A stretch of DNA of 64,000 bases, taken from Polaribacter sp. (lineage in GTDB: Bacteria; Bacteroidota; Bacteroidia; Flavobacteriales; Flavobacteriaceae). Of the stretch, positions 1-64,000 are shown piece by piece; position 1 is the first letter of the stretch, and each line of letters opens with the position of its first letter. Position numbers and translations under genes: made by a program. Under the pieces are notes generated by a model. That model ran no database searches. It saw nothing but the letters and a program-made list of their open reading frames with translations, and was not told where the DNA came from. Location of the stretch: positions 1-64,000 of the forward strand of contig JAOLXX010000004.1 of assembly GCA_028343155.1 (NCBI GenBank), in the 5' to 3' direction.

Positions 1-138
1 CTTGTAATTTACTGAGTATAAAAAACAATCATATTCATTCAACCACTAATTTCCTTTTCTTTACAATTTTATAAATTAGTATGCTACTGTCTCATCTTTT
101 AGATATTTATCACTATTTTGTGATCAAAACGAACTTCA

Positions 139-702
139 TTGGATAAAATCGATAAAAAACTTCATTTAAATATTTTCAAAGCTAAAAATGGAAATCAAGC
201 TGCTTTTAGATATTTATTAGATACATTTTGGGCAAATGTTTATAATTATCAATTAAAAAGAACCCAAAGTGAAAATGATGCAGAAGATATTACGATACAA
301 ACATTTTCTAAAGCTTTTGATAAAATTGATACTTATGATGAGAAATACCTTTTTAATACTTGGCTAATTACAATTTCAAAAAATATACACATCGATTTAT
401 TTCGTAAAAAAAATATTTCAATTGCAGCAGATACAACGAAAGAGCAAGAAGAAAAAGCATATTTAATTGCAGACGAAAATCCCACTCCAGAAGACAAAAT
501 TATTACCGAACAAAATTTAGCAAGACTACTAAGAGATATCAAGAAAATAAAACCTAAATATCAAGAAGTTATTCAGTTGCGTTATTTTCAAGAACTAAGT
601 TATAAAGAAATTTCAATCCAAATTAATGAACCAATGAACAACGTAAAAGTAAAATTATTACGTGCAAAAAAATTATTATCTGAAATTCTTAAGAGGGCCT
701 AA
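139..702 (+). CDS. ECF-type RNA polymerase sigma-70 factor
   Basis: A 187-residue protein with the two domains of extracytoplasmic-function sigma factors. Region 2 covers about residues 20-95, with the acidic DAEDITIQTF helix at 47-56. Region 4 covers about 135-182 and holds a helix-turn-helix beginning at LSYKEIS. It would recruit core RNA polymerase to a small regulon; the target is not visible. The start is TTG, chosen because it gives the usual family length; no ATG lies near. No anti-sigma factor gene follows. The next gene begins 2 nt after the stop, so the two are probably co-transcribed. Family assignment is firm; the regulon is unknown. Confidence 0.9.
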   Translation: MDKIDKKLHLNIFKAKNGNQAAFRYLLDTFWANVYNYQLKRTQSENDAEDITIQTFSKAFDKIDTYDEKYLFNTWLITISKNIHIDLFRKKNISIAADTTKEQEEKAYLIADENPTPEDKIITEQNLARLLRDIKKIKPKYQEVIQLRYFQELSYKEISIQINEPMNNVKVKLLRAKKLLSEILKRA

Positions 703-704
703 TT

Positions 705-1925
705 TTGAAAAAAACATTTTTACAATCTTTAGGTCCAGGTTTACTATTTGCAGGAGCTGCAATTGGAGTTTCACATTTGGTTCAATCCACCAGAGCGGGT
801 GCCGAATTTGGTTTTGGTTTAATTTGGGCTTTGTTATTGGTTCATTTATTTAAATATCCTTTTTTTCAATTTGGACCCCGTTATGCAGCTGCAACAGGAG
901 AAACGTTATTAGATGGATATCGTAAACTAGGCAAAGGCGTTTTAATTGCCTATTATATTCTCAATTTCGCAACCATGTTTACCATACAAGCAGCTGTAAC
1001 AATTGTTACTGCTGGTTTAGCTTCACAACTTTTTGGATTGACAAATGATTTGGTTTTATGGGCGACACTTTTATTGTTTACCAGTGTTGTTTTTTTAGTT
1101 GTTGGTAAGTATAAACTACTAGATAATTTAATGAAATACATTATTGTTATTTTAACAATTAGTACCATTCTTGCTGTCGGGATTGCTATGTTTAGTACAA
1201 AAGAATCTTTTGATGTTACTCAAATTATTCCTTCTGGAACAGTCGAACTTACCTTTTTGATTGCTTTTTTAGGTTGGATGCCAGCGCCTTTAGATATTTC
1301 AATTTGGCATTCTATTTGGTCTGTTGAAAAAGACAAAACTACCGTTATAAAAACGAAAAGAACAGCAGCAATTTTTGATTTTAATGTGGGATATATCAGT
1401 ACCCTATGTCTTGGTATTTGCTTCTTACTATTAGGTGCTTTGGTAATGTATAAATCTGGAGAAACTTTTTCTAATAAAGGAGGTCTTTTTGCGACACAAT
1501 TAATAAATCTGTACACTAAGAATTTAGGTGAATCTTCTCATTTACTTATCGCTATTGCTGCATTTACAACGATGTTCAGTACAACAATTACAACCATGGA
1601 TGCTTCTCCAAGAGCAATGAACAGAACCACGAAACTCTTATGGAATAAAGAACTTAAATTTGGGTATTGGTTTTGGATTCTTCTTTTATTTTTAGGTACA
1701 TATTTAATCTTAAATTACTATATGGATAATATGGGATTACTGGTTAAATTTGCTACCATTTTATCTTTTTTAACAGCACCATTTTATGCCATTTTAAATT
1801 ATAAATTGATTACAGGAAAGCATACCCCAAAAGAACATCAACCTGGAACTTCCTTGCGAATTTTGAGTGTTGTTGGAATTGTTTTTTTAATAGGATTTAG
1901 TACTTGGTTTTTGATGAGTATTTAA
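705..1925 (+). CDS. NRAMP-family metal transporter, non-canonical binding site
   Basis: A 406-residue inner-membrane protein with about 11 hydrophobic segments and NRAMP architecture, starting at TTG 2 nt after the sigma-factor gene. NRAMP proteins import Mn2+/Fe2+ with protons. The classical first-helix DPGN metal motif is absent: the corresponding stretch reads GAAIGVSHLVQST. The sixth-helix motif, usually MPHN, reads MPAPLD, so the methionine is kept but several ligand positions are changed. The transported ion may therefore differ from Mn/Fe. The fold assignment is firm and the substrate is uncertain. Position after the sigma gene suggests a shared transcript. Confidence 0.8.
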   Translation: MKKTFLQSLGPGLLFAGAAIGVSHLVQSTRAGAEFGFGLIWALLLVHLFKYPFFQFGPRYAAATGETLLDGYRKLGKGVLIAYYILNFATMFTIQAAVTIVTAGLASQLFGLTNDLVLWATLLLFTSVVFLVVGKYKLLDNLMKYIIVILTISTILAVGIAMFSTKESFDVTQIIPSGTVELTFLIAFLGWMPAPLDISIWHSIWSVEKDKTTVIKTKRTAAIFDFNVGYISTLCLGICFLLLGALVMYKSGETFSNKGGLFATQLINLYTKNLGESSHLLIAIAAFTTMFSTTITTMDASPRAMNRTTKLLWNKELKFGYWFWILLLFLGTYLILNYYMDNMGLLVKFATILSFLTAPFYAILNYKLITGKHTPKEHQPGTSLRILSVVGIVFLIGFSTWFLMSI

Positions 1926-1937
1926 AAATTTCCTTTG

Positions 1938-1945
1938 TATCTTTG
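1938..1945 (+). promoter_or_regulatory. Bacteroidota -7 promoter box for lipA
   Basis: TATCTTTG matches the Bacteroidota -7 consensus TAnnTTTG and sits 19 nt before the lipA ATG. A TTTG at 1910-1913 could be the -33 element, although the 24-nt spacing is longer than usual. This box overlaps an in-frame TTG at 1935, which argues against that codon as the start. Confidence 0.6.
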
Positions 1946-1964
1946 CATTTTAAACTCAACAAAA

Positions 1965-2834
1965 ATGGCAACAACAGCTGTAGCACTTCAAGAAAGACCT
2001 CAAAAGCCAAAATGGTTACGTGTAAAACTACCCGTTGGTAAAAAATACACGGAACTAAGAGGTTTAGTAGATAAATATAAATTAAACACCATTTGTACAA
2101 GTGGTAGCTGCCCAAACATGGGGGAATGTTGGGGAGAGGGAACGGCAACGTTTATGATTTTAGGAAATATCTGTACGCGTTCCTGTGGATTTTGCGGTGT
2201 AAAAACAGGAAGACCAGATACGGTTGAATGGGATGAACCAGAAAAAGTAGCGCGTTCAATAAAAATCATGAATATAAAACATGCAGTAATTACCTCTGTT
2301 GATAGAGATGATTTAAAAGATGGTGGTTCTATTATTTGGGCCGAAACTGTAGAGGCAATTCGCAGAGCAAACCCAAAAACAACTTTAGAAACTTTAATTC
2401 CTGATTTTCAAGGAAATACAAAGCAAATAAATCGAATCATAGCAGTGCAACCAGAAGTAGTTTCTCATAATATGGAAACTGTTAGAAGACTCACACGTGA
2501 AGTTCGAATACAAGCAAAATACGATAGAAGTTTAGAAGTTTTAAGATATCTAAAGGAAAACGGAATGCGAACCAAAACAGGTTTAATGCTTGGTTTAGGA
2601 GAAACGGAAGAGGAAGTGATACAAACAATGAATGACTTACAAGGTGTTGGGTTAGACGTTTTAACTATTGGTCAGTACCTACAACCTACAAAAAAACATC
2701 TCCCTGTTAAAGAATTCATTACTCCAGAGCAATTTAAGAAATATGAAACTTTAGGCTTAGAAATGGGCTTTATGTATGTAGAAAGTGGTCCTTTGGTTCG
2801 TTCTTCTTACAAAGCACACAAACATGCTGTCTAA
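1965..2834 (+). CDS. lipA: Lipoyl synthase LipA
   Basis: Radical-SAM enzyme that inserts two sulfurs into protein-bound octanoyl groups to make the lipoyl cofactor of 2-oxoacid dehydrogenases and the glycine cleavage system. Visible motifs are the auxiliary-cluster cysteines in [12 protein letters not shown], the radical-[11 protein letters not shown] motif, and the C-terminal RSSY motif. The ATG at 1965 gives 289 residues, normal for LipA; an in-frame TTG 30 nt upstream overlaps the promoter box and is rejected. It stands alone, with its own promoter and a terminator at 2997-3022. Confidence 0.97.
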
Positions 2835-2996
2835 AAAATTATTTAGAATAGTAATAAATATTTTTTTTAAAATTTGGTGATGCTAATTATTTAAGACATC
2901 GTTGAGCATAATACCTCAACAATTTATAATTCAACATTAAATTATAAAATTAGTGAAAGATTCTAAAAAGACGTATACACAATTTTTTCAATATTA

Positions 2997-3022
2997 AAAA
3001 CCCCAAGTTTAACTTGGGGTTT
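2997..3022. terminator. Bidirectional rho-independent terminator
   Basis: The hairpin aaccccaagt/acttggggtt is flanked by A-runs on one side and T-runs on the other. It lies between convergent lipA and the ferredoxin gene and can serve both. Confidence 0.85.
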
Positions 3023-3063
3023 TCTATGAATTCTTTACTCTTTTAACCAAAGCGATATTCGCC

Positions 3064-3414
3064 TTAATCATTATGCATAAAGCGCTGTTTTTCTAACAAT
3101 GCTTCTTCTGTTTCAACAACATCTTCATCTGGCACACAACAATCGACAGGACAAACTGCAGCACATTGTGGCTCATCATGAAAACCTTTACACTCCGTAC
3201 ACTTGTCTGGTACAATGTAATAAATTTCATCTGAAATAGGTTCTTGGTCATCGTCTGCGTTTACAGACTTACCGTCTGGCAACACAACATTTCCTTTTAA
3301 ATCTGTACCTTGTGAATACTTCCAATCATCTGCTCCTTCATAAATTGCAGTATTAGGACATTCTGGTTCACAAGCCCCACAATTTATACATTCATCTGTT
3401 ATTATAATTGCCAT
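3064..3414 (-). CDS. 2[4Fe-4S] ferredoxin
   Basis: A 116-residue dicluster ferredoxin. The first cluster motif is [11 protein letters not shown] (C9, C12, C15, C19). The second is C72, C75, C84 and C88, with further cysteines at 92-93, and has an insertion between its second and third cysteines. An acidic insert of about 50 residues (20-70) separates the two halves, as in flavobacterial ferredoxins of this type. It is a cytoplasmic electron carrier; the partner enzyme is not identifiable. It is divergent from the acyl-CoA reductase gene, sharing a 70-bp promoter region. Confidence 0.93.
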
Positions 3415-3434
3415 AATTTTCTGTTCTGTTTTTG

Positions 3435-3442
3435 TACCTTTG
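3435..3442 (+). promoter_or_regulatory. -7 promoter box for acyl-CoA reductase gene
   Basis: TACCTTTG on the plus strand, 42 nt before the acyl-CoA reductase ATG, matches TAnnTTTG. No clear -33 element is seen. It lies back to back with the ferredoxin promoter. Confidence 0.5.
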
Positions 3443-3448
3443 CAGTTG

Positions 3449-3480
3449 CAAAAATAAAGCCAAAATCATAGACAACCAAA
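3449..3480 (-). promoter_or_regulatory. Promoter of the ferredoxin gene
   Basis: On the minus strand TTTG (3477-3480) is followed after exactly 20 nt by TATTTTTG (3449-3456). This matches the Bacteroidota -33/-7 consensus, 35 nt before the ferredoxin ATG. Confidence 0.75.
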
Positions 3481-3484
3481 ATAA

Positions 3485-4546
3485 ATGATTAGTATTCAAA
3501 ACAGAATTACTGCATTCGCAAAATTAGGCGACTTTTTAAGTCAATACGCTATCGAAAGTATAAAAAAAAACGATCGTATTGAACATAATGAAATCTTTTT
3601 TGATGGCTTTTTACATCAAATACAATTAGCACAAGAAAAAAACTCTTGGTTTACCAAAGAGAATATTCTATTTACACTTGAATCATGGAGTATTACACTG
3701 ACTAAAAGCAATTTAAAAGCCTATACAGCACCTTATGATTGCAACAGTAGTTCCTCAAAAAAAGTAGCTATTGTGATGGCTGGAAATATACCTTTGGTTG
3801 GGTTTCATGATTTTTTATCCGTATTGATTTATGGTCATTCTGTGTTGGTAAAGCAATCCTCTCGTGATAAACATTTATTACCCTTTTTAGCGAAGTATTT
3901 AGAGCATGTTGAAGAAGATTTTAAAGGAAAAATCACTTTTACAGAAGAAAAACTGATAGATTATGACGCAATTATTGCTACTGGAAGTGATAATACTGCG
4001 CGTTATTTTGAGTATTACTTTAAAAACAAGCCAAATATTATAAGAAAAAATAGGAATTCTGTAGCAGTTTTGACTGGAAATGAAACGAAAGACGATTTTA
4101 TAAAATTATCTGATGATATTTTTCAATATTTTGGATTAGGATGTAGAAGTGTATCAAAATTATATATACCAAAAGGATTTAATTTTAATCTGTTTTTTAA
4201 AGGAATGTATTCCAAAAAAGAACATATTAATAATTCAAAATATGCCAATAATTACGATTATAACAAAGCCGTTTACCTAATGAGTGAGTTTGAATTATTA
4301 GAAAACGGATTTCTAATGATTAAAGAAGATGCAAGTTACTCCTCTCCTATTGCTACTATTTTTTATGAGTTTTATGATACAGAAAGTGATTTAAAAATCA
4401 AATTAGATCATGACAAAGAAAAAATTCAATGTATTGTTGCGAATGGTTTTATAGAAAATGAAGTTGCTTTTGGGCAGACTCAACATCCAAAGTTAACAGA
4501 TTTTGCTGATGGAATAAATACATTAGAATTTTTAAACCAATTATAA
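3485..4546 (+). CDS. LuxC-like acyl-CoA reductase
   Basis: A 353-residue protein of the LuxC/acyl-CoA reductase family, related to aldehyde dehydrogenases. The family reduces acyl-CoA or acylated enzyme to aldehyde with NAD(P)H. The nucleotide-binding half is around VAIVMAGNIPLVGFHDF (94-110), and the probable catalytic Cys220 lies in GLGCRSVSKL. It is the first gene of a plus-strand run with serC and serA, a linkage seen in other flavobacteria as I recall. Its substrate and its connection to serine synthesis are unknown. Confidence 0.8.
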   Translation: MISIQNRITAFAKLGDFLSQYAIESIKKNDRIEHNEIFFDGFLHQIQLAQEKNSWFTKENILFTLESWSITLTKSNLKAYTAPYDCNSSSSKKVAIVMAGNIPLVGFHDFLSVLIYGHSVLVKQSSRDKHLLPFLAKYLEHVEEDFKGKITFTEEKLIDYDAIIATGSDNTARYFEYYFKNKPNIIRKNRNSVAVLTGNETKDDFIKLSDDIFQYFGLGCRSVSKLYIPKGFNFNLFFKGMYSKKEHINNSKYANNYDYNKAVYLMSEFELLENGFLMIKEDASYSSPIATIFYEFYDTESDLKIKLDHDKEKIQCIVANGFIENEVAFGQTQHPKLTDFADGINTLEFLNQL

Positions 4547-4648
4547 ATCACGAACTTTATACGCAAAAAATGAAAAGTGATTTTTAAAAATTTAATTTTA
4601 ACATTCTTTTTTTGAATTCTTGAATCTTTTAATATTAAAATATTACAA

Positions 4649-5725
4649 ATGAAAATACATAATTTTAGTGCAGGTCCTTGTATTTTACCTGAAGAAGTGC
4701 TCAAAAAAGCTTCTGAATCAATTTTAAATTTTAATAATGATCATTTATCATTAATAGAAATTTCCCACAGAAGTAAATCTTTTGTTGCCGTAATGGAAAA
4801 AGCACGTTCTTTGTCTTTAGAGCTTTTAGGTTTAGAAAATAAAGGATACAAAGCCTTATTCTTACAAGGTGGCGCAAGTTTAGAATTTTTAATGGTTGCT
4901 TATAATTTATTGAATAAAAAAGCAGCCTATTTGAATACAGGTACTTGGTCTGACAAAGCAATAAAAGAAGCAAAAATATTTGGAGAAATGGATGAAGTTG
5001 CCTCCTCTAAAGACAAAAATTACGCATACATACCCAAAGAATATTTAATTCCTGAAGATGCCGATTATTTTCACTGTACAAGTAACAATACAATCGTGGG
5101 AACACAAATGAAAGAATTTCCAAAAACGGAGGTTCCGGTAGTTTGTGATATGAGTTCAGATATTTTTTCTCGCCAATTAGATTTTGAGAAATTTGATTTA
5201 ATTTATGCGGGTGCGCAAAAAAACATGGGACCTGCAGGCGCTACTTTAGTCATCATTAAAGAAGCAATTTTAGGAAAAGTGGAAAGACAGATTCCTTCAA
5301 TGTTAAATTATCAAGTTCATATTGATAAAGAAAGTATGTTCAATACACCTTCTGTATTCGCTATCTATGTCTCTATGTTGACTTTACAGTGGTTAAAAGA
5401 TTTAGGTGGTATTGAGTTTATTGAAGAAGTAAACAACAAAAAAGCAGCACTTTTATACAATGAAATCGACAGAAACCCTTTATTTAAAGGAGTTGTGGCG
5501 AAAGAAGATAGAAGTACGATGAATGCGACTTTTGTTTTAACTGATGAAAAATTACAAGAGAAATTTAACACCATGTGGGCAGCAGCAGGAATTAGTGGGA
5601 TCAATGGTCATAGAAGTGTAGGAGGTTATAGGGCCAGTATGTATAATGCATTACCATTATATAGTGTTCAAGCTTTGGTCGATGTTATGCAGGAATTAGA
5701 AAATAGCCAATCCTCACCTTCTTAG
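4649..5725 (+). CDS. serC: Phosphoserine aminotransferase SerC
   Basis: PLP enzyme converting 3-phosphohydroxypyruvate and glutamate to phosphoserine, the second step of serine synthesis; it also serves in PLP synthesis in some bacteria. The 358-residue length is normal. The N-terminus HNFSAGP is a family hallmark, and the PLP lysine is K191 in AGAQKNMGPAG. It lies 102 nt after the acyl-CoA reductase gene and just before serA, which supplies its substrate. Confidence 0.95.
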   Translation: MKIHNFSAGPCILPEEVLKKASESILNFNNDHLSLIEISHRSKSFVAVMEKARSLSLELLGLENKGYKALFLQGGASLEFLMVAYNLLNKKAAYLNTGTWSDKAIKEAKIFGEMDEVASSKDKNYAYIPKEYLIPEDADYFHCTSNNTIVGTQMKEFPKTEVPVVCDMSSDIFSRQLDFEKFDLIYAGAQKNMGPAGATLVIIKEAILGKVERQIPSMLNYQVHIDKESMFNTPSVFAIYVSMLTLQWLKDLGGIEFIEEVNNKKAALLYNEIDRNPLFKGVVAKEDRSTMNATFVLTDEKLQEKFNTMWAAAGISGINGHRSVGGYRASMYNALPLYSVQALVDVMQELENSQSSPS

Positions 5726-5764
5726 AAGGAAAGAGCTCTCATTCTTGAGAGACAATTAATATCA

Positions 5765-5805
5765 TAATTTTTGAATATTTAAAATGTAATAATTTTTGAA
5801 TATTT
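5765..5805 (+). repeat. Tandem 16-bp direct repeat upstream of serA
   Basis: TAATTTTTGAATATTT occurs at 5765-5780 and again at 5790-5805, a 25-bp period, in the serC-serA gap. Each copy contains a near match to the TAnnTTTG box, so it may be a duplicated promoter element or simply an AT-rich duplication. Confidence 0.5.
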
Positions 5806-5826
5806 CATTTTTTTAACTTTTAATGA

Positions 5827-6783
5827 ATGATGAAAATATTAGCAAATGATGGAATTTCTGAAACCGGAATAGCCATTTTACAAAAAGGTGGATTTGAAGT
5901 GATGCATGTAAAAGTTGCTCAAAACCAATTAGAAAACTTTATTAATGAAAATGCTATTGATGCAATTCTAGTTAAAAGTGCAACTCAAGTAAGACAAGAA
6001 TTAATTGAAGCTTGCCCAAGTTTAAAACTAATTGGGCGCGCAGGAGTGGGCTTAGATAATATTGATGTTGAATATGCAGAAGACAACGGGTTACACGTTA
6101 TAAACACCTCCTTAGCTTCTTCTAGTGCAGTCGCAGAATTAGTTTTCGCACATTTATTTGGTATGGTACGATTTCTTCATTCATCCAATAGAGAAATGCC
6201 TTTAGAAGGAGATTCTCGTTTTAATGACCTAAAAAAAGCATACTCCAAAGGAGTTGAATTAAGAGGGAAGACAATTGGAATTATTGGTTTTGGAAAAATT
6301 GGTCAAGCCGTTGCAAAAATAGCAATTGGACTAGGAATGCACATATTAGCTACTGACAAGAAAATTAAAAGCGCTCCCATAACTTTAGATTTTTTTAACG
6401 GACAAAAAACTGTTTTCACTATTGATACGGTAGCTCAAGATGTCGTATTGAAAGAAGCAGATTTTATAACATTACATATTCCTGCGCAAGAGGATTACAT
6501 TATTACAGTATTGGAATTTGAACAAATGAAAGAAGGTGTTGGAATCATAAACACTGCACGAGGAGGAATTTTACATGAAGTCGACTTAGTAAAGGCTATA
6601 GAAAGTGGTAAAGTACAGTTTGCTGGTTTAGATGTTTTTGAAACAGAACCTACACCTGCTGTTCAATTATTAATGAATCCAGAAATTTCTTTAACACCAC
6701 ATATTGGTGGAGCAACACAAGAAGCTCAAGAAAGAATTGATATCGAATTGGCAAATCAAATTATTACTTTATTAAAGAATTAA
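5827..6783 (+). CDS. serA: D-3-phosphoglycerate dehydrogenase (short form)
   Basis: D-isomer-specific 2-hydroxyacid dehydrogenase, 318 residues. The Rossmann motif GIIGFGKIGQAVAK lies near 150-163, a conserved arginine is in NTARGGILHE, and a catalytic histidine is in LTPHIGGAT. It lacks the C-terminal ACT regulatory domain of long SerA enzymes, so allosteric serine inhibition of that type is not expected. The neighbouring serC supports 3-phosphoglycerate as substrate. Start is either of two consecutive ATGs at 5827/5830. Confidence 0.9.
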   Translation: MMKILANDGISETGIAILQKGGFEVMHVKVAQNQLENFINENAIDAILVKSATQVRQELIEACPSLKLIGRAGVGLDNIDVEYAEDNGLHVINTSLASSSAVAELVFAHLFGMVRFLHSSNREMPLEGDSRFNDLKKAYSKGVELRGKTIGIIGFGKIGQAVAKIAIGLGMHILATDKKIKSAPITLDFFNGQKTVFTIDTVAQDVVLKEADFITLHIPAQEDYIITVLEFEQMKEGVGIINTARGGILHEVDLVKAIESGKVQFAGLDVFETEPTPAVQLLMNPEISLTPHIGGATQEAQERIDIELANQIITLLKN

Positions 6784-6826
6784 TCTTTGGTTTTTGATTG
6801 ATTTTTTTGTCAAAGAAATCAAACTC

Positions 6827-6856
6827 TGAAAATTTAAAACGTTGAAAATTTAAAAC
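6827..6856 (+). repeat. Tandem 14-bp direct repeat upstream of yggS
   Basis: TGAAAATTTAAAAC at 6827-6840 recurs at 6843-6856, a 16-bp period, immediately before the yggS ATG. It occupies the leader; function unknown. Confidence 0.5.
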
Positions 6857-6861
6857 TTAAA

Positions 6862-7518
6862 ATGATCAAAGAAAACTTAATAAAAATAAAACAATCACTT
6901 CCTAAAAATGTAACGTTAGTTGCCGTTTCTAAAACCAAACCGCTTGTCGATTTACAAGAAGCATATGCTGCTGGTCAACGCGTTTTTGGAGAGAACAAAA
7001 TTCAAGAAATGGTTGATAAATACGATGCGCTTCCCAAAGACATTCAATGGCATATGATCGGGCATTTGCAGCGTAATAAGGTAAAATACATGGCTCATTT
7101 TGTCGATTTAATTCACGGAGTCGATTCTTTGAAAACGTTGAAAGAAATTAACAAACAAGCAAAAAAACACGATCGATCAATCAATTGTTTATTACAAGCA
7201 AAAATTGCCAAAGAAGAGACAAAATTTGGTCTTTCTTTTCAAGAAATTGAAGCTATTTTCTGCTCAGAAGAATTTTTAGAATTAAAGAATATAAAGGTGG
7301 TTGGTTTTATGGGAATGGCAACATTCACAGACAATCAACAACAATTACAAGAAGAGTTTTTAGCACTTAAAGATTTTTTTAATAAACTGAAGACACAAGA
7401 CTCAAAACTCAACATTTTATCTATGGGAATGAGTGGAGATTACCCATTAGCAATCTCTAAGGGTAGCAACATGATTAGAGTTGGAAGCGCTATATTTGGT
7501 CATAGAAATTATAATTAG
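6862..7518 (+). CDS. yggS: YggS-family PLP homeostasis protein
   Basis: A 218-residue member of the PLP-binding protein family (YggS/PROSC), which controls the intracellular pyridoxal phosphate pool and has no known enzymatic reaction. The PLP lysine is K24 in AVSKTKP. Other family motifs are FGENKIQE, WHMIGHLQRNK and the C-terminal GMSGDYPLAI and RVGSAIFG. It follows serA in the same direction after 78 nt. Confidence 0.93.
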   Translation: MIKENLIKIKQSLPKNVTLVAVSKTKPLVDLQEAYAAGQRVFGENKIQEMVDKYDALPKDIQWHMIGHLQRNKVKYMAHFVDLIHGVDSLKTLKEINKQAKKHDRSINCLLQAKIAKEETKFGLSFQEIEAIFCSEEFLELKNIKVVGFMGMATFTDNQQQLQEEFLALKDFFNKLKTQDSKLNILSMGMSGDYPLAISKGSNMIRVGSAIFGHRNYN

Positions 7519-7545
7519 TAAATTTCGTTTTAAACAAAAAAAAAT

Positions 7546-8625
7546 TTGTACGCAATTTTAGATATTGAAACTACGGGAGGAAAATTTAATGAAGAAGGCA
7601 TCACAGAAATTGCCATCTATAAATTTGACGGTCATACTACTGTAGACCAATTCATTAGTCTCGTAAACCCAGAAAAACCTATTCAGGAATTTGTTGTAAA
7701 ACTGACAGGAATTAGCAACAAGATGCTTACAAATGCGCCCAAATTTTATGAGGTTGCAAAGCGGATTATAGAAATTACTTCTGAATGTATTTTAGTAGCT
7801 CATAACACCGACTTTGACTATAGAATTTTAAGTACCGAATTTGATCGATTAGGGTATGATTTTAATAGAAACACCTTATGTACGGTCGAATTAAGTCAGA
7901 AATTAATTTTAGACCAAGCGTCTTATAGCTTAGGGAAATTGACAAGATCTTTAGGGATTCCTATTACTGACAGACACCGAGCTTCCGGTGATGCTTTGGC
8001 TACGGTGCAATTATTTAAGCTTTTGTTAGTAAAAGATAGTAGTAAAACAATCATACAAAATTCTATAAAATATTTTGATGGTAGAAAACAGCAACAAAAA
8101 ACAAAAGATTTAATAGACAAAGTACCCGCGACTATTGGCGTTTTTTATATACATGATAAAGAAGGGAAAGTCATATATGTTGGAAAAGGAAAAGATATTA
8201 AGCTAGCAGTGAATAATCTCTTTTTAAGAACAACAAAAAGAGCGCTAAAAGTTCAGGAAAGAGCACAATCTATTTCTTTTGACAAAACTGGGAATGAACT
8301 TTTTACACAATTGAAATACACCATAGCCTTGGAGGTTTTATCTCCAAAATTTAACTTTAAAAAGAAACTAAAAACAGCGGTAAAAGTATTTAATAATGCT
8401 GATTTTATTGTTATAGACAAAGGAAGAGAAGTGGAAGAAAATGCCATTATCTTAATTGAAAACAATGAGGTTTTTGGGTATGGATATACCAATTTAAATT
8501 ATCAAGAAAAGAATTTGGAGATTTTAAAAGCGGTTTTAACACCTATTGAAAACAAAATGCACACTAAAAATATCATAAAAAATTATATCGATAAAAATAA
8601 GGTTCAGAAAATTATTAGATTGTAA
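7546..8625 (+). CDS. DEDDh 3'-5' exonuclease fused to GIY-YIG domain
   Basis: A 359-residue protein. The N-terminal 165 residues form a DnaQ-like exonuclease with DIETTG (6-11), the middle HNTDFDYR motif and the late HRASGDA motif. From about 195 a UvrC-type GIY-YIG segment follows (IGVFYIHDKEGKVIYVGKGK), and the last 110 residues are unassigned. The family is found across Bacteroidota and resembles DnaQ/Cho fusions; a role in DNA repair is likely but unproven. The start is TTG: beginning MYAILDIETTGG is the usual N-terminus and no ATG is available. Confidence 0.88.
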   Translation: MYAILDIETTGGKFNEEGITEIAIYKFDGHTTVDQFISLVNPEKPIQEFVVKLTGISNKMLTNAPKFYEVAKRIIEITSECILVAHNTDFDYRILSTEFDRLGYDFNRNTLCTVELSQKLILDQASYSLGKLTRSLGIPITDRHRASGDALATVQLFKLLLVKDSSKTIIQNSIKYFDGRKQQQKTKDLIDKVPATIGVFYIHDKEGKVIYVGKGKDIKLAVNNLFLRTTKRALKVQERAQSISFDKTGNELFTQLKYTIALEVLSPKFNFKKKLKTAVKVFNNADFIVIDKGREVEENAIILIENNEVFGYGYTNLNYQEKNLEILKAVLTPIENKMHTKNIIKNYIDKNKVQKIIRL

Positions 8626-8651
8626 ATGAGATCACAATAAAAATAAAAACA

Positions 8652-9479
8652 TTGAATAAAATAAAAAATAACGCTTCTTGGAAACACAGACTTCATGAAA
8701 TTATTTATGAAGCAGATACGCAGGCTGGTAAAGTATTTGATGTTGTTTTATTAATTGCAATTCTTGCCAGTGTTTTATTAGTAATGCTAGAAAGTGTAGA
8801 AAGTTTTGATACAAAATATCATTCCTTTTTAGATATTTCTGAATGGGTAATTACCCTCCTATTTTCGATAGAATATGTTTTAAGAATAATCGCTATTAAG
8901 AAACCTTTAAGATATATTTTTAGCTTTTATGGACTGATCGATTTGCTATCAACAATGCCTAAATACCTTTCATTATTTTTTGTTGGCTCACATCACCTTG
9001 CAGCTCTAAGAGCATTGCGTTTACTAAGAATTTTTAGAATTTTAAAATTGGCAAGATACATTGGTGCTTCTAATAAATTGTTAATTGCTTTAAAAGCGAG
9101 TAAAGCTAAAATTGCAGTTTTTTTATTTTTTGTCGTTATTTTGTGCATCATCTTAGGGACGATAATGTACATGATTGAAGGAGCCGAAAATGGCTTTACA
9201 AGTATCCCAAGAAGTGTCTATTGGGCAATCGTAACATTAACGACTGTAGGCTATGGAGACATTGCACCTCATTCACCTTTTGGACAGTTAATTGCAAGTG
9301 CTGTTATGATTTTAGGATATGCAATTATTGCAATTCCTACTGGAATTGTAAGCTCTGAAATGACAAAAAATCGTGATAATGAAATAGAGACAAACACACA
9401 AGTATGTCCAAGTTGTGCGGTAGAAAACCATAAAGATGGAGCAGATTTTTGTTATAACTGTGGTAGTAAATTGAATTAA
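8652..9479 (+). CDS. Voltage-gated-type K+ channel with C-terminal zinc ribbon
   Basis: A 275-residue inner-membrane protein with six segments. The S4 helix has spaced arginines (RALRLLRIFRILKLAR, 120-135), and the pore selectivity filter is TVGYGD (198-203), diagnostic of potassium channels. After the last helix a short cytoplasmic tail carries CPSC...CYNC (C252, C255, C267, C270), a predicted zinc ribbon. TTG start. Its stop directly abuts the miaA start. Gating ligand unknown. Confidence 0.9.
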   Translation: MNKIKNNASWKHRLHEIIYEADTQAGKVFDVVLLIAILASVLLVMLESVESFDTKYHSFLDISEWVITLLFSIEYVLRIIAIKKPLRYIFSFYGLIDLLSTMPKYLSLFFVGSHHLAALRALRLLRIFRILKLARYIGASNKLLIALKASKAKIAVFLFFVVILCIILGTIMYMIEGAENGFTSIPRSVYWAIVTLTTVGYGDIAPHSPFGQLIASAVMILGYAIIAIPTGIVSSEMTKNRDNEIETNTQVCPSCAVENHKDGADFCYNCGSKLN

Positions 9480-10403
9480 ATGACTTCAAATAACATTCTA
9501 ATCACTATTGTGGGGCCAACGGCTATTGGTAAAACAGCGTTGAGTATCCAACTAGCAAATCATTTTAAAAGCGATATTATTTCTTGTGATTCGCGTCAGT
9601 TTTTCAAGGAAATGACAATTGGCACAGCAGTTCCTAATACTGATGAGTTAGCGGCTGCCACTCATCATTTTATTCAAAACAGAAGTATTTTAGAAGAGTA
9701 TAATGTTGGAGCTTTTGAAAGAGATGCACTCAAAAAATTAGACGAACTCTTTTCAGAAAACCCCATTCAAATTATGGTTGGTGGTTCTGGCCTCTATGTA
9801 GATGCTGTTTTGAAAGGCTTGGATTATTTTCCAAAAGTAGCTCCAGAAATTCGACAAACATTAACCCTACAATTGGAAAAAGAAGGTATTGAATTTCTTC
9901 AAAATAAATTAAAAGAATTAGATTTCGAAACGTACAACATTATTGAATTAAAAAATCCAAAAAGACTTATTAGAGCGCTAGAAATTTGCATTGGAACAGG
10001 CACGCCTTATTCCACTTTTAAAAACAAACCAAAAATACCTAGAAATTTTCATTCGATAAAAATAGGACTAAACGCAGACAGGGAGGTTGTTTATAATCGT
10101 ATAAATAGGCGGGTAGATATCATGATTAAAAATGGTTTGTTAGAAGAAGCAAAAAAATTACAGCAATATAAAAATTTGAATGCGCTTCAAACTGTGGGGT
10201 ATCGAGAATTATTTTCTTGTTTTGAGGGAGATTTCACCAAGGAATTTGCCATTTCAGAAATAAAAAAGAATACAAGAAGGTTTGCAAAAAGACAAGAAAC
10301 TTGGTTCAAAAGAGATGAAAACACGTTGTGGTTTGATCATTTAACAGAAACTAATGCTATCATTGCTAAAATTTCTGATAAAATTAACATTTTAAATGGC
10401 TAA
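9480..10403 (+). CDS. miaA: tRNA dimethylallyltransferase MiaA
   Basis: Transfers a dimethylallyl group to adenosine 37 of tRNAs reading UNN codons, making i6A. The 307-residue protein has the P-loop GPTAIGKT (12-19), the DSRQFF motif, GGSGLYVDAVLKGL and the C-terminal RRFAKRQETWFKRD motif. The ATG begins at the last base-adjacent position after the channel gene, implying translational coupling. A later gene in this window, miaE, acts on the same modification. Confidence 0.95.
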   Translation: MTSNNILITIVGPTAIGKTALSIQLANHFKSDIISCDSRQFFKEMTIGTAVPNTDELAAATHHFIQNRSILEEYNVGAFERDALKKLDELFSENPIQIMVGGSGLYVDAVLKGLDYFPKVAPEIRQTLTLQLEKEGIEFLQNKLKELDFETYNIIELKNPKRLIRALEICIGTGTPYSTFKNKPKIPRNFHSIKIGLNADREVVYNRINRRVDIMIKNGLLEEAKKLQQYKNLNALQTVGYRELFSCFEGDFTKEFAISEIKKNTRRFAKRQETWFKRDENTLWFDHLTETNAIIAKISDKINILNG

Positions 10404-10409
10404 CAGATT

Positions 10410-10438
10410 TTTGTAATTCATTCCCTTTTATACCTTTG
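10410..10438 (+). promoter_or_regulatory. Promoter of the OmpH/Skp-like gene
   Basis: TTTG (10410-10413), a 17-nt spacer and TACCTTTG (10431-10438) fit the Bacteroidota consensus, 21 nt before the ATG at 10460. The box overlaps an upstream in-frame TTG at 10436, so that codon is unlikely to be the start. Confidence 0.6.
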
Positions 10439-10459
10439 TCGCATAAAAAACAGAAAGAC

Positions 10460-10975
10460 ATGAAATCAAAAATTATACTTATTTGTATTGCTTTATTAAG
10501 TACCGTTGCTATTGCACAAACTAAGCTTGGTACTATTGATAGCAATTATATTGTAAATTTAATGCCAGAAACAACAGTTGTATTAAAAAAGTCTCAAGAG
10601 TACGGAGCAAAATTAGACACTGCGTTTTCTATCAAAGTAACAGCATATCAAACAAAAGTGGAAGCTTTTAAAAAGAATGAAAAAACACTTGGCGCATTAG
10701 CAAAACAAGCAGATTATAAAGAGCTTACAGAAATGGAAGCGGATATTCAAAAATACCAACAAAATGGAAATAAGTTAATTCAATTGAAAAAAGAAGAGTT
10801 AATGCGTCCTTTATATACTAAATTAAGTGATGCTATCGCTATCATTGCAAAAGCAGAAGGATATACACAAATTTTAACATTAACAGGGAATGAATTTGCT
10901 TACATTGATAACAAATTTGACATTACAGACCTAGTAATCAAAAATTTAGGCATTCAAATTCCTGCTGCTAAATAA
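10460..10975 (+). CDS. OmpH/Skp-family periplasmic chaperone
   Basis: A 171-residue secreted protein with signal peptide MKSKIILICIALLSTVAIAQ cleaved near residue 20, followed by KLGTIDSNYIV and a charged helical middle (about 60-115), the pattern of OmpH/Skp holdases that escort outer-membrane proteins. The ATG at 10460 is preferred over an upstream TTG because it puts the signal peptide at the N-terminus and lies downstream of the promoter box. It is monocistronic with a strong terminator. Confidence 0.85.
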   Translation: MKSKIILICIALLSTVAIAQTKLGTIDSNYIVNLMPETTVVLKKSQEYGAKLDTAFSIKVTAYQTKVEAFKKNEKTLGALAKQADYKELTEMEADIQKYQQNGNKLIQLKKEELMRPLYTKLSDAIAIIAKAEGYTQILTLTGNEFAYIDNKFDITDLVIKNLGIQIPAAK

Positions 10976-11004
10976 TTGATTATTTATTCTCAGAAAATAT
11001 TTTA

Positions 11005-11037
11005 AAAACCTCACAAAATTGTGAGGTTTTTTTTTTT
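11005..11037 (+). terminator. Rho-independent terminator after OmpH-like gene
   Basis: The hairpin AAACCTCACaaaattGTGAGGTTT is followed by a run of T, 30 nt after the OmpH-like stop. Confidence 0.9.
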
Positions 11038-11096
11038 TAAAAACGTACATGTTTTTTTCCTGCTGGATTACTACAAAATCATCATTTTCTGAAAAA

Positions 11097-11750
11097 CTAA
11101 TACACCTCCTTTTTCAACAACTCAGGAAACTTCTTTTTAAAGGCATTTAATCGCGGTATAGAAACGGCTCTTATATACCTATGATTTGGATTTCTTCTTT
11201 CAAAATCTTGGTGGTATTTTTCAGCTTCGTAAAACGTTGTTTGCATTATAACTTCAGTAGCAATTTCACCATTATAAACCTCTTTATTTAGTTTGAAGAT
11301 TTTATTTTCTATGGCTAATTTCTCTGTAGCATTCGTATAAAAAGCAATAGACCGATATTGGGATCCATAGTCTGGATGTTGACCATTGACGGTTGTAGGA
11401 TTATGAGAACCAAAAAAAACGGCAACCAAAGTTTCAAAAGAAACAATTTTTGGGTTATAATAAACTGCGACAGTTTCAGAATGACCGGTAGTACCTGTCC
11501 CTATAGATCGATAGGTTGGATTTTTTGTAAAACCACCCGCATACCCAGAAATAGCTTCTTCTACCCCTTTTACGCTCTCAAAAATAGCTTCAACACACCA
11601 AAAGCATCCACTTGCAAAATAAGCAATTTTGGTGTTTTCGTTAGATAAATAAACTGCTTTAGGTTTAATTTCCTTTTTATCAGAAAAACCAAAACAAGAA
11701 ATTAATATTACAGAGAAACATACTACGGTAATACATTTTAAAACATTCAT
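11097..11750 (-). CDS. msrA: Peptide-methionine (S)-S-oxide reductase MsrA, lipoprotein
   Basis: Repairs oxidised methionine. The 217-residue protein has a lipoprotein signal (LISC, C19), so this copy is exported and probably membrane-anchored. The active site is GCFWCVE with catalytic C49, followed by GYAGG, GHSETVAV and the QYRS motif. Convergent with the OmpH-like gene and divergent from dnaX. Confident assignment. Confidence 0.95.
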   Translation of the reverse strand: MNVLKCITVVCFSVILISCFGFSDKKEIKPKAVYLSNENTKIAYFASGCFWCVEAIFESVKGVEEAISGYAGGFTKNPTYRSIGTGTTGHSETVAVYYNPKIVSFETLVAVFFGSHNPTTVNGQHPDYGSQYRSIAFYTNATEKLAIENKIFKLNKEVYNGEIATEVIMQTTFYEAEKYHQDFERRNPNHRYIRAVSIPRLNAFKKKFPELLKKEVY

Positions 11751-11920
11751 ATTTCAAATAATTAGATTGATTAAAGAAAATTGTACTAAAATATTATATT
11801 TATGGTAGTACAATTATCCGAACTTTAATTTAAACAATAACAATATTAACTATATAGTCTTAACAAAATACTCCTATTTACAAGTTGTTTACAACTTTAG
11901 CATTTTGTTAAGAAACCTCC

Positions 11921-11951
11921 TTGTAAAAAAAGAAGTAGATACTTACTTTTG
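11921..11951 (+). promoter_or_regulatory. Promoter of dnaX
   Basis: TTG (11921-11923), a 20-nt spacer and TACTTTTG (11944-11951) match the Bacteroidota consensus closely, 22 nt before the dnaX ATG. Confidence 0.75.
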
Positions 11952-11973
11952 TTTGACAAATATTTTTCAATAA

Positions 11974-13662
11974 ATGGAGCATTTTATAGTTTCTGCGCGT
12001 AAGTACCGTCCTCAAAATTTTAAGGATGTTGTAGGGCAACAAGCTATTACTAATACCTTAGAAAATGCTATAAAAAACAATCATTTAGCACAAGCCCTAT
12101 TATTTACAGGTCCACGTGGAGTTGGCAAGACATCTTGTGCTAGAATATTGGCAAAAAATATCAATCAACAAGATACAACGTTTTCTGAAGACGAAGACTT
12201 TGCTTTTAATATTTTTGAGTTGGATGCAGCTTCTAATAATTCTGTAGATGATATTAGAAGTTTAACAGACCAAGTTCGAATTCCGCCTCAAACAGGTAAG
12301 TATAAGGTGTATATTATAGATGAAGTACACATGTTGTCTCAAGCAGCATTTAATGCTTTCTTGAAGACACTAGAAGAACCACCTGCTCATGCTATTTTTA
12401 TTCTAGCAACGACTGAAAAACATAAAATTATTCCTACTATTTTATCTCGATGTCAAATTTTTGACTTCAAAAGAATTGGTGTTTTGGATGCTAAAAATTA
12501 TCTAAAAGTAATTTGTGATAAAGAAAATATTACAGCTGAAGATGATGCTTTGCATGTGATTGCTCAAAAAGCAGATGGCGCAATGAGAGATGCTTTATCT
12601 ATTTTTGATAGAGTTGTTAGTTTTTCTGGAAGCAATCTAACCAGAAAGGCAGTTACCGAAAATCTAAACGTATTAGACTACGAAACGTACTTTAATATGA
12701 CTGATTTGTTGTTAGAAAACAAAATTCCTCAAGTATTAAATGCATTTAATGATGTGTTAGCAAAAGGTTTTGAAGGCCATCATTTTATCAATGGTTTGGC
12801 AAGTCATTTTAGAGATTTATTAGTCGCTAAAGATAAAGTAACTTTAGAATTACTTGAAGTGGGTGATGCAACAAAAAAGAACTATTTAGAACAAGCCACA
12901 AAGGCAAGTATTCCTTTTTTAATGCAGGCTATTCAGAAAGCCAATGCGTGTGATTTAAACTATAGGGCTAGTAAAAATCAGCGATTACTCGTAGAATTAA
13001 CCATCATGCAAGTTGCCTCTATCACTTTTGATGGAGAAAAAAAAAAGTCAGCTAATTACATAATTCCTGCTACTTTTTTTCAAGCACTTTCTCCTGCTTT
13101 AAAAACGGTTGCAACACCAATTCAGAAAAAAATAATAATTGAGACACCTCCAACTATTGAGATACCAAAACCCAAGTTAGAAAAACCAATTTTAAATTCT
13201 GTAGTAAGACGCACTTCTTCCCTATCGTTAAAGAGTATTCACCAGAAAAAAACAACTATAAAAACGGATATTGAAGTAAATTATGACAATCATCCCAAAA
13301 CTATTTTTACAGAAAAAACATTGCAAGAACTTTGGAAAGCTTATGTTACTACATTAAATGAAAAAGGGGAACGAAGTATGGCTTCTATTGTAGGATCTGA
13401 TTTACCAAAACTAGGAAAAAATTTTAAAATTTCATTTACAGTACCTAATAAATTAATGGAAGATCAATTTAGAAAAGGAAGAACAAAATTATTGAACTTT
13501 TTAAGAGAAAAATTAAATAATTTTGGAATTGAGATTCTTGTAACTTTAAATGAAACTGTTGAAAAGAAATTTGCTTATACTCCACTAGAAAAGTATAAAA
13601 AAATGAAAGAAATAAATCCTCTTGTAGAAAAATTAATTCAAACTTTTGAATTAGACCTCTAA
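11974..13662 (+). CDS. dnaX: DNA polymerase III subunit gamma/tau
   Basis: Clamp-loader ATPase of the replisome, 562 residues. Walker A is GPRGVGKT (46-53), Walker B is IIDEVH (114-119), and the SRC arginine-finger region LSRCQIFDF follows. The four-cysteine zinc module normally found between the P-loop helix and LDAASNN is missing: the segment KNINQQDTTFSEDEDFAF contains no cysteine. The C-terminal third (from about 370) is a divergent tau-like region. Its stop codon overlaps that of the convergent antiporter gene. Confidence 0.93.
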   Translation: MEHFIVSARKYRPQNFKDVVGQQAITNTLENAIKNNHLAQALLFTGPRGVGKTSCARILAKNINQQDTTFSEDEDFAFNIFELDAASNNSVDDIRSLTDQVRIPPQTGKYKVYIIDEVHMLSQAAFNAFLKTLEEPPAHAIFILATTEKHKIIPTILSRCQIFDFKRIGVLDAKNYLKVICDKENITAEDDALHVIAQKADGAMRDALSIFDRVVSFSGSNLTRKAVTENLNVLDYETYFNMTDLLLENKIPQVLNAFNDVLAKGFEGHHFINGLASHFRDLLVAKDKVTLELLEVGDATKKNYLEQATKASIPFLMQAIQKANACDLNYRASKNQRLLVELTIMQVASITFDGEKKKSANYIIPATFFQALSPALKTVATPIQKKIIIETPPTIEIPKPKLEKPILNSVVRRTSSLSLKSIHQKKTTIKTDIEVNYDNHPKTIFTEKTLQELWKAYVTTLNEKGERSMASIVGSDLPKLGKNFKISFTVPNKLMEDQFRKGRTKLLNFLREKLNNFGIEILVTLNETVEKKFAYTPLEKYKKMKEINPLVEKLIQTFELDL

Positions 13663-15485
13663 GGTTTAAATTCTTTTCCTAAATAAATTAAGCTACAATT
13701 ATCTTTTGGTAGTTCGATTTTTTCAAATTCTGGGATTAAAAAAAGTCTTCCTCCTTTTTTAACAAATAAAGGCACAGATTTTAATTCATTAAAGCATTTA
13801 GATAGCACTTTCCTATAAACTTTTTCAGTGGTTATTTCGATTTCATGAATTTCAGGATTGTCTCTATACGCCTCACTTAAATTTAAATAATCGTCTTTAG
13901 GTGTTAAGAATTTTGTTTGATTTTCAACAGGTAAGTTTGTATTTAAAACCTCTTTTGAAGTTGCCAATCTATAAGCCCCTTGCTCTCCAAAATATTTAGA
14001 AAAACTATCGACTGCATAAGTATTGACAGCTTCACTACCTGTCATTGCAATTAAATAACCAACATCATTTAATTCTATATTATCAGATAAATCTTGATTA
14101 TAAATATCTATTTGAAAAGCCTCTAAATCAGACTTTATAGCCTGTGCTATAAAGTCTTTATTCGAATCAATTAATATAACTCTTTTACCGTTATCTTTTA
14201 AGTACTTCGCAATTAATCTTGCTGGACTTGAAGCACCAACAAATAAAATTGCATCCGAAGTTTTTAGAAGAACACCTACAATTTTTGCAAATAACCTTGC
14301 TGTTGTTGCATTAAATAAAACGGTTCCTAAAACAATCATAAAAACCAATGGTGTAATGTATTCTGCTCCATATACTCCCTGTTTTAGTAACTTACTTCCA
14401 AATAAAGAAGCAATCCCTGCAGCCACAATTCCTCGAGGCCCTACCCAACTTATAAACAACTTTTCGTTCAATTTTAGTTTAGAATTTCGGGTACTTGCAA
14501 AAACTGCTAATGGTCTTATTATAAAGACAACGATTGCAAAAAGCACCGCTGTTCTCCATGTATATAGCAGTAACAAATCTTCAATATTTATATTTGCTGA
14601 TAATAGGATAAATAAGATAGAAATTAATAAAACGCTTAACGATTCTTTAAAGTAAAGTAACTCTTTTAAATTTGCTAATTTTCCGTTTCCTAAAACCATT
14701 CCCATTACAACAACAGCCAATAAACCAGATTCATGTGCAAACATTTCTGATAAAACAAAAACTAATAAAACTGCTGACAATGAAACTACATTTAACAAAT
14801 AATGTGGTATCAGTTTTTTATTGATCGAAAAAGCCAAAGCATGTGCAAAGGTAAATCCGAAAGTCGTCCCAAAAAGTAAAATTTTACTAAATTCCATTAA
14901 AGCCGTTTTTGTAAAACCACTTCCTCCCCCAACACTAATAAACTCAAAAACTAATACTGCGACTAAGGCTCCAATGGGATCTATTAAAATACCTTCCCAT
15001 TTTAAAACGGTAGAAATGTCTTTTTTTAAAGGTATATTTCTTAAAATCGGTGTAATAACTGTAGGTCCTGTAACAATAATTAACCCAGAAAACAAGAATG
15101 AAAGTTCCCAACCTAAATCAAAAATAAAATGAGCTACAATTCCCGCACCAAAAAAAGTAATGGCAGATCCTAAAGTGATTAATTTAGTAATTACAGGCCC
15201 TACGTTTTTTATTTCACTTCTTTTTAAAGTCAACCCCCCTTCAAAAAGCACAATACTAATGGCTAAAGAAACGAAGTAATACAATCCATCTCCTGGGAAA
15301 AGCCCTTTTTTACCATTCCAAATTGGTTCTATCCATTTTGTACCATCTTCACTTAAAAATGCTGCAGCAATTGGTCCTACTAATAAACCAATTAATATCA
15401 AAGGTAAGATTGCTGGTATTTTAAATTTCCATGCTACCCATTGTGCTAGTATCCCTAAAATAATAATCCCTGCTAATTCTAACAT
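13659..15485 (-). CDS. CPA1-type cation:proton antiporter with nucleotide-binding tail
   Basis: A 608-residue inner-membrane antiporter (NhaP/KefB-like). The first 400 residues carry about 12 helices, including FEGGLTL, LIDPIGALVAVLVF and SWVGPRGIVAAG, typical of Na+(K+)/H+ antiporters. From about 412 a Rossmann-like TrkA_N segment (AILFVGASSPARLIAKYL) and a TrkA_C-like end follow, suggesting regulation by a nucleotide ligand. Ion specificity is not determinable. It shares its stop region with dnaX, and its terminator, if any, lies inside dnaX. Confidence 0.88.
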   Translation of the reverse strand: MLELAGIIILGILAQWVAWKFKIPAILPLILIGLLVGPIAAAFLSEDGTKWIEPIWNGKKGLFPGDGLYYFVSLAISIVLFEGGLTLKRSEIKNVGPVITKLITLGSAITFFGAGIVAHFIFDLGWELSFLFSGLIIVTGPTVITPILRNIPLKKDISTVLKWEGILIDPIGALVAVLVFEFISVGGGSGFTKTALMEFSKILLFGTTFGFTFAHALAFSINKKLIPHYLLNVVSLSAVLLVFVLSEMFAHESGLLAVVVMGMVLGNGKLANLKELLYFKESLSVLLISILFILLSANINIEDLLLLYTWRTAVLFAIVVFIIRPLAVFASTRNSKLKLNEKLFISWVGPRGIVAAGIASLFGSKLLKQGVYGAEYITPLVFMIVLGTVLFNATTARLFAKIVGVLLKTSDAILFVGASSPARLIAKYLKDNGKRVILIDSNKDFIAQAIKSDLEAFQIDIYNQDLSDNIELNDVGYLIAMTGSEAVNTYAVDSFSKYFGEQGAYRLATSKEVLNTNLPVENQTKFLTPKDDYLNLSEAYRDNPEIHEIEITTEKVYRKVLSKCFNELKSVPLFVKKGGRLFLIPEFEKIELPKDNCSLIYLGKEFKP

Positions 15486-15606
15486 ATTTTCAAATTTAAA
15501 AAGTAAATTTAAGAATCTTTGGGCACCATAAAAATAAAAATATTGTTTTTTTCATTCTTGTAAAGTCACTATATTGTGCCTAATACAGAACCTTTAAACT
15601 ACTTTT

Positions 15607-16440
15607 TTGCAAAAAATTCATAAAATTTTAATTGGTGTTGCTTTTTCACCAAACTTAAAACCAAATATATTTGAAGCTGTAAGGCTTGCAAATATGTTTG
15701 ATGCTGAATTAGTTGGCGTACATGTCGGTACTAAATCTAATAAAAAAAAAACAGATCTAAAAGCCCTTTTATCAAAAGCAGATCCTTTAAAAAAGCCTTT
15801 CAAAACAATTTGGAAAGAAGGAAATCCTGTCAATGTAATCATAGAAACGTGTGCTTCAGAACAAATAGACCTGCTTATTTTGGGTGCAATTCAAAAAGAA
15901 AATCTATTAAAATACTATGTAGGTTCTATTGCTAGAAAAATTACAAGAAAAGCACCTTGTTCAGTATTGCTTCTTATTAAACCTTCTGTCTTAAGAGTTG
16001 CATGTAATCACATTGTTGTCAATGGATTAAAAGACGACAGAACTGAAGAAACAATAAAAACAGCCTTTGTTTTTTCTAAACTGTTACATTGTAATAAGAT
16101 TACAATTGTTGAAGAAGTTAGCCAGGGAGAATTACATGTTAAAGTTAGTGATGACAAGACTTTGCGTAAATCTAGTATTGCAAGGGAAAGGTTAAGCACG
16201 AGAGAAAACCAACGTGTAAAACACATCTTAGAAGATATTAAAAGTAAAAATATTACTGTAAATACACAGCCTATTTTTGGAAAAAGAGGTTATTCTATAG
16301 GGCATTATGCAAAAGTAAAAAGAGCGGATTTATTAGTGATGAATGCGCCGAACAAACTCGGTTTTTTCGATCGGATTTTTCCACACGATATTGAGTATAT
16401 TTTATCTGAATTACCAACGGATGTTTTAATTGTAAAATAG
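15607..16440 (+). CDS. Tandem universal stress protein (UspA family)
   Basis: A 277-residue cytoplasmic protein with two Usp folds. The first (1-125) ends in GSIARKITRKAPCSVLL, the family's ATP-binding G-x-x-x-x motif region; the second (130-277) ends with LPTDVLIVK. TTG start. It abuts the SulP transporter gene (stop and ATG adjacent), so it may regulate or sense the state of that transporter. The binding ligand is not predictable. Confidence 0.82.
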   Translation: MQKIHKILIGVAFSPNLKPNIFEAVRLANMFDAELVGVHVGTKSNKKKTDLKALLSKADPLKKPFKTIWKEGNPVNVIIETCASEQIDLLILGAIQKENLLKYYVGSIARKITRKAPCSVLLLIKPSVLRVACNHIVVNGLKDDRTEETIKTAFVFSKLLHCNKITIVEEVSQGELHVKVSDDKTLRKSSIARERLSTRENQRVKHILEDIKSKNITVNTQPIFGKRGYSIGHYAKVKRADLLVMNAPNKLGFFDRIFPHDIEYILSELPTDVLIVK

Positions 16441-18630
16441 ATGGAGAAGAAAAAGGCTTTTAAAACGTTTTTAAGTGACATTCCACAGAACTTGTTCTCT
16501 GGTTTTGTTGTATCATTAATTGCACTTCCTTTGGGCCTAGGATTGGCCCTAGCTTCTGGCGCTCCTCCTATTTCAGGAGTTATTGCTGCCATCGTTGGTG
16601 GTACTGTCGTTTCCTTAATTGGGGGGGCAAACGTAACAATAACGGGACCTGGAAATGGCTTGGTCGTTGTCATTCTCGCTTCAATAACAACACTGGGCGA
16701 AGGGAACATGCAACAAGGTTTTTTATATACGTTAGCTGCCATTGTTATCTCTGGAGTAATCATGATTATTCTTGGTTTTATTAGAATGGGGTCTTTAGGT
16801 GATTTCTTTCCTGGCTCTGCAATTCAGGGAATGTTGGCTGCCATTGGTATTGGTATTTTTGCCAAACAAATTCACGTAATGTTTGGTAATTTAGAGGCAA
16901 AAGGAAGTATTATCGAGTTGCTTTTACACATACCGGAAGGCATTCTAAACCTTATAAAAACTACTGATTCTAGTATGTTTTATGCAGGGTTGGTAGGAAT
17001 TGGAAGTTTTTTAATTATGGTTTTTTATAGCAAAATAAGAAATCGATATTTTCAGTTAATTCCTGCGCCGATGTGGATTGTCGTTTTAAGTGTAGGAATG
17101 TATTATTATTTTGAGTTGGTTGCTACTTCAGCATATCCAATAGATAAAAGGCTACTAATTTCACTTCCAGACGATATTTTATCCAATTTTGCGTTTCCAG
17201 ATTTTTCAAAAATATACCATGCCAATTTTATAAATGCGGTCATAGCAATTACTTTAATTGCAAGTATAGAAAGTTTATTAAGTATTAAAGCAGTAGATAA
17301 ACTTGATCCTCTGAAAAGACGCTCGAATGTAAATAAAGACATTCGAGCTTTAGGTATTGCTACCGTAATTAGTGGTTTTTTAGGCGGATTAAATGTAGTC
17401 ACAGTAATTGCAAGAAGCTCTGTAAATGTAAATAATAAAGGAACAAATAGATCTGCCAACTTTTTTCATGCCGCTTTTTTAGTTGCTTTTATTTTATTAT
17501 TTGCAACCGAATTGCGCAAAATTCCGCTGCCTGCTTTGGCTGCCATTTTAGTTTTTACGGGCTATAAATTAGCGTCTCCAAACAATATTAAAAAAATTTT
17601 TAGCATAGGTTCTGAACAATTAATTATCTTTTTAATCACATTATTTACGACCATCCTAACGAGTTTAATTACAGGCATAATTGTTGGTATTTTAATCACA
17701 TTCATCATTCATGTTATCATCAATAAAAACATCCTTTTATTTATAAAAAATATTTTAAAGCCGAATGTTTTAATGTTTAAAGAAGAAGGAAAATACTATG
17801 TGAGTGTAAAAAACTTTTCTAGTTTTTTAAACTACACAAAACTAAAAACGAAACTCGATCAAATTCCTGAATCAGAAGAAGCAATTATCGATTTCTCATT
17901 GTGTGATTTTGTAGATCATTCTGTGATGGAAAACATGAATAATTATACAGAATCTTTCACAAGAAAAGGAGGCCATTTTGAGGTAATTGGCTTGGATGAC
18001 TCTAAATCTGGAAGTGAGCACCCATTTGCATTACGGAAAATTTTACCAAAACAAATCATTCCAAAAGAAGGTGTTTTAACTAAAAGGCAAAAATCTATTC
18101 AGAAGATTAGTGAAGAAATGCATTGGAAATATTATGCTTTTTCTGCACAAGAAACAGAAGAACTACCCACTTTTGGATATTTTAAGACGCGTAAAATAGA
18201 CAAAGTGTCTAATGTACTTTCAAACGAAGATTGTACCATTATGGATGTCCAATTTTCCGAAGGTGAAATGATTGCAAAACAAGTTATTAAGGCAACAATA
18301 CTTCACATTCACACAACAAAGCCTGTTCCGTCTTTCACGCTAGACAGGGAAGGTATTTTTGAATACCTCTTAGATTTTGCGGGTTACAAAGACATTCATA
18401 TAGAAGGACATTCAGACTTTACCAGACGTTTTTATTTGTCTGGAAAAAATCAAGAAAAGATAAGAGCCTTTTTTTCAGATGAATTAGTTTTGTTCTTTGA
18501 AAGTAACAAACAATATCATATTGAAGCAACAATAAATGGGCTTTTAGTTATTGGTAATGAACGTTTATCTAGTGTAAAAGAAATTAAAGCGCTTGCCTAT
18601 TTTGGAATGGGGCTACAAAAAACAATATAA
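16441..18630 (+). CDS. SulP-family anion transporter with STAS and extra C-terminal domain
   Basis: A 729-residue membrane protein. The first 420 residues contain the SulP transmembrane core (SLIALPLGLGLALASGAPP near 25-43; NVTITGPGNG). Such proteins move sulfate, bicarbonate or other anions. A STAS-like domain follows at about 440-535. Residues 540-729 form an additional soluble domain I do not recognise, with EEMHWKYYAF, VMDVQFSEGE-like beta strands and a C-terminal LLVIGNERLSS. It is cotranscribed with the Usp gene upstream and miaE 5 nt downstream. The substrate is unknown; bicarbonate is an attractive guess for a marine bacterium. Confidence 0.85.
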   Translation: MEKKKAFKTFLSDIPQNLFSGFVVSLIALPLGLGLALASGAPPISGVIAAIVGGTVVSLIGGANVTITGPGNGLVVVILASITTLGEGNMQQGFLYTLAAIVISGVIMIILGFIRMGSLGDFFPGSAIQGMLAAIGIGIFAKQIHVMFGNLEAKGSIIELLLHIPEGILNLIKTTDSSMFYAGLVGIGSFLIMVFYSKIRNRYFQLIPAPMWIVVLSVGMYYYFELVATSAYPIDKRLLISLPDDILSNFAFPDFSKIYHANFINAVIAITLIASIESLLSIKAVDKLDPLKRRSNVNKDIRALGIATVISGFLGGLNVVTVIARSSVNVNNKGTNRSANFFHAAFLVAFILLFATELRKIPLPALAAILVFTGYKLASPNNIKKIFSIGSEQLIIFLITLFTTILTSLITGIIVGILITFIIHVIINKNILLFIKNILKPNVLMFKEEGKYYVSVKNFSSFLNYTKLKTKLDQIPESEEAIIDFSLCDFVDHSVMENMNNYTESFTRKGGHFEVIGLDDSKSGSEHPFALRKILPKQIIPKEGVLTKRQKSIQKISEEMHWKYYAFSAQETEELPTFGYFKTRKIDKVSNVLSNEDCTIMDVQFSEGEMIAKQVIKATILHIHTTKPVPSFTLDREGIFEYLLDFAGYKDIHIEGHSDFTRRFYLSGKNQEKIRAFFSDELVLFFESNKQYHIEATINGLLVIGNERLSSVKEIKALAYFGMGLQKTI

Positions 18631-18635
18631 TTAGG

Positions 18636-19217
18636 ATGTTAGGATTACAATTTGAAACCGAAACTTCTTGGGCAGAAATTGCCAAGGATGATTTACAGCA
18701 AATACTTACAGATCATGCTTTTTTAGAGCAAAAAGCGGCTTCTAATGCCGTTTCAATTATCATCAATTATTCAGAAGATACTGAATTAGTAAAAGAGATG
18801 AGCAACATTGCTATTGAAGAAATGCAGCACTTTAAAATGGTGCATTTATTAATGGTAAAACGCGGAATGGTTTTAGGAAGAGAACAAAAGAATGATTATG
18901 CAATTCGATTGCAAAAATTCTTCAATAAAACAAGAGATAGAACAGATGCTTTAGTGCAACGCTTGTTAGTTGCTGCGCTAATTGAAGCCAGAAGTTGTGA
19001 ACGCTTTAAAGTGTTTTCTAAAAACATGGAAGATGAAGAATTGTCTAAATTTTATAACAATTTAATGATTTCTGAAGCCAGTCATTATACTACTTTTTTA
19101 CAATTCGCAAGAAACTATCAGGAAAGGGAAATTGTTGACAAAAAATGGAATGCATTGGTTGCTTTTGAAGCAGAGATGATGCGAGATCGTGGAAATGTCG
19201 CTAAAATACATGGGTAG
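18636..19217 (+). CDS. miaE: tRNA-(ms2io6A)-hydroxylase MiaE
   Basis: A ferritin-like diiron monooxygenase that hydroxylates the isopentenyl group of ms2i6A37 in tRNA. The 193-residue protein has iron-ligand motifs LEQKAAS (E31), EEMQH (E61/62, H65), IEARSCERF (E117) and SEASHYTTF (E147, H150). The gene is 5 nt behind the SulP gene, an odd operon partner. MiaA in this window makes the i6A precursor; MiaB would be needed and is not here. Confidence 0.88.
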   Translation: MLGLQFETETSWAEIAKDDLQQILTDHAFLEQKAASNAVSIIINYSEDTELVKEMSNIAIEEMQHFKMVHLLMVKRGMVLGREQKNDYAIRLQKFFNKTRDRTDALVQRLLVAALIEARSCERFKVFSKNMEDEELSKFYNNLMISEASHYTTFLQFARNYQEREIVDKKWNALVAFEAEMMRDRGNVAKIHG

Positions 19218-19278
19218 TTTTTCGGTTATCTGCTATTGCCATAATTTTTAAAAAAAAATCAACTTTTAAACTAACTGA

Positions 19279-19707
19279 ATGTTCTCTAAAAAAGAAGCGG
19301 CTCAATTACGTATAGAATTTTGGACAAGTTTTGGTAAATCATTTCCAAGAAAGTGGTTGCTATACAATACCAAAATGAAAGGTTTCTCTTTTAAATTTGT
19401 CGCTGACAGAAAAAAAGCACTTGTCTGTTTAGATATTGAAAACCCAGATGAATTGGTAAACTTATGCTATTATGACCAATTACTTTCTCTAAAAGTATTG
19501 CTAGAAACCGAACTTCCTGAAGTTATTTTTGATGATGAATATGAATTGGAAAGTGGTAAACAAATCCATAGAATTTATGTTCCTTTTCAAGAAAAATTTA
19601 GTATCCATAATAAAAACACATGGAGAGACTGTTTTGAGTTTTATGTTGCTACTATGAGTAAGTTTGAGCTTTTCTTTCACGAATATGAAGATGTTATAAA
19701 GTTGTAG
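19279..19707 (+). CDS. DUF4268-domain protein
   Basis: A 142-residue cytoplasmic protein that looks like the stand-alone DUF4268 family (aromatic-rich, FWTSFGKSFPRKWLLYN at the N-terminus and a helical end). Some DUF4268 domains lie at the C-terminus of nuclease-like or restriction-associated proteins, but no function is known for the single-domain form. It lies 61 nt after miaE in the same direction, so it may be the last gene of that operon. Confidence 0.7.
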   Translation: MFSKKEAAQLRIEFWTSFGKSFPRKWLLYNTKMKGFSFKFVADRKKALVCLDIENPDELVNLCYYDQLLSLKVLLETELPEVIFDDEYELESGKQIHRIYVPFQEKFSIHNKNTWRDCFEFYVATMSKFELFFHEYEDVIKL

Positions 19708-19794
19708 AATTTTGTTGTTTAGTTGTTTAGTTGTAAAGTATTGAATTTTCTATAAATAGTAAACAAAGACATTTTTTGGCTATCCTTTTATAAA

Positions 19795-19924
19795 GAAGCC
19801 CACGTTAAGGATTGAAGTGGAAATCCTTTTATTGTCAGTTCGAGTATCACGCTTTGGGGCGTGATGTATCGAGAACAAAATAAAAGATTGTAGCGAAAAG
19901 CCTGACCTGAAAGATAACGCCCAA
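19795..19924 (+). ncRNA. Structured intergenic element, possibly Flavo-1-like RNA
   Basis: Between DUF4268 and mnmE lies a block with GGATT-loop-AATCC (in ggattgaagtggaaatcc), then an 8-bp stem CTTTTATT (19826-19833) pairing with AATAAAAG (19879-19886), enclosing a REP-like hairpin, and then agattgtagcgaaaagcctgacc-type sequence. The flanks resemble what I remember of a recurrent flavobacterial structured element (Flavo-1 RNA). I cannot check the match, so the name is tentative; the nested base pairing is directly visible. Confidence 0.4.
19833..19876 (+). repeat. REP-like repeat, copy 1
   Basis: TGTCAGTTCGAG begins a 44-bp unit with a 7-bp perfect inner stem (ATCACGC 19846-19852, GCGTGAT 19859-19865) ending in ATCGAGAAC. 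The same ends recur near 59.0 and 63.1 kb. It sits inside the larger hairpin of the structured element. Confidence 0.7.
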
Positions 19925-19982
19925 ATTCTCTTTATTTAACACAAAAATTTTGTGCATCGTATTATAAATTAATTAAGCGATG

Positions 19983-19990
19983 TATATTTG
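19983..19990 (+). promoter_or_regulatory. -7 promoter box at the mnmE start
   Basis: TATATTTG matches TAnnTTTG and ends 4 nt before the ATG at 19995. If used, the mRNA would be nearly leaderless and the upstream in-frame ATG at 19980 could not be translated. No good -33 element is seen at normal spacing. Confidence 0.45.
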
Positions 19991-19994
19991 CATT

Positions 19995-21389
19995 ATGATT
20001 AAAAATGACACTATTATCGCTTTAGCTACACCCGCAGGTGTAGGCGCAATTTCTGTAATTAGACTTTCTGGTGAAAATGCGATTGCTATTGTAGACAGAC
20101 ACTTTAAATCTATAAAAAAAAATAAAACTTTAAAATCTCAAAAAACACATACAATTCATTTAGGAAATATTATTCAAAATAATATTATTTTAGATGAAGT
20201 GCTGGTTTCTGTATTTAAGAATCCGAATTCCTATACTGGAGAAAATGTCGTAGAAATTTCTTGTCATGGTTCTTCTTTTATTCAACAAGAAATTATACAA
20301 TTATTTTTAGAAAATGGTTGCAAAATAGCAGATAATGGAGAATTTACATTGCGTGCTTTTTTAAATGGGAAAATGGATTTATCTCAAGCAGAAGCAGTAG
20401 CAGACGTAATTGCTTCTAACTCTGCTGCGAGCCATCAAATAGCAATACAGCAAATGCGTGGAGGCATCACCAATGAGTTGAAAGAACTACGTGTACAATT
20501 ATTAGATTTTGCGGCTTTAATTGAATTAGAATTAGATTTTTCTGGCGAAGATGTTGAATTTGCAGACAGGACAAAGTTTATAGAATTGGTCACAAAAATA
20601 ACAGGTGTTTTAAAACGTTTGATTGATTCTTTTTCTTTTGGAAATGCCATTAAAAATGGAATTCCGGTTGCTATTATTGGGGAACCTAATGTTGGTAAAT
20701 CCACTTTATTAAATACCATTTTAAACGAAGAAAAAGCGATTGTCTCTGATATTGCTGGTACCACAAGAGATGCTATTGAAGATGAAATTATTATCGATGG
20801 TGTTGCATTTCGATTTATTGATACTGCAGGAATTAGAGAAACTCAAGATGTTATAGAAAGTATCGGAATTAAAAAAGCGTATGAGAAAGCTGAAAATGCA
20901 CAATTAATTATTTTTCTAATTGATTCTAATAAATTTTCATATGCTAGTGCTCTTTTTTTACAAGAAATAGAAACTATAAAAGAGCGTTTTCCAAAAAAAC
21001 GTTTGCTGGTGGTTGCCAATAAAATTGATACTTTATCTTGTCACGACGCTGCTATTTTAAAATCAGAAATAGCGCATCTAATTTTACTTTCTGCAAAACA
21101 AAAAATCGGGATTGAACAATTAAAGTCTGAATTAACTTCTCTTGTAAATACGGGTGCTTTAAGTAATAATGAAACAATTGTTACCAATTCTCGTCATTTT
21201 GAAGCATTGAATAATGCCTTAACAGCAATCACCTCTGTACAACAAGGAATTGATTTAGAAATTTCTACTGATTTATTTTCTATTGATATTCGTGAATGTT
21301 TACGTCATCTCGGAAACATCACAGGAGAATATGATGTTGACAAAGATATTTTAGGGCATATATTTTCTAATTTCTGTATCGGAAAGTAA
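19995..21389 (+). CDS. mnmE: tRNA uridine-5-carboxymethylaminomethyl GTPase MnmE
   Basis: With MnmG it makes the cmnm5 modification at wobble uridine 34. The protein has an N-terminal folate-binding domain, a central G domain with GEPNVGKST, DIAGTTRD, DTAG and NKID, and the invariant C-terminal FCIGK. The ATG at 19995 (464 residues, MIKNDTIIALATPAG) fits the family start better than ATG 19980, which precedes the promoter box. The last 19 bases of the gene are the left end of an integrated element (see the att sites). Confidence 0.95.
   Translation: MIKNDTIIALATPAGVGAISVIRLSGENAIAIVDRHFKSIKKNKTLKSQKTHTIHLGNIIQNNIILDEVLVSVFKNPNSYTGENVVEISCHGSSFIQQEIIQLFLENGCKIADNGEFTLRAFLNGKMDLSQAEAVADVIASNSAASHQIAIQQMRGGITNELKELRVQLLDFAALIELELDFSGEDVEFADRTKFIELVTKITGVLKRLIDSFSFGNAIKNGIPVAIIGEPNVGKSTLLNTILNEEKAIVSDIAGTTRDAIEDEIIIDGVAFRFIDTAGIRETQDVIESIGIKKAYEKAENAQLIIFLIDSNKFSYASALFLQEIETIKERFPKKRLLVVANKIDTLSCHDAAILKSEIAHLILLSAKQKIGIEQLKSELTSLVNTGALSNNETIVTNSRHFEALNNALTAITSVQQGIDLEISTDLFSIDIRECLRHLGNITGEYDVDKDILGHIFSNFCIGK
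21371..21389 (+). mobile_element. attL-like core at mnmE 3' end
   Basis: TTTCTGTATCGGAAAGTAA, encoding the end of MnmE (FCIGK-stop), is repeated with one mismatch at 23025-23043. The 3' end of mnmE/trmE is a known integration target: the 18-bp SGI1 site there reads TTCTGTATTGGTAAGTAA as I recall, differing at two positions. Confidence 0.7.
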
Positions 21390-21502
21390 CCACACAAAAC
21401 AATCATTTAAAAAACATACTAAAAACAATTACTAAACCTTATTAATAAAGCTTTTACTTAAAATAAAGGTACTATTTACTTTGTGATATTATGCGTTTAT
21501 TC

Positions 21503-21549
21503 GGTACAAATTTGTACCTTTATTGTACCTTGATCGATTGAGGTACAAA
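21503..21549 (+). repeat. Left arm-like repeats (TTTGTACC / GGTACAAA)
   Basis: Four copies of the heptamer TTGTACC or its inverse lie at 21503-21510, 21511-21518, 21523-21529 and 21542-21549. Repeats like this beside an att core are typical of tyrosine-integrase arm-type binding sites. Confidence 0.55.
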
Positions 21550-21613
21550 ATTTTAGGGTATTACCCTTTTTATTTTGCACTTAAATACACTTAATGATAT
21601 TTAATGCTACTTA

Positions 21614-21790
21614 ATGAGCAGTAAAATTGAGATACAACGAATTTGCCAGTATTGTGAACAGGAATTTACAGCCAAAACAACGGTAACTAAATACTGTTCT
21701 TTACAATGCAACCAAAAAGATTATAAAGCCCGTAAAAGAAATCGTCTAAAACTAGTGCTAATGACGATTGGTAAAAAGCCACTCAATTAA
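21614..21790 (+). CDS. Truncated mobile-element zinc-finger protein
   Basis: A 58-residue ORF with two zinc-knuckle pairs, CQYC and CSLQC (C11, C14, C28, C32), followed by a basic tail KARKRNR. It matches, as I recall, the N-terminus of longer Bacteroidota HTH/excisionase-like proteins carried on mobile elements. The helix-turn-helix part is missing, so this is probably a remnant. It lies inside the element at mnmE. Confidence 0.55.
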   Translation: MSSKIEIQRICQYCEQEFTAKTTVTKYCSLQCNQKDYKARKRNRLKLVLMTIGKKPLN

Positions 21791-21813
21791 TAACAGCTAA
21801 TTAAAAATAACCA

Positions 21814-22839
21814 ATGAAAAAACTACTTCTTCTCTCCGCTTTATTAATCTTCGCTTGTAGTAGTGATAGCGAGGGCAACCCTTGTATCTATGAGCCAACT
21901 CTAACAACACAAGCTGCTACTGATATAACAGAGACCTCAGCTACTTTAAATGGTGTTATAAGTATCGTATCAGAGAACTGTGATGTTCCTAATAATACAG
22001 AACAAGGGTTTGTTTATTCTACTGAAATACAGCCCACCCTAGAAGATATTCAAATTAATGTAAATGGGACTAATATCTTAACTACTATTGAGGGTTTAAC
22101 GCCTAATACTACTTATTATGTTAGGGCTTTCTTAACTAATAATTTTGGGGATTTCTATGGAGATGAAGTTGAGTTTACGACTAATGAAGGAGGAAGTTGT
22201 GATGGTGTCCCATATGATAGTATTGTTTACGGAACACAAGAATGGACTGTTGAAAATGCTTGTCATATAACATATAGAGATGGCACTCCTATTCCAGAGG
22301 TTACAGATAATACAGAGTGGGAAAGTCTCACCACAGGTGCTTGGAGCTATTATGACAACGACCCTACAAAGCCAAGACTTTATAACTGGTATGCTGTAAT
22401 GGGTATTCACGACTCAGACCCTAATACTCCTAACAAAGAATTTGCACCAGAAGGCTGGCACGTACCCACAGATGCCGAGTGGACAACGCTTGAAAACTAC
22501 CTCATAGCCAATGGCTATAATTATGATGGGACAACTTCAGGAGACAGAATAGCCAAGGCAATGGCCTCCACAACAGGCTGGGATAGTTCGACCAATACAG
22601 GAGCAGTAGGCAACGACCAAAGCCTTAACAACAGCAGCGGCTTTAATGCCTTACCTGTGGGTGACCGTAACTACGATGGTTCGTTCCACGCTGAGGGTGG
22701 CAATGCAGTCTTTTGGAGTTCCACTGAGAAAATTATGAATGTCGTATGGCACCGCAACCTGAACTCTGGTAGAAGTTCCGTGCCCACGTACTTCAGTAAC
22801 AAGTCTTCCGGCTTTTCAGTACGTTTTGTTAGGGATTAA
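21814..22839 (+). CDS. FISUMP-domain lipoprotein with fibronectin-like domain
   Basis: A 341-residue predicted surface lipoprotein (lipobox LIFAC, C15). Residues about 27-122 form a fibronectin-III-like module (TSATLNG, YYVRAFLTN), and 130-341 form the Fibrobacter succinogenes major paralogous domain, a C-type-lectin-like fold with YNWYAV, APEGWHVPTDAEW, SSGFNALP and the terminal FSVRFVRD. Function unknown; such domains may bind ligands or participate in adhesion. The second half is visibly richer in G/C and C-ended codons than the first half or neighbouring genes, suggesting separate origin or diversification. Confidence 0.85.
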   Translation: MKKLLLLSALLIFACSSDSEGNPCIYEPTLTTQAATDITETSATLNGVISIVSENCDVPNNTEQGFVYSTEIQPTLEDIQINVNGTNILTTIEGLTPNTTYYVRAFLTNNFGDFYGDEVEFTTNEGGSCDGVPYDSIVYGTQEWTVENACHITYRDGTPIPEVTDNTEWESLTTGAWSYYDNDPTKPRLYNWYAVMGIHDSDPNTPNKEFAPEGWHVPTDAEWTTLENYLIANGYNYDGTTSGDRIAKAMASTTGWDSSTNTGAVGNDQSLNNSSGFNALPVGDRNYDGSFHAEGGNAVFWSSTEKIMNVVWHRNLNSGRSSVPTYFSNKSSGFSVRFVRD

Positions 22840-22970
22840 AAATCTTGACTACACGATATTGCTTTATGTTAAGTTGAAATGTTAGGCGGTAAGTTTCTTA
22901 ATTCCCGTTTTAGAAGTCCTAAAATCAAAATCACTATTTTAACCCCGAAAGGTTTTTTTTAATGCAGTAA

Positions 22971-22987
22971 TGTACCTTATTTGTACC
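22971..22987 (+). repeat. Right arm-like repeats (TGTACC)
   Basis: TGTACC at 22971-22976 and TTGTACC at 22981-22987 repeat the motif found at the left end of the element, about 40-55 bp inside the right core. Confidence 0.5.
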
Positions 22988-23024
22988 TTGAAAACGTAAA
23001 GCATTGATAATCAATTGAAGTTAT

Positions 23025-23043
23025 TTTCTGTATCGGAAAATAA
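23025..23043 (+). mobile_element. attR-like core
   Basis: TTTCTGTATCGGAAAATAA matches the mnmE terminus at 18 of 19 positions and lies in noncoding DNA, as expected for the duplicated core left by site-specific integration. Confidence 0.65.
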
Positions 23044-23072
23044 TAACCTTGCATTCTTATATTTTTAGTTCT

Positions 23073-24617
23073 TTAATTTTTGATAAATTCTAATTCTAAT
23101 TGCTCTAAAGATTTCCCTTTAGTTTCTGGTAATATTTTTAGGAGGATGAAAAAGCCAGCTAAAGCAATAATACCAAACAAGAAAAAACTCAATGCATTTC
23201 CTAAATTAGATAATTCCCATGGGAAAACAAGTTGCACTAAAGAACTGATTAAAGAGTTTATAAAAGCAATGACACCAATTGCCAAACCTCGATATTTTAA
23301 TGGGTATAATTCTGACAACAGAACCCACATAACTGGGCCTAAAGAAAATGCAAAGCAAGCAATAAAGCCTAGGATTCCTATCAATATTAAATTGGCATTA
23401 ATGGTTGTTGCTGCTTCTAAAATTGCACCATCATTTTTACTATATACTTTATTTCCTAAAGCCGATTTTAAATCATTCTTAAAGTCAACATCATTATCGT
23501 ATACCATATCTGAAAAAGGCATTAATTTTTCAGCATCTTGAAACTCAAACTGATTGATGTTTTTTTCTGTTAACTGATAAGTGGCTTGGTTAAAACCATA
23601 GCCACACAATAACAAACTAATAGCGATTCCTGCTGTACCAATTAACAACAAAGGCCTTCTCCCCATTCTATCAATTAAATAGATTGCTACAAAAGTAAAT
23701 AGTACGGATATTGTACTTAATAAAACCCCTGATGAGAAAGCAGCATCTGTTCCAATACCTGTTTGTTTAAATATGGATGTAGCATAGAAATACACAGCGT
23801 TTATCCCTGTGATCTGTTGCAAAACACCAACGACTAAACCCACAACTAAAATAAAACGCAAAGCAGGTTTTAATAAATCTTTAATTTTTAATACAGATTT
23901 ATTTTGATCTGCAGCAATATTTGCTTCTATAGCAGCTATTTCAATACCTCCTCTTTCGCTCCCATGAATCTGGTTTAAAACGTTCTTAGCTTCTTCAAAA
24001 TTTCCTTTTAAGTATAACCAGCGAGGGCTTTTAGGAACAAAAAATAAGAAAATAAAATAGATGACTGCAGGAATTAACTCCACTCCTAGCATCCATCTCC
24101 AAACGTTTTCATCAGTTAAAAACACAGTTTCTGCGCTTTTGTAACTATTAAAAAAATAATTGCTTAGGAATGCTGCAAAAAAACCAAAAACAATATTTAG
24201 TTGTTGCAAAGAAACTAACTTCCCTCTATTTTCTGCTGTTGAAATTTCTGCAATATAAATTGGTGCTAAAACCAACGCTGCTCCAAAAGCAACACCTCCA
24301 ATAATTCGTGCGATGTACAACATCTCATAAGAAGTTGCTATCGCAGAAAAAATAGCAGAAATAGCATATAAAAAAGCAACAAAAATGAGTGTTTTTTTTC
24401 TTCCAATAAGATCACTTATTCTTCCTGAAAACAACATAGCAAACATTGCTGCAAATGAAGGAGCACTTACCACCCAACCATATTGTATTTCACTTAAATT
24501 AAATTCAGGACCTGCAAAAGACATAACTCCCGAAATGATGCCAGCATCAAAGCCAAAAAGAAAGCCACCTAGGGCTACTATAAAACTGATAAAAATTGTG
24601 TAAGTCTTATTATCCAT
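23073..24617 (-). CDS. Sugar porter family MFS transporter (sugar:H+ symporter)
   Basis: A 514-residue inner-membrane protein with 12 helices. Family signatures are GFLFGFDAGIISG (helix 1), the RISDLIGRKK loop, PKSPRWLYLKG after helix 6, QQITGINAVYFYA in helix 7 and the C-terminal PETKGKS. It resembles XylE/glucose-type proton symporters. An insertion of about 70 residues between helices 9 and 10 (around 340-405) is longer than in XylE. It sits at the downstream end of the glucan locus and may take up glucose released outside the cytoplasm. Confidence 0.9.
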   Translation of the reverse strand: MDNKTYTIFISFIVALGGFLFGFDAGIISGVMSFAGPEFNLSEIQYGWVVSAPSFAAMFAMLFSGRISDLIGRKKTLIFVAFLYAISAIFSAIATSYEMLYIARIIGGVAFGAALVLAPIYIAEISTAENRGKLVSLQQLNIVFGFFAAFLSNYFFNSYKSAETVFLTDENVWRWMLGVELIPAVIYFIFLFFVPKSPRWLYLKGNFEEAKNVLNQIHGSERGGIEIAAIEANIAADQNKSVLKIKDLLKPALRFILVVGLVVGVLQQITGINAVYFYATSIFKQTGIGTDAAFSSGVLLSTISVLFTFVAIYLIDRMGRRPLLLIGTAGIAISLLLCGYGFNQATYQLTEKNINQFEFQDAEKLMPFSDMVYDNDVDFKNDLKSALGNKVYSKNDGAILEAATTINANLILIGILGFIACFAFSLGPVMWVLLSELYPLKYRGLAIGVIAFINSLISSLVQLVFPWELSNLGNALSFFLFGIIALAGFFILLKILPETKGKSLEQLELEFIKN

Positions 24618-24663
24618 ATTTGTTTCTTAAATATTTAAAAAAGAAAAATTAGTAAATTATTGA

Positions 24664-24760
24664 TTACATTGCACGTGGTCCAATCTCTATGAGGGTTTCA
24701 CTATCGCCAACAATAAGTTTATAAGTTATCTTTAAAGCTGTTTTATTAATTTATAGAGAG
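24664..24760 (-). pseudogene. Possible C-terminal remnant of a lost protein
   Basis: Read on the minus strand, the stretch ending with TAA at 24664 translates to ...YKLIVGDSETLIEIGPRAM, protein-like beta-strand sequence with no start or upstream coding. It lies just upstream of the sugar porter, where another gene of the glucan locus would be expected. Family not recognised; could be chance. Confidence 0.3.
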
Positions 24761-24868
24761 TTTATAAGGTGATAGAATTTCATTATCATCTACATATGTT
24801 TAAAAGTACTAAAAAAAAAGTAAATCACTAAAATCTTATATCTTTACAATATATAATTTTTTAGCATC

Positions 24869-25228
24869 ATGAACGTACAAGATTTAGCAGGCAATTATTC
24901 TATTATTGGCAATAATCAAGAAGCTGAAGAGAACTTTTATAAGGGAGAACTTTCTTTATCTTTGGATAAAAATTATAGAATTATTGCTAAATGGAGCATC
25001 GATAACACTCAAGAGCAACATGGCACTGGTTTTTTTAAAAATAATATTCTTGTCATCAACTTTAATTACATCGGTTTGGAAAACAAAACCTACAAGGGAG
25101 TTGTCGTATACAAGTGCTTAAATAAAAACATCCTAGAGGGTTTTTGGTCTGAAGAGCATGGAAATCCTAAATTTTTAGGAAGTGAAAATTGTTTTAGAAT
25201 CTGTAATTCTAAAACAATTTTCACTTAA
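24869..25228 (+). CDS. Hypothetical protein, 119 residues
   Basis: No family recognised. The predicted protein is soluble, without signal peptide, and has alternating beta-type stretches (GELSLSLDKNYRIIAKW, YKGVVVYKC, LEGFWSEEHG), which suggests a small beta-barrel fold of lipocalin-like kind, unproven. It is the only plus-strand gene inside a minus-strand locus. Its last 15 codons are formed by a perfect 20-bp palindrome. A near-match -7 box, TATCTTTA, occurs about 30 nt before the ATG. Confidence 0.55.
   Translation: MNVQDLAGNYSIIGNNQEAEENFYKGELSLSLDKNYRIIAKWSIDNTQEQHGTGFFKNNILVINFNYIGLENKTYKGVVVYKCLNKNILEGFWSEEHGNPKFLGSENCFRICNSKTIFT
25181..25225. repeat. Perfect 20-bp inverted repeat, 5-nt loop
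   Basis: AGTGAAAATTGTTTTAGAAT (25181-25200) is followed by loop ctgta and its exact reverse complement (25206-25225). A second small hairpin, TCCTAAA/TTTAGGA, immediately precedes it. The palindrome overlaps the end of the 119-residue ORF and its TAA follows directly. There is no T-run, so it is not a standard terminator. Confidence 0.9.
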
Positions 25229-25266
25229 AAACATACTTTTTAACAACTTCAATACTAATCTAAATG

Positions 25267-25455
25267 CTAGTATTTTAAGTTTTTATTCTTATCCCAAATA
25301 CTCCAGCATGCACCCAGTTTTCCTTCTACACGAACTTTCCAAGATTCATCAAATGATGAGAAATGGAACATTGCGATCCCTTCTTTCATTACCCATTCTT
25401 AAGTTTGAATAAAATATTTCGTTGCATTAAATTTACTTGGTGCTGCATCTTTTAT
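25267..25455 (-). pseudogene. Remnant of a GH17 beta-glucanase (C-terminus)
   Basis: On the minus strand a reading frame ending at TAG (25267-25269) gives EWVMKEGIAMFHFSSFDESW and then KVRVEGKLGACWSIWDKNKNLKY, the aromatic C-terminal end of Bacteroidota GH17-type glucanases. It is interrupted by an in-frame TAA at 25399-25401 and has no upstream catalytic part. The remnant follows the GPH transporter gene directly, so an additional glucanase was once encoded at this end of the locus. Confidence 0.6.
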
Positions 25456-25459
25456 CATT

Positions 25460-26896
25460 TCACTTTGACTTGGCTGTTGCTATTAAATTATTTTCAGTTT
25501 TACGTTCATCAAGTTTTGTTCGAATCACAAGAGCACTTTCTTCAGTAACACTATAATTACGCATTACATACATTGCTATAAGTGTTCCTATTATAGGGAT
25601 TCCTGAGAAAGCGAGTCGCAACCCATCAACAGCACCTTCGGGCTGTAGAGTTTGTCCTGAATCAAAACCTACCGAACTCATAATGACACCACTCAATCCA
25701 CCTGCAATAGCAAAACCAAATTTCACCATCAACCAATAGATCGCTCCAAAGGAACCTTCTCTTCTTAGACCTGTATTAAGCTCATCTATATCAATAACAT
25801 CAGCCGTCATAGACATCATTAATAAAAATAGACTTCCGATACCAAATGAAAAAAAAGGAAGTGCAAAAATAAATAGATAAGGCTTGCCTGGAATAAATAA
25901 GAACCAAAGCATCAGATATCCTACAACAGAAATTGCTTGCGAAATCAAAAAGGCCTTCTTTTTTCCTAACACTTTAGACAACCTAGCCACAGTAGGAATT
26001 ACTAAAAAGGTAGTTCCAAGAGCTCCTAAACAACCAAAAAGTGTTGGCCATATACCTGAAGCACCTGCGTCACCATCAAAAAGATGATATACAATAATAA
26101 AGAATGAAAACGAGGCAATTGTCATAAATGCGTTATACACTAAGAAAGTAGCAATACATAGTTTTCTAAATGGTTTTATTTTAAAAGCACTTACAAAACC
26201 TGCACCTATTTCTTTCAGACTATTTCCTATGTTTTTTAGATTGAGAGGAGAATAATCTTCGTTTAAAGTTGATTTACTTTTAATAAAAATACCGGGTACA
26301 ATCGCACAAATAGTACAAATTACACCTACCCAAACAGCAAGTGTCCTCGTTGCAACTTCCGCAGATTCAAACCAAGTGGGATCATACATTATCACCCAAA
26401 ACCAAGGTGCAATAACCCAGGCCCATTGCCCAATCCATTGAGCAGTTGCCATAATATTAGTACGTTCATGAAAATCATTACTCATCTCATAGCCCATCGC
26501 AACGTATGGAACGCTAAAAATGGTAATCCCTAAATAAAATATAAATGACCAAATCATAAAGTAGATGAAATTATAATCAACTCCAGCCCCTTTATAAAGT
26601 TGCCACATAACAATAAATGCAGTACCCGTGATAATCCCCCCAAGAATCACATAAGGGCGCCGTCTTCCCCATCTTGATTTGGTATTATCTGAGATATATC
26701 CCATAATAGGATCCGTAAAACTATCAAAAAGTCTTGGGAAGAAATAAATGACTCCCCACATCCAACCCGGAAAGCCTAAATCTTGAACTAAAACGACCAT
26801 AAAGATACCTAACACAGCAGGAAACATTTGATTCGCAAGCATTCCTATACCGAAGGCAACCTTTTGGCCAAACGGCACTTTTATTTCTTTAGCCAT
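25460..26896 (-). CDS. GPH-family (glycoside-pentoside-hexuronide) sugar transporter
   Basis: A 478-residue inner-membrane MFS protein of the GPH cation symporter family: GIGMLANQMFPAVLG in helix 1, DSFTDPIMGYISDNTKSRWGRRRPY in the first cytoplasmic loop, and SMTADVIDIDE-type loop 10. These carriers import oligosaccharides and glycosides. In this locus it is the likely route for beta-gluco-oligosaccharides into the cytoplasm, where the phosphorylase candidate acts. Downstream of GH30, gap 58 nt. Confidence 0.9.
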   Translation of the reverse strand: MAKEIKVPFGQKVAFGIGMLANQMFPAVLGIFMVVLVQDLGFPGWMWGVIYFFPRLFDSFTDPIMGYISDNTKSRWGRRRPYVILGGIITGTAFIVMWQLYKGAGVDYNFIYFMIWSFIFYLGITIFSVPYVAMGYEMSNDFHERTNIMATAQWIGQWAWVIAPWFWVIMYDPTWFESAEVATRTLAVWVGVICTICAIVPGIFIKSKSTLNEDYSPLNLKNIGNSLKEIGAGFVSAFKIKPFRKLCIATFLVYNAFMTIASFSFFIIVYHLFDGDAGASGIWPTLFGCLGALGTTFLVIPTVARLSKVLGKKKAFLISQAISVVGYLMLWFLFIPGKPYLFIFALPFFSFGIGSLFLLMMSMTADVIDIDELNTGLRREGSFGAIYWLMVKFGFAIAGGLSGVIMSSVGFDSGQTLQPEGAVDGLRLAFSGIPIIGTLIAMYVMRNYSVTEESALVIRTKLDERKTENNLIATAKSK

Positions 26897-26954
26897 ATTA
26901 TTGGGTTTGATTAGTTTTATTAATGATTTTATAAGTTATATTTTAAACATTTAA

Positions 26955-28436
26955 CTACTGAATAACAATTGTTTGTATTGCTTGTGCATCAATATTTATA
27001 CATGTTTCTTTTCCTCCTATTTGTAATTTAAAATTTTTTTTTGTTTTCCCTTCATTAAAAACCACGACAGCTATGGAACCATCTGGGTTTTCTGCTGCTG
27101 TCACTTGTAATTCTTTAGCTGAGTTTTCTATACCAATTACTTGTGCTTTTGGTCTAATGTATTTACTAAAATGGGCCATTGTATAAAAAAGAGGCGTAAA
27201 ATAAACTTCATCTTTTTCTGGATCTACAATCACTGGAGCGACACACCAATTCTTAAACCAATTTGGTCCTCCTTGTCTGTCTAAAACCATATTCCAATCT
27301 ACCCAACCATCTACCCAATTGTTTAAGCAGCCAATAATATCTCTTGCATATCGGTTTACTGGTGCGTACTTCGGGTGCAAATATTTATCTTTTTCTGGTG
27401 CCCAATCCCAACCCCAATCTGTGGATTCCTTTGCCCAATACCAGGCATCATTTTTCCACTCTGGTACTTGAGAGTCGATACATCCTTCTGTTTCAATTAA
27501 GTATTTGTTTGGCGCTTTTTTATGAGCATATTGCAGAGCTTCTGGAAAAACTTCATAGGTACTTTCATACCAATGAATTGCTGTTCCGTCATAATATTTT
27601 GAGGAAGCTTCATCTTTAAACATCACATCTACCCATTCTTTGATGCCAGCCCTATTCTGGTCATATCCTAAAATAATTTTATCTCCATGACCGTCAGCTT
27701 CTAATTTTGGACCTAGATGATGTTGCACAAAGTCCGTCATTTCCTCAGGTGAATAATGCATACTTTCCCAATTATTACCATTTCCATGCGGTTCGTTTTC
27801 TACCGTAAATCCCCAAATATCAATTCCTTCTTCTTTGTAGGCATCTACATATTTAGAAAAGAATAACGCCCAAGTATCGTAGTATTTTGGCAACAATTTT
27901 CCTCCAACCCATTTTTTATTATCTTTCATCCAAGGAGCAGCTGTCCAAGGAGAAGCAAAGATTTTAAAGCCATCTTTAGAGATTTTCATTGCATCCTTTA
28001 TCATCGGAATTAAATCATCTCTGTCCTCTTTAATAGTGAAATGCTCTAATTCCATATCGTCTTCTACTGGAGAATATGAATATTGACTTAAAGAAAAATC
28101 ACAAGAATTCATATGCGTTCTTGTCAAAGAATAATTTGCACCATCATTTGAAAAATAGGCTTCTAAAATAGTATCCTTGTTTTTCTTACTCAAACGATTT
28201 AGTAAATAAGCTGAAGACTCCGTAAAAGCCCCCCCGAAACCAGTAATGGTTTGAAATTTCTGACTTGGATCCAACTTGATTACAGACGCATTTTCAGCCA
28301 AAGTAAACTCAGAAATAGTGGTTAGTTTATTTCCTGCCTGAGAAGTTTCATAGACAGCAACGTCTAATTTAGAACTCTTTTGGCTACAACTCATAATTAA
28401 AATTAACATCAAAAAATAATAGTTATTTAGTTTCAT
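26955..28436 (-). CDS. GH30-family glycoside hydrolase lipoprotein
   Basis: A 493-residue retaining beta-glycosidase, lipoprotein signal LIMSC (C17). The GH30 fold is marked by GFGGAFTESSAY (66-77), the acid/base E215 in FTVENEP and the probable nucleophile E317 in LIETEGC. GH30 members with this layout include beta-1,6-glucanases and glucosylceramidase-like enzymes; with GH16/GH17 neighbours a role in removing beta-1,6 branches of laminarin is the best guess. Its ATG overlaps the stop of the GH17 gene by 4 nt. Confidence 0.9.
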   Translation of the reverse strand: MKLNNYYFLMLILIMSCSQKSSKLDVAVYETSQAGNKLTTISEFTLAENASVIKLDPSQKFQTITGFGGAFTESSAYLLNRLSKKNKDTILEAYFSNDGANYSLTRTHMNSCDFSLSQYSYSPVEDDMELEHFTIKEDRDDLIPMIKDAMKISKDGFKIFASPWTAAPWMKDNKKWVGGKLLPKYYDTWALFFSKYVDAYKEEGIDIWGFTVENEPHGNGNNWESMHYSPEEMTDFVQHHLGPKLEADGHGDKIILGYDQNRAGIKEWVDVMFKDEASSKYYDGTAIHWYESTYEVFPEALQYAHKKAPNKYLIETEGCIDSQVPEWKNDAWYWAKESTDWGWDWAPEKDKYLHPKYAPVNRYARDIIGCLNNWVDGWVDWNMVLDRQGGPNWFKNWCVAPVIVDPEKDEVYFTPLFYTMAHFSKYIRPKAQVIGIENSAKELQVTAAENPDGSIAVVVFNEGKTKKNFKLQIGGKETCINIDAQAIQTIVIQ

Positions 28437-29713
28437 CTTTTATCGAATGTATTTGGAACTAAAACACCTTTCAATAGGGTTTCTTTATTTCCATTATATG
28501 TTTTTGTTACTGATTTACCATTTCTCGTTAATCCTTTAAAAACTCCTTTATCAACTAGACCCCAAAGTGGAAATTTAGCTTCCCCTTTTAAGGTGAATAA
28601 GCCAAAATGGTTTTCTGATCCTCCTGGGTTTTGAGCATCTTTCCATATTTCATCAAACGCTTCAAAATAAAAACAGGACATCCCTTCATTAAGAGTCCAT
28701 GCACGCGTATATTGATAGTAAAGTCCAGATTTAAGTTCGTCTGTAGCTTTTGAACCCTGATCTCCATAGAGGTCATTTGAAAATGTTGACCAACCTGTTT
28801 CACCAATATGAATCGGTTTGTAAACACCAATACTGTTCATATATCTTTTTACCTCTTCATATTGTAAAGCAGCATACTGTGTAGAACGCTGCATCGCTTT
28901 GTCTATTTTTTCTAAATCAGATAGGTTTTGTTCTTCTGCTAACACTCCCCAAAATTTCGGGTTATAATGCGTGTCATGCATTGGATAGGTATGAACTGAA
29001 AGATAATCTACAGCCTTAATAAGCTTCTCTAAATTTTCAACATGATATACTGGATCTCCTCCACCCCAAGAAGCAAAATTATCTGAACTTGTAATCCAAA
29101 CATCTTTAGACAATGCGCCATTTTTCTTTAAATCTTGTAAATGATTTACCCATTTTAAGATAACATTTGGCTGCACATAATAACTTATTGCCCATTTTAC
29201 CATGGCTTCATTACCAACTGCAATTACCTTTACAATGTCTGGATATTGATTTGCCAACGCTACAGCTCTTAAAATTTCGCCTTCGTTTTGTTGACTTTCA
29301 ATATCATGATTAGGCACTTTATCCGTCCAAGCATTCAAACAGTCTATCCAAGCACCCAACATTACATACATTTCGAAAGTAGGGTCTTCTTTTTTAAGCT
29401 GATAAATTGCTTCTAAAACATTGGATGCATGCGGTAAGTTTGGTTGCACATTATAGGTTCTTAATATTCTAATTCCCATAGCGTGCAACAACCTTAGATC
29501 TTCCTTTAGTTGTAAAATGGTAGGCTGATAATCTTCCCTTGATTTTAATCTATATCCCCCATAAGAGATTGCCAAATAGTTAGGATTCCCTAAAATTTGA
29601 GCTGCTGTTATCACTACTTTTTGATTTTTTTTATTTTCTTTCATTTTATAAATCAAGATCATAACTGTCAACAAAAAAAAACAAATCAAGTAAATTAAAT
29701 TGCGCCTTTCCAT
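28433..29713 (-). CDS. GH17-family beta-1,3-glucanase, membrane-anchored
   Basis: A 426-residue protein with an N-terminal transmembrane anchor (LIYLICFFLLTVMILIY, 6-22). The TIM barrel has NYLAISYGGYR and ILRTYNVQ early, the acid/base E169 in VGNEAMV, and the nucleophile E305 in IGETGWS, the GH17 pattern. It is probably a periplasmic-facing exo- or endo-beta-1,3-glucanase or transglycosylase. The gene is 5 nt after the GH161-like gene and overlaps the GH30 start, so it is part of the same operon. Confidence 0.88.
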   Translation of the reverse strand: MERRNLIYLICFFLLTVMILIYKMKENKKNQKVVITAAQILGNPNYLAISYGGYRLKSREDYQPTILQLKEDLRLLHAMGIRILRTYNVQPNLPHASNVLEAIYQLKKEDPTFEMYVMLGAWIDCLNAWTDKVPNHDIESQQNEGEILRAVALANQYPDIVKVIAVGNEAMVKWAISYYVQPNVILKWVNHLQDLKKNGALSKDVWITSSDNFASWGGGDPVYHVENLEKLIKAVDYLSVHTYPMHDTHYNPKFWGVLAEEQNLSDLEKIDKAMQRSTQYAALQYEEVKRYMNSIGVYKPIHIGETGWSTFSNDLYGDQGSKATDELKSGLYYQYTRAWTLNEGMSCFYFEAFDEIWKDAQNPGGSENHFGLFTLKGEAKFPLWGLVDKGVFKGLTRNGKSVTKTYNGNKETLLKGVLVPNTFDKR

Positions 29714-29718
29714 TAAAA

Positions 29719-32700
29719 CTATTTACTAATGGATACTTCTATATGGCTAATTTCATTGGACCTACTGAATACTTTTGTACTCGTTGCTATATCTAAAGTC
29801 AAAGTATTAAAAACAGTTTTTGATGCATCGTTAAAAACAACTTCAATACCCACTTTTTCTGACAAATTATATACAATTGGTATTTGACAATAAGTAAAAC
29901 AAAGCGAACCTACTTTCAAATTAATTGTTTTTTCTTCTTTGCTTATTGCGGTATACTTAAAAGTTTGAGGAGTGGTAATAAACTCATTTTCTCTTAGTAA
30001 TTTTGGACTAAAGTTAAGTTTACCCTCTTTTACAAAAACACCAAGCTCTCCGATTCTGCTCAACACATCTTCTTTCACCTGGCCTGTCATTCCTGGTTGT
30101 TGTGCTCCTTTCCCTGCTGGTGTATGAGAATATGGATCCGTTGGAAATGCTCCATATAATTGTGGCGATTTATGTACTCCAACACCTGCTTGAATTTCAT
30201 AATAATGGTCAAAAAGTCGACCAATCAATGCTGGGTCTTCATTATTTTTAACGGCTATTAAACAGTTTTCTTGAACAGCTAATAATAGTTTTGAAAGCAT
30301 GTGCCAATAAATAGAACCTAAACCTTCATAACCAAAGAAAGTACCTGAACGTCCTGTAAATGCTTTGTGATTAAAAACTTCTTCAAAAATATCTAACAGC
30401 AATTGTGCTTCTTTCCCTAACAAATCTTCATAAGCTTCTGGTAGTTCTGCAAAAGCTTCTTTTAATCTATTTGCATTATTAAAATTGGCATTGAAATGAT
30501 ATTTCCCAGTAACATCTTGATTAATGATTTGAGTATTTCCATCACCAACAAGCTTTGATAATAGTTTAGAATTTTCTACGGAAATTTTAGAAATCACATT
30601 TTTCTCGTCAAAACGTGCCAATTCTTTATTGGGATATAAAATATAACTGTACTGATCTTCTCTGAACAATGCACTTGCCTTCATTCCGTCTAAAACAGCT
30701 AACACTTCTTTTGACGATAAGTATTCTGCACTTAAAACAGCTACTTGCCCTTCTAACATTTCAGGCAAATAGGAAACAGAAACTTCTGTATCATTCTCTA
30801 TCGTCATTAAATTATAAGAATGGTATAAATTATCTGAACGTTTATTTGCTTTGATTGTATGTTCTAGATATTGTTTTGTAATGGTAAAAAAGGCTAACAA
30901 CGCTGTTTTTGTAACCTTACTTCGATCACTAGAAAATCCATTTTCATAAATCTGAGTTCTATAGACACTTGCTGCCTCACCTAAACCATCTAAAACTGTT
31001 TTTCTTTCTGAATCTGATACACTCCCAGATAGAATCTTTTTATTTTGGATGAAAGTGGCAACTACTTCATTAAAAAATATTGCCAATTCTGCAGAAATTT
31101 CTACTTCTTCTGTTGCCGATTTTAAAACTACTTTTTCAAAGAATTTTATAAAACGGTTTAAATAGTTAAGTGTAACCATAGAAACACCGTTCCCAACGAG
31201 CGCATTATTCGCATCATTCCATTCCGGACGCTGCGTATTCATCCAAATACCACCTTCAGGAATAAAGTTGGATACTTTAGCGAGCACAGTTGCCAATAAT
31301 TTTTCTATTAAGTTTACTTTATATATAAAGAAATTTTCATCTCTTAACAAAGCGCCATCCGCTCCTAATTCTTCTTTCTTTTGATGAATTTTCGCATCTA
31401 AATCATGGTCAAATTCAATCGTATCTTTAGGGTTTTCAAGTATGCTTTTATAATCTTTTATTTTGTAAGGCACATTTGCATAGACAAAAATGTCTTCAGA
31501 AAACCTTTTTTCCAATTGATTTGGATAATGATTTTCTATAAATTCTAAGAATTTTAATAAGTAAATTATTTGATGATCTCCCCAATAGCCAATGTATGAC
31601 CAAGGATCATTTTCTTCAATAATTTCCCAATCAAAACCATCTTTTGTAACTCGGTAAGGATTGTAACCATCAAAAGTTGTTGCATTCAAAAACTTATGAA
31701 TCATGCTTTCAATAAAAGCAGGATAGGAATGTGCTAATGTTTCCCAATTCTGGAAAATATCACGCCAGTTTCCTTCATAATCTAAAATTTTAGAACCATC
31801 TATTTCATTTTTTGTATTGATAGAAAACTTGTTCCAAGGTCTACTTGGATCTCCATGTCTTCTACTAAATTTTAATGGTAAATATTCAAAACAAAGTCTT
31901 TTAAAGTTTTGATCCTCATCTTTCTCTGCAATTTCAAGGATTGTATTTAGGTTAAAGATGTCTGGCAAACCATTTAACAATGCCTCTTTTTTCTTGATAA
32001 CTTTTTTATTCGCCTTTCCGATGTATTTTATAAAATCTTCTTTTTCAATCTTATAATCATCATCAAAAGTTCCACCTCTCATTAAATTGAAAAGCGTGTT
32101 TGCAAAGTGTCTGGTACTAATTAAGGAATCGTTTGTAACCTGAACACCATCAGCAGCTCCTGTTAAGGCAATTAAATTTTTTGTTCCTAATTCAATATCC
32201 TCTTGAATTTCTTTCGATAAATTTTCATTATCCGTAATTGCTTTCGAAATTCTTTGAATAGCTCCTATTGTTTGATTGACATTCGCAATAAAATGCCACT
32301 CTTTGGTTTCGTTTGCTGACAAATCTAAATCAGCACTAATAAAATAAGCACCTTTTTCTGCCTTTACATCAATTTCTTGATGAAGCGCTTTTCCTCTTCT
32401 AAAATTATCTAATTGTAATGATGATAGTAAATAGGTTGGATTTTCAATACCTAAAGACCAAACGATGTTTGCCTTTAAAGCTTCACTTGGCTCTGCTTTA
32501 TCTACAATAATAGCGCTTAGGGCATAAATACCTAAACCCGACTCTGTTTGTAATTCACTCTTTTTGTAAGCGTCTACTAAATTACTTCTCGAATTTTGTA
32601 AATCGGTTTCAACGTCTGAAGGGATAATATTTTGTAAACCATCTAAAAATGTAACTTGTACATTTTCTGAAGAAGTGTTAATTAAGGTTGATTTTTTTAC

Positions 32701-33177
32701 GAAGCCAAAAACATCAGAGGAACTCCATTGATATCTAAATGTGATACCTAGGTCTTCATTAATTTCTTCAAAAATAACTTTGTTACCAAAACTGTTCTTG
32801 TATAAGTTTTGTTTCACTTGATACAAACCAATTTGTCTTTGAGAAAAAGGTTCCCATAAGTAAGTATTTCCATTTTTTAAAACTTGAAAAATAGATTTAC
32901 TTCCTGTAACATCCGCAGCTTCTGTAATTTTATCATCTGTATAATAAGGAAATAATGAATACTCACTGTTTTTTCTACCTGCAGTAAGACCTCCATTACT
33001 TGAAATAAACATCCAATGATTTGAGTCTGAAACAATACTCATAAAAAAAGGCCTCATTTCATTACTATTGGCAATCTTATAATAGGTTTCATTTTCAAAA
33101 TGAATCATTTCACCTTTTACCAATTGCGTTTGAAAATCTGCTTTATTTTTTCCTAAAAAAATAGTCTTTTTTGTCAT
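29719..33177 (-). CDS. GH161-like beta-1,3-glucan phosphorylase candidate
   Basis: A very large 1152-residue protein without signal peptide, hence cytoplasmic. It starts with a beta-sandwich-like half (NGGLTAGRKNSEYSLFPYYTDDK near 61-82), and a catalytic-barrel-like half contains IWMNTQRPEWNDANNALVG. The aspartate there (D655) corresponds in position to the general acid of GH94-type phosphorylases (DWND). The size and motif fit GH161, described as beta-1,3-glucan phosphorylases. It would release glucose-1-phosphate from imported oligosaccharides. Family assignment is from memory and needs a profile search. Confidence 0.62.
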   Translation of the reverse strand: MTKKTIFLGKNKADFQTQLVKGEMIHFENETYYKIANSNEMRPFFMSIVSDSNHWMFISSNGGLTAGRKNSEYSLFPYYTDDKITEAADVTGSKSIFQVLKNGNTYLWEPFSQRQIGLYQVKQNLYKNSFGNKVIFEEINEDLGITFRYQWSSSDVFGFVKKSTLINTSSENVQVTFLDGLQNIIPSDVETDLQNSRSNLVDAYKKSELQTESGLGIYALSAIIVDKAEPSEALKANIVWSLGIENPTYLLSSLQLDNFRRGKALHQEIDVKAEKGAYFISADLDLSANETKEWHFIANVNQTIGAIQRISKAITDNENLSKEIQEDIELGTKNLIALTGAADGVQVTNDSLISTRHFANTLFNLMRGGTFDDDYKIEKEDFIKYIGKANKKVIKKKEALLNGLPDIFNLNTILEIAEKDEDQNFKRLCFEYLPLKFSRRHGDPSRPWNKFSINTKNEIDGSKILDYEGNWRDIFQNWETLAHSYPAFIESMIHKFLNATTFDGYNPYRVTKDGFDWEIIEENDPWSYIGYWGDHQIIYLLKFLEFIENHYPNQLEKRFSEDIFVYANVPYKIKDYKSILENPKDTIEFDHDLDAKIHQKKEELGADGALLRDENFFIYKVNLIEKLLATVLAKVSNFIPEGGIWMNTQRPEWNDANNALVGNGVSMVTLNYLNRFIKFFEKVVLKSATEEVEISAELAIFFNEVVATFIQNKKILSGSVSDSERKTVLDGLGEAASVYRTQIYENGFSSDRSKVTKTALLAFFTITKQYLEHTIKANKRSDNLYHSYNLMTIENDTEVSVSYLPEMLEGQVAVLSAEYLSSKEVLAVLDGMKASALFREDQYSYILYPNKELARFDEKNVISKISVENSKLLSKLVGDGNTQIINQDVTGKYHFNANFNNANRLKEAFAELPEAYEDLLGKEAQLLLDIFEEVFNHKAFTGRSGTFFGYEGLGSIYWHMLSKLLLAVQENCLIAVKNNEDPALIGRLFDHYYEIQAGVGVHKSPQLYGAFPTDPYSHTPAGKGAQQPGMTGQVKEDVLSRIGELGVFVKEGKLNFSPKLLRENEFITTPQTFKYTAISKEEKTINLKVGSLCFTYCQIPIVYNLSEKVGIEVVFNDASKTVFNTLTLDIATSTKVFSRSNEISHIEVSISK

Positions 33178-33461
33178 TAAATTGTCCTTCTATGAACCTC
33201 TATATAATTCTTTTGAAGAGGTTTGTTATTTAAATTTGGTAGAATACTTTTTATATATTCGTTTGATTACTTTTTTGATCTTCTTCGTTAGAAGAAACTC
33301 ACTTTTTATTATTATTTTTAGAAGTCTCTACAAATTCAAGGCCTCCAAAAAAACAGTCTTAACAAAGCCGCTACATTTAGTTTTAAGAGGTCTTTATTAA
33401 TAAATAGCTTGAGTTAAGCATAATTTGCCTACTCAAGCTATATAATATTATAAAACCTTAA
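33178..33461. other. Intergenic region between the two glucan operons
   Basis: This 284-nt gap separates the upstream minus-strand operon (37.6-33.5 kb) from the downstream one. It contains the hairpin at 33404-33441 and AT-rich sequence, including minus-strand ACCAAATTTAAATAACAAA near 33220, weakly similar to the locus's shared regulatory motif. No gene is recognised. Confidence 0.5.
33404..33441 (-). terminator. Hairpin after the binding-protein gene
   Basis: ATAGCTTGAGT and ACTCAAGCTAT form a perfect 11-bp stem with a 16-nt loop, 21 nt after the stop of the PKD lipoprotein gene. On the minus strand it probably terminates the upstream operon. Confidence 0.65.
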
Positions 33462-35177
33462 TTATTGAGCTTTTATTACTACATTATCAATATTAACTGA
33501 AGCATTACTGTTTACCAATTCCGCTAAAAATGAAACTCCTCCTGCTACTTGATTTGCGTTTCCTGGAGTTGTAAAAGTATAGGATTTAGACTCCCAAGAT
33601 GTTGAAGAAATACTACTTGTATCGATAGTAAGATCATGCTTAGTTGCAGGTACGTCTCCACCATTTTCTCCTTCAGAAAAAACAAATGCCTTGAAAACAC
33701 CACCTTCTCCAAAAGCTCCTGATGCTTTGATATCAAAAGTAACGACATAGGTCGTATTTGGTTGAATGATACCAACACCAAGTCTTTCTTGTTTTAATGC
33801 TGGATTCTTTCCACTTGCAGATTGAATTTGAGCAGATCTAGAGCCACCGTTATCAATCGTTTCTGAGATTGATACTGTACCTCCATTCCCAATTAATTGC
33901 CAATCACAATCACACGCCTCAAAATCACCATTAAATAATAATTCACCAGTAGGAGCGTCAGGACACGTAGTGGTATCTGCACATCCGTCTCCACCGCCCA
34001 CGGTATTAGAAGAACCACCACCAGTTCCACCACCGCCACCGCCGGTTCCGAGATTTAATTTTAAATCATCAAAATAATAGGTGTTTCCATTTTTGGTTTC
34101 TAAATCAAAAAAGAATACTACTTTATCATATTTATCACTATCTGAAGCGTTAAATGAAATTGTTAACTCTTCCCATTCATCTGTTTTTGTGGTTACTCCA
34201 GAAGCTACTTGTTTAAAAGCTCCTGAGTTTGCTTTATCTTCTAATTTAAGTGTTACTTTATAACCAGACTGTGGTGAGTAAACTTTGATCGTGAAATTTG
34301 ATCCGTCCGTAAAAATTAATTTATTTGCAAAATCAAATTGCAAATTATCCCAAGCAGCTGCATTATGGTTGATAACCTTCGCTACTTTGCATGAATTATT
34401 TCCAGCAGAAACTGCAGGGTTATCAGCATACTCATACGTTACATTATCTTGAAAGAATTTAAAATTTTCTGAATTCTTTACTGCTATAGTGCCCGGATCT
34501 GTTTGAAAAGTTAAATGGAAATTCACAGCCGTTAATGTTTGTGCTACGTCTGCAGTACAAAGTCCAACAACAACAGTATTTACGTTTACAGTTCTTGTTA
34601 CTTCAACCGCTTCATTGTCCGCTGCATCAGAGACATTGTATGTAATTACATACGTGCCTGCAGTTGTTGTATCTACGATATCTCCTCCTACCACAATGTT
34701 TTCAGAAATATCACCATCTACCGCGTCAGTAGCAGTTGCTCCTTGATCTGTAAAGCTCTCATTGACATCAATCTCAATAGTTGCCAGTCCCGTTAGGGTA
34801 ATTACTGGTATTGTCGTATCAGGACCAACCTGAATAGGACCAACAACAATAATATCTTCAAAATAAGAGACTGCTCCTGCAGCGTTCATTGCTTTTAATA
34901 TAACAGTATACGTACCATTAATATACGTTTTAATTGGATTAATATCTGATGAAATTAATTCCGATACTAAAGGGGTTTCATCTCCAAAATCCCAAGAATA
35001 GGTAGTTGCATTCTCAGAAATATTAATAAATTCTACTGTACCTGTATTTTCGTTTAAAGTATACGTAAAGCCTGCAGTAATTTTAGGCAATTCAACAACA
35101 TCCTCTGAACAACCTGCGTATATTATTGCCATCAAAAAGAAAACAATAAGCTTACTATTTTTTAATACTAATTTCAT
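33462..35177 (-). CDS. PKD/carbohydrate-binding surface lipoprotein
   Basis: A 571-residue lipoprotein (AGC lipobox, C22). Domains in order are a PKD module (about 32-112, TTYSWDFGD), a DUF5011-like Ig fold (115-197, TDQGATATDAVDGDIS), a jelly-roll-like module (205-378), a glycine/serine linker (about 380-400) and a C-terminal CBM4/9-like module (410-571, LFNGDFEACDCDWQL, NTTYVVTFDIKA). No catalytic residues are apparent, so it is best read as a surface glycan-binding protein for the beta-glucan substrate. It is the last gene of the upstream operon. Confidence 0.82.
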   Translation of the reverse strand: MKLVLKNSKLIVFFLMAIIYAGCSEDVVELPKITAGFTYTLNENTGTVEFINISENATTYSWDFGDETPLVSELISSDINPIKTYINGTYTVILKAMNAAGAVSYFEDIIVVGPIQVGPDTTIPVITLTGLATIEIDVNESFTDQGATATDAVDGDISENIVVGGDIVDTTTAGTYVITYNVSDAADNEAVEVTRTVNVNTVVVGLCTADVAQTLTAVNFHLTFQTDPGTIAVKNSENFKFFQDNVTYEYADNPAVSAGNNSCKVAKVINHNAAAWDNLQFDFANKLIFTDGSNFTIKVYSPQSGYKVTLKLEDKANSGAFKQVASGVTTKTDEWEELTISFNASDSDKYDKVVFFFDLETKNGNTYYFDDLKLNLGTGGGGGGTGGGSSNTVGGGDGCADTTTCPDAPTGELLFNGDFEACDCDWQLIGNGGTVSISETIDNGGSRSAQIQSASGKNPALKQERLGVGIIQPNTTYVVTFDIKASGAFGEGGVFKAFVFSEGENGGDVPATKHDLTIDTSSISSTSWESKSYTFTTPGNANQVAGGVSFLAELVNSNASVNIDNVVIKAQ

Positions 35178-35204
35178 AATTTTATGTTTGTTTATAAATA
35201 TTTA

Positions 35205-36062
35205 CTATTTGTTATATACTCTTACGTAATCGATTAACATTGTTTGTGGAAAAACAGTTTCCTCATTTGGTGCGCCTATAAAATTTCCACCTACTGCTAA
35301 GTTGATAATAATGTAGAAAGGTTGATCAAATACCCAAGTCCCTTTTTCTTCTACTTGTGCGCGTGTGATTTGATTGTATAAAACATCATCCACATAATAA
35401 TTAATATATTCTGGAGTCCATTCTATTCCAAAAACATGGAAACCTGTATCAAAACGATCGTTTTCTAATGCATACGTTTTAGTAATCGCATTACCTGCAG
35501 CATAACCAGGGCCATGAACACTTCCATGAACCACTGTTGGCTCTTGTCCTCGGTATTCCATAATATCTATTTCACCGCAATTTGGCCACACTTCTGTATC
35601 TGCTGTTCCATCACCACAATTAGCGCCTAACAACCAGAAAGCAGGCCACATTCCTTGACCTGTTGGCAATTGTATACGTGCTTCAAAACGACCATATGCT
35701 TGTTCTTTTAAACCTTTGGTTAAAATTTTACTAGAGGTATAATCAAAACCACTATAATCTTCTTTAAGAGCTTTAATTATTAGTATACCGTTTTGTACAG
35801 AAACATTTTCTGTACGCTTTGTATAAAATTGTTCTTCATTATTACCCCATCCATTGGTACCATTTCCAATATCAAAAGTCCAAATATCACTATCTATAAA
35901 ATCATCTGTATCAAATTCATCAGATAACACAATATTTTTAAATTCTGCAACGGTTTGTGTTTCGTCTAGATTACAACTAAAGGCTATAAGAAGAACTAGT
36001 GCGCCAAACGTTTTCAACAAAGTGGTTGTTATACGCATGCTATTTTTATTATTTTTATCCAT
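35205..36062 (-). CDS. GH16 beta-glucanase (laminarinase), lipoprotein
   Basis: A 285-residue endo-beta-glucanase with lipobox LIAFSC (C30). The GH16 active site GEIDIMEYRG gives nucleophile E164 and acid/base E169, the pattern of laminarinase-type GH16 enzymes; WPAFWLLG precedes it. It likely cleaves beta-1,3-glucan at the cell surface. The ATG at 36062 gives a long n-region; an ATG at 36038 would also leave the signal peptide intact. It is 26 nt after the next binding-protein gene. Confidence 0.92.
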   Translation of the reverse strand: MDKNNKNSMRITTTLLKTFGALVLLIAFSCNLDETQTVAEFKNIVLSDEFDTDDFIDSDIWTFDIGNGTNGWGNNEEQFYTKRTENVSVQNGILIIKALKEDYSGFDYTSSKILTKGLKEQAYGRFEARIQLPTGQGMWPAFWLLGANCGDGTADTEVWPNCGEIDIMEYRGQEPTVVHGSVHGPGYAAGNAITKTYALENDRFDTGFHVFGIEWTPEYINYYVDDVLYNQITRAQVEEKGTWVFDQPFYIIINLAVGGNFIGAPNEETVFPQTMLIDYVRVYNK

Positions 36063-36088
36063 TTTTCTTGTTTTAATATTGTTCTTTA

Positions 36089-37567
36089 TTATTCTTTATA
36101 GAAATATAAATTATCGATATGAAGATCAGTTACATTAGAAGATTTTATTCTTTCTATAATAATAAGATTGACTCCTGTCTTATCCAAACCAGTTTCTGCT
36201 GTAGGCCTAATAGGTATTTTGATAGTTTTCCATACACCACCTTCAAAGGTTGCATTACTTTCAGTATCATTAATATCTCCTGTTCGGGGATCCCATGCGT
36301 ATGTTTGACCACCAATTCGCTGCTGTTGGAAAGTTGTCTCAGTAGCACTTTCATTCTTTAAAGTAATCAGCATATCAATATCAGTTGGCAAGACCTCAGG
36401 CATTAAAATATCTATACTAAGATGGGTCATCTCCGAAATATCTAAAGGTGTTGTTAATTGAGTACCTACAAAATTAAAGTTCGTATAGTTAAGCACGTTT
36501 TGCCCATCTATAACAGTTTCGCCCCCTAAAGTTGTTTGATAAGGTGCCCAGAATCCATTGTAGTAATTTACTGCTTCATCTGTATACGCATCACTAAATA
36601 TTGAAATCACATCACTTGCTGCTAATGATGGTGTAGGTGCAACAGGAAAGCCTCCTGCAACATTAACTGTTAAAGAACCAGCTACTGAAACCCCAGCAAT
36701 AGAAGCAGTTATTTTTGCTGACCCTGAACCAACAAGACTTACAATTCCTGACTCATTTACTCTTGCAACTTCAATATCAGAAGAGGTAAAAGAAAAATAA
36801 GATGGCGCGGCAATTACCGTTTGATTTATACCGGAAGCCAAATTAAATGTTTGTCTCAAACCATAATCAGCCATACTAAATTGATCTCCTAAAAATTTAG
36901 TTTCTACTTTGTCTTCCTTATTTGCCATAGCAGGTTGGGGCTGACCAAGGGTTCCTAATTTTTCAAATTTTAATTCATCCATCCAAAAGGTATAGCCCAT
37001 TTCAGGAAAAACGCCAATTCCTCCAGCAGAAAAAATAAACATTCCTTTTTCTTGTATAAGTTTAGAAGCATCTGGAATTGGTATCGTATATTTTCTCCAA
37101 TCAGTAGAAAGTTTTATATTTTCTAAACCGACAGCATATTTGTCATCAATAAAATCAGTTCCAAAACCAACCAATGCAATTGTAGCTGTTGTAGATCCTT
37201 TTGCCCAAAATGTTAACACATCATAACCCGTTAAGTTTCTTCCAGTACCACGATCTACAAAAATACCACCAATGTATCCACCGTTAGCGTCGTCTCCAGC
37301 GGGTACATCTATACGGATAGCACTCGCACCTTGATAGGTAATACTCTCGTCGGTTCCAAAACCTTCGGTATTTGCTCCTCCGGCGGGATCAAAAGAAACA
37401 AAAAATTGATCGGTAAGACCTACTGGAGTATCCGTAAAGATATCACCAGTTGTTCCATAAGTAGCAAATTCAACTTTGTCTGAAAGCTCTCTTTCGCAAC
37501 TAGTAATACTGAGCGCCAACAGGAATAAAAAGGTAGCTTTTATGTATTTATATTTTGTTGTTTTCAT
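36089..37567 (-). CDS. Ig-like/glycan-binding lipoprotein
   Basis: A 492-residue lipoprotein from the ATG at 37567 (signal LLALSITSC, C24); longer starts precede the signal and overlap the upstream gene, so they are rejected. The first domain (30-210) is a galactose-binding-like jelly roll (LTGYDVLTFWAKG), the second (about 235-305) a BIG2-like Ig fold (VNESGIVSLVGSGSAKITAS), the third another jelly roll (320-492, MTHLSIDILMP). No catalytic motif. Probably a surface glycan-binding protein partnering GH16 and the barrel fusion. Confidence 0.8.
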   Translation of the reverse strand: MKTTKYKYIKATFLFLLALSITSCERELSDKVEFATYGTTGDIFTDTPVGLTDQFFVSFDPAGGANTEGFGTDESITYQGASAIRIDVPAGDDANGGYIGGIFVDRGTGRNLTGYDVLTFWAKGSTTATIALVGFGTDFIDDKYAVGLENIKLSTDWRKYTIPIPDASKLIQEKGMFIFSAGGIGVFPEMGYTFWMDELKFEKLGTLGQPQPAMANKEDKVETKFLGDQFSMADYGLRQTFNLASGINQTVIAAPSYFSFTSSDIEVARVNESGIVSLVGSGSAKITASIAGVSVAGSLTVNVAGGFPVAPTPSLAASDVISIFSDAYTDEAVNYYNGFWAPYQTTLGGETVIDGQNVLNYTNFNFVGTQLTTPLDISEMTHLSIDILMPEVLPTDIDMLITLKNESATETTFQQQRIGGQTYAWDPRTGDINDTESNATFEGGVWKTIKIPIRPTAETGLDKTGVNLIIIERIKSSNVTDLHIDNLYFYKE

Positions 37568-37583
37568 CTTATCTTTTTTTATA

Positions 37584-40500
37584 TTATTTACCAATATTGA
37601 TATGAATGTAAGTTCTAATTTCCCATTCTGAACCATTCGGAAATCCTACAGGACTAATCGTTGGTGCGGTCGCAAATTCTATCGCGTTATTCGGGCTAAA
37701 TCTTGGAGAGTTTTCATCAAGAGATCTCCACGTTCCGCGAATACCCACTTTAGTGCTTGGTAACACAAACCATCCTGGCTTTCCTAGAGTAGTTGATACA
37801 TCCAACATTAATTGTGCTGGATATGTCAAGTTAAAATCTCTGTGATAATCAAAAGGACCCCAATCGTTAAATTTTGCTTGTGCGGTTATTTTTAGTTTGT
37901 TGATGATCATTCGTACATCTCCACCAAAACGTTTTATCAACCTGGCATTGTCACCATTTGCTTGTCCATTTCCATAGAAGAAGTTCCCTATAAACCCAAA
38001 TTCTGGACTCACTTTAGAAACTACTCTAGAGCTAACTTCCCATAAATCTTCTGCTGGAGCCGCATTTGGAAATGCAAAAAATTGACGATTTGCTAAAAAT
38101 CCGATGTGTGCATCTTGGGTTGTAGGTAAATGACGATAAACAAAACCTAAATTCATAGCAAACTTCGCATCTTCTGCTCTATCATTGTCCCATTCATACA
38201 TCCATGTTCCTGGGGTTGGATCATAAGTAAACAACCATTCTACTCCCATCGTCTCTCTATTTCCTCTCACTGCAAACGGGTCGTCAATCACATTTCTTAA
38301 TCTTCCAGCACCTGTTACATCGTTTGGCATTGCTGCAATCAATGGTTTTTGATACAAGAAATTAGGTGCGATTTGTAAATTTCCAGTAGTAAAAGTAGCA
38401 CCCGTTAAAACGTTTACTTGATTTCCACTTCCGTTGTCTTTTAATTTCCAACCTGTAAAAGTCTGTGTTTGATCAGAACCGCCACTCGCGACTAAGCCCA
38501 TATACCCTCCTTGAGCATACCAATTAAAAAGTCCATTTTGGTATGTAACTTTCGCTTTACCACCCCAATTGTCTTTTGAGTTAATTTTGTCATTATAGAT
38601 AATATAATTCCCAGAGGTTCCTCTTGCTTCTTGGAAAGAACTCCCGTTTAATGGACTACCTCCCCAGATAGCGCCAAGATCAATTTTAAATTTTCCAAAG
38701 TTTTTTTCTAATGCAAGCGCAAATCTTTCCGTTGGAAATGCAGGAATAATACCACTACGTAATTGATTCGCATCTAAAACTCTACGACCTGTTAAAGGGT
38801 CAACATTGATGTCTGTTTCTAAATCTCTGTGGTAAATTCCTGTTACGCCCCAATCACCAATTTTTCTACTGTATTTGAGTAAGACGGTTGGATTTGCTCC
38901 CCACCAAAGTTGTGGTCCAAAAGCTGCTTTTAAGCCTTTTAAAGCGCCTTTACCATCTACTTCTATTCCTAAAATTTCACCACCATAAATATCTAAATTT
39001 GGCCCGTAATTTGCTTCTCTATATATATTGAAGAAATCTCCTTCGTATGCCCAATGATAATGACCTGTTCTATAGAAACCTCTCAAATCAAAATCTTTGG
39101 CAGCCCATTCAAATTCTGCATTGTATACATTTAATCGATTTACATCGTTTAAGGTAACATTCCCATTGTCTGAATTTAAAGTTACTGGTCTTCCTCTATT
39201 TTCGTAAAAGATTTCATCGATCGGATTTGCAGCAACATTCCCTAAAATATTGAAGTTTACATTCGCTCTCATATTTGGAGCTGGATTTCCTTCTACACCA
39301 ATATAATAAGACTCCATGTGATCAAATCCTAATTGATTTGGAAAAGTACCTCCATTTGGGTCTGCAGTATCAGGAGTCGTCAATAAACTACCTCCTGTGT
39401 TAAATGTTGAAAACTCTGCACGTAAATTACTTAATTTAATTTTTTCGCTACCACCTAAGGCTGCTTTGTCTCCTCGAGCTTTTAAAACACCTTCCATTAA
39501 ACTAATCTTAGAAAAATGATCAGCAACTGCCTCGGCAGTAATTCCTTTTCCTAAAGGATTGATGCGGTGTGCTTCTTTTAAAGAATAATAAGCTGCTCTT
39601 GGATATAAAGTATACAATCCTTTTGAGTTAATTGGTCCTTTTGCACAAATACCAAACCACTCTTCATTCATGTTATTGTTACTCCCTTCTAGATCAAGAT
39701 AGTACCCTCCATTAGACCAAGAGGCATTGTTATCATGAACCTCTAAGTTTTTTGTCTGGCCATATTTCCACCATCCGTCTGAGAATTGAAATGTAAAACC
39801 TCCAATTGCATTTTCTGATTTCCCTAAACCTGCCGCATTCTGATAGATCTCTTTCCAGTTTTCGACCATAAAAAATGATTGCATTTTTTGGTCTTCTTGG
39901 TTGCTAACAGCATTGAATGCATCTGCTCCAAACTCGGTAAATAAGATGGGCATGTTTAATTCTTTTTTTACTCTCTCAAAAGCATCTGTAAATGATTTTC
40001 CACGATACATATTTGTTCCATAGATATCAACATCTTTACATTCTTCAGCAACGATTTCTGAAAATAATAAATCTCCATTACAAATCGCAACTGGTAAGTT
40101 ACCATCGATAGATTTAATTTTGAGAGCCGCCTCGTTCATTAACTTATACATCGGTCTCCCACGGGTTTCACCAATAAATTTTTTCTTTTCTTCTTCTTCT
40201 GGAAAATCTTCTGTTTCTGATCCTGCCCAAAAAAGTCCGTAATTATTTTCGTTTCCTAATAAGTACAATAATAACCCTGGTGTATTCTTATACTCGTTTA
40301 CCAATGTTGTTATCTCAGAAAGTAATAAGTTTTTTGTTTTCGCCTCACTGTAGTCTGTTACAGGTGTCCAAACACCATTTATAGTCAAACCATATCTACC
40401 GAAAGAATGGTTTAACATGGTATAGATACCGTATGTTTCATAAACATAAGTAATCCATTTTGGTTGCATTCCTGTATAAACACGAATCGTATTGACCCCC

Positions 40501-40751
40501 ATGTTCTTTAAAAGACCCATTTCGGCATCTAAAGCTGCTTTAATCAATTCATCTGATTGCTTCCACAGACTATAAGCATAATTTGTTCCAATTGGAACAT
40601 AATCCCAATTCATTCCATTGACCATAAAAGGTTTCCCTTTTACTTCCAACCTAATTCCTTGAGCATCGCTTACTACAGAGACTTTATCTGCTTGAGCAAA
40701 AAGATGCATTGTAAATAATAGAAAGGCTAGCCTTAAATAACTTTTTTTCAT
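37584..40751 (-). CDS. TIM-barrel glycosidase fused to outer-membrane beta-barrel
   Basis: A 1055-residue exported protein (signal MKKSYLRLAFLLFTMHLFAQ). Residues 25-400 form a GH2/GH5-clan type TIM barrel: NGMNWDYVP, GVNTIRVYTGMQPKW, acid/base E168 in LLGNENN and nucleophile E273 in LFTEFGAD. From about 430 to the end the sequence is a series of alternating amphipathic strands with aromatic girdles (YNAEFEWAAKDFDLRGFYRTG, WYAQGGYMGLV, FAMNLGFVYRHLP), as in a porin-like outer-membrane barrel, ending YIHINIGK. Such a fusion would tether a glycosidase or transglycosidase to its own pore. It heads the upstream operon. Exact GH family uncertain. Confidence 0.75.
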   Translation of the reverse strand: MKKSYLRLAFLLFTMHLFAQADKVSVVSDAQGIRLEVKGKPFMVNGMNWDYVPIGTNYAYSLWKQSDELIKAALDAEMGLLKNMGVNTIRVYTGMQPKWITYVYETYGIYTMLNHSFGRYGLTINGVWTPVTDYSEAKTKNLLLSEITTLVNEYKNTPGLLLYLLGNENNYGLFWAGSETEDFPEEEEKKKFIGETRGRPMYKLMNEAALKIKSIDGNLPVAICNGDLLFSEIVAEECKDVDIYGTNMYRGKSFTDAFERVKKELNMPILFTEFGADAFNAVSNQEDQKMQSFFMVENWKEIYQNAAGLGKSENAIGGFTFQFSDGWWKYGQTKNLEVHDNNASWSNGGYYLDLEGSNNNMNEEWFGICAKGPINSKGLYTLYPRAAYYSLKEAHRINPLGKGITAEAVADHFSKISLMEGVLKARGDKAALGGSEKIKLSNLRAEFSTFNTGGSLLTTPDTADPNGGTFPNQLGFDHMESYYIGVEGNPAPNMRANVNFNILGNVAANPIDEIFYENRGRPVTLNSDNGNVTLNDVNRLNVYNAEFEWAAKDFDLRGFYRTGHYHWAYEGDFFNIYREANYGPNLDIYGGEILGIEVDGKGALKGLKAAFGPQLWWGANPTVLLKYSRKIGDWGVTGIYHRDLETDINVDPLTGRRVLDANQLRSGIIPAFPTERFALALEKNFGKFKIDLGAIWGGSPLNGSSFQEARGTSGNYIIYNDKINSKDNWGGKAKVTYQNGLFNWYAQGGYMGLVASGGSDQTQTFTGWKLKDNGSGNQVNVLTGATFTTGNLQIAPNFLYQKPLIAAMPNDVTGAGRLRNVIDDPFAVRGNRETMGVEWLFTYDPTPGTWMYEWDNDRAEDAKFAMNLGFVYRHLPTTQDAHIGFLANRQFFAFPNAAPAEDLWEVSSRVVSKVSPEFGFIGNFFYGNGQANGDNARLIKRFGGDVRMIINKLKITAQAKFNDWGPFDYHRDFNLTYPAQLMLDVSTTLGKPGWFVLPSTKVGIRGTWRSLDENSPRFSPNNAIEFATAPTISPVGFPNGSEWEIRTYIHINIGK

Positions 40752-40967
40752 AATTAAATTTAGTTAAATTAATAATATAGACTCTTAAACAGAATACGTT
40801 AGAATCTAAAATCTACATAGTTTTTGTAAATATATTCCTTTTATTAAATTAAAAAAGATTCAAAACCAATACAAAAAACATACACCAATTAAAAAAAACA
40901 TTAAACACTATCTAACAATAGGCTCACTGCTGCTCATACAAGTGGATAATAGGGCGGTTTAAAAAAA

Positions 40968-40986
40968 ATGTTGTACCAATGTTGTG
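40968..40986. promoter_or_regulatory. Putative operator, copy 1
   Basis: ATGTTGTACCAATGTTGTG, a direct repeat of ATGTTGT with 11-bp period, 217 bp upstream of the barrel-fusion gene. It matches copy 2 at 16 of 19 positions. Confidence 0.5.
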
Positions 40987-41660
40987 TTCTACTCAACTAC
41001 TGAATGGGTGGTTTATTTTAAATTTACAAATTGTTATATTCTCTGCAACAATAAACACAAGGGTTTAAAGAGTTTTTAGAAGCATTTCATAGCGTCTCTC
41101 TAGATCTTTCTGTAAGCTACCTACTTTATAATAAAGTCCTTACCACAAGAAATAAATGAAAACGAACAAAGAACTATTGATCAAAAAAACAGGCAATCTT
41201 ATAATTCAATATCATGTTCTAAATTTTAAGGGTATCAATAAAGCGAACTCTTCTAGGGAGCTATTATTCTGGTTGCCGAAAAACGGTAATAAGAAAAATC
41301 AGAACACCCACCTGTCTGGATCTATCAGGAGAAGACTGCCGTTCAAGAAAAGGAATTAAGCAAGAAGATCAAATAAAAGTAGCTACGGGTTTTTACGAGT
41401 ACTGGACTTTCTAGACAACGTTTATAATGTATTAATCTCCAAGATAAAAAAGGAACGTATTTAAGCAAAATTTAAAACACTATAAATATGTAGGAGAAAC
41501 TTTTTTTTTAAAAATATAAATATTTTTTTCCGATACAAGAAAAAGAGGACACTCCTTTTATAATTTAAGGATGTCATCTGAGTTTTACGGAATCTTGTAG
41601 CAGAGATTGCTAGAAAAGTTAATTGGATACCTATAAAAAGAAGGAATGCATAAATAAAAA

Positions 41661-41691
41661 AAACCAGAAGATGTAACATCTTCTGGTTTTT
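41661..41691 (-). terminator. Terminator after the truncated binding-protein gene
   Basis: AAACCAGAAGATG (41661-41673) and CATCTTCTGGTTT (41677-41689) form a perfect stem with A/T flanks, about 50 nt past the stop of the minus-strand gene at 41740. Confidence 0.85.
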
Positions 41692-41739
41692 AATATAAAA
41701 GTTAGATACCTTTTAAGGTATTCTTTTTTTTAAGTACTA

Positions 41740-42270
41740 TTATTGTTTTACCAATTTATATATCCAAAAACCAGGTCCAAAATTGATGTCTAATGTTATT
41801 GTACCAACTGCTTCATCAAATTCTGTTACATCATAAGTAATTGAATCTGGAGCATCTCCTGGTGCTGCTAATTCTCCTGCATTATTAACTTTAGCCAATC
41901 CAAGAAAAGCACCTTTACCATCAATCTTTATTATTCCTGCAGCTTCATCATAAGCATAAGTTGCAGTTGCTGTTCCATCATGAGGGAATACTGGTGTTCC
42001 ACATGCATCTGGATCCGTTCCTTGCCATGCTTCTAAAAATGTTTCTGTTCCTAATACATTTTTGAAAGATCTATCTGCATTGAATACATACTCATCATCA
42101 AAAAAGCAAGCTCTTGTTGTTAAACCTCCAACTGCATTAGAGAACCAAGAAATATCTCCTAATGCTGGACCAACTCCAAAAGCTCCTGCTTCTGGAGCTA
42201 TCCTCCAAATACCTTCTAGAGGACTTCCTCCTCCTACTGGTGGAGCTACAACAACTGAATAAAAGAACAT
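41740..42270 (-). pseudogene. N-terminally truncated glycan-binding protein
   Basis: A 176-residue reading frame that begins in the last strand of what looks like a PKD domain (YSVVVAPPVGGGSP) and continues into a C-terminal module (WRIAPEAGAFGVGP, ACFFDDEYVF, DGTATATYAYDEA, GFWIYKLVKQ) found at the end of flavobacterial PKD/SusE-type surface proteins, as I recall. No signal peptide or lipobox is present. Its promoter-proximal motif remains 54 nt upstream, suggesting an internal deletion joined the promoter to the gene's end. It could still be expressed but would stay in the cytoplasm. Confidence 0.6.
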
Positions 42271-42323
42271 ATGACAATGTTATCAAGTGTTTTCTGAAAA
42301 TAAAAAAAAATAACATTTAGGTG

Positions 42324-42342
42324 ATGTTATAGCAATATTGTG
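42324..42342. promoter_or_regulatory. Putative operator, copy 2
   Basis: ATGTTATAGCAATATTGTG, with an 11-bp-period direct repeat, upstream of the truncated gene. The adjoining minus-strand TACTTTAA resembles a -7 box and is also present next to copy 3. Confidence 0.5.
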
Positions 42343-42375
42343 TTAAAGTATAGGAAATAACTTCGTTTTTAAGGG

Positions 42376-45171
42376 CTATAATTCTAAAATATAATTTGTC
42401 AAATTTGAATCATGAGGTAATTCCATTTTTTTTCTCAATCGATATCTTTTAACCTCTACACTTCTTGAAGAGATATTAAGCAATGGAGCAATTTCTTTCG
42501 AAGACAAATTCAATCGTAAATAAGCACAAAGTCTTAAATCATTAGGGGTTAAACCTGGGTGCTTATCTTTCACTTTCTTCAAAAAGTTTTTATCTGCATT
42601 GTTAAATGCTTCTTGAAACATTTTCCAATCATCTGTGTTGTTTAGATTTTGATCAATAATCTTCACGACCTTAGAAACACTTTTAGCATCACCATTTATC
42701 AATTCTGTTTTTATGGTACTTAAGAAATCATTTTTTTTAATGATGTTCATTGTCGAACTTGCTAACTCCCTGTTTTTACTTTCAATATCACTTCTCAGCT
42801 TATCGTTATTTAGTTTAATAATTTGCTGAGAACTCTCTAATTCTTTTAATTCTGAAACCTGTTTTGCTTTCTCTAACAAGTCTTCTCGTTGTTTTTTATA
42901 GTATCGTTTTGAAGCAATATGAACTAAATAGAAGGCTAATAACGACAACAACACATAGATCGTTATTATTGTGTCAGACAAAAACCATGGTCTTTCTATT
43001 ACAAAACTAAAAATAGCTTCATTGCTCATTTTTTCTCCATCTACAAGAGCTCTTACTTTAAAAGTATAACTACCATAAGAGATGTTTTCAAATAAAACCG
43101 AAGTAGAAGGTGAAGGGATACTCCATTGCTTACTTTGTCCTACTAAAAGTTGTTGGTATTTTACACTTGTAATTTTATTATAATTAGGAACACCATAAAA
43201 GAATTCAAAATTATTTTCTTTATACAAAAATTCTTTTTTTGAAGAAAGTTCCACATTTACTCTTGATTCATCTATGACGAAATTATTAATTTTATTGATT
43301 TCGATCTTAAAATCTTTCAGAATATTCAGTTTATTTAAATCCACTACAACATATCCATTAGAAGTACCGATTAAGTATTTTTCATTTTCTAAATGACTGA
43401 TATTTTCATTACCAAAAGTTGCCTTAGGAACAGTTGCAGAAAGCGGGACACTCCTAACAATTGGTTGACTACTTAAGTTACCTGGTATTAAATACTTTAT
43501 ACTTTCCTTAGAAAAAGACCACAGTTTATTATTCGACTTATTATGAGCAAGTTTTGCTGAAATAAAATCATCCTCAGAAATTAACTGGCTATAAATAGCA
43601 TCTCTTTTGAAAATATCCTCCTTTATATCATATAAAAAAACACCCTTTTTACTTGAATATACAATCTTATCTTGATAGGAAATCAAACAAGAATGAAGTC
43701 CTTTTCTAAGCGACTCTTCTTTTTTAATATGCGTTACTTTATTAAATCCCTCATCTAACGTAAGCTTAAAAACCCCCTTATATTCATGATTTACAATAAA
43801 TTTATGGGAATCATACATCACTAAATACTTGCTAGAAGTATTAAAACCTTCAACTTTATTTCTTAATTCCCAACGATTATTCTTTTTTTCAAGGACATAT
43901 AACCCATCGTAACACCCTTGAATAATAATATTCTCAGAGATTTGTTTAAACATCCAAGTACCTTGTTTATTAAAAATTAAATTTGAGAGCCCTTGTTTTA
44001 TCAGGAAAGTACCAGAAGTATGACCACAAAACAATTTGCCATCAATAACTTCTAAATTCCAAACTTGTCCTTGGGTATTATCAACAAGCCGAAAAGGTTT
44101 TTTTAAATCTTTTTTCCTGAAAAAAAGCCCTTGGTTTGTGCCTAAATATAAATTACCCTCATAAACAATAGATGCATAAACAGTACCAATAAAATTACTT
44201 ATATTATTATAAATCTTAAGAGGAGAAGTATTATTCACACAATTAATTCCATTATCTAAACCTAACCAAATATTATTTTCAGCATCTTCAAAAACAGCAA
44301 GTACTGTATTGTTGTTTAAGCCCGATTTTTGTGTTATTTCATAATTGACACTACCATTTTCATTTAGATAGATAAAACCATCTGAAATAGTTCCCAGTGC
44401 ATAGTCTTTATTCTTTAATTGTTTTACACTATAAACTGTAACCTTATTAAGAATTGCATCAGAAGGAGTTTTCCATTTGACAATTTTCCCTTTATCTAGA
44501 TAGAAAAAACCTAATTTTTGAGTTAAAAAAAGTAATTTATTCTCTTTTTTAAAAATTTCGACAATAATGTTTTCTTTTAATATTTGATGATCTGAAATTA
44601 ATTTAGGAACACCGTTTTCTATTTTAAAAACACCTTTATTACTTTCTTGAAAATAAACTACACCATTTACTTTTGATAATTTAGTCAGACTAAATTCTGA
44701 ATTGATTATTTTTACTTCTTTCGTTCCTATATTATAAAGATAAACTCTTTCTAAAGACTTGAAAATCAACCAACCATCAAGTTCTAAGATTGTCCATATT
44801 TGCTCATCTTCAATCATTTGGATATTTTTTTTTTCAACAATAGAAGTATATTCTAGTAGTCCAAAATCATTTTTTTTCCAAAAACCAAAATCCATGTAAA
44901 AACCCGTGTAAACTTTATCCTTTATTACCTTTACAGATCTCATTATGGTTTTATTGGGCGTAGGATACAATTGCCAAATGGAACCGTTAAACTCCAACAA
45001 ACCTTTGTTATTTGCTATATAAATAAACTTGTTCTCTGATTGAGATATATCCCAATTTTGATTTTCTGCTTTATACTCTTTCGTAGTATAAGTATTTATA
45101 GGTGGTAGTTCTTGTGCAATGAAAACACAAGAAAATGAAATAAAAATTAATAGCAAAAAAACTCTAATCAT
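42376..45171 (-). CDS. Propeller-sensor transcription regulator with LuxR-type HTH
   Basis: A 931-residue one-component membrane regulator. After a signal peptide (MIRVFLLLIFISFSCVFIAQ) come two-component-regulator propeller repeats (residues about 30-640, e.g. ENNIWLGLDNGINCV), a Y_Y_Y-like domain (660-735, YGSYTFKVRAL), one transmembrane helix (about 742-762), a coiled coil (770-815) and a C-terminal HTH (LTPNDLRLCAYLRLNLSSKEIA ... SSRSVEVKRYRLRKK, about 870-925). There is no histidine kinase, so the external signal would be passed straight to the DNA-binding domain. Its place beside the glucan operon makes it the probable regulator. Confidence 0.85.
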   Translation of the reverse strand: MIRVFLLLIFISFSCVFIAQELPPINTYTTKEYKAENQNWDISQSENKFIYIANNKGLLEFNGSIWQLYPTPNKTIMRSVKVIKDKVYTGFYMDFGFWKKNDFGLLEYTSIVEKKNIQMIEDEQIWTILELDGWLIFKSLERVYLYNIGTKEVKIINSEFSLTKLSKVNGVVYFQESNKGVFKIENGVPKLISDHQILKENIIVEIFKKENKLLFLTQKLGFFYLDKGKIVKWKTPSDAILNKVTVYSVKQLKNKDYALGTISDGFIYLNENGSVNYEITQKSGLNNNTVLAVFEDAENNIWLGLDNGINCVNNTSPLKIYNNISNFIGTVYASIVYEGNLYLGTNQGLFFRKKDLKKPFRLVDNTQGQVWNLEVIDGKLFCGHTSGTFLIKQGLSNLIFNKQGTWMFKQISENIIIQGCYDGLYVLEKKNNRWELRNKVEGFNTSSKYLVMYDSHKFIVNHEYKGVFKLTLDEGFNKVTHIKKEESLRKGLHSCLISYQDKIVYSSKKGVFLYDIKEDIFKRDAIYSQLISEDDFISAKLAHNKSNNKLWSFSKESIKYLIPGNLSSQPIVRSVPLSATVPKATFGNENISHLENEKYLIGTSNGYVVVDLNKLNILKDFKIEINKINNFVIDESRVNVELSSKKEFLYKENNFEFFYGVPNYNKITSVKYQQLLVGQSKQWSIPSPSTSVLFENISYGSYTFKVRALVDGEKMSNEAIFSFVIERPWFLSDTIITIYVLLSLLAFYLVHIASKRYYKKQREDLLEKAKQVSELKELESSQQIIKLNNDKLRSDIESKNRELASSTMNIIKKNDFLSTIKTELINGDAKSVSKVVKIIDQNLNNTDDWKMFQEAFNNADKNFLKKVKDKHPGLTPNDLRLCAYLRLNLSSKEIAPLLNISSRSVEVKRYRLRKKMELPHDSNLTNYILEL

Positions 45172-45173
45172 AT

Positions 45174-45192
45174 TTGTTACAGCAATGTTTGG
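45174..45192. promoter_or_regulatory. Putative operator, copy 3
   Basis: TTGTTACAGCAATGTTTGG lies 3 nt before the regulator's ATG (minus strand), again an 11-bp-period direct repeat. The minus-strand TACTTTAG just upstream resembles a -7 box, implying a short leader and possible autoregulation. Confidence 0.45.
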
Positions 45193-45452
45193 TTACTAAA
45201 GTACAATAAATATCTTAAAACTTAAGAAAATATAAGAGATCTATCATTTTTGTATGGGTAAAAATAAAATCTTACAACCTACTTCTTGCACCTCTAAAAT
45301 GGATTTATAAGCTTGAGACGGAAAACCTCTTTAAGAAAAGCTTAAGCTGGAATCTTTATGTGTACCGTTTTTGTAACCTAAATTTTGTGCTTCCATAAAT
45401 AATTTAGTGTTCAGACATAGTACTATTTCAAAGCTAGAATTTTTTTAAATTT

Positions 45453-45482
45453 AAAAGCCCAAGTTTTAAACTTGAGCTTTTT
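45453..45482 (-). terminator. Terminator of typA
   Basis: AAAGCCCAAGTTT and AAACTTGAGCTTT form a hairpin with one G-T pair, 50 nt past the typA stop; on the minus strand it is followed by a T-rich stretch. Confidence 0.75.
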
Positions 45483-45531
45483 AATTTTATATAATATTTC
45501 TTTTTGTTTTAAAGAAGAAAAGGAAGAAGTA

Positions 45532-47304
45532 TTACCCTTTAAAAACAATCTTCCGCATACGTAAACTATCTGGTGTAACTTCTAAATACTCATCAGATTT
45601 AATATACTCCATATTTTCCTCTAAAGAAAAATCTACTTTTGGAGCAATTTTCATAGCATCATCTGTTCCCGATTTACGCATGTTTGTCAATTGCTTTCCT
45701 TTAATTAAATTTACCGCTAAATCATCTGATTTAGAATTTTCTCCAATTACCTGACCAATATAAATTTCTTGATTAACATCGATAAAGAAACGTCCTCTAT
45801 CCTGTAAACGATTTAAGGCATAAGCAGTTGCTTTACCAACTGCAGAAGAAACAATTGCTCCTTTTACATCTTCTGTAAAGTCTCCTTTATAAGGACCATA
45901 TTCTGAAAAACGGTGATTAACAATAGCTGTTCCTGCAGTTGCTGTTAAAATTCTGTTTCTTAAACCAATGAGTCCTCTTGAAGGAATTGAGAATTCTAAA
46001 TGTTGTAAATCTCCTTTTGGCTCCATAATTAATAAATCTCCTTTTCTAAGAGAGACTAAGTTTATTGCTTTAGAAGCAACATCTTCTGGTACATCAATAG
46101 ACAATGTTTCCATTGGTTCATGTTTCTTACCATCTACCATTTTTATAATTACTTGTGGTCTTCCCACTTGTAATTCATATCCTTCTCTACGCATGGTCTC
46201 TATCAATACAGATAAGTGTAAAACTCCACGTCCAAAAACGTTGAACTTATCTTCACTATCTGTAGTTTCAACTTTTAATGCAAGGTTTTTTTCTAATTCT
46301 TTGAATAGACGATCACGAATATGACGAGATGTAACATATTTACCTTCTTTACCGAAGAAAGGAGAATTATTAATTGTAAACAACATACTCATTGTAGGTT
46401 GATCAATTTCAGTTCTTGGCAATGCTTCTGGGTTTTCTAAATCTGCAATTGTATCACCAATTTCAAATCCTTCTATTCCAGTAATAGCACAAATATCTCC
46501 ACAAGGAACTTTATCTACCTGAACCTTACCCATTCCTTCAAAAACGTGTAACTCTTTAATTCTTACTTTTTTTGTAGAACCATCAGCTTTACAAAGCATA
46601 TAATCTTTGGCTACTTCTAAATCTCCACGAAAAACACGTCCAATAGCAATTCTACCTGTAAAAGAAGAAAAATCTAAAGAAGTAATTTGCATTTGAGGAG
46701 TTCCTTCATTGTACTTTGTTTCTGGAATAGATTCTAATACAGCATCTAATAAAGGTACAATATTATCAGTTTCATTTTTCCAGTCTGTAGACATCCAATT
46801 ATTTTTAGCAGAACCATAAACAGTGGTAAAATCTAATTGCTCTTCTGTAGCTTCTAAAGCAAACATTAAATCGAAAACTTTTTCGTGCACTAAATCTGGT
46901 GTACAGTTTTCTTTATCTACTTTATTTACAACAACAATAGGTGTTAATCCTAATTCTAAGGCTTTACCTAATACAAAACGAGTTTGAGGCATTGGCCCTT
47001 CAAATGCATCTACTAATAATAAAACACCATCTGCCATTTTTAACACACGCTCAACTTCTCCACCAAAATCGGCGTGACCAGGAGTATCAATTACATTGAT
47101 TTTTGTGTTTTTATAATTTACAGATACGTTTTTAGAAAGAATCGTAATTCCTCTTTCACGTTCTAAATCATTATTATCTAACAATAAATCTTTACGCTCT
47201 TTACGATCGTCTAAAATTTTTGCTTGATCTATAATTTTATCTACTAACGTTGTTTTTCCGTGATCGACGTGGGCAATAATTGCGATATTTCTAATTGGTT
47301 GCAT
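45532..47304 (-). CDS. typA: Ribosome-binding GTPase TypA/BipA
   Basis: A translational GTPase that acts on ribosome assembly and on stress and low-temperature growth. The 590-residue protein has the G domain with AHVDHGKTT, RERGITI, DTPGHADFGGEVER and NKVD, domains II and III, and the TypA-specific C-terminal region with GRGVLHLSVLIE and PSRGLIGLRN. Monocistronic, with its own promoter and terminator. Confidence 0.96.
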   Translation of the reverse strand: MQPIRNIAIIAHVDHGKTTLVDKIIDQAKILDDRKERKDLLLDNNDLERERGITILSKNVSVNYKNTKINVIDTPGHADFGGEVERVLKMADGVLLLVDAFEGPMPQTRFVLGKALELGLTPIVVVNKVDKENCTPDLVHEKVFDLMFALEATEEQLDFTTVYGSAKNNWMSTDWKNETDNIVPLLDAVLESIPETKYNEGTPQMQITSLDFSSFTGRIAIGRVFRGDLEVAKDYMLCKADGSTKKVRIKELHVFEGMGKVQVDKVPCGDICAITGIEGFEIGDTIADLENPEALPRTEIDQPTMSMLFTINNSPFFGKEGKYVTSRHIRDRLFKELEKNLALKVETTDSEDKFNVFGRGVLHLSVLIETMRREGYELQVGRPQVIIKMVDGKKHEPMETLSIDVPEDVASKAINLVSLRKGDLLIMEPKGDLQHLEFSIPSRGLIGLRNRILTATAGTAIVNHRFSEYGPYKGDFTEDVKGAIVSSAVGKATAYALNRLQDRGRFFIDVNQEIYIGQVIGENSKSDDLAVNLIKGKQLTNMRKSGTDDAMKIAPKVDFSLEENMEYIKSDEYLEVTPDSLRMRKIVFKG

Positions 47305-47637
47305 TTGTACTTTCTTAAAATTTCGTGCAAAAGTAGTTGTTTAAAAGTAATTTATAGCAATTCTATACATATATTTTGATTCGCTATAAATTATTGATTT
47401 TCTGTGAGCTAACAAATAGTTTATTCGTAACTGAAAGTATTCAAATAACTTATGGAGATTTAAAACTCTTTTGTTACATTTATAGGATCAGAAACTTTTG
47501 ATTCAAGACTGTTTCACTCTAAAAAGTCAAGATATAAAAATTCTGAAAATTAATGTATTATCGATTTTTATTTTGATATGTTGAATTGTGATTAGAATTT
47601 ATGTATTTGTAAAAAAATGAAAAACAAAATATAAATG
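47305..47637. other. Intergenic region typA - LETM1-like gene
   Basis: 333 nt containing the typA promoter next to the gene. The remainder is AT-rich and I see no gene, repeat or clear terminator in it. Confidence 0.5.
47328..47360 (-). promoter_or_regulatory. Promoter of typA
   Basis: On the minus strand TTG (47358-47360), a 22-nt spacer and TACTTTTG (47328-47335) lie 24 nt before the typA ATG. Confidence 0.65.
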
Positions 47638-47928
47638 CTATTTTTTTGGAGGATCTTCTCTAAATGCTGATGGTAAAATATCTGGAATTAATTTGATTAG
47701 AAGTGGTAACAATAAAGCGCCTCCTGGCAATAGAAAAACAGCCAAAGCGGGTATTGACTTGCAAATATCTAACAACTGAGTTTTAACTTTTTCTTTTTCT
47801 TCTGAAGTTAAATTTTTACTAGCTGATTTACGAATTAAAGAAATTGCCTCTTTACTCTGAGATAATTCCTCATAGAGTCTTAGCTTATTTTTATTCAATA
47901 ATTCTTTTATTTCTTCTACAGTAGTCAT
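47638..47928 (-). CDS. Small LETM1-like protein
   Basis: A 96-residue protein. The first half is a charged helix (EEIKELLNKNKLRLYEELSQSKEAI), and the second half resembles the LETM1 ribosome-binding-domain motif: KTQLLDICKSIPALAVFLLPGGALLLPLLIKLIPDILPSAF. LETM1 proteins are mitochondrial ion/ribosome-associated factors; bacterial relatives in flavobacteria are uncharacterised. No signal peptide; the hydrophobic stretch may bind membrane. Confidence 0.65.
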   Translation of the reverse strand: MTTVEEIKELLNKNKLRLYEELSQSKEAISLIRKSASKNLTSEEKEKVKTQLLDICKSIPALAVFLLPGGALLLPLLIKLIPDILPSAFREDPPKK

Positions 47929-47934
47929 TATAAA

Positions 47935-48240
47935 TTTCTTCTCTTTTTTTCAATTTTCAAGAGTTTTAACTCTCTACTTGTTTGTCCTGCAACGGATGTA
48001 TTTTCTTCTACTCTTCTAATTAGATAGGGCATTACATCTCTTATAAGTCCAAATGGTAAGTATTTTGCAACATTATAACTTGGCTAGCTAAATTATAGCT
48101 AATATGATCACTCATACCAAATAATTGTCCAAACCACAAACGATTATTATTTTTTTTAATATTTTATTTTTTCGCCAAACCCATTACCAAATAAGAACTT
48201 TCTTCATTATGAGCACCTAAAAATAATATCATTTTCTACA
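47935..48240 (-). pseudogene. Remnant of proline dehydrogenase (C-terminus)
   Basis: The minus strand, read across several frames, spells FLGAHNEESSYLVMGLAKK, then NRLWFGQLFGMSDHISYNLA, then YLPFGLIRDVMPYLIRRVEE and NTSVAGQTSRELKLLK: the conserved end of proline dehydrogenase (FGQL(F/L)GM...H, RR, ENT). Stops and frameshifts interrupt it (for example after AKK and within YNLAS). The upstream catalytic part is gone, so proline catabolism by this copy is lost. A proline dehydrogenase beside aroB is common in flavobacteria as I recall. Confidence 0.75.
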
Positions 48241-48391
48241 ACTATTTTAAATAAATTTAAGTACTTGTTTATGACTATTTGTATCGTTTTTAATTCAAAA
48301 GATAACAACAACAACAATAGATACTCAAAAAAGTGAAAATTCAACTAAACAAATATAACTAATGAATAGTAATAATTGAATAATTTATTTT

Positions 48392-48399
48392 TAATTTTG
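48392..48399 (+). promoter_or_regulatory. -7 promoter box for aroB
   Basis: TAATTTTG matches TAnnTTTG, 20 nt before the aroB ATG; no -33 element at normal spacing is evident. Confidence 0.45.
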
Positions 48400-48418
48400 T
48401 AGCCTTAATAAACAATCA

Positions 48419-49477
48419 ATGAAATCTATACAAGCAGTATCTTACCCTGTTCTTTTTGAAAAGAAAGCCTATTTAGAGCTTTCTAATTTAATTGATAAAA
48501 ATAACTATTCAACTATTTTTATTTTAGTTGACGAAAACACTTTAGCGCATTGCTATCCTAAGTTTACTCCTAATTTAGCTACTCAAAAAAGAATTGAAAT
48601 CATTGAAATTGAATCTGGAGAAATTAATAAAAACCTAGAAACTTGTATTGGTGTTTGGAATGCAATTACTGAATTAGGTGGCGATAGAAAAAGTTTATTA
48701 ATTACTTTAGGTGGTGGCGTTATTACAGATTTAGGCGGTTTTGTTGCTTCTTGTTTTAAACGTGGAATCGATTTTGTAAACATACCAACTACTTTATTAT
48801 CTATGGTAGATGCTTCTGTTGGTGGAAAAACAGGCGTAGATTTAGGCGTTTTAAAAAATCAAATTGGTTTGTTTGCAAACCCCGAAATAGTTATTGTTGA
48901 TACCGATTATTTAGAAACTGTTACAGAAAGAGAAATAAAATCTGGAACTGCAGAAATTATTAAATATGGTGTTACTTACGATATTAACTTGTTCAATGAA
49001 ATAAAAGATAATAAAAGTTTAAACATCAGCGATTTAATTTTTCGTTCTGTAGAAATAAAAAACGAAGTAGTTTTACAAGATCCTAAAGAGAAAAACTTAC
49101 GAAAGATTCTTAATTTTGGTCATACTTTAGGGCATGCCATTGAATCTTTTTATTTAGAATCTGAAAATAAAGAAAACCTAACACATGGTGAAGCAATTGC
49201 TATTGGTATGGTTTGCGAATGCTATATGAGTTCTAAATTATTAGGTTTTCCTATAGAAAAAGTAAATGAGGTTAAGGAAGTTGTTTTATCAATTTATAAT
49301 AAGACATCTCTATTAAAAGAAGATTTTTCTGCTATTATGGAATTATTAAAACATGATAAGAAAAATATAAACGGACAAGTAAATTTTGTGCTTCTAAACG
49401 ATTTTGAAGATTATAAATTAGATTGTAAAGTTTCTGAAGAATTGATTGTGGAAAGTATGGAATTTTATAATGTATAA
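48419..49477 (+). CDS. aroB: 3-dehydroquinate synthase AroB
   Basis: Second step of the shikimate pathway: NAD- and metal-dependent cyclisation of DAHP to 3-dehydroquinate. 352 residues. Motifs include GGGVITDLGGFVASCFKRGI, the VDASVGGKTGVD substrate loop, and the metal-binding E in EIIKYG and histidines in FGHTLGHAIE and HGEAIAIGM. Monocistronic, ended by a hairpin shared with the facing receptor gene. Confidence 0.96.
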   Translation: MKSIQAVSYPVLFEKKAYLELSNLIDKNNYSTIFILVDENTLAHCYPKFTPNLATQKRIEIIEIESGEINKNLETCIGVWNAITELGGDRKSLLITLGGGVITDLGGFVASCFKRGIDFVNIPTTLLSMVDASVGGKTGVDLGVLKNQIGLFANPEIVIVDTDYLETVTEREIKSGTAEIIKYGVTYDINLFNEIKDNKSLNISDLIFRSVEIKNEVVLQDPKEKNLRKILNFGHTLGHAIESFYLESENKENLTHGEAIAIGMVCECYMSSKLLGFPIEKVNEVKEVVLSIYNKTSLLKEDFSAIMELLKHDKKNINGQVNFVLLNDFEDYKLDCKVSEELIVESMEFYNV

Positions 49478-49520
49478 GATTTTTAGACCGCTTCGCTTTT
49501 AAATAGTAGCATCAAAACAT

Positions 49521-49558
49521 AAAAGACCTTTCTACTTAAAATAGAAAGGTCTTTTTCT
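49521..49558. terminator. Bidirectional terminator aroB / receptor
   Basis: AAAAGACCTTTCTA and TAGAAAGGTCTTTTT form a 14-bp stem between the convergent aroB and outer-membrane receptor genes, with A and T runs on both sides. Confidence 0.88.
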
Positions 49559-49561
49559 TTT

Positions 49562-52069
49562 CTAAAATTCCCTCTTTCCAAACTCACTATCAATAAATTT
49601 CGATTTATTTTTTGCAGCATTAAAGGTATAAGAAAGATTTAAAGTGACCATATCTACTTCATAGACATAGTTTGTAGTTGTATAAAACTGGTTTGGTCTT
49701 GCCGTTGTAATACGCTGTTCATTGGTTTTTAACAAACCCATGTCAATATTTTGCCATTGCAAAGTAGCTGTTAATTTATCATCCATAAACTTTTTTCTAA
49801 ACGTTAAGTTGGGTGAGTAAAAACGAGAATCTTCCCCCATTGCAGTATTTCTATCTGACAAATAATTAAATGTAAATTGCAAAGAAGCATTCTCCCAGAA
49901 ATTATATGTTGAATTTAAATTAAAAGAATAAATTGTGGATTTAGAATCAATAGTATAATTTCTTTCAATTCCATCTCTGTGTCTAAAATTTAAAACACCA
50001 TCAATGGCATAATTATATACATTGGCACCAATAAAATTTGTCCAATTTTTGGTTGGTTTTATCGTTGCTCCAACTTCTAAACCTATCGTTTTACTTTTAC
50101 CAACATTAGAATATACCCTGTTAAGAATACTATCTATTACTACTCCATTAGCTTCATAAGCCAGTGTATTTACTCGATTGATTACATTATCTACATGTCT
50201 AAAATAAGCAGTTGCATAGACCGAATTTCCTCTTTTTAGTTTTTTCGTAATTCCAAGTTCTACTAAATCTATAAATTCGGGCAACAACGTATTATCTCCT
50301 TGTTCAAAAACCTCCGAATGCTCGCGTTCTGCAAAACTGTTCATTTTAAAAGTTGTGGTTCTTTCAACCCGCTTACTGAATGCCGTTTTAATGTTTGTTT
50401 TATCATCAATCTTATATTGTAAAGATGCGGATGGAAATAATTTTACAAAATCGTAATTATATACGTTTTCAGCTTGCTTTACTAAAGTCTCTTTATAGGC
50501 TCTATCCATAGATTCTAAACGAACTCCAGCATTATAATCCCATTTATTTTTAGCGCCTGAAAGTTGTGCATATCCAGAATGGATTTTTCTTTTTAAACTT
50601 ACATCACTTGAAAATTCATCAACATCATTTCCATCTCTTTTGTAAACAAATTTCCCTGTATGATCTAGGTCTCTGTATTGATAACCGGTTTCTAAAGTTC
50701 CAAAAGAAAAAGGTTTGAATTGATAATCTAAATTAAAACGCGCTCCGTATAGAGGATTGTCATTGGTGTTATACTCTCTTTGATAAATAATAGTATTATC
50801 AGGATGCCCTAAATTATCATTTTCAGTTGGACCTCCTAAAAAAGTATATTCATATAAAATTGAAGTAGCTATTTTTGATTGATCATCAAATTTATGAGCA
50901 TAGTCAAAACTACCTAAGGCAAAATCTCCTTTTCTAATTCTTAAATTATGGTTGTAATATTGAAATTCATACAAACGACTGTTATCAATTATAGAAACAG
51001 CAGAATTACTATAAACAATATCTGCCAAACGTTCTTTTGTGCGTTTTCCTGCGAAAAAACCAAGAGAATAAGTATCTGAGTTATTGGGTGTAAAATCAAC
51101 ATTAAATCGGCCATTATAAGTAACTTCATCAAAACTACGCTCTCCATCTGAAGGTAAAAAAGTCGTTTTATTTTCTTTCGTGTTTACAATAAACAGGTCC
51201 CCTTCTCTTCTACCCGATTTATCATTTCTTTGATAACTTGCGCCTACAGAAAAATTCCAATTACCGGTTCTTTTGTTAATTGTTGCATCAACTCCAAATC
51301 GTTGGGCAGCAACTTTCGTATCATAATCTTCTATGGAAGGAAAACCACTTCTGACATTCACTTGTACAAAAGTTCCTTTAATTGCGCCCTTTTTAGTGAT
51401 TACATTTAAAATCCCCCCTTTTCCTTCTGGATCATATTTCGCAGAAGGAGCTGTAATTAATTCTACGCTTTCTAGAGCATTCGCTGGCAATTGTGCTAAA
51501 ATTGCACTTGTATCTCCTTGTGTTGGTTTTCCGTTTATTAAAATAGTAAAACCCTTACTCCCTCTGACACTTATATCTCCGAGACCATCAATCGTTACAG
51601 AAGGCAAATTTTTAACAATATCGATCGCGTTTCCACCAACGGTACTTTGATATTTTTTAGTATAAAAAACTTGTCTATCAATTTTATGTAAAACTGTACT
51701 TTTTTCCGCTTTTACAACCACTTCATTTAATTGATTTTCAGAGCCTAAAACTAACCTTATAATTCCTACCTCTTTTTTCTCTCCTTTTTTACGGATGCTA
51801 ATTCCAGTGATTTTTTTTACTTGATAACCAATAAAAGAAGCTTCTATATAGTAACTTCCTGGCTTTACATTTGAAATAAAGAACTGACCATCAATAGTGG
51901 TTACAACTCCTGTTACTAATGTATTACTTTCTGTTTCATACAAAGCGATTGTTGCATATTCTAAAGGGTTATTCTCATCTGATTCAATTGTTTTACCAGT
52001 AATTTGAGCAGATAAATACTGACTTAAAATAAGTAATAAAATTGAAAAGTAATGTTTATTAAGTTTCAT
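49562..52069 (-). CDS. TonB-receptor-like outer-membrane beta-barrel protein
   Basis: An 835-residue outer-membrane protein. After signal MKLNKHYFSILLLILSQYLSA comes a carboxypeptidase-regulatory-like domain (22-105), a TonB plug (about 125-230, IDIVKNLPSVTIDGLGDISVRG) and a barrel of the OMP_b-brl_3 type, ending with phenylalanine (FGKREF). The ligand is unknown. No SusD partner lies adjacent and it is separated from the glucan locus by housekeeping genes, so it is not treated as a SusC. Confidence 0.88.
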   Translation of the reverse strand: MKLNKHYFSILLLILSQYLSAQITGKTIESDENNPLEYATIALYETESNTLVTGVVTTIDGQFFISNVKPGSYYIEASFIGYQVKKITGISIRKKGEKKEVGIIRLVLGSENQLNEVVVKAEKSTVLHKIDRQVFYTKKYQSTVGGNAIDIVKNLPSVTIDGLGDISVRGSKGFTILINGKPTQGDTSAILAQLPANALESVELITAPSAKYDPEGKGGILNVITKKGAIKGTFVQVNVRSGFPSIEDYDTKVAAQRFGVDATINKRTGNWNFSVGASYQRNDKSGRREGDLFIVNTKENKTTFLPSDGERSFDEVTYNGRFNVDFTPNNSDTYSLGFFAGKRTKERLADIVYSNSAVSIIDNSRLYEFQYYNHNLRIRKGDFALGSFDYAHKFDDQSKIATSILYEYTFLGGPTENDNLGHPDNTIIYQREYNTNDNPLYGARFNLDYQFKPFSFGTLETGYQYRDLDHTGKFVYKRDGNDVDEFSSDVSLKRKIHSGYAQLSGAKNKWDYNAGVRLESMDRAYKETLVKQAENVYNYDFVKLFPSASLQYKIDDKTNIKTAFSKRVERTTTFKMNSFAEREHSEVFEQGDNTLLPEFIDLVELGITKKLKRGNSVYATAYFRHVDNVINRVNTLAYEANGVVIDSILNRVYSNVGKSKTIGLEVGATIKPTKNWTNFIGANVYNYAIDGVLNFRHRDGIERNYTIDSKSTIYSFNLNSTYNFWENASLQFTFNYLSDRNTAMGEDSRFYSPNLTFRKKFMDDKLTATLQWQNIDMGLLKTNEQRITTARPNQFYTTTNYVYEVDMVTLNLSYTFNAAKNKSKFIDSEFGKREF

Positions 52070-52197
52070 AAATCAATTGTTCACTAATTTTTAAAAGGGT
52101 CGGTATAAATACTTTAAAAATTCTATTTTTATTAAATTAGACAAAATAAAAAAAGTAAGGTTTAATTCGTGAAATATTTTTATGAATACCATAAAAA

Positions 52198-52224
52198 AGT
52201 CCTTCTAAAATAGAAGGACTTTTA
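52198..52224 (-). terminator. Terminator of the cold-shock-domain gene
   Basis: AAGTCCTTCTA and TAGAAGGACTT form a perfect 11-bp stem with a 3-nt loop, flanked by A and T runs, about 20 nt past the stop of the minus-strand gene. Confidence 0.85.
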
Positions 52225-52241
52225 AATATTATGTAAGAAAA

Positions 52242-52694
52242 TTAAATTTTCGTCACTTTTACGGCGTTCATACCACGCATTCCTCTTTCTAATTCAAAAG
52301 AAACTTTGTCGTTTTCTGCAATTTCATCAATTAAGCCACTCACGTGTGTAAAATACTTTTCGTTATTTTCTATATCTAAAATAAAACCAAAGCCTTTGGA
52401 AGAATCAAAGAAAGAAACCTTTCCTTTTCTAACAGGGTCTTCTTCTGGTAAATCTTCTTTTTTGGATACAGAAATTTGAATATCTTCCAATTCATATTCT
52501 ACTTTTAAATCTGGATCTGGTGGAGTATCTGTTAAGTTTCCATTATGATCTACATAAGCAAACTGAATACCTGCTGATCCATTTTCATCTTTTTCCGCTT
52601 TTCTGGCGTCCATTTTCTTTTGCTTGTCTAAACGTTTTTTCAAACGTTTTTTTTCTTTTTCACTTTTACTAAATGTCTGTTGCGATTTTGCCAT
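52242..52694 (-). CDS. Cold-shock-domain protein with charged N-terminal extension
   Basis: A 150-residue protein. The C-terminal cold-shock domain (about 88-150) carries the RNA-binding motifs KGFGFI and YFTHVS. The N-terminal 40 residues are a lysine-rich coiled helix (KSEKEKKRLKKRLDKQKK), and 45-85 is acidic. Cold-shock proteins bind single-stranded RNA/DNA and act as RNA chaperones. The extended form is typical of Bacteroidota. A minus-strand promoter box TATATTTG at 52816-52823 implies an approximately 115-nt leader. Confidence 0.87.
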   Translation of the reverse strand: MAKSQQTFSKSEKEKKRLKKRLDKQKKMDARKAEKDENGSAGIQFAYVDHNGNLTDTPPDPDLKVEYELEDIQISVSKKEDLPEEDPVRKGKVSFFDSSKGFGFILDIENNEKYFTHVSGLIDEIAENDKVSFELERGMRGMNAVKVTKI

Positions 52695-53044
52695 TAAAAA
52701 AATAAAGGTTTTTTAAATTATTGTTCTTGATAAGATAAAATACCTAACTAAAAACTCAAAATCAAACTAATGTTAACTAGTGTAATGACAGGAGTGTATT
52801 CTTTCTTATTTTACAAATATACTAATTATTCAGGAATTATTATTCATTGTAATAATGTAGATTTAAAAATAAGTTTTTTAAAAAAACGCTTTAGAGAATA
52901 TTTAACTAGATGTCATTTTAAAAAAAGAATGCTAAATAACTGAAAATTAAGGCGAAACGAGTGTTTGTAATGAAGATATCTAATCTTTTTTTTGTATTAT
53001 TTTTTTTTGTGCTTTTATTCTGTTAATAAATTAGACTTAAAATT
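52695..53044. other. Intergenic region, divergent csp and membrane-protein genes
   Basis: 350 nt. The minus strand has a TATATTTG -7 box at 52816-52823, giving a long 5' leader for the cold-shock-domain gene, as is common for such genes. The plus-strand side has T-rich runs but no clear promoter for the membrane protein. Confidence 0.5.
52816..52823 (-). promoter_or_regulatory. -7 promoter box of the cold-shock-domain gene
   Basis: TATATTTG on the minus strand fits TAnnTTTG; a -33 element is not clear. Confidence 0.45.
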
Positions 53045-53479
53045 ATGACAACTGACACTAAGAAACCAGGAAGTACTTTTTGGGTGATAGGTATTATTGG
53101 ATTGATTTGGAATTTAATGGGGATTGATGGTTATATAAATCAATCTTACCAAACCGAACGTTTTAAGTCTATGTATACAGAAGAGCAATTAGAAATTATA
53201 CTTAATCTACCCCCTTGGGTTACGGCTGCTTTTGCTGTTGCGGTCTTCTCTTCGGTATTTGCTTGTTTCTTTTTATTACTAAAGAAAAAAATAGCAAAAA
53301 CATTCTTCCTGACAGGGTTGTTAGCTGTTTTAGTTCAAACTTCTTACAATCTTTTTATAAATCCTGGAAAAAACTTTTACGGATCAATGGATTATTCAAT
53401 GTTAATAATGATACCTATAATTTCTGTTTTTCTCTTTTGGTACTCGAAAAAATGTACAGAGGGTGGAACGCTATCTTAA
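53045..53479 (+). CDS. Small four-helix membrane protein, unknown
   Basis: A 144-residue inner-membrane protein with four predicted helices (about 10-28, 55-75, 80-102, 113-135). The pattern (FWVIGIIGLIWNLMGIDGYI) resembles small uncharacterised DoxX-sized membrane proteins common in flavobacteria. No catalytic motif; function unknown. It is monocistronic and convergent with the MaoC gene. Confidence 0.65.
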   Translation: MTTDTKKPGSTFWVIGIIGLIWNLMGIDGYINQSYQTERFKSMYTEEQLEIILNLPPWVTAAFAVAVFSSVFACFFLLLKKKIAKTFFLTGLLAVLVQTSYNLFINPGKNFYGSMDYSMLIMIPIISVFLFWYSKKCTEGGTLS

Positions 53480-53512
53480 TCAATAAAATTCAATAAATTA
53501 TAAATCGATTTT

Positions 53513-53977
53513 TTATTCAAAAAAAGCTGCAATAAATTCAGCTACGCAAGCTGGCTTTTCTTGTCTTTTAATTTCGATGGTGCAGGAGAAGGTAACTTTA
53601 AGTCCGTTATTAGCAATCACTTCGATATCTTTTACAAAAGAAATCATTCTTAACTGACTATTTACTGGAACTGGATTTGGAAAACGAACTTTGTTTAAAC
53701 CATAATTCAAACCCATTTTTACACTTTTAATGGAGAATGCTTCTTCTAAAAGTTTAGAAATCATCGCTACAGACATAAAACCATGGGCAATAGTACTTTT
53801 AAATGGACTCTCGATAGCGGCTCTTTTTTGATCAATATGAATCCATTGCTTGTCTAAAGTTGCATTTGCAAAATCAGTAATCATTTCTTGGCTAATTGTA
53901 TACCAATTTCCCACTGGTAATTGTTGTCCTTTTATCTTTCTAAATTCTTCGAAATTTGTAAATACTTTTGGTTTCAT
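53513..53977 (-). CDS. MaoC-family (R)-hydratase
   Basis: A 154-residue hot-dog-fold hydratase. The catalytic pair is in the DKQWIHID ... STIAHGFMS region, matching the D-x(4)-H motif of R-specific enoyl-CoA hydratases. It hydrates trans-2-enoyl-CoA or similar thioesters in fatty-acid metabolism. Last gene of a minus-strand operon, 3 nt behind the TRIC gene. Confidence 0.88.
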   Translation of the reverse strand: MKPKVFTNFEEFRKIKGQQLPVGNWYTISQEMITDFANATLDKQWIHIDQKRAAIESPFKSTIAHGFMSVAMISKLLEEAFSIKSVKMGLNYGLNKVRFPNPVPVNSQLRMISFVKDIEVIANNGLKVTFSCTIEIKRQEKPACVAEFIAAFFE

Positions 53978-53980
53978 TTC

Positions 53981-54604
53981 TTATTTTTTAGTAAATAAAT
54001 CATCCTTAATTTTCGGCAATTGTAAATGGAATTTTACAGCAATTACTCTAATCATAACAATTACTCCAGCAGAGATAATAAAAACGATATTTTCAGGTAC
54101 ACTAAAATAACTTAAAACTAAATAAGTAATTCCACCAGCTAAACAAGCGGAAGCATATATTTCTTTTTCAAAAATTAATGGAATTTTATTAGTTAGAACA
54201 TCTCGTAAAACTCCACCAAAAACAGCAGAAATCATTCCCATTATTATAGCAACAATTGGATGTAAATTAAAAGACAAACCTTTTTCTAAACCTAATAAAG
54301 TAAAAACACTAATACCAATAGTATCAAACAAAAATAGGGTCTTACTTAAATATGCTATTTTACTTTTAAAAAGAAAGGTAAAAACAACAGCTACAAAAAT
54401 GGTGTATAGATAATTCAAATCTCCAATCCAATTAATAGGATGAGCATCAATTAAAACATCACGCAACATTCCTCCACCAACTGCAGTTACAAATGCAATG
54501 ATAATAACTCCAAATAAATCAAATTTTTTATCTGAAGCAACTAATGCTCCACTAATTGCAAAGGCGAAAGTTCCTAATATATCTAAAACATAAATGAGTT
54601 CCAT
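53981..54604 (-). CDS. TRIC-family (YadS/UPF0126) cation channel
   Basis: A 207-residue inner-membrane protein of the bacterial trimeric intracellular cation channel family, formed of two related halves. Each half carries a GG-x-x-RD motif (GGGMLRDVLI, about 43-52, and FGGVLRDVLT, about 128-137). Members conduct K+ or Na+. It sits 33 nt behind the DEAD-box helicase gene. Confidence 0.87.
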   Translation of the reverse strand: MELIYVLDILGTFAFAISGALVASDKKFDLFGVIIIAFVTAVGGGMLRDVLIDAHPINWIGDLNYLYTIFVAVVFTFLFKSKIAYLSKTLFLFDTIGISVFTLLGLEKGLSFNLHPIVAIIMGMISAVFGGVLRDVLTNKIPLIFEKEIYASACLAGGITYLVLSYFSVPENIVFIISAGVIVMIRVIAVKFHLQLPKIKDDLFTKK

Positions 54605-54637
54605 TTACATTAATTTAATTTAATGCCTGAATAGATA

Positions 54638-55759
54638 TTATACTGTAACTTCAGAAAATTTTATATTTAATTCTTTCTGAATTTCATGAATTCTAGTAAT
54701 TTCTGAAGGCAAAATAAAAGCGATTGAAACACCTGTTTTTCCAGCTCTTGCTGTTCTTCCACTTCGATGAGTATAATATTCTAATTGTTCTGGCAACTGA
54801 TGATGAATCACAAATTCTAACCCGCTTACATCAATTCCACGTGCAGAAACATCTGTAGAAACTAAATACTGTAAATTTTCTTTCTTAAAAGCACGCATTA
54901 CTTTATCGCGTTCTTTTTGTTGCATGTCTCCTTCTAAAGCAGCTGTAGAAAAACCTTCTTCGATTAAATGTGCTGCTAAATTTTGTGCTCCTGCTTTTGT
55001 TCTACAAAAAATAATTCCTCTTTGATCTTGTCTTTTATCTAAAAAAGCAACAATATCATTTGTTTTTTCTTTTAAAGTCGTTTTTGCAAAATGGTGGCGA
55101 ATGTTTTCATTCACCAAAGTGCTTCTATTGATTTCTACTCGAGGAGCATTCGAATCCATATACGTCTTCACAATTCTTTTTATTTCTTCTGGCATGGTTG
55201 CTGAAAATAACCATGTTTTTTTATTAGATCCATTGGTAAACTTTAAAATTCTATTTAAATCTTGTTTAAAACCCATGCTAAGCATTTCATCCGCTTCATC
55301 TAAAACTACTGTTTTCACATGACTGATATCAATACTTCCTCTTTCTATTAAATCAATTAACCTACCCGGAGTCGCCACAACGATATGTGTCGTTCTCTTC
55401 AGATTATTCATCTGTCTGTCAATTTTCTCTCCTCCAAAAACAGCTTCCACAAAAATCTTATCTTCACGAAACTTTGTGAATTTAAATAATTGCTTTTTAA
55501 TTTGTTGCACCAATTCTCTTGTAGGCGACAAAATTAACGCTTGTATATTGCCTGAACCTACATCAATATGATGTAAAATAGGCAAACCAAAAGCGGCAGT
55601 TTTACCAGTACCTGTTTGAGCTAAACCGATAAAATCAGTGGCAGCGTCTAATAAAATAGGAATTGTTTTTTCTTGAATTTCTGATGGGGTAGAAATTCCT
55701 AATTCTTTAATCGCTTGAATATAATCTTTATGAATTCCTAAGGAAGAAAAAGTTGACAT
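54638..55759 (-). CDS. DEAD-box RNA helicase, RhlE-like
   Basis: A 373-residue ATP-dependent RNA helicase with motifs Q (GIHKDY...), I (AQTGTGKT), Ia (PTREL), II (DEAD), III (SAT), and VI (HRSGRTAR). It stops soon after the helicase core, without the long basic tail of many RhlE proteins. Acts in RNA remodelling or ribosome assembly. Gap 30 nt to the upstream thioesterase gene. Confidence 0.92.
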   Translation of the reverse strand: MSTFSSLGIHKDYIQAIKELGISTPSEIQEKTIPILLDAATDFIGLAQTGTGKTAAFGLPILHHIDVGSGNIQALILSPTRELVQQIKKQLFKFTKFREDKIFVEAVFGGEKIDRQMNNLKRTTHIVVATPGRLIDLIERGSIDISHVKTVVLDEADEMLSMGFKQDLNRILKFTNGSNKKTWLFSATMPEEIKRIVKTYMDSNAPRVEINRSTLVNENIRHHFAKTTLKEKTNDIVAFLDKRQDQRGIIFCRTKAGAQNLAAHLIEEGFSTAALEGDMQQKERDKVMRAFKKENLQYLVSTDVSARGIDVSGLEFVIHHQLPEQLEYYTHRSGRTARAGKTGVSIAFILPSEITRIHEIQKELNIKFSEVTV

Positions 55760-55789
55760 TTTGTATCTAAATTTTGCGTAAAGATACTT

Positions 55790-56185
55790 TTATTTAGGAG
55801 GTTGTAATACTTTTAAAACATTTTCTCTAATTCTAACAGGCTTAAAACTTTTTGAATCTAACATTGCCCAAGTCGTCTTTGCTTTTACCAGTAAAATTCC
55901 ATGTCGATAAAACTCCATAAAACGAACCGATGTAATTCCTTTAGTCTCCCCAACCCAAGTTTTTACAGTAATTTCATCCCCTAATCCTGCTTGTTTTAAG
56001 TAATCGATTTCATGCCGCATTACTACCCAAACATATTGAGGCAAAGGAGTCTCTTGTGTTAAATAAGCCCAATGTTTAATTGCAATTTTATCCATCCATT
56101 TTACATAGACCAAATTATTTACATGACTTAGATTATCAATGTCTTCAGTAGAAACAGTAATTGTAAGGGTGAAAATATTTTTCAA
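55790..56185 (-). CDS. Hot-dog acyl-CoA thioesterase (4HBT)
   Basis: A 131-residue 4-hydroxybenzoyl-CoA-thioesterase-like protein with VSTEDIDNLSHVNNLVYVKWMD, in which the D-x(3)-H-x-N motif is catalytic in the family, and MRHEIDYLKQ. It hydrolyses an acyl-CoA; substrate unknown. Co-directional with the DUF2461 and helicase genes with short gaps (37 and 30 nt), suggesting an operon. Confidence 0.86.
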   Translation of the reverse strand: MKNIFTLTITVSTEDIDNLSHVNNLVYVKWMDKIAIKHWAYLTQETPLPQYVWVVMRHEIDYLKQAGLGDEITVKTWVGETKGITSVRFMEFYRHGILLVKAKTTWAMLDSKSFKPVRIRENVLKVLQPPK

Positions 56186-56222
56186 GGTTGGTTAGGTTTT
56201 TAATTTTTAGTTTTAATGAAAA

Positions 56223-56894
56223 TTAAATTAAAGACTCTCCATTTAAATCTGTCGTTAAAACATCACTAAAAAGATTAAAAAACGGACGTAAAGCTTTGAA
56301 ACTTTCAGTGACTTCCTCTAAAAAATTGGGTGCTAAAACTTCTGCATCTGAAAAATTTCTAACAGAAATAAAACCTTTTTTTCTTAATAAATCAATGTCC
56401 TTATGGCCTTTATCAAATCCTCTTGGAGCTGACTTTAATTCTGCTCCTTCAAATATTCCTCCAAAATATTTCATGTAATTATCGTCTTTTAAAATAGCAC
56501 GAATTTCAGATGCATCTTGTTCAATCTCTTTTCTAATTCTTAACAAATCTTCTTTGTTTGGCTCCCAAAACCCACCTGCTAAAAAAGATTCACCTGGTCT
56601 GATTCTTAAATAATAACCACCTCTTAATTCTTTTCCTAATCGAGAATAAGAGCCTGCAAAATGTGCTTTATAAGGCGTTTTATCTTTAGAAAAACGCACA
56701 TCTCTATAAATTCTAAAAAGTTTAAATTTATCTATTTCATCGTGATTTTCTAACCCTTCTCTAATAGAAGCATACATTGCTTTGGCATTGTCTTGCGCTT
56801 TTTTAAAGGTAGGTTTTGTATCTGCAAACCAATCTCTATTGTTATTTTTTTTTAGCGCTATTAAATATTGGAGGCTCGATTTTTCGAATTGCAT
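56223..56894 (-). CDS. DUF2461-domain protein
   Basis: A 223-residue protein. The ATG at 56894 (MQFEKSSLQYLIALKKNNNRDWF) is the usual family start; an ATG 30 nt upstream is less likely. Motifs NNRDWF, YRDVRFSKDKTPYK and the RIRPGESFLAGGFW segment define DUF2461 (TIGR02453 type). Function unknown. First gene of the minus-strand operon. Confidence 0.82.
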   Translation of the reverse strand: MQFEKSSLQYLIALKKNNNRDWFADTKPTFKKAQDNAKAMYASIREGLENHDEIDKFKLFRIYRDVRFSKDKTPYKAHFAGSYSRLGKELRGGYYLRIRPGESFLAGGFWEPNKEDLLRIRKEIEQDASEIRAILKDDNYMKYFGGIFEGAELKSAPRGFDKGHKDIDLLRKKGFISVRNFSDAEVLAPNFLEEVTESFKALRPFFNLFSDVLTTDLNGESLI

Positions 56895-56987
56895 TGTAAT
56901 GAGTTTTAGATTTTCAATGTACAAATTATTCCATAATATAAAAGCTTTAATTCATAAATTATAAGCAGTATAAAATAAATAAATACG

Positions 56988-56995
56988 TAAATTTG
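56988..56995 (+). promoter_or_regulatory. -7 promoter box for the DUF1853 gene
   Basis: TAAATTTG matches TAnnTTTG and lies 11 nt before the ATG at 57007, implying a very short leader. Confidence 0.55.
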
Positions 56996-57006
56996 GGACT
57001 CTAAAG

Positions 57007-57819
57007 ATGCATCAAAAAAACAAAGACATTCAAAAAAAATATGAGGGTTTTCTCCAAACAAATTGTTTGTGGGAAAGTGATTCAGTTTACAATTTAAATC
57101 AATTTGAAATTCAACCTACATCTGCTAAGATTGATATAAAAATAGATGATAAACTACGCCTTGGAAAATATATAGAAAGGTTAGTTTCTTATCAGATAAC
57201 ACAGGAAAAGTCTATTGCTATTTTATCTGAAAATATTCAAATTCAAAAAGAAAAAGTCACTTTAGGCGAACTGGATTGCATTCTTTTAAAAGAAAAAAAA
57301 CCGATTCACTTAGAAATCATTTACAAGTTTTATCTATATGATCCTGCTATTGGTGATAATGAAATTGCTCATCTTATTGGTCCAAACAGAAAAGATTCTT
57401 TGATTGATAAATTAAAGAAATTAAAAGAGAATCAACTGCCTCTTCTCTTCACTAAAGAGTGCGCTGATTATCTAAAGTCTATAAATTTAAAAGCTACTGA
57501 CATCAAACAAGAAGTCTATTTTAAAGGACAAATATTTGTACCTTTTTCAGATAAAAAAATTCAGTTATCAGTCTTAAACCAAGCCTGTGTTTCTGGGTTT
57601 TATATCCACAGGAATGAAGTGGCAATCTTCAAGGAATGCAAATTTTATATTCCAAGAAAAAATGATTGGATTGTCATACCACATAAAAATATAAACTGGC
57701 TGAAATTTGAAGAATTTTATTTAATTGCAGAAGATTATTTTCAAAAAAAAACAGCCCCGCTTTGCTGGTTGAAAAATAAAAATGGTACGCTTGAAAAATT
57801 TTTTTTGATATGGTGGTGA
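57007..57819 (+). CDS. DUF1853 family protein, PD-(D/E)XK-like
   Basis: A 270-residue protein. The segment GELDCILLKEKKPIHLEIIYKF (residues 87 onward) fits a PD-(D/E)XK-type nuclease core, with E88, D90, E103 and K107 as possible ligands. Family function unknown; a nucleic-acid role is inferred from the fold only. Monocistronic. Confidence 0.75.
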   Translation: MHQKNKDIQKKYEGFLQTNCLWESDSVYNLNQFEIQPTSAKIDIKIDDKLRLGKYIERLVSYQITQEKSIAILSENIQIQKEKVTLGELDCILLKEKKPIHLEIIYKFYLYDPAIGDNEIAHLIGPNRKDSLIDKLKKLKENQLPLLFTKECADYLKSINLKATDIKQEVYFKGQIFVPFSDKKIQLSVLNQACVSGFYIHRNEVAIFKECKFYIPRKNDWIVIPHKNINWLKFEEFYLIAEDYFQKKTAPLCWLKNKNGTLEKFFLIWW

Positions 57820-57839
57820 TTGAAAAAATAGATGCTTTC

Positions 57840-58787
57840 TTAAAGGCTTTTCAAAATTGAGTTTACTTCATTTTGATCATTTACATTGTATAAACTCCAA
57901 TGTAAATCATAGGAGATACGCTCTCCAATTTGCAGTGTTTTTTGGGGGCTTAAACATTCTAACTCCGTAAACAAATTATTTCCAAAAATAGTAACTGAAG
58001 TTCCATTATCTGGATAAACACCCTTCTCATCAAATGTGAATTTTTCTATAAATAGGTTTTTTTCTAAAAAACCTGCAATCCAATTTTTAGCATCAGAACC
58101 CACTTTTTGAGGCAAAGTTTCTGATGATTTTATTTTTAAAATAGCGCTATTTGTAGTAACATTTATTGCTGCATTATTTTTTGCATCTGGCCATACAGGT
58201 ATTAAAAAACCATCCTTAAAAATACTTTCATGATGAATCGGGAAATAACTACAATTCGGTGTTTTAATTTTTGATAAACTCCAAATTGTCAGCGGAATTT
58301 TTTCTATTTCGGCATTTTGGGCTGGCATTTTTTTTATCAACTCTTGTTGAATATCAACACCAGTTCCTTTCTCTGAGATCGTAATCGTCCGCTGTATTTG
58401 TACTCCTAATATTTTACTAATTGGACTTTCTAAAACAATTCCGTTTTTTAGGAAAGTTACATCATAAGAACTCGCGTTTATAAATGGATCTGGAATGTGC
58501 CGACTTCCTGTTAAAACATGAAAGTAGTCTTCTGAACAAGGTAAAACTCTATTTCCTCCCACATTCGGGGCTTGAATTTCATCGTTTTCTTTATAATATT
58601 CACCAGTATTAAATAGCACACCCTTCAATGCTGAATTTTCATAAAGGACATTTTCACCTCCTACAAAACCGTAATACATGATTCTTCCCGTTGCAGGAAC
58701 TACTAAAATTTTAATTTCTGAATTAGAAATTTCAATCGTTTTTTTCCAACCTTTATAAGAAACCGTATTAATATATATTGCTGACAT
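57840..58787 (-). CDS. DUF4380-domain protein
   Basis: A 315-residue protein, no signal peptide visible. Motifs such as IYINTVSYKGWKKTIEISN, ILVVPATGRIMYYGF and NVGGNRVLPCSED resemble DUF4380, which is related to aldose-epimerase-like beta-sandwich folds. No catalytic role known. Convergent with the DUF1853 gene, 20 nt apart. Confidence 0.75.
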   Translation of the reverse strand: MSAIYINTVSYKGWKKTIEISNSEIKILVVPATGRIMYYGFVGGENVLYENSALKGVLFNTGEYYKENDEIQAPNVGGNRVLPCSEDYFHVLTGSRHIPDPFINASSYDVTFLKNGIVLESPISKILGVQIQRTITISEKGTGVDIQQELIKKMPAQNAEIEKIPLTIWSLSKIKTPNCSYFPIHHESIFKDGFLIPVWPDAKNNAAINVTTNSAILKIKSSETLPQKVGSDAKNWIAGFLEKNLFIEKFTFDEKGVYPDNGTSVTIFGNNLFTELECLSPQKTLQIGERISYDLHWSLYNVNDQNEVNSILKSL

Positions 58788-59166
58788 CTATTTGTTTTCA
58801 ATTGCAAAAATGGCGAAAAATATTCAAGTATTTATATTCTAACAATCAATATTGATAAATCATATTTGAAAAGAACTCCCACTCAAACAATTACGAATCA
58901 TAAATGAGAATTCCTTGAATTTGAAGAGTAGATTATTTGTTTTAATAGTACATTTGAATACAAATAATCCGTTGTGCACTTAAATTTAAAATTGCTTTTC
59001 CGGTGTCAGTTCGATTTCGCTTTTTTGACGGAATCCTATCGAAAACAAGTTTAGAAGTTAAAATTGGTATTCTCGATACATCAAGCAAAAAGTCGTGACA
59101 CTCGAATTGACAGAATTTTATCAAAATGTACAACAGGTACAAATAATCTAGTTTTTTACCAGCTGA
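58788..59166. other. Intergenic region with a pair of REP-like repeats
   Basis: 379 nt. Two inverted REP-like units at 59004-59046 and 59069-59113 occupy the middle. Nothing else is recognised. Confidence 0.6.
59004..59113. repeat. REP-like repeat pair (copies 2 and 3)
   Basis: Unit 59004-59046 starts TGTCAGTTCGA and ends ATCGAAAAC. Unit 59069-59113, read on the minus strand, starts TGTCAATTCGAGTGTCACGA and ends ATCGAGAA. They face each other, and together form a larger inverted repeat. Same ends as copies at 19833 and 63074. Confidence 0.7.
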
Positions 59167-59844
59167 ATGAAGAAAAACAAGAATAAAAATAAGAAAACAA
59201 AGAATCCATGGCCAACGAAAGAGGCGATGAAACAGGTGTATGAAATGAATCTTTGGGGCACCAACAATGCCCAGTTTTATTCAGGTGAGGGATCACACCA
59301 CCCTGAAATAGTCCGTCCTTATTTAACTGCCGTATCCTCCTTTTTGATGGGTTTCAAAAAACCAATTACCGTCTGTGATTTGGGTTGTGGCGATTTTAAT
59401 ATTGGTAAAGAACTCGTGAAGCATACAGATAACTATTTTGCAGTAGATATTGTGCCAGAATTAATAGCACACCTTCAATTAACATATAAAGAAGAAAAAT
59501 TAAAATTCTTTTGTTTAGATATTTCTACCGATGATTTACCAACCGGTGATTGTGTGATATTAAGGCAAGTACTTCAGCATTTATCGAATATTGAAGTACA
59601 TAATATTCTGAATAAATTAAAGTATTTTAAATTCATTATTCTAACAGAACACCTTCCTAATGGAAGTTTTACACCTAATAAAAACATTCTTTCAGGACAA
59701 GGAATCAGAATAAAAAAACAAAGCGGAATAAAAATAATAGCACCTCCTTTCAATTTCCAAGTCAAGGAAGAAAAACAATTATTATCTAATAAATTAAGTG
59801 AGAACAAAGGCATTATCGTAACGACACTTTATACCGTTTTTTAA
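59167..59844 (+). CDS. Class I SAM-dependent methyltransferase
   Basis: A 225-residue Rossmann-fold methyltransferase with motif I VCDLGCGDFNIGKEL (about 69-83) and acidic residue in FAVDIV; QVLQHLSN marks motif IV/V. The lysine-rich N-terminus (KKNKNKNKKTKNP) suggests binding to nucleic acid or an acidic partner. Substrate unknown. Monocistronic between two long intergenic regions. Confidence 0.82.
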   Translation: MKKNKNKNKKTKNPWPTKEAMKQVYEMNLWGTNNAQFYSGEGSHHPEIVRPYLTAVSSFLMGFKKPITVCDLGCGDFNIGKELVKHTDNYFAVDIVPELIAHLQLTYKEEKLKFFCLDISTDDLPTGDCVILRQVLQHLSNIEVHNILNKLKYFKFIILTEHLPNGSFTPNKNILSGQGIRIKKQSGIKIIAPPFNFQVKEEKQLLSNKLSENKGIIVTTLYTVF

Positions 59845-60048
59845 AAAAATCGCTTAACGAGTCATCTATTTCATTTTACAATAGCATCGTATGCTTCCTT
59901 TATTATTTGAGGTTTTAATTTAGTAGAATACATCTAAAAATATAATAGCAAGCATTTTATCAAGAAAAGTTTAACATAACTTTTTTACAGATGTAGTAAG
60001 AGAAGATCATTTTTCTGTCAAAAAAAAGAAAATACAGTTAATGAAACC

Positions 60049-60065
60049 TTGGCACAACAATTGTT
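60049..60065 (+). promoter_or_regulatory. Possible sigma-54 promoter for lon
   Basis: TTGGCACAACAATTGTT fits the sigma-54 pattern TGGCAC-N5-TTGC in the -24 element and spacing (GG-N10-GT rather than GG-N10-GC). Transcription would start near 60076, giving a leader of about 115 nt. Confidence 0.5.
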
Positions 60066-60134
60066 TTTATAATATATATAAGAAGATAGTTTATTAATAA
60101 ATTATTGATTATAAGTAAATTATAAAAACAAAAT

Positions 60135-60178
60135 TGACATTTATTTTCTGTTTTTAGAAAATAAATGTCAGTATGACA
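60135..60178 (+). promoter_or_regulatory. Inverted repeat in the lon leader
   Basis: TGACATTTATTTTCT (60135-60149) and AGAAAATAAATGTCA (60156-60170) are perfect 15-bp arms around GTTTTT. They are followed by TGACA at 60174-60178, making TGTCAgtaTGACA. It could fold as an RNA hairpin or be a repressor operator. It does not match CIRCE. Confidence 0.75.
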
Positions 60179-60190
60179 GAGATATAACAA

Positions 60191-62644
60191 ATGAGCAAAC
60201 CAAAAATAATGCATTTAGACAATTTGTCGCTTCATAGTATGTTAAATGAAGATTCTGAATTAATTCCTTTAATGACTCCTGAAGATGAGGAAATAATTAA
60301 CAAGGAAAGTGTTCCAGAAGTTTTATCTATTTTACCTTTAAGAAATACCGTCTTGTTTCCTGGTGTTGTAATTCCAATTACTGCAGGAAGAGATGCTTCT
60401 ATTCAATTAATAAAAGATGCAAATAAAGGCGACAAAGTAATTGGCGTTGTTGCTCAGAAAAATGGAGACATTGAAAAACCCAGTTTAAAAGACATACATA
60501 CAACTGGAGTTGTAGCACAAATTTTACGTGTTTTAAAAATGCCAGATGGCAACACAACCGTAATCATACAAGGTAAAAAACGTTTTGAAATTGATGCAAT
60601 TATTCAGGACAAACCTTATTTAAAAGCAACTGTCAAAGAAGTTATCGAAGATAAAGAGGTTGAAAATAAAAAGGAATTTGAAGCAATTATAGAATCTATA
60701 AAAGAACAAGCTTTAGAAGTGATTAAGGAAAATCCGATGTTACCTTCAGAAGCTTCTTTTGCAATTAAAAACATAAAATCTAATTCTTTTCTGGTGAATT
60801 TTATTTCATCAAACATGGATTTATCTGTTGCACAAAAACAAACAATTTTAGAAAAAAACAATCTAAAAGAACGTGCTTTATTAGCCTTAAAAAACTTAAA
60901 TAAAGAGCTTCAAAAACTACAATTACGAAATGATATTCAGTCTAAAACGCGTGAAGATTTAGACCAACAACAACGTGAATATTATTTACATCAGCAATTA
61001 AAAACTATTCAAGAAGAATTGGGTGGCGCTTCAAATGACGAAGAATTAGAAGAAATGCGAGCGCAATCGAAATCTAAAAAATGGACAAAAGAAGTTGGGG
61101 AAACTTTTGAAAAAGAGCTGAATCGTTTAAAAAGAATGAATCCGCAAGCAGCTGAATATGGCGTTCAAAGAAGTTATCTAGAATTGTTATTAGAATTGCC
61201 TTGGGGAATTTACTCGGAAGACAAATTCGATTTAAAACACGCAACAAAGGTTTTAGACAAAGATCACTTTGGTTTAGAAAAGGTAAAAGAAAGAATCATA
61301 GAACATTTAGCTGTTTTAAAGTTAAGAGGAGATATGAAATCGCCAATTATCTGTTTATACGGACCTCCAGGAGTTGGTAAAACTTCTTTAGGAAAATCTG
61401 TTGCAGAAGCTTTGGGTCGTAAATATGTGCGTATGTCTTTGGGTGGTTTACGCGACGAAGCAGAAATTAGAGGACACAGAAAAACATATATTGGCGCCAT
61501 GCCGGGGCGTTTAATTCAAAACTTAAAAAAATCTGGAACATCAAATCCAGTTTTTGTTTTGGATGAAATTGATAAGTTAGGACAAAGTCATCAAGGAGAT
61601 CCTTCCTCTGCTATGTTAGAAGTATTAGATCCAGAACAAAATGAAGCTTTTTACGACAACTACCTTGAAATAGGATACGATTTATCGAAAGTTCTTTTTA
61701 TTGCAACTGCTAACAATTTAGGCCAAATTCCATGGGCGTTGCGCGATAGAATGGAAATTATAAATGTTACGGGGTACACAATTGAAGAGAAAATCGAAAT
61801 TACCAAAAGACACTTATTACCTAAACAATTAAAAGAACATGGTTTAACTCCAAAGCATTTAAAGTTAGGAAAAAAACAAATTGAACAAATTATTGAAGGC
61901 TACACCCGAGAATCTGGTGTTCGTGGTTTAGAAAAGAAAATTGCAAAAGTGGTTCGTTTTGCAGCAAAATCTATTGCCTTAGACGAAGCGTATGACATTG
62001 CTGTCTCTTCAGAAAAAATAGAGACCATTTTAGGAACACCAAGAAACAGAGATAAATTTGAAAATAATGACGTAGCTGGTGTCGTAACAGGTTTAGCCTG
62101 GACACAGGTTGGCGGCGATATTTTATTCATAGAATCGATCTTATCGAAAGGGAAAGGAACACTCTCTATTACTGGTAATTTAGGAACCGTAATGAAAGAA
62201 TCTGCAACAATAGCCTTGCAGTACATCAAATCGAATGCAAAAGAATTTGGTATCAAACCGACAGTTTTAGAAAGCTACAATGTACATATTCACGTCCCTG
62301 AAGGCGCTACTCCAAAGGATGGCCCAAGTGCTGGTATCACAATGTTGACCTCTTTAGTTTCGTCTTTTACGCAACGTAAAATTAAAAACAAATTAGCCAT
62401 GACGGGCGAAATCACCTTGCGTGGAAAAGTATTACCTGTTGGTGGAATTAAAGAAAAAATATTAGCTGCAAAAAGAGCCAATATTAAAGAAATCATTTTG
62501 TGTAAAGAAAATGAAAAAGATATTTTAGAAATAAAAGAAAGCTACTTAAAAGGTCTGACTTTTCATTATGTTTCAGAAATGAAAGAAGTCATAGAATTAG
62601 CACTCACAAAGCAAAAAGTAAAAAACGCTAAGAAATTAGCCTAA
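60191..62644 (+). CDS. lon: ATP-dependent protease Lon
   Basis: An 817-residue cytoplasmic quality-control protease. The N-terminal LON domain (about 45-240) is followed by an AAA+ domain with Walker [10 protein letters not shown] and Walker [12 protein letters not shown], and a C-terminal protease domain with catalytic serine in [10 protein letters not shown] and lysine in [13 protein letters not shown]. Length is standard. Expression is probably heat- or stress-regulated given the leader elements. Confidence 0.97.
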
Positions 62645-62651
62645 ATTTAAA

Positions 62652-62683
62652 AAAGCCTCTCAGAATTGAGAGGCTTTTTTTAT
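62652..62683 (+). terminator. Terminator of lon
   Basis: AAAGCCTCTCA and TGAGAGGCTTT form an 11-bp stem followed by T residues, directly after the lon stop. Confidence 0.92.
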
Positions 62684-62799
62684 GTTGATTTTTCATTGTA
62701 ATTTCATCAAGTTTTCTCTTCAAAAGGAAGAATATACCACCTTAAAAGGTATCTTCTCTAAAGCAATCACTACAATTTGAGCTACATTTATTTACGGAT

Positions 62800-63000
62800 T
62801 TATTCCAAAACGAAAGCAACCCATTCTTTAGGTTTATCTAGCATCGGAAAATAACCGCAATTTTCAATCTAAAATAAGTCGTTATTTGGTATTTCTTTGC
62901 TTAATAGTTTAGCTATTGCTGCAATAGTAATAGAATCATTTTTTGCCCAAATAATTTTTACAAGTATTTGAGTTTCTTTTAAAGCTCCAATCTTCAGGTC
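62800..63000 (-). pseudogene. Remnant of an alpha/beta hydrolase (C-terminus)
   Basis: The minus strand reads LVKIIWAKNDSITIAAIAKL, then an in-frame TAG, then IENCGYFPMLDKPKEWVAFVLE-stop. This is the typical end of alpha/beta hydrolases (the W-G-x-x-D strand and ENCGHFP motif), with the catalytic histidine of GH replaced by tyrosine. No upstream catalytic serine region is present. Confidence 0.65.
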
Positions 63001-63073
63001 TCATATTGTTTGTAAATTTCTGAATACAATGTAGTGATTTTTATGTAATTTTGAATAAATTAATCTGTACGGT

Positions 63074-63120
63074 TGTCAGTTCGAGAGCTTCCCTTTTTTT
63101 TAATTGGAATTTTATCGATA
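63074..63120 (+). repeat. REP-like repeat, copy 4
   Basis: TGTCAGTTCGAG followed by ATCGAT near 63113 matches the ends of the copies at 19833 and 59004, with a degenerate middle. Just upstream of priA. Confidence 0.55.
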
Positions 63121-63187
63121 TTTTTTCAATAACGACTTCCCGATACTGTTTTACTTATTTCAACCGTAAAAATTATCCGAAGTGACC

Positions 63188-64000
63188 ATGCATTTTATAG
63201 ACGTCATATTGCCGATTCCAATTCAGAAAACATTTACGTATACTGTAACTGAAGACGAAGCTAATTTTCTACAAAAAGGAATGCGAGTTGCGGTTTCATT
63301 TGGGAAATCGAAGATGTATTCTGCATTGGTTTTCAACATTCACCAAACAAAGCCAACGCTTTATGAAGCCAAAGAAATTCATCAAATCTTAGATGAAACG
63401 CCTTTAGTAAATGAGCAACAATTGCAACATTGGCAATGGATATCTAACTATTACATGTGTTCTTTAGGTGATGTATACAGGGCTTCTTTGCCTTCTGCCT
63501 TTTTGTTAGAAAGCGAAACAATTATTAATAAGAACGAAGCATTTACGGAGGAAGCTATTTTAACAGATGATGCGTATTTAATTTTTGAAGCTTTACAACA
63601 TCAATCTCAATTAACCATTCATCAAGTTGCAGCTATTTTAGGTAAGAAAAAAGTAATGCCTATTGTAAATCAACTACTAAAAGAATCGGTCATTACCATC
63701 AAAGAAGAAATTTACGAACAATACAAACCGAAGTTGGTCAAATATGTTCGTTTACATCCAGCGTATACTTCTGATGAATCTTTAAATAAATTACTAGAAG
63801 AACTCGCTAGAGCAAAAAAACAAAGGGAAGCCGTTTTAGGTTTTTTTCAGTTATCAACTTCTAAAAAACCGATAAAAGCAAAAGATTTAGAAACAAAAGC
63901 CAACGTTTCTTCTACGATTTTAAAATCGTTAGTAGCTAAAAACATTTTTGAATTTTATCATATTCAAATAGATAGAATTCAATTTAAAGGAGCTACAAAT
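63188..64000 (+). CDS. priA: Primosomal protein N' (PriA), N-terminal part
   Basis: The first 271 residues of the replication-restart helicase PriA, running off the window. The N-terminus HFIDVILPIPIQKTFTYTV and VAVSFGKSKMYSALVF form the 3'-DNA-binding domain, and QWISNYYMCSLGDVYRASLPSAF leads toward the winged helix region. The helicase motifs lie beyond the window. No frameshift in the visible part. Confidence 0.92.
   Translation, partial: MHFIDVILPIPIQKTFTYTVTEDEANFLQKGMRVAVSFGKSKMYSALVFNIHQTKPTLYEAKEIHQILDETPLVNEQQLQHWQWISNYYMCSLGDVYRASLPSAFLLESETIINKNEAFTEEAILTDDAYLIFEALQHQSQLTIHQVAAILGKKKVMPIVNQLLKESVITIKEEIYEQYKPKLVKYVRLHPAYTSDESLNKLLEELARAKKQREAVLGFFQLSTSKKPIKAKDLETKANVSSTILKSLVAKNIFEFYHIQIDRIQFKGATN

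Follow-up and report, generated by a model that had tools for sequence, protein, structure and literature searches.

A glycoside hydrolase fused to a predicted outer-membrane beta-barrel in a laminarin-type locus of Polaribacter

A single open reading frame in the DNA analyzed here, a 64,000-nucleotide stretch of a Polaribacter sp. contig (JAOLXX010000004.1, positions 1 to 64,000; hereafter the window), encodes a signal peptide, a glycoside hydrolase (GH), and a strand-rich C-terminal half modeled as an outer-membrane beta-barrel (Table 1). Our preferred reading, to which we give a probability of about 0.58, is that this protein forms an outer-membrane pore through which oligosaccharides of laminarin reach an enzyme attached to the inner opening. 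A surface GH16 would cut laminarin into fragments, the barrel and a neighboring surface lipoprotein would let these through the outer membrane, and a beta-glucanase-like enzyme at the periplasmic mouth would meet them as they emerge; GH17 and GH30 would carry on the periplasmic degradation, with the symporter and GH149 at work in the cytoplasm. The barrel-lipoprotein pair would substitute for, or act alongside, SusC/SusD. Laminarin is the probable substrate, judging from the GH149 equivalog, the GH16, GH17, and GH30 neighbors, and the laminarin-enzyme folds among the structural matches, and we infer both transport through the barrel and the cell compartments in which the other enzymes of the locus would act.

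The original prediction on this DNA had placed a signal peptide, a TIM barrel, and a strand-rich half in one polypeptide at 37584-40751. One 1055-aa frame at these coordinates holds all three; it lies on the minus strand, which had been left unstated. The enzyme, the barrel, their fusion, and the catalytic pair of that prediction are all supported by the results below.

Table 1. Features of the fusion gene and its locus in the window
Feature	Position	Strand	Basis or remark
Fusion gene, 1055 aa	37584..40751	-	Single ORF
Signal peptide, residues 1-19, likely signal peptidase I	40695..40751	-	Ends LFA-Q, by eye
Glycoside hydrolase clan-A TIM barrel, residues ~20-415	39507..40694	-	
E168 in GNEN, presumed acid/base	40248..40250	-	Invariant; aligns with GNE of GH158
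E273 in FTEFG, presumed nucleophile	39933..39935	-	Invariant; aligns with TEWG/TEFG of GH158
Predicted outer-membrane beta-barrel, residues 438-1055	37587..39440	-	AlphaFold2, turn/loop alternation, Foldseek, alternation z
Partner lipoprotein, surface-glycan-binding-like	36089..37567	-	Start corrected from listed 37636
GH16 lipoprotein	35205..36062	-	PF00722
PKD/CBM4 lipoprotein	33462..35177	-	PF00801, PF02018
GH149 beta-1,3-glucan phosphorylase	29719..33177	-	NF058639 equivalog, 1809 bits, cut-off 1150
GH17-like enzyme	28433..29713	-	PF00332, E 1.6e-4, 21.8 bits, below cut-off 28.2
GH30 enzyme	26955..28436	-	PF02055
GPH/MFS sugar symporter	25460..26896	-	PF13347; unfused
Relic of SusC/SusD-linked binding lipoprotein, last repeat only	41740..42270	-	Similarity to L003, L009
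Reg_prop/Y_Y_Y/LuxR-type regulator	42376..45171	-	PF07494, PF07495, PF00196

The locus and the enzyme domain

In order of transcription, the locus runs regulator, relic, fusion, lipoprotein, GH16, PKD/CBM4, GH149, GH17, GH30, and symporter; since the lipoprotein more likely starts at 37567, its overlap with the fusion gene is only apparent. By gene content (GH149, GH16, GH17, GH30, MFS), it appears to be of the known laminarin type, variant 1 / B, a set that asks for GH30_1, the GH30 of the window being placed at family level only. Variants of these laminarin loci are described in passages of PMC6794258, and a Polaribacter laminarin locus with the order GH149-GH0-GH17-GH16_3-GH30_1 is given in PMC10108472. 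As the enzymes of the window pair one to one with those of the latter, in the portion of the paper available, the fusion gene is likely its unclassified "GH0." A Muricauda locus has a GH2 beta-glycosidase within the same gene set (PMC13188888, in part), so that the fusion gene is probably recorded as "GH0" in one place and "GH2" in another, an equivalence drawn from gene content and order rather than accessions. In the available parts of PMC10108472 and PMC13188888, the "GH0"/"GH2" gene is treated as an enzyme only and a barrel is not mentioned, and excerpts of open-licence PMC text yielded no description of enzyme-barrel fusions or SusC-less uptake.

The pair E168 and E273, predicted earlier as catalytic, is borne out by its invariance in 94/94 aligned fusions and in 19/19 sequences aligned over the enzyme domain, with the window in both sets. 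The family of the enzyme is less sharply drawn. The GH2 catalytic profile PF02836 gives a marginal match (22.1 bits against a cut-off of 21), and neither Pfam nor AlphaFold2 places the GH2 sugar-binding and Ig-like domains ahead of the TIM barrel, the enzyme beginning near residue 20. The GH158 profile matches at E 1e-7, a value built from short stretches that are each nonsignificant by themselves. In the VIA-align fold comparison, whose rows span residues 15-417 only (i.e., the enzyme part), GH158, GH157, and GH2 are tied in Z, and the best matches include laminarin enzymes. The GH157 and GH158 beta-1,3-glucanases differ from the fusion in that they share ~20% identity with its enzyme and have no barrel.

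The C-terminal half, its partner lipoprotein, and their distribution

The C-terminal ~620 residues had no match in Pfam, NCBIfam, PHROG, or PDB sequences. An AlphaFold2 model from an alignment of 94 sequences (mean pLDDT 81.4, pTM 0.69) contains ~26 strands of at least 6 residues between residues 438 and 1053; because of the pTM, the pose of the enzyme relative to the barrel is unsure. The gaps between the 26 modeled strands have medians of 2 residues on the N-terminal side and 26 on the opposite side, with strands hand-picked from DSSP (the short strands 523-527 and 530-534 were omitted) and a side assignment that depends on that choice. Outer-membrane barrels have their short turns on the periplasmic side, and tight turns on one side with long loops on the other are the pattern of such a barrel. 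The strand-alternation z of this half is 4.2-4.8, compared with 5.0 for SusC, 2.2 for the partner lipoprotein, 0.1 for GH16, -0.2 for SusD, -0.6 for GH149, and -0.9 for GH30. Foldseek matched barrels including BtuB3G3 (8p97, E 4e-9), PfeA (5m9b, 2e-8), MOMP (5ldt, 4e-8), and Cir (9nn6, 1e-7), in a list made up mostly of glycosidases, given without aligned ranges and with low TM-scores for the barrels (0.18-0.24 of the query). A barrel had previously been proposed from the strand pattern; the modeled strands, the gap asymmetry, and the alternation z all uphold it, and with its signal peptide, amphipathic hairpins, and turn/loop asymmetry the protein has the predicted hallmarks of an outer-membrane beta-barrel. 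A soluble beta-sandwich fits poorly, the alternation being SusC-like and unlike that of soluble GH16, and a carbohydrate-binding module was rejected on the same alternation and on the lack of any Pfam match.

The barrel is accompanied by a lipoprotein, whose gene directly follows that of the fusion in 94 of the 95 loci with enough sequence. In the tree set, it adjoins 42/44 fusions, the other two being a locus with swapped order (L156) and one with a split gene (L233), and 0/21 barrel-less enzymes. Barrel and lipoprotein were lost together in 5/5 independent pairs (sign test, p 0.06, the best attainable with 5 pairs; L163, L150, and L229, where the script found no next gene, were left out), so the two go together and can be separated from the enzyme. 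A lipobox is present in 108/115 members of the lipoprotein family, and 96% of those have at least two acids after the cysteine; with a mean net charge of -0.79 at +2..+6, the family is less acidic there than SusD (-2.24).

A search for the same fusion in other Bacteroidota, proposed earlier as a check, found it widely. The barrel query matched 35/395 genomes evenly sampled from the phylum: 33 with open frames of at least 1028 aa (one of them, in G204, cut by a contig end), 1 with a broken fusion, and 1 with a relic behind the enzyme. An open frame in 33/395 genomes excludes an assembly accident. The enzyme query matched 56 of the same 395 genomes, 43 strongly (>450 bits), and these 43 divide into 33 fused, 1 broken, and 9 without the barrel. 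No enzyme-less barrel was found in the 395-genome sample, and 120 of 776 listed matches showed only proteins resembling cut-off fusions. A search of genome contigs found 438 loci, of which the best 80 were kept; in another search, 8000 candidates were scored and 5560 of them matched at E 0.001, and the sources of the fusions listed also name Ignavibacteriota, Calditrichota, Zixibacteria, and Marinimicrobia. Within the genus of the window, 36/58 genomes matched, with 15 intact fusions (window included), 1 split, 15 barrel-less, and 5 weak.

On the best enzyme-domain tree, barrel state switches 8 times, and 6 of the switches are forced by well-supported branches (quick search, SH-aLRT support only, L078 omitted). 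Given these switches, repeated loss of the barrel is the simplest reading, the tree itself giving no direction. Several loci show altered genes: a decayed barrel relic follows a stop immediately after a barrel-less enzyme (L143:3399-3620), fusion genes are split or shortened in L233 (G429) and L151 (G235), and in L229:8541-10074 and L230:4516-6273 the enzyme is joined to another C-terminal domain, CBM-like by eye, of ~150-200 aa in L230 and truncated at the end of the contig in L229.

SusC/SusD and the case for a mere anchor

The locus had originally been described as having no SusC/SusD. This is true of the window's contig, which holds none of the genome's 19 TIGR04056 and 5 PF07980 matches, and looks like a local loss, since L002, L003, and some related loci have the pair. 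L002 and L003 (84% identical) carry susC-susD where the window has the relic, the order in L003 being regulator, susC, susD, lipoprotein, further ORF, and fusion. What the window keeps is the last 176 codons of the lipoprotein that follows susD (62% identity in L003, 68% in L009), and in L001 (98% identical) the homologous frame extends upstream as far as the contig does. Relative to L003, the window has apparently lost susC-susD; a misassembly is possible, the genome being 81% complete in 48 contigs. Relocation within the assembled genome was rejected, as its 6 SusC loci (those above cut-off among the 19 matches) are at most 33% identical to those of L002/L003 over their length.

Of the 76 loci in which the fusion is flanked by 7 kb or more on each side, 14 have susC-susD in the fusion's operon and 20 have susC anywhere in the stretch. 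A barrel that strictly replaces SusC/SusD was therefore rejected; with both in one operon in 14/76, the fusion is no simple substitute. Within the genus, susC and susD are present in 14/14 barrel-less loci whose upstream sequence reaches 8.5 kb or more (L230, where there is none, is not among them) and in 8/13 intact fused loci whose upstream sequence is 9.8 kb or longer, window excluded (L246 is too short upstream to be counted), and are absent from the other 5, from the split L233, and from the window. Every adequately sequenced locus of the genus sample therefore has the barrel, SusC/SusD, or both. The pattern breaks down outside the genus, where 4 of the 6 barrel-less loci with enough sequence show no SusC/SusD in the stretch covered (L144, L145, L148, and L150), and L142 and L147 have it. 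Across 64 tree rows, SusC/SusD is present with 13 fused and 16 barrel-less enzymes and absent with 31 and 4, respectively (Fisher, 3e-4, kinship ignored); states were hand-listed, with L049 scored as having the pair (in the stretch, outside the operon run), L068 as lacking it (susC only), and L246, L143, L146, and L230 dropped as unknown. Over independent pairs, the two changed the same way in 0 and the opposite way in a mean of 2.3 of 6, which is not significant.

These patterns bear on the idea that the barrel is a mere anchor that keeps the enzyme at the outer membrane while sugars use SusC/SusD or general porins, which we regard as rather unlikely. The frequent co-occurrence of fusion and SusC/SusD and the barrel-less loci without a local pair fit an anchor, as does the distribution of lipoboxes, which by our own finder rule occur in 13/21 barrel-less enzymes and just 2/113 fusions (both reading C...AQ), as if one anchor had been swapped for another. 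However, the finder showed no lipobox in the remaining 8/21, so an anchor is not always retained, and loss together with a surface-type lipoprotein would not be expected of an anchor. Also against an anchor is the absence of SusD_RagB (PF07980) from 5/30 fused genomes (G255, G066, G051, G144, and G204, all 99-100% complete), a count that covers 30 of the 33 fused genomes and a profile that does not span all SusD-like families. A ~26-strand barrel is also a costly anchor. The gene associations in relatives suggest that pore and lipoprotein may be able to do the work of a SusC/SusD importer. As modeled, an open barrel of ~26 strands would be leaky unless closed by loops, the enzyme, or the lipoprotein.

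Orientation of the enzyme and comparison with known systems

In the AlphaFold2 model, the tight turns of the barrel lie on the side where the enzyme is attached and the N-terminus is found. An acidic signal directs lipoproteins to the surface (PMC5080379, in part). At least two acids after the cysteine are found in 97% of SusD (n=38), 89% of GH16 (n=114), and 100% of PKD/CBM (n=52) lipoproteins, and in 30% of GH30 (n=57) and 21% of GH17 (n=75); of the 13 lipobox-bearing barrel-less relatives of the fusion's enzyme, 4 have at least two acids at +2..+7 and 9 do not. Tight-turn attachment and the mostly missing export signal in these relatives together point to a periplasmic enzyme, on the inner side of the pore. 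The original prediction had the tethered enzyme cleaving or transglycosylating glucan at the cell surface. Such an arrangement, autotransporter-like or inverted, now looks improbable: apart from the attachment side and the 9/13 relatives without the signal, the barrel has ~26 modeled strands and no Pfam autotransporter match. Classical (type V) autotransporters have a C-terminal 12-strand translocator barrel, and one of these was rejected on both counts. In favor of a surface enzyme, the locus encodes a GH16 and further lipoproteins that appear surface-exposed, and autotransporters share the order of passenger then barrel. The proposed order of events is probably inverted, with passage first and cleavage after. 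That the protein instead builds or remodels glucan for export or storage is very improbable: weak, sub-cut-off GH72 glucanosyltransferase similarity in two barrel-less relatives and a transglycosylase GH17 in the Muricauda locus (PMC13188888, in part) favor it, but the locus looks catabolic (GH149, GH30, GH16, symporter, Y_Y_Y/LuxR regulator), and laminarin induces the laminarin loci of Formosa, which the Muricauda cluster largely matches (excerpts of PMC13188888 and PMC6246565).

Laminarin is among the major stores of carbon in the sea, and its entry into Bacteroidota is generally attributed to SusC/SusD. The fusion resembles that system in pairing an outer-membrane barrel with an adjoining surface-type lipoprotein in a glycan locus, at times in the same operon, but its enzyme lies N-terminal to the barrel, its partner lipoprotein has no SusD match, and the fusion protein has no match to the plug (PF07715), the SusC profile TIGR04056, or CarbopepD. 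It might, more tentatively, represent a separate, non-SusC class of glycan importer, common in marine laminarin eaters and found in SusD-bearing and SusD-less hosts, in which a plugless pore, an inner-mouth enzyme, and a dedicated lipoprotein link the import of beta-1,3-glucan oligosaccharides with cleavage. If the fusion imports laminarin, a gene logged as an unclassified or GH2 hydrolase would be an uptake system, loci recorded without SusC/SusD may be complete, and enzyme-transporter fusions would occur at both membranes of one pathway. The question of import is directly testable through contrasts within the genus, where loci differ in having the barrel and SusC/SusD.

SusC/SusD-less laminarin loci as such are already known from print, the variant-1 locus of the NS4 clade W_MB115 (PMC10108472) and the GH17/GH16_3/GH149 loci of Colwellia (PMC10811738) both being given without susCD in the parts available. 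A transporter and a laminarin enzyme also form one polypeptide in a laminarin locus of Formosa, an MFS-GH17 fusion whose authors, in the available portion of PMC6246565, knew of no such transporter-enzyme fusion from other bacteria; that protein is a 12-helix transporter of the inner membrane, whereas the fusion in the window is predicted to be a beta-barrel of the outer membrane. At L143:8617-10968, a symporter ORF of 783 aa matches GH17 as well and so resembles the Formosa fusion.
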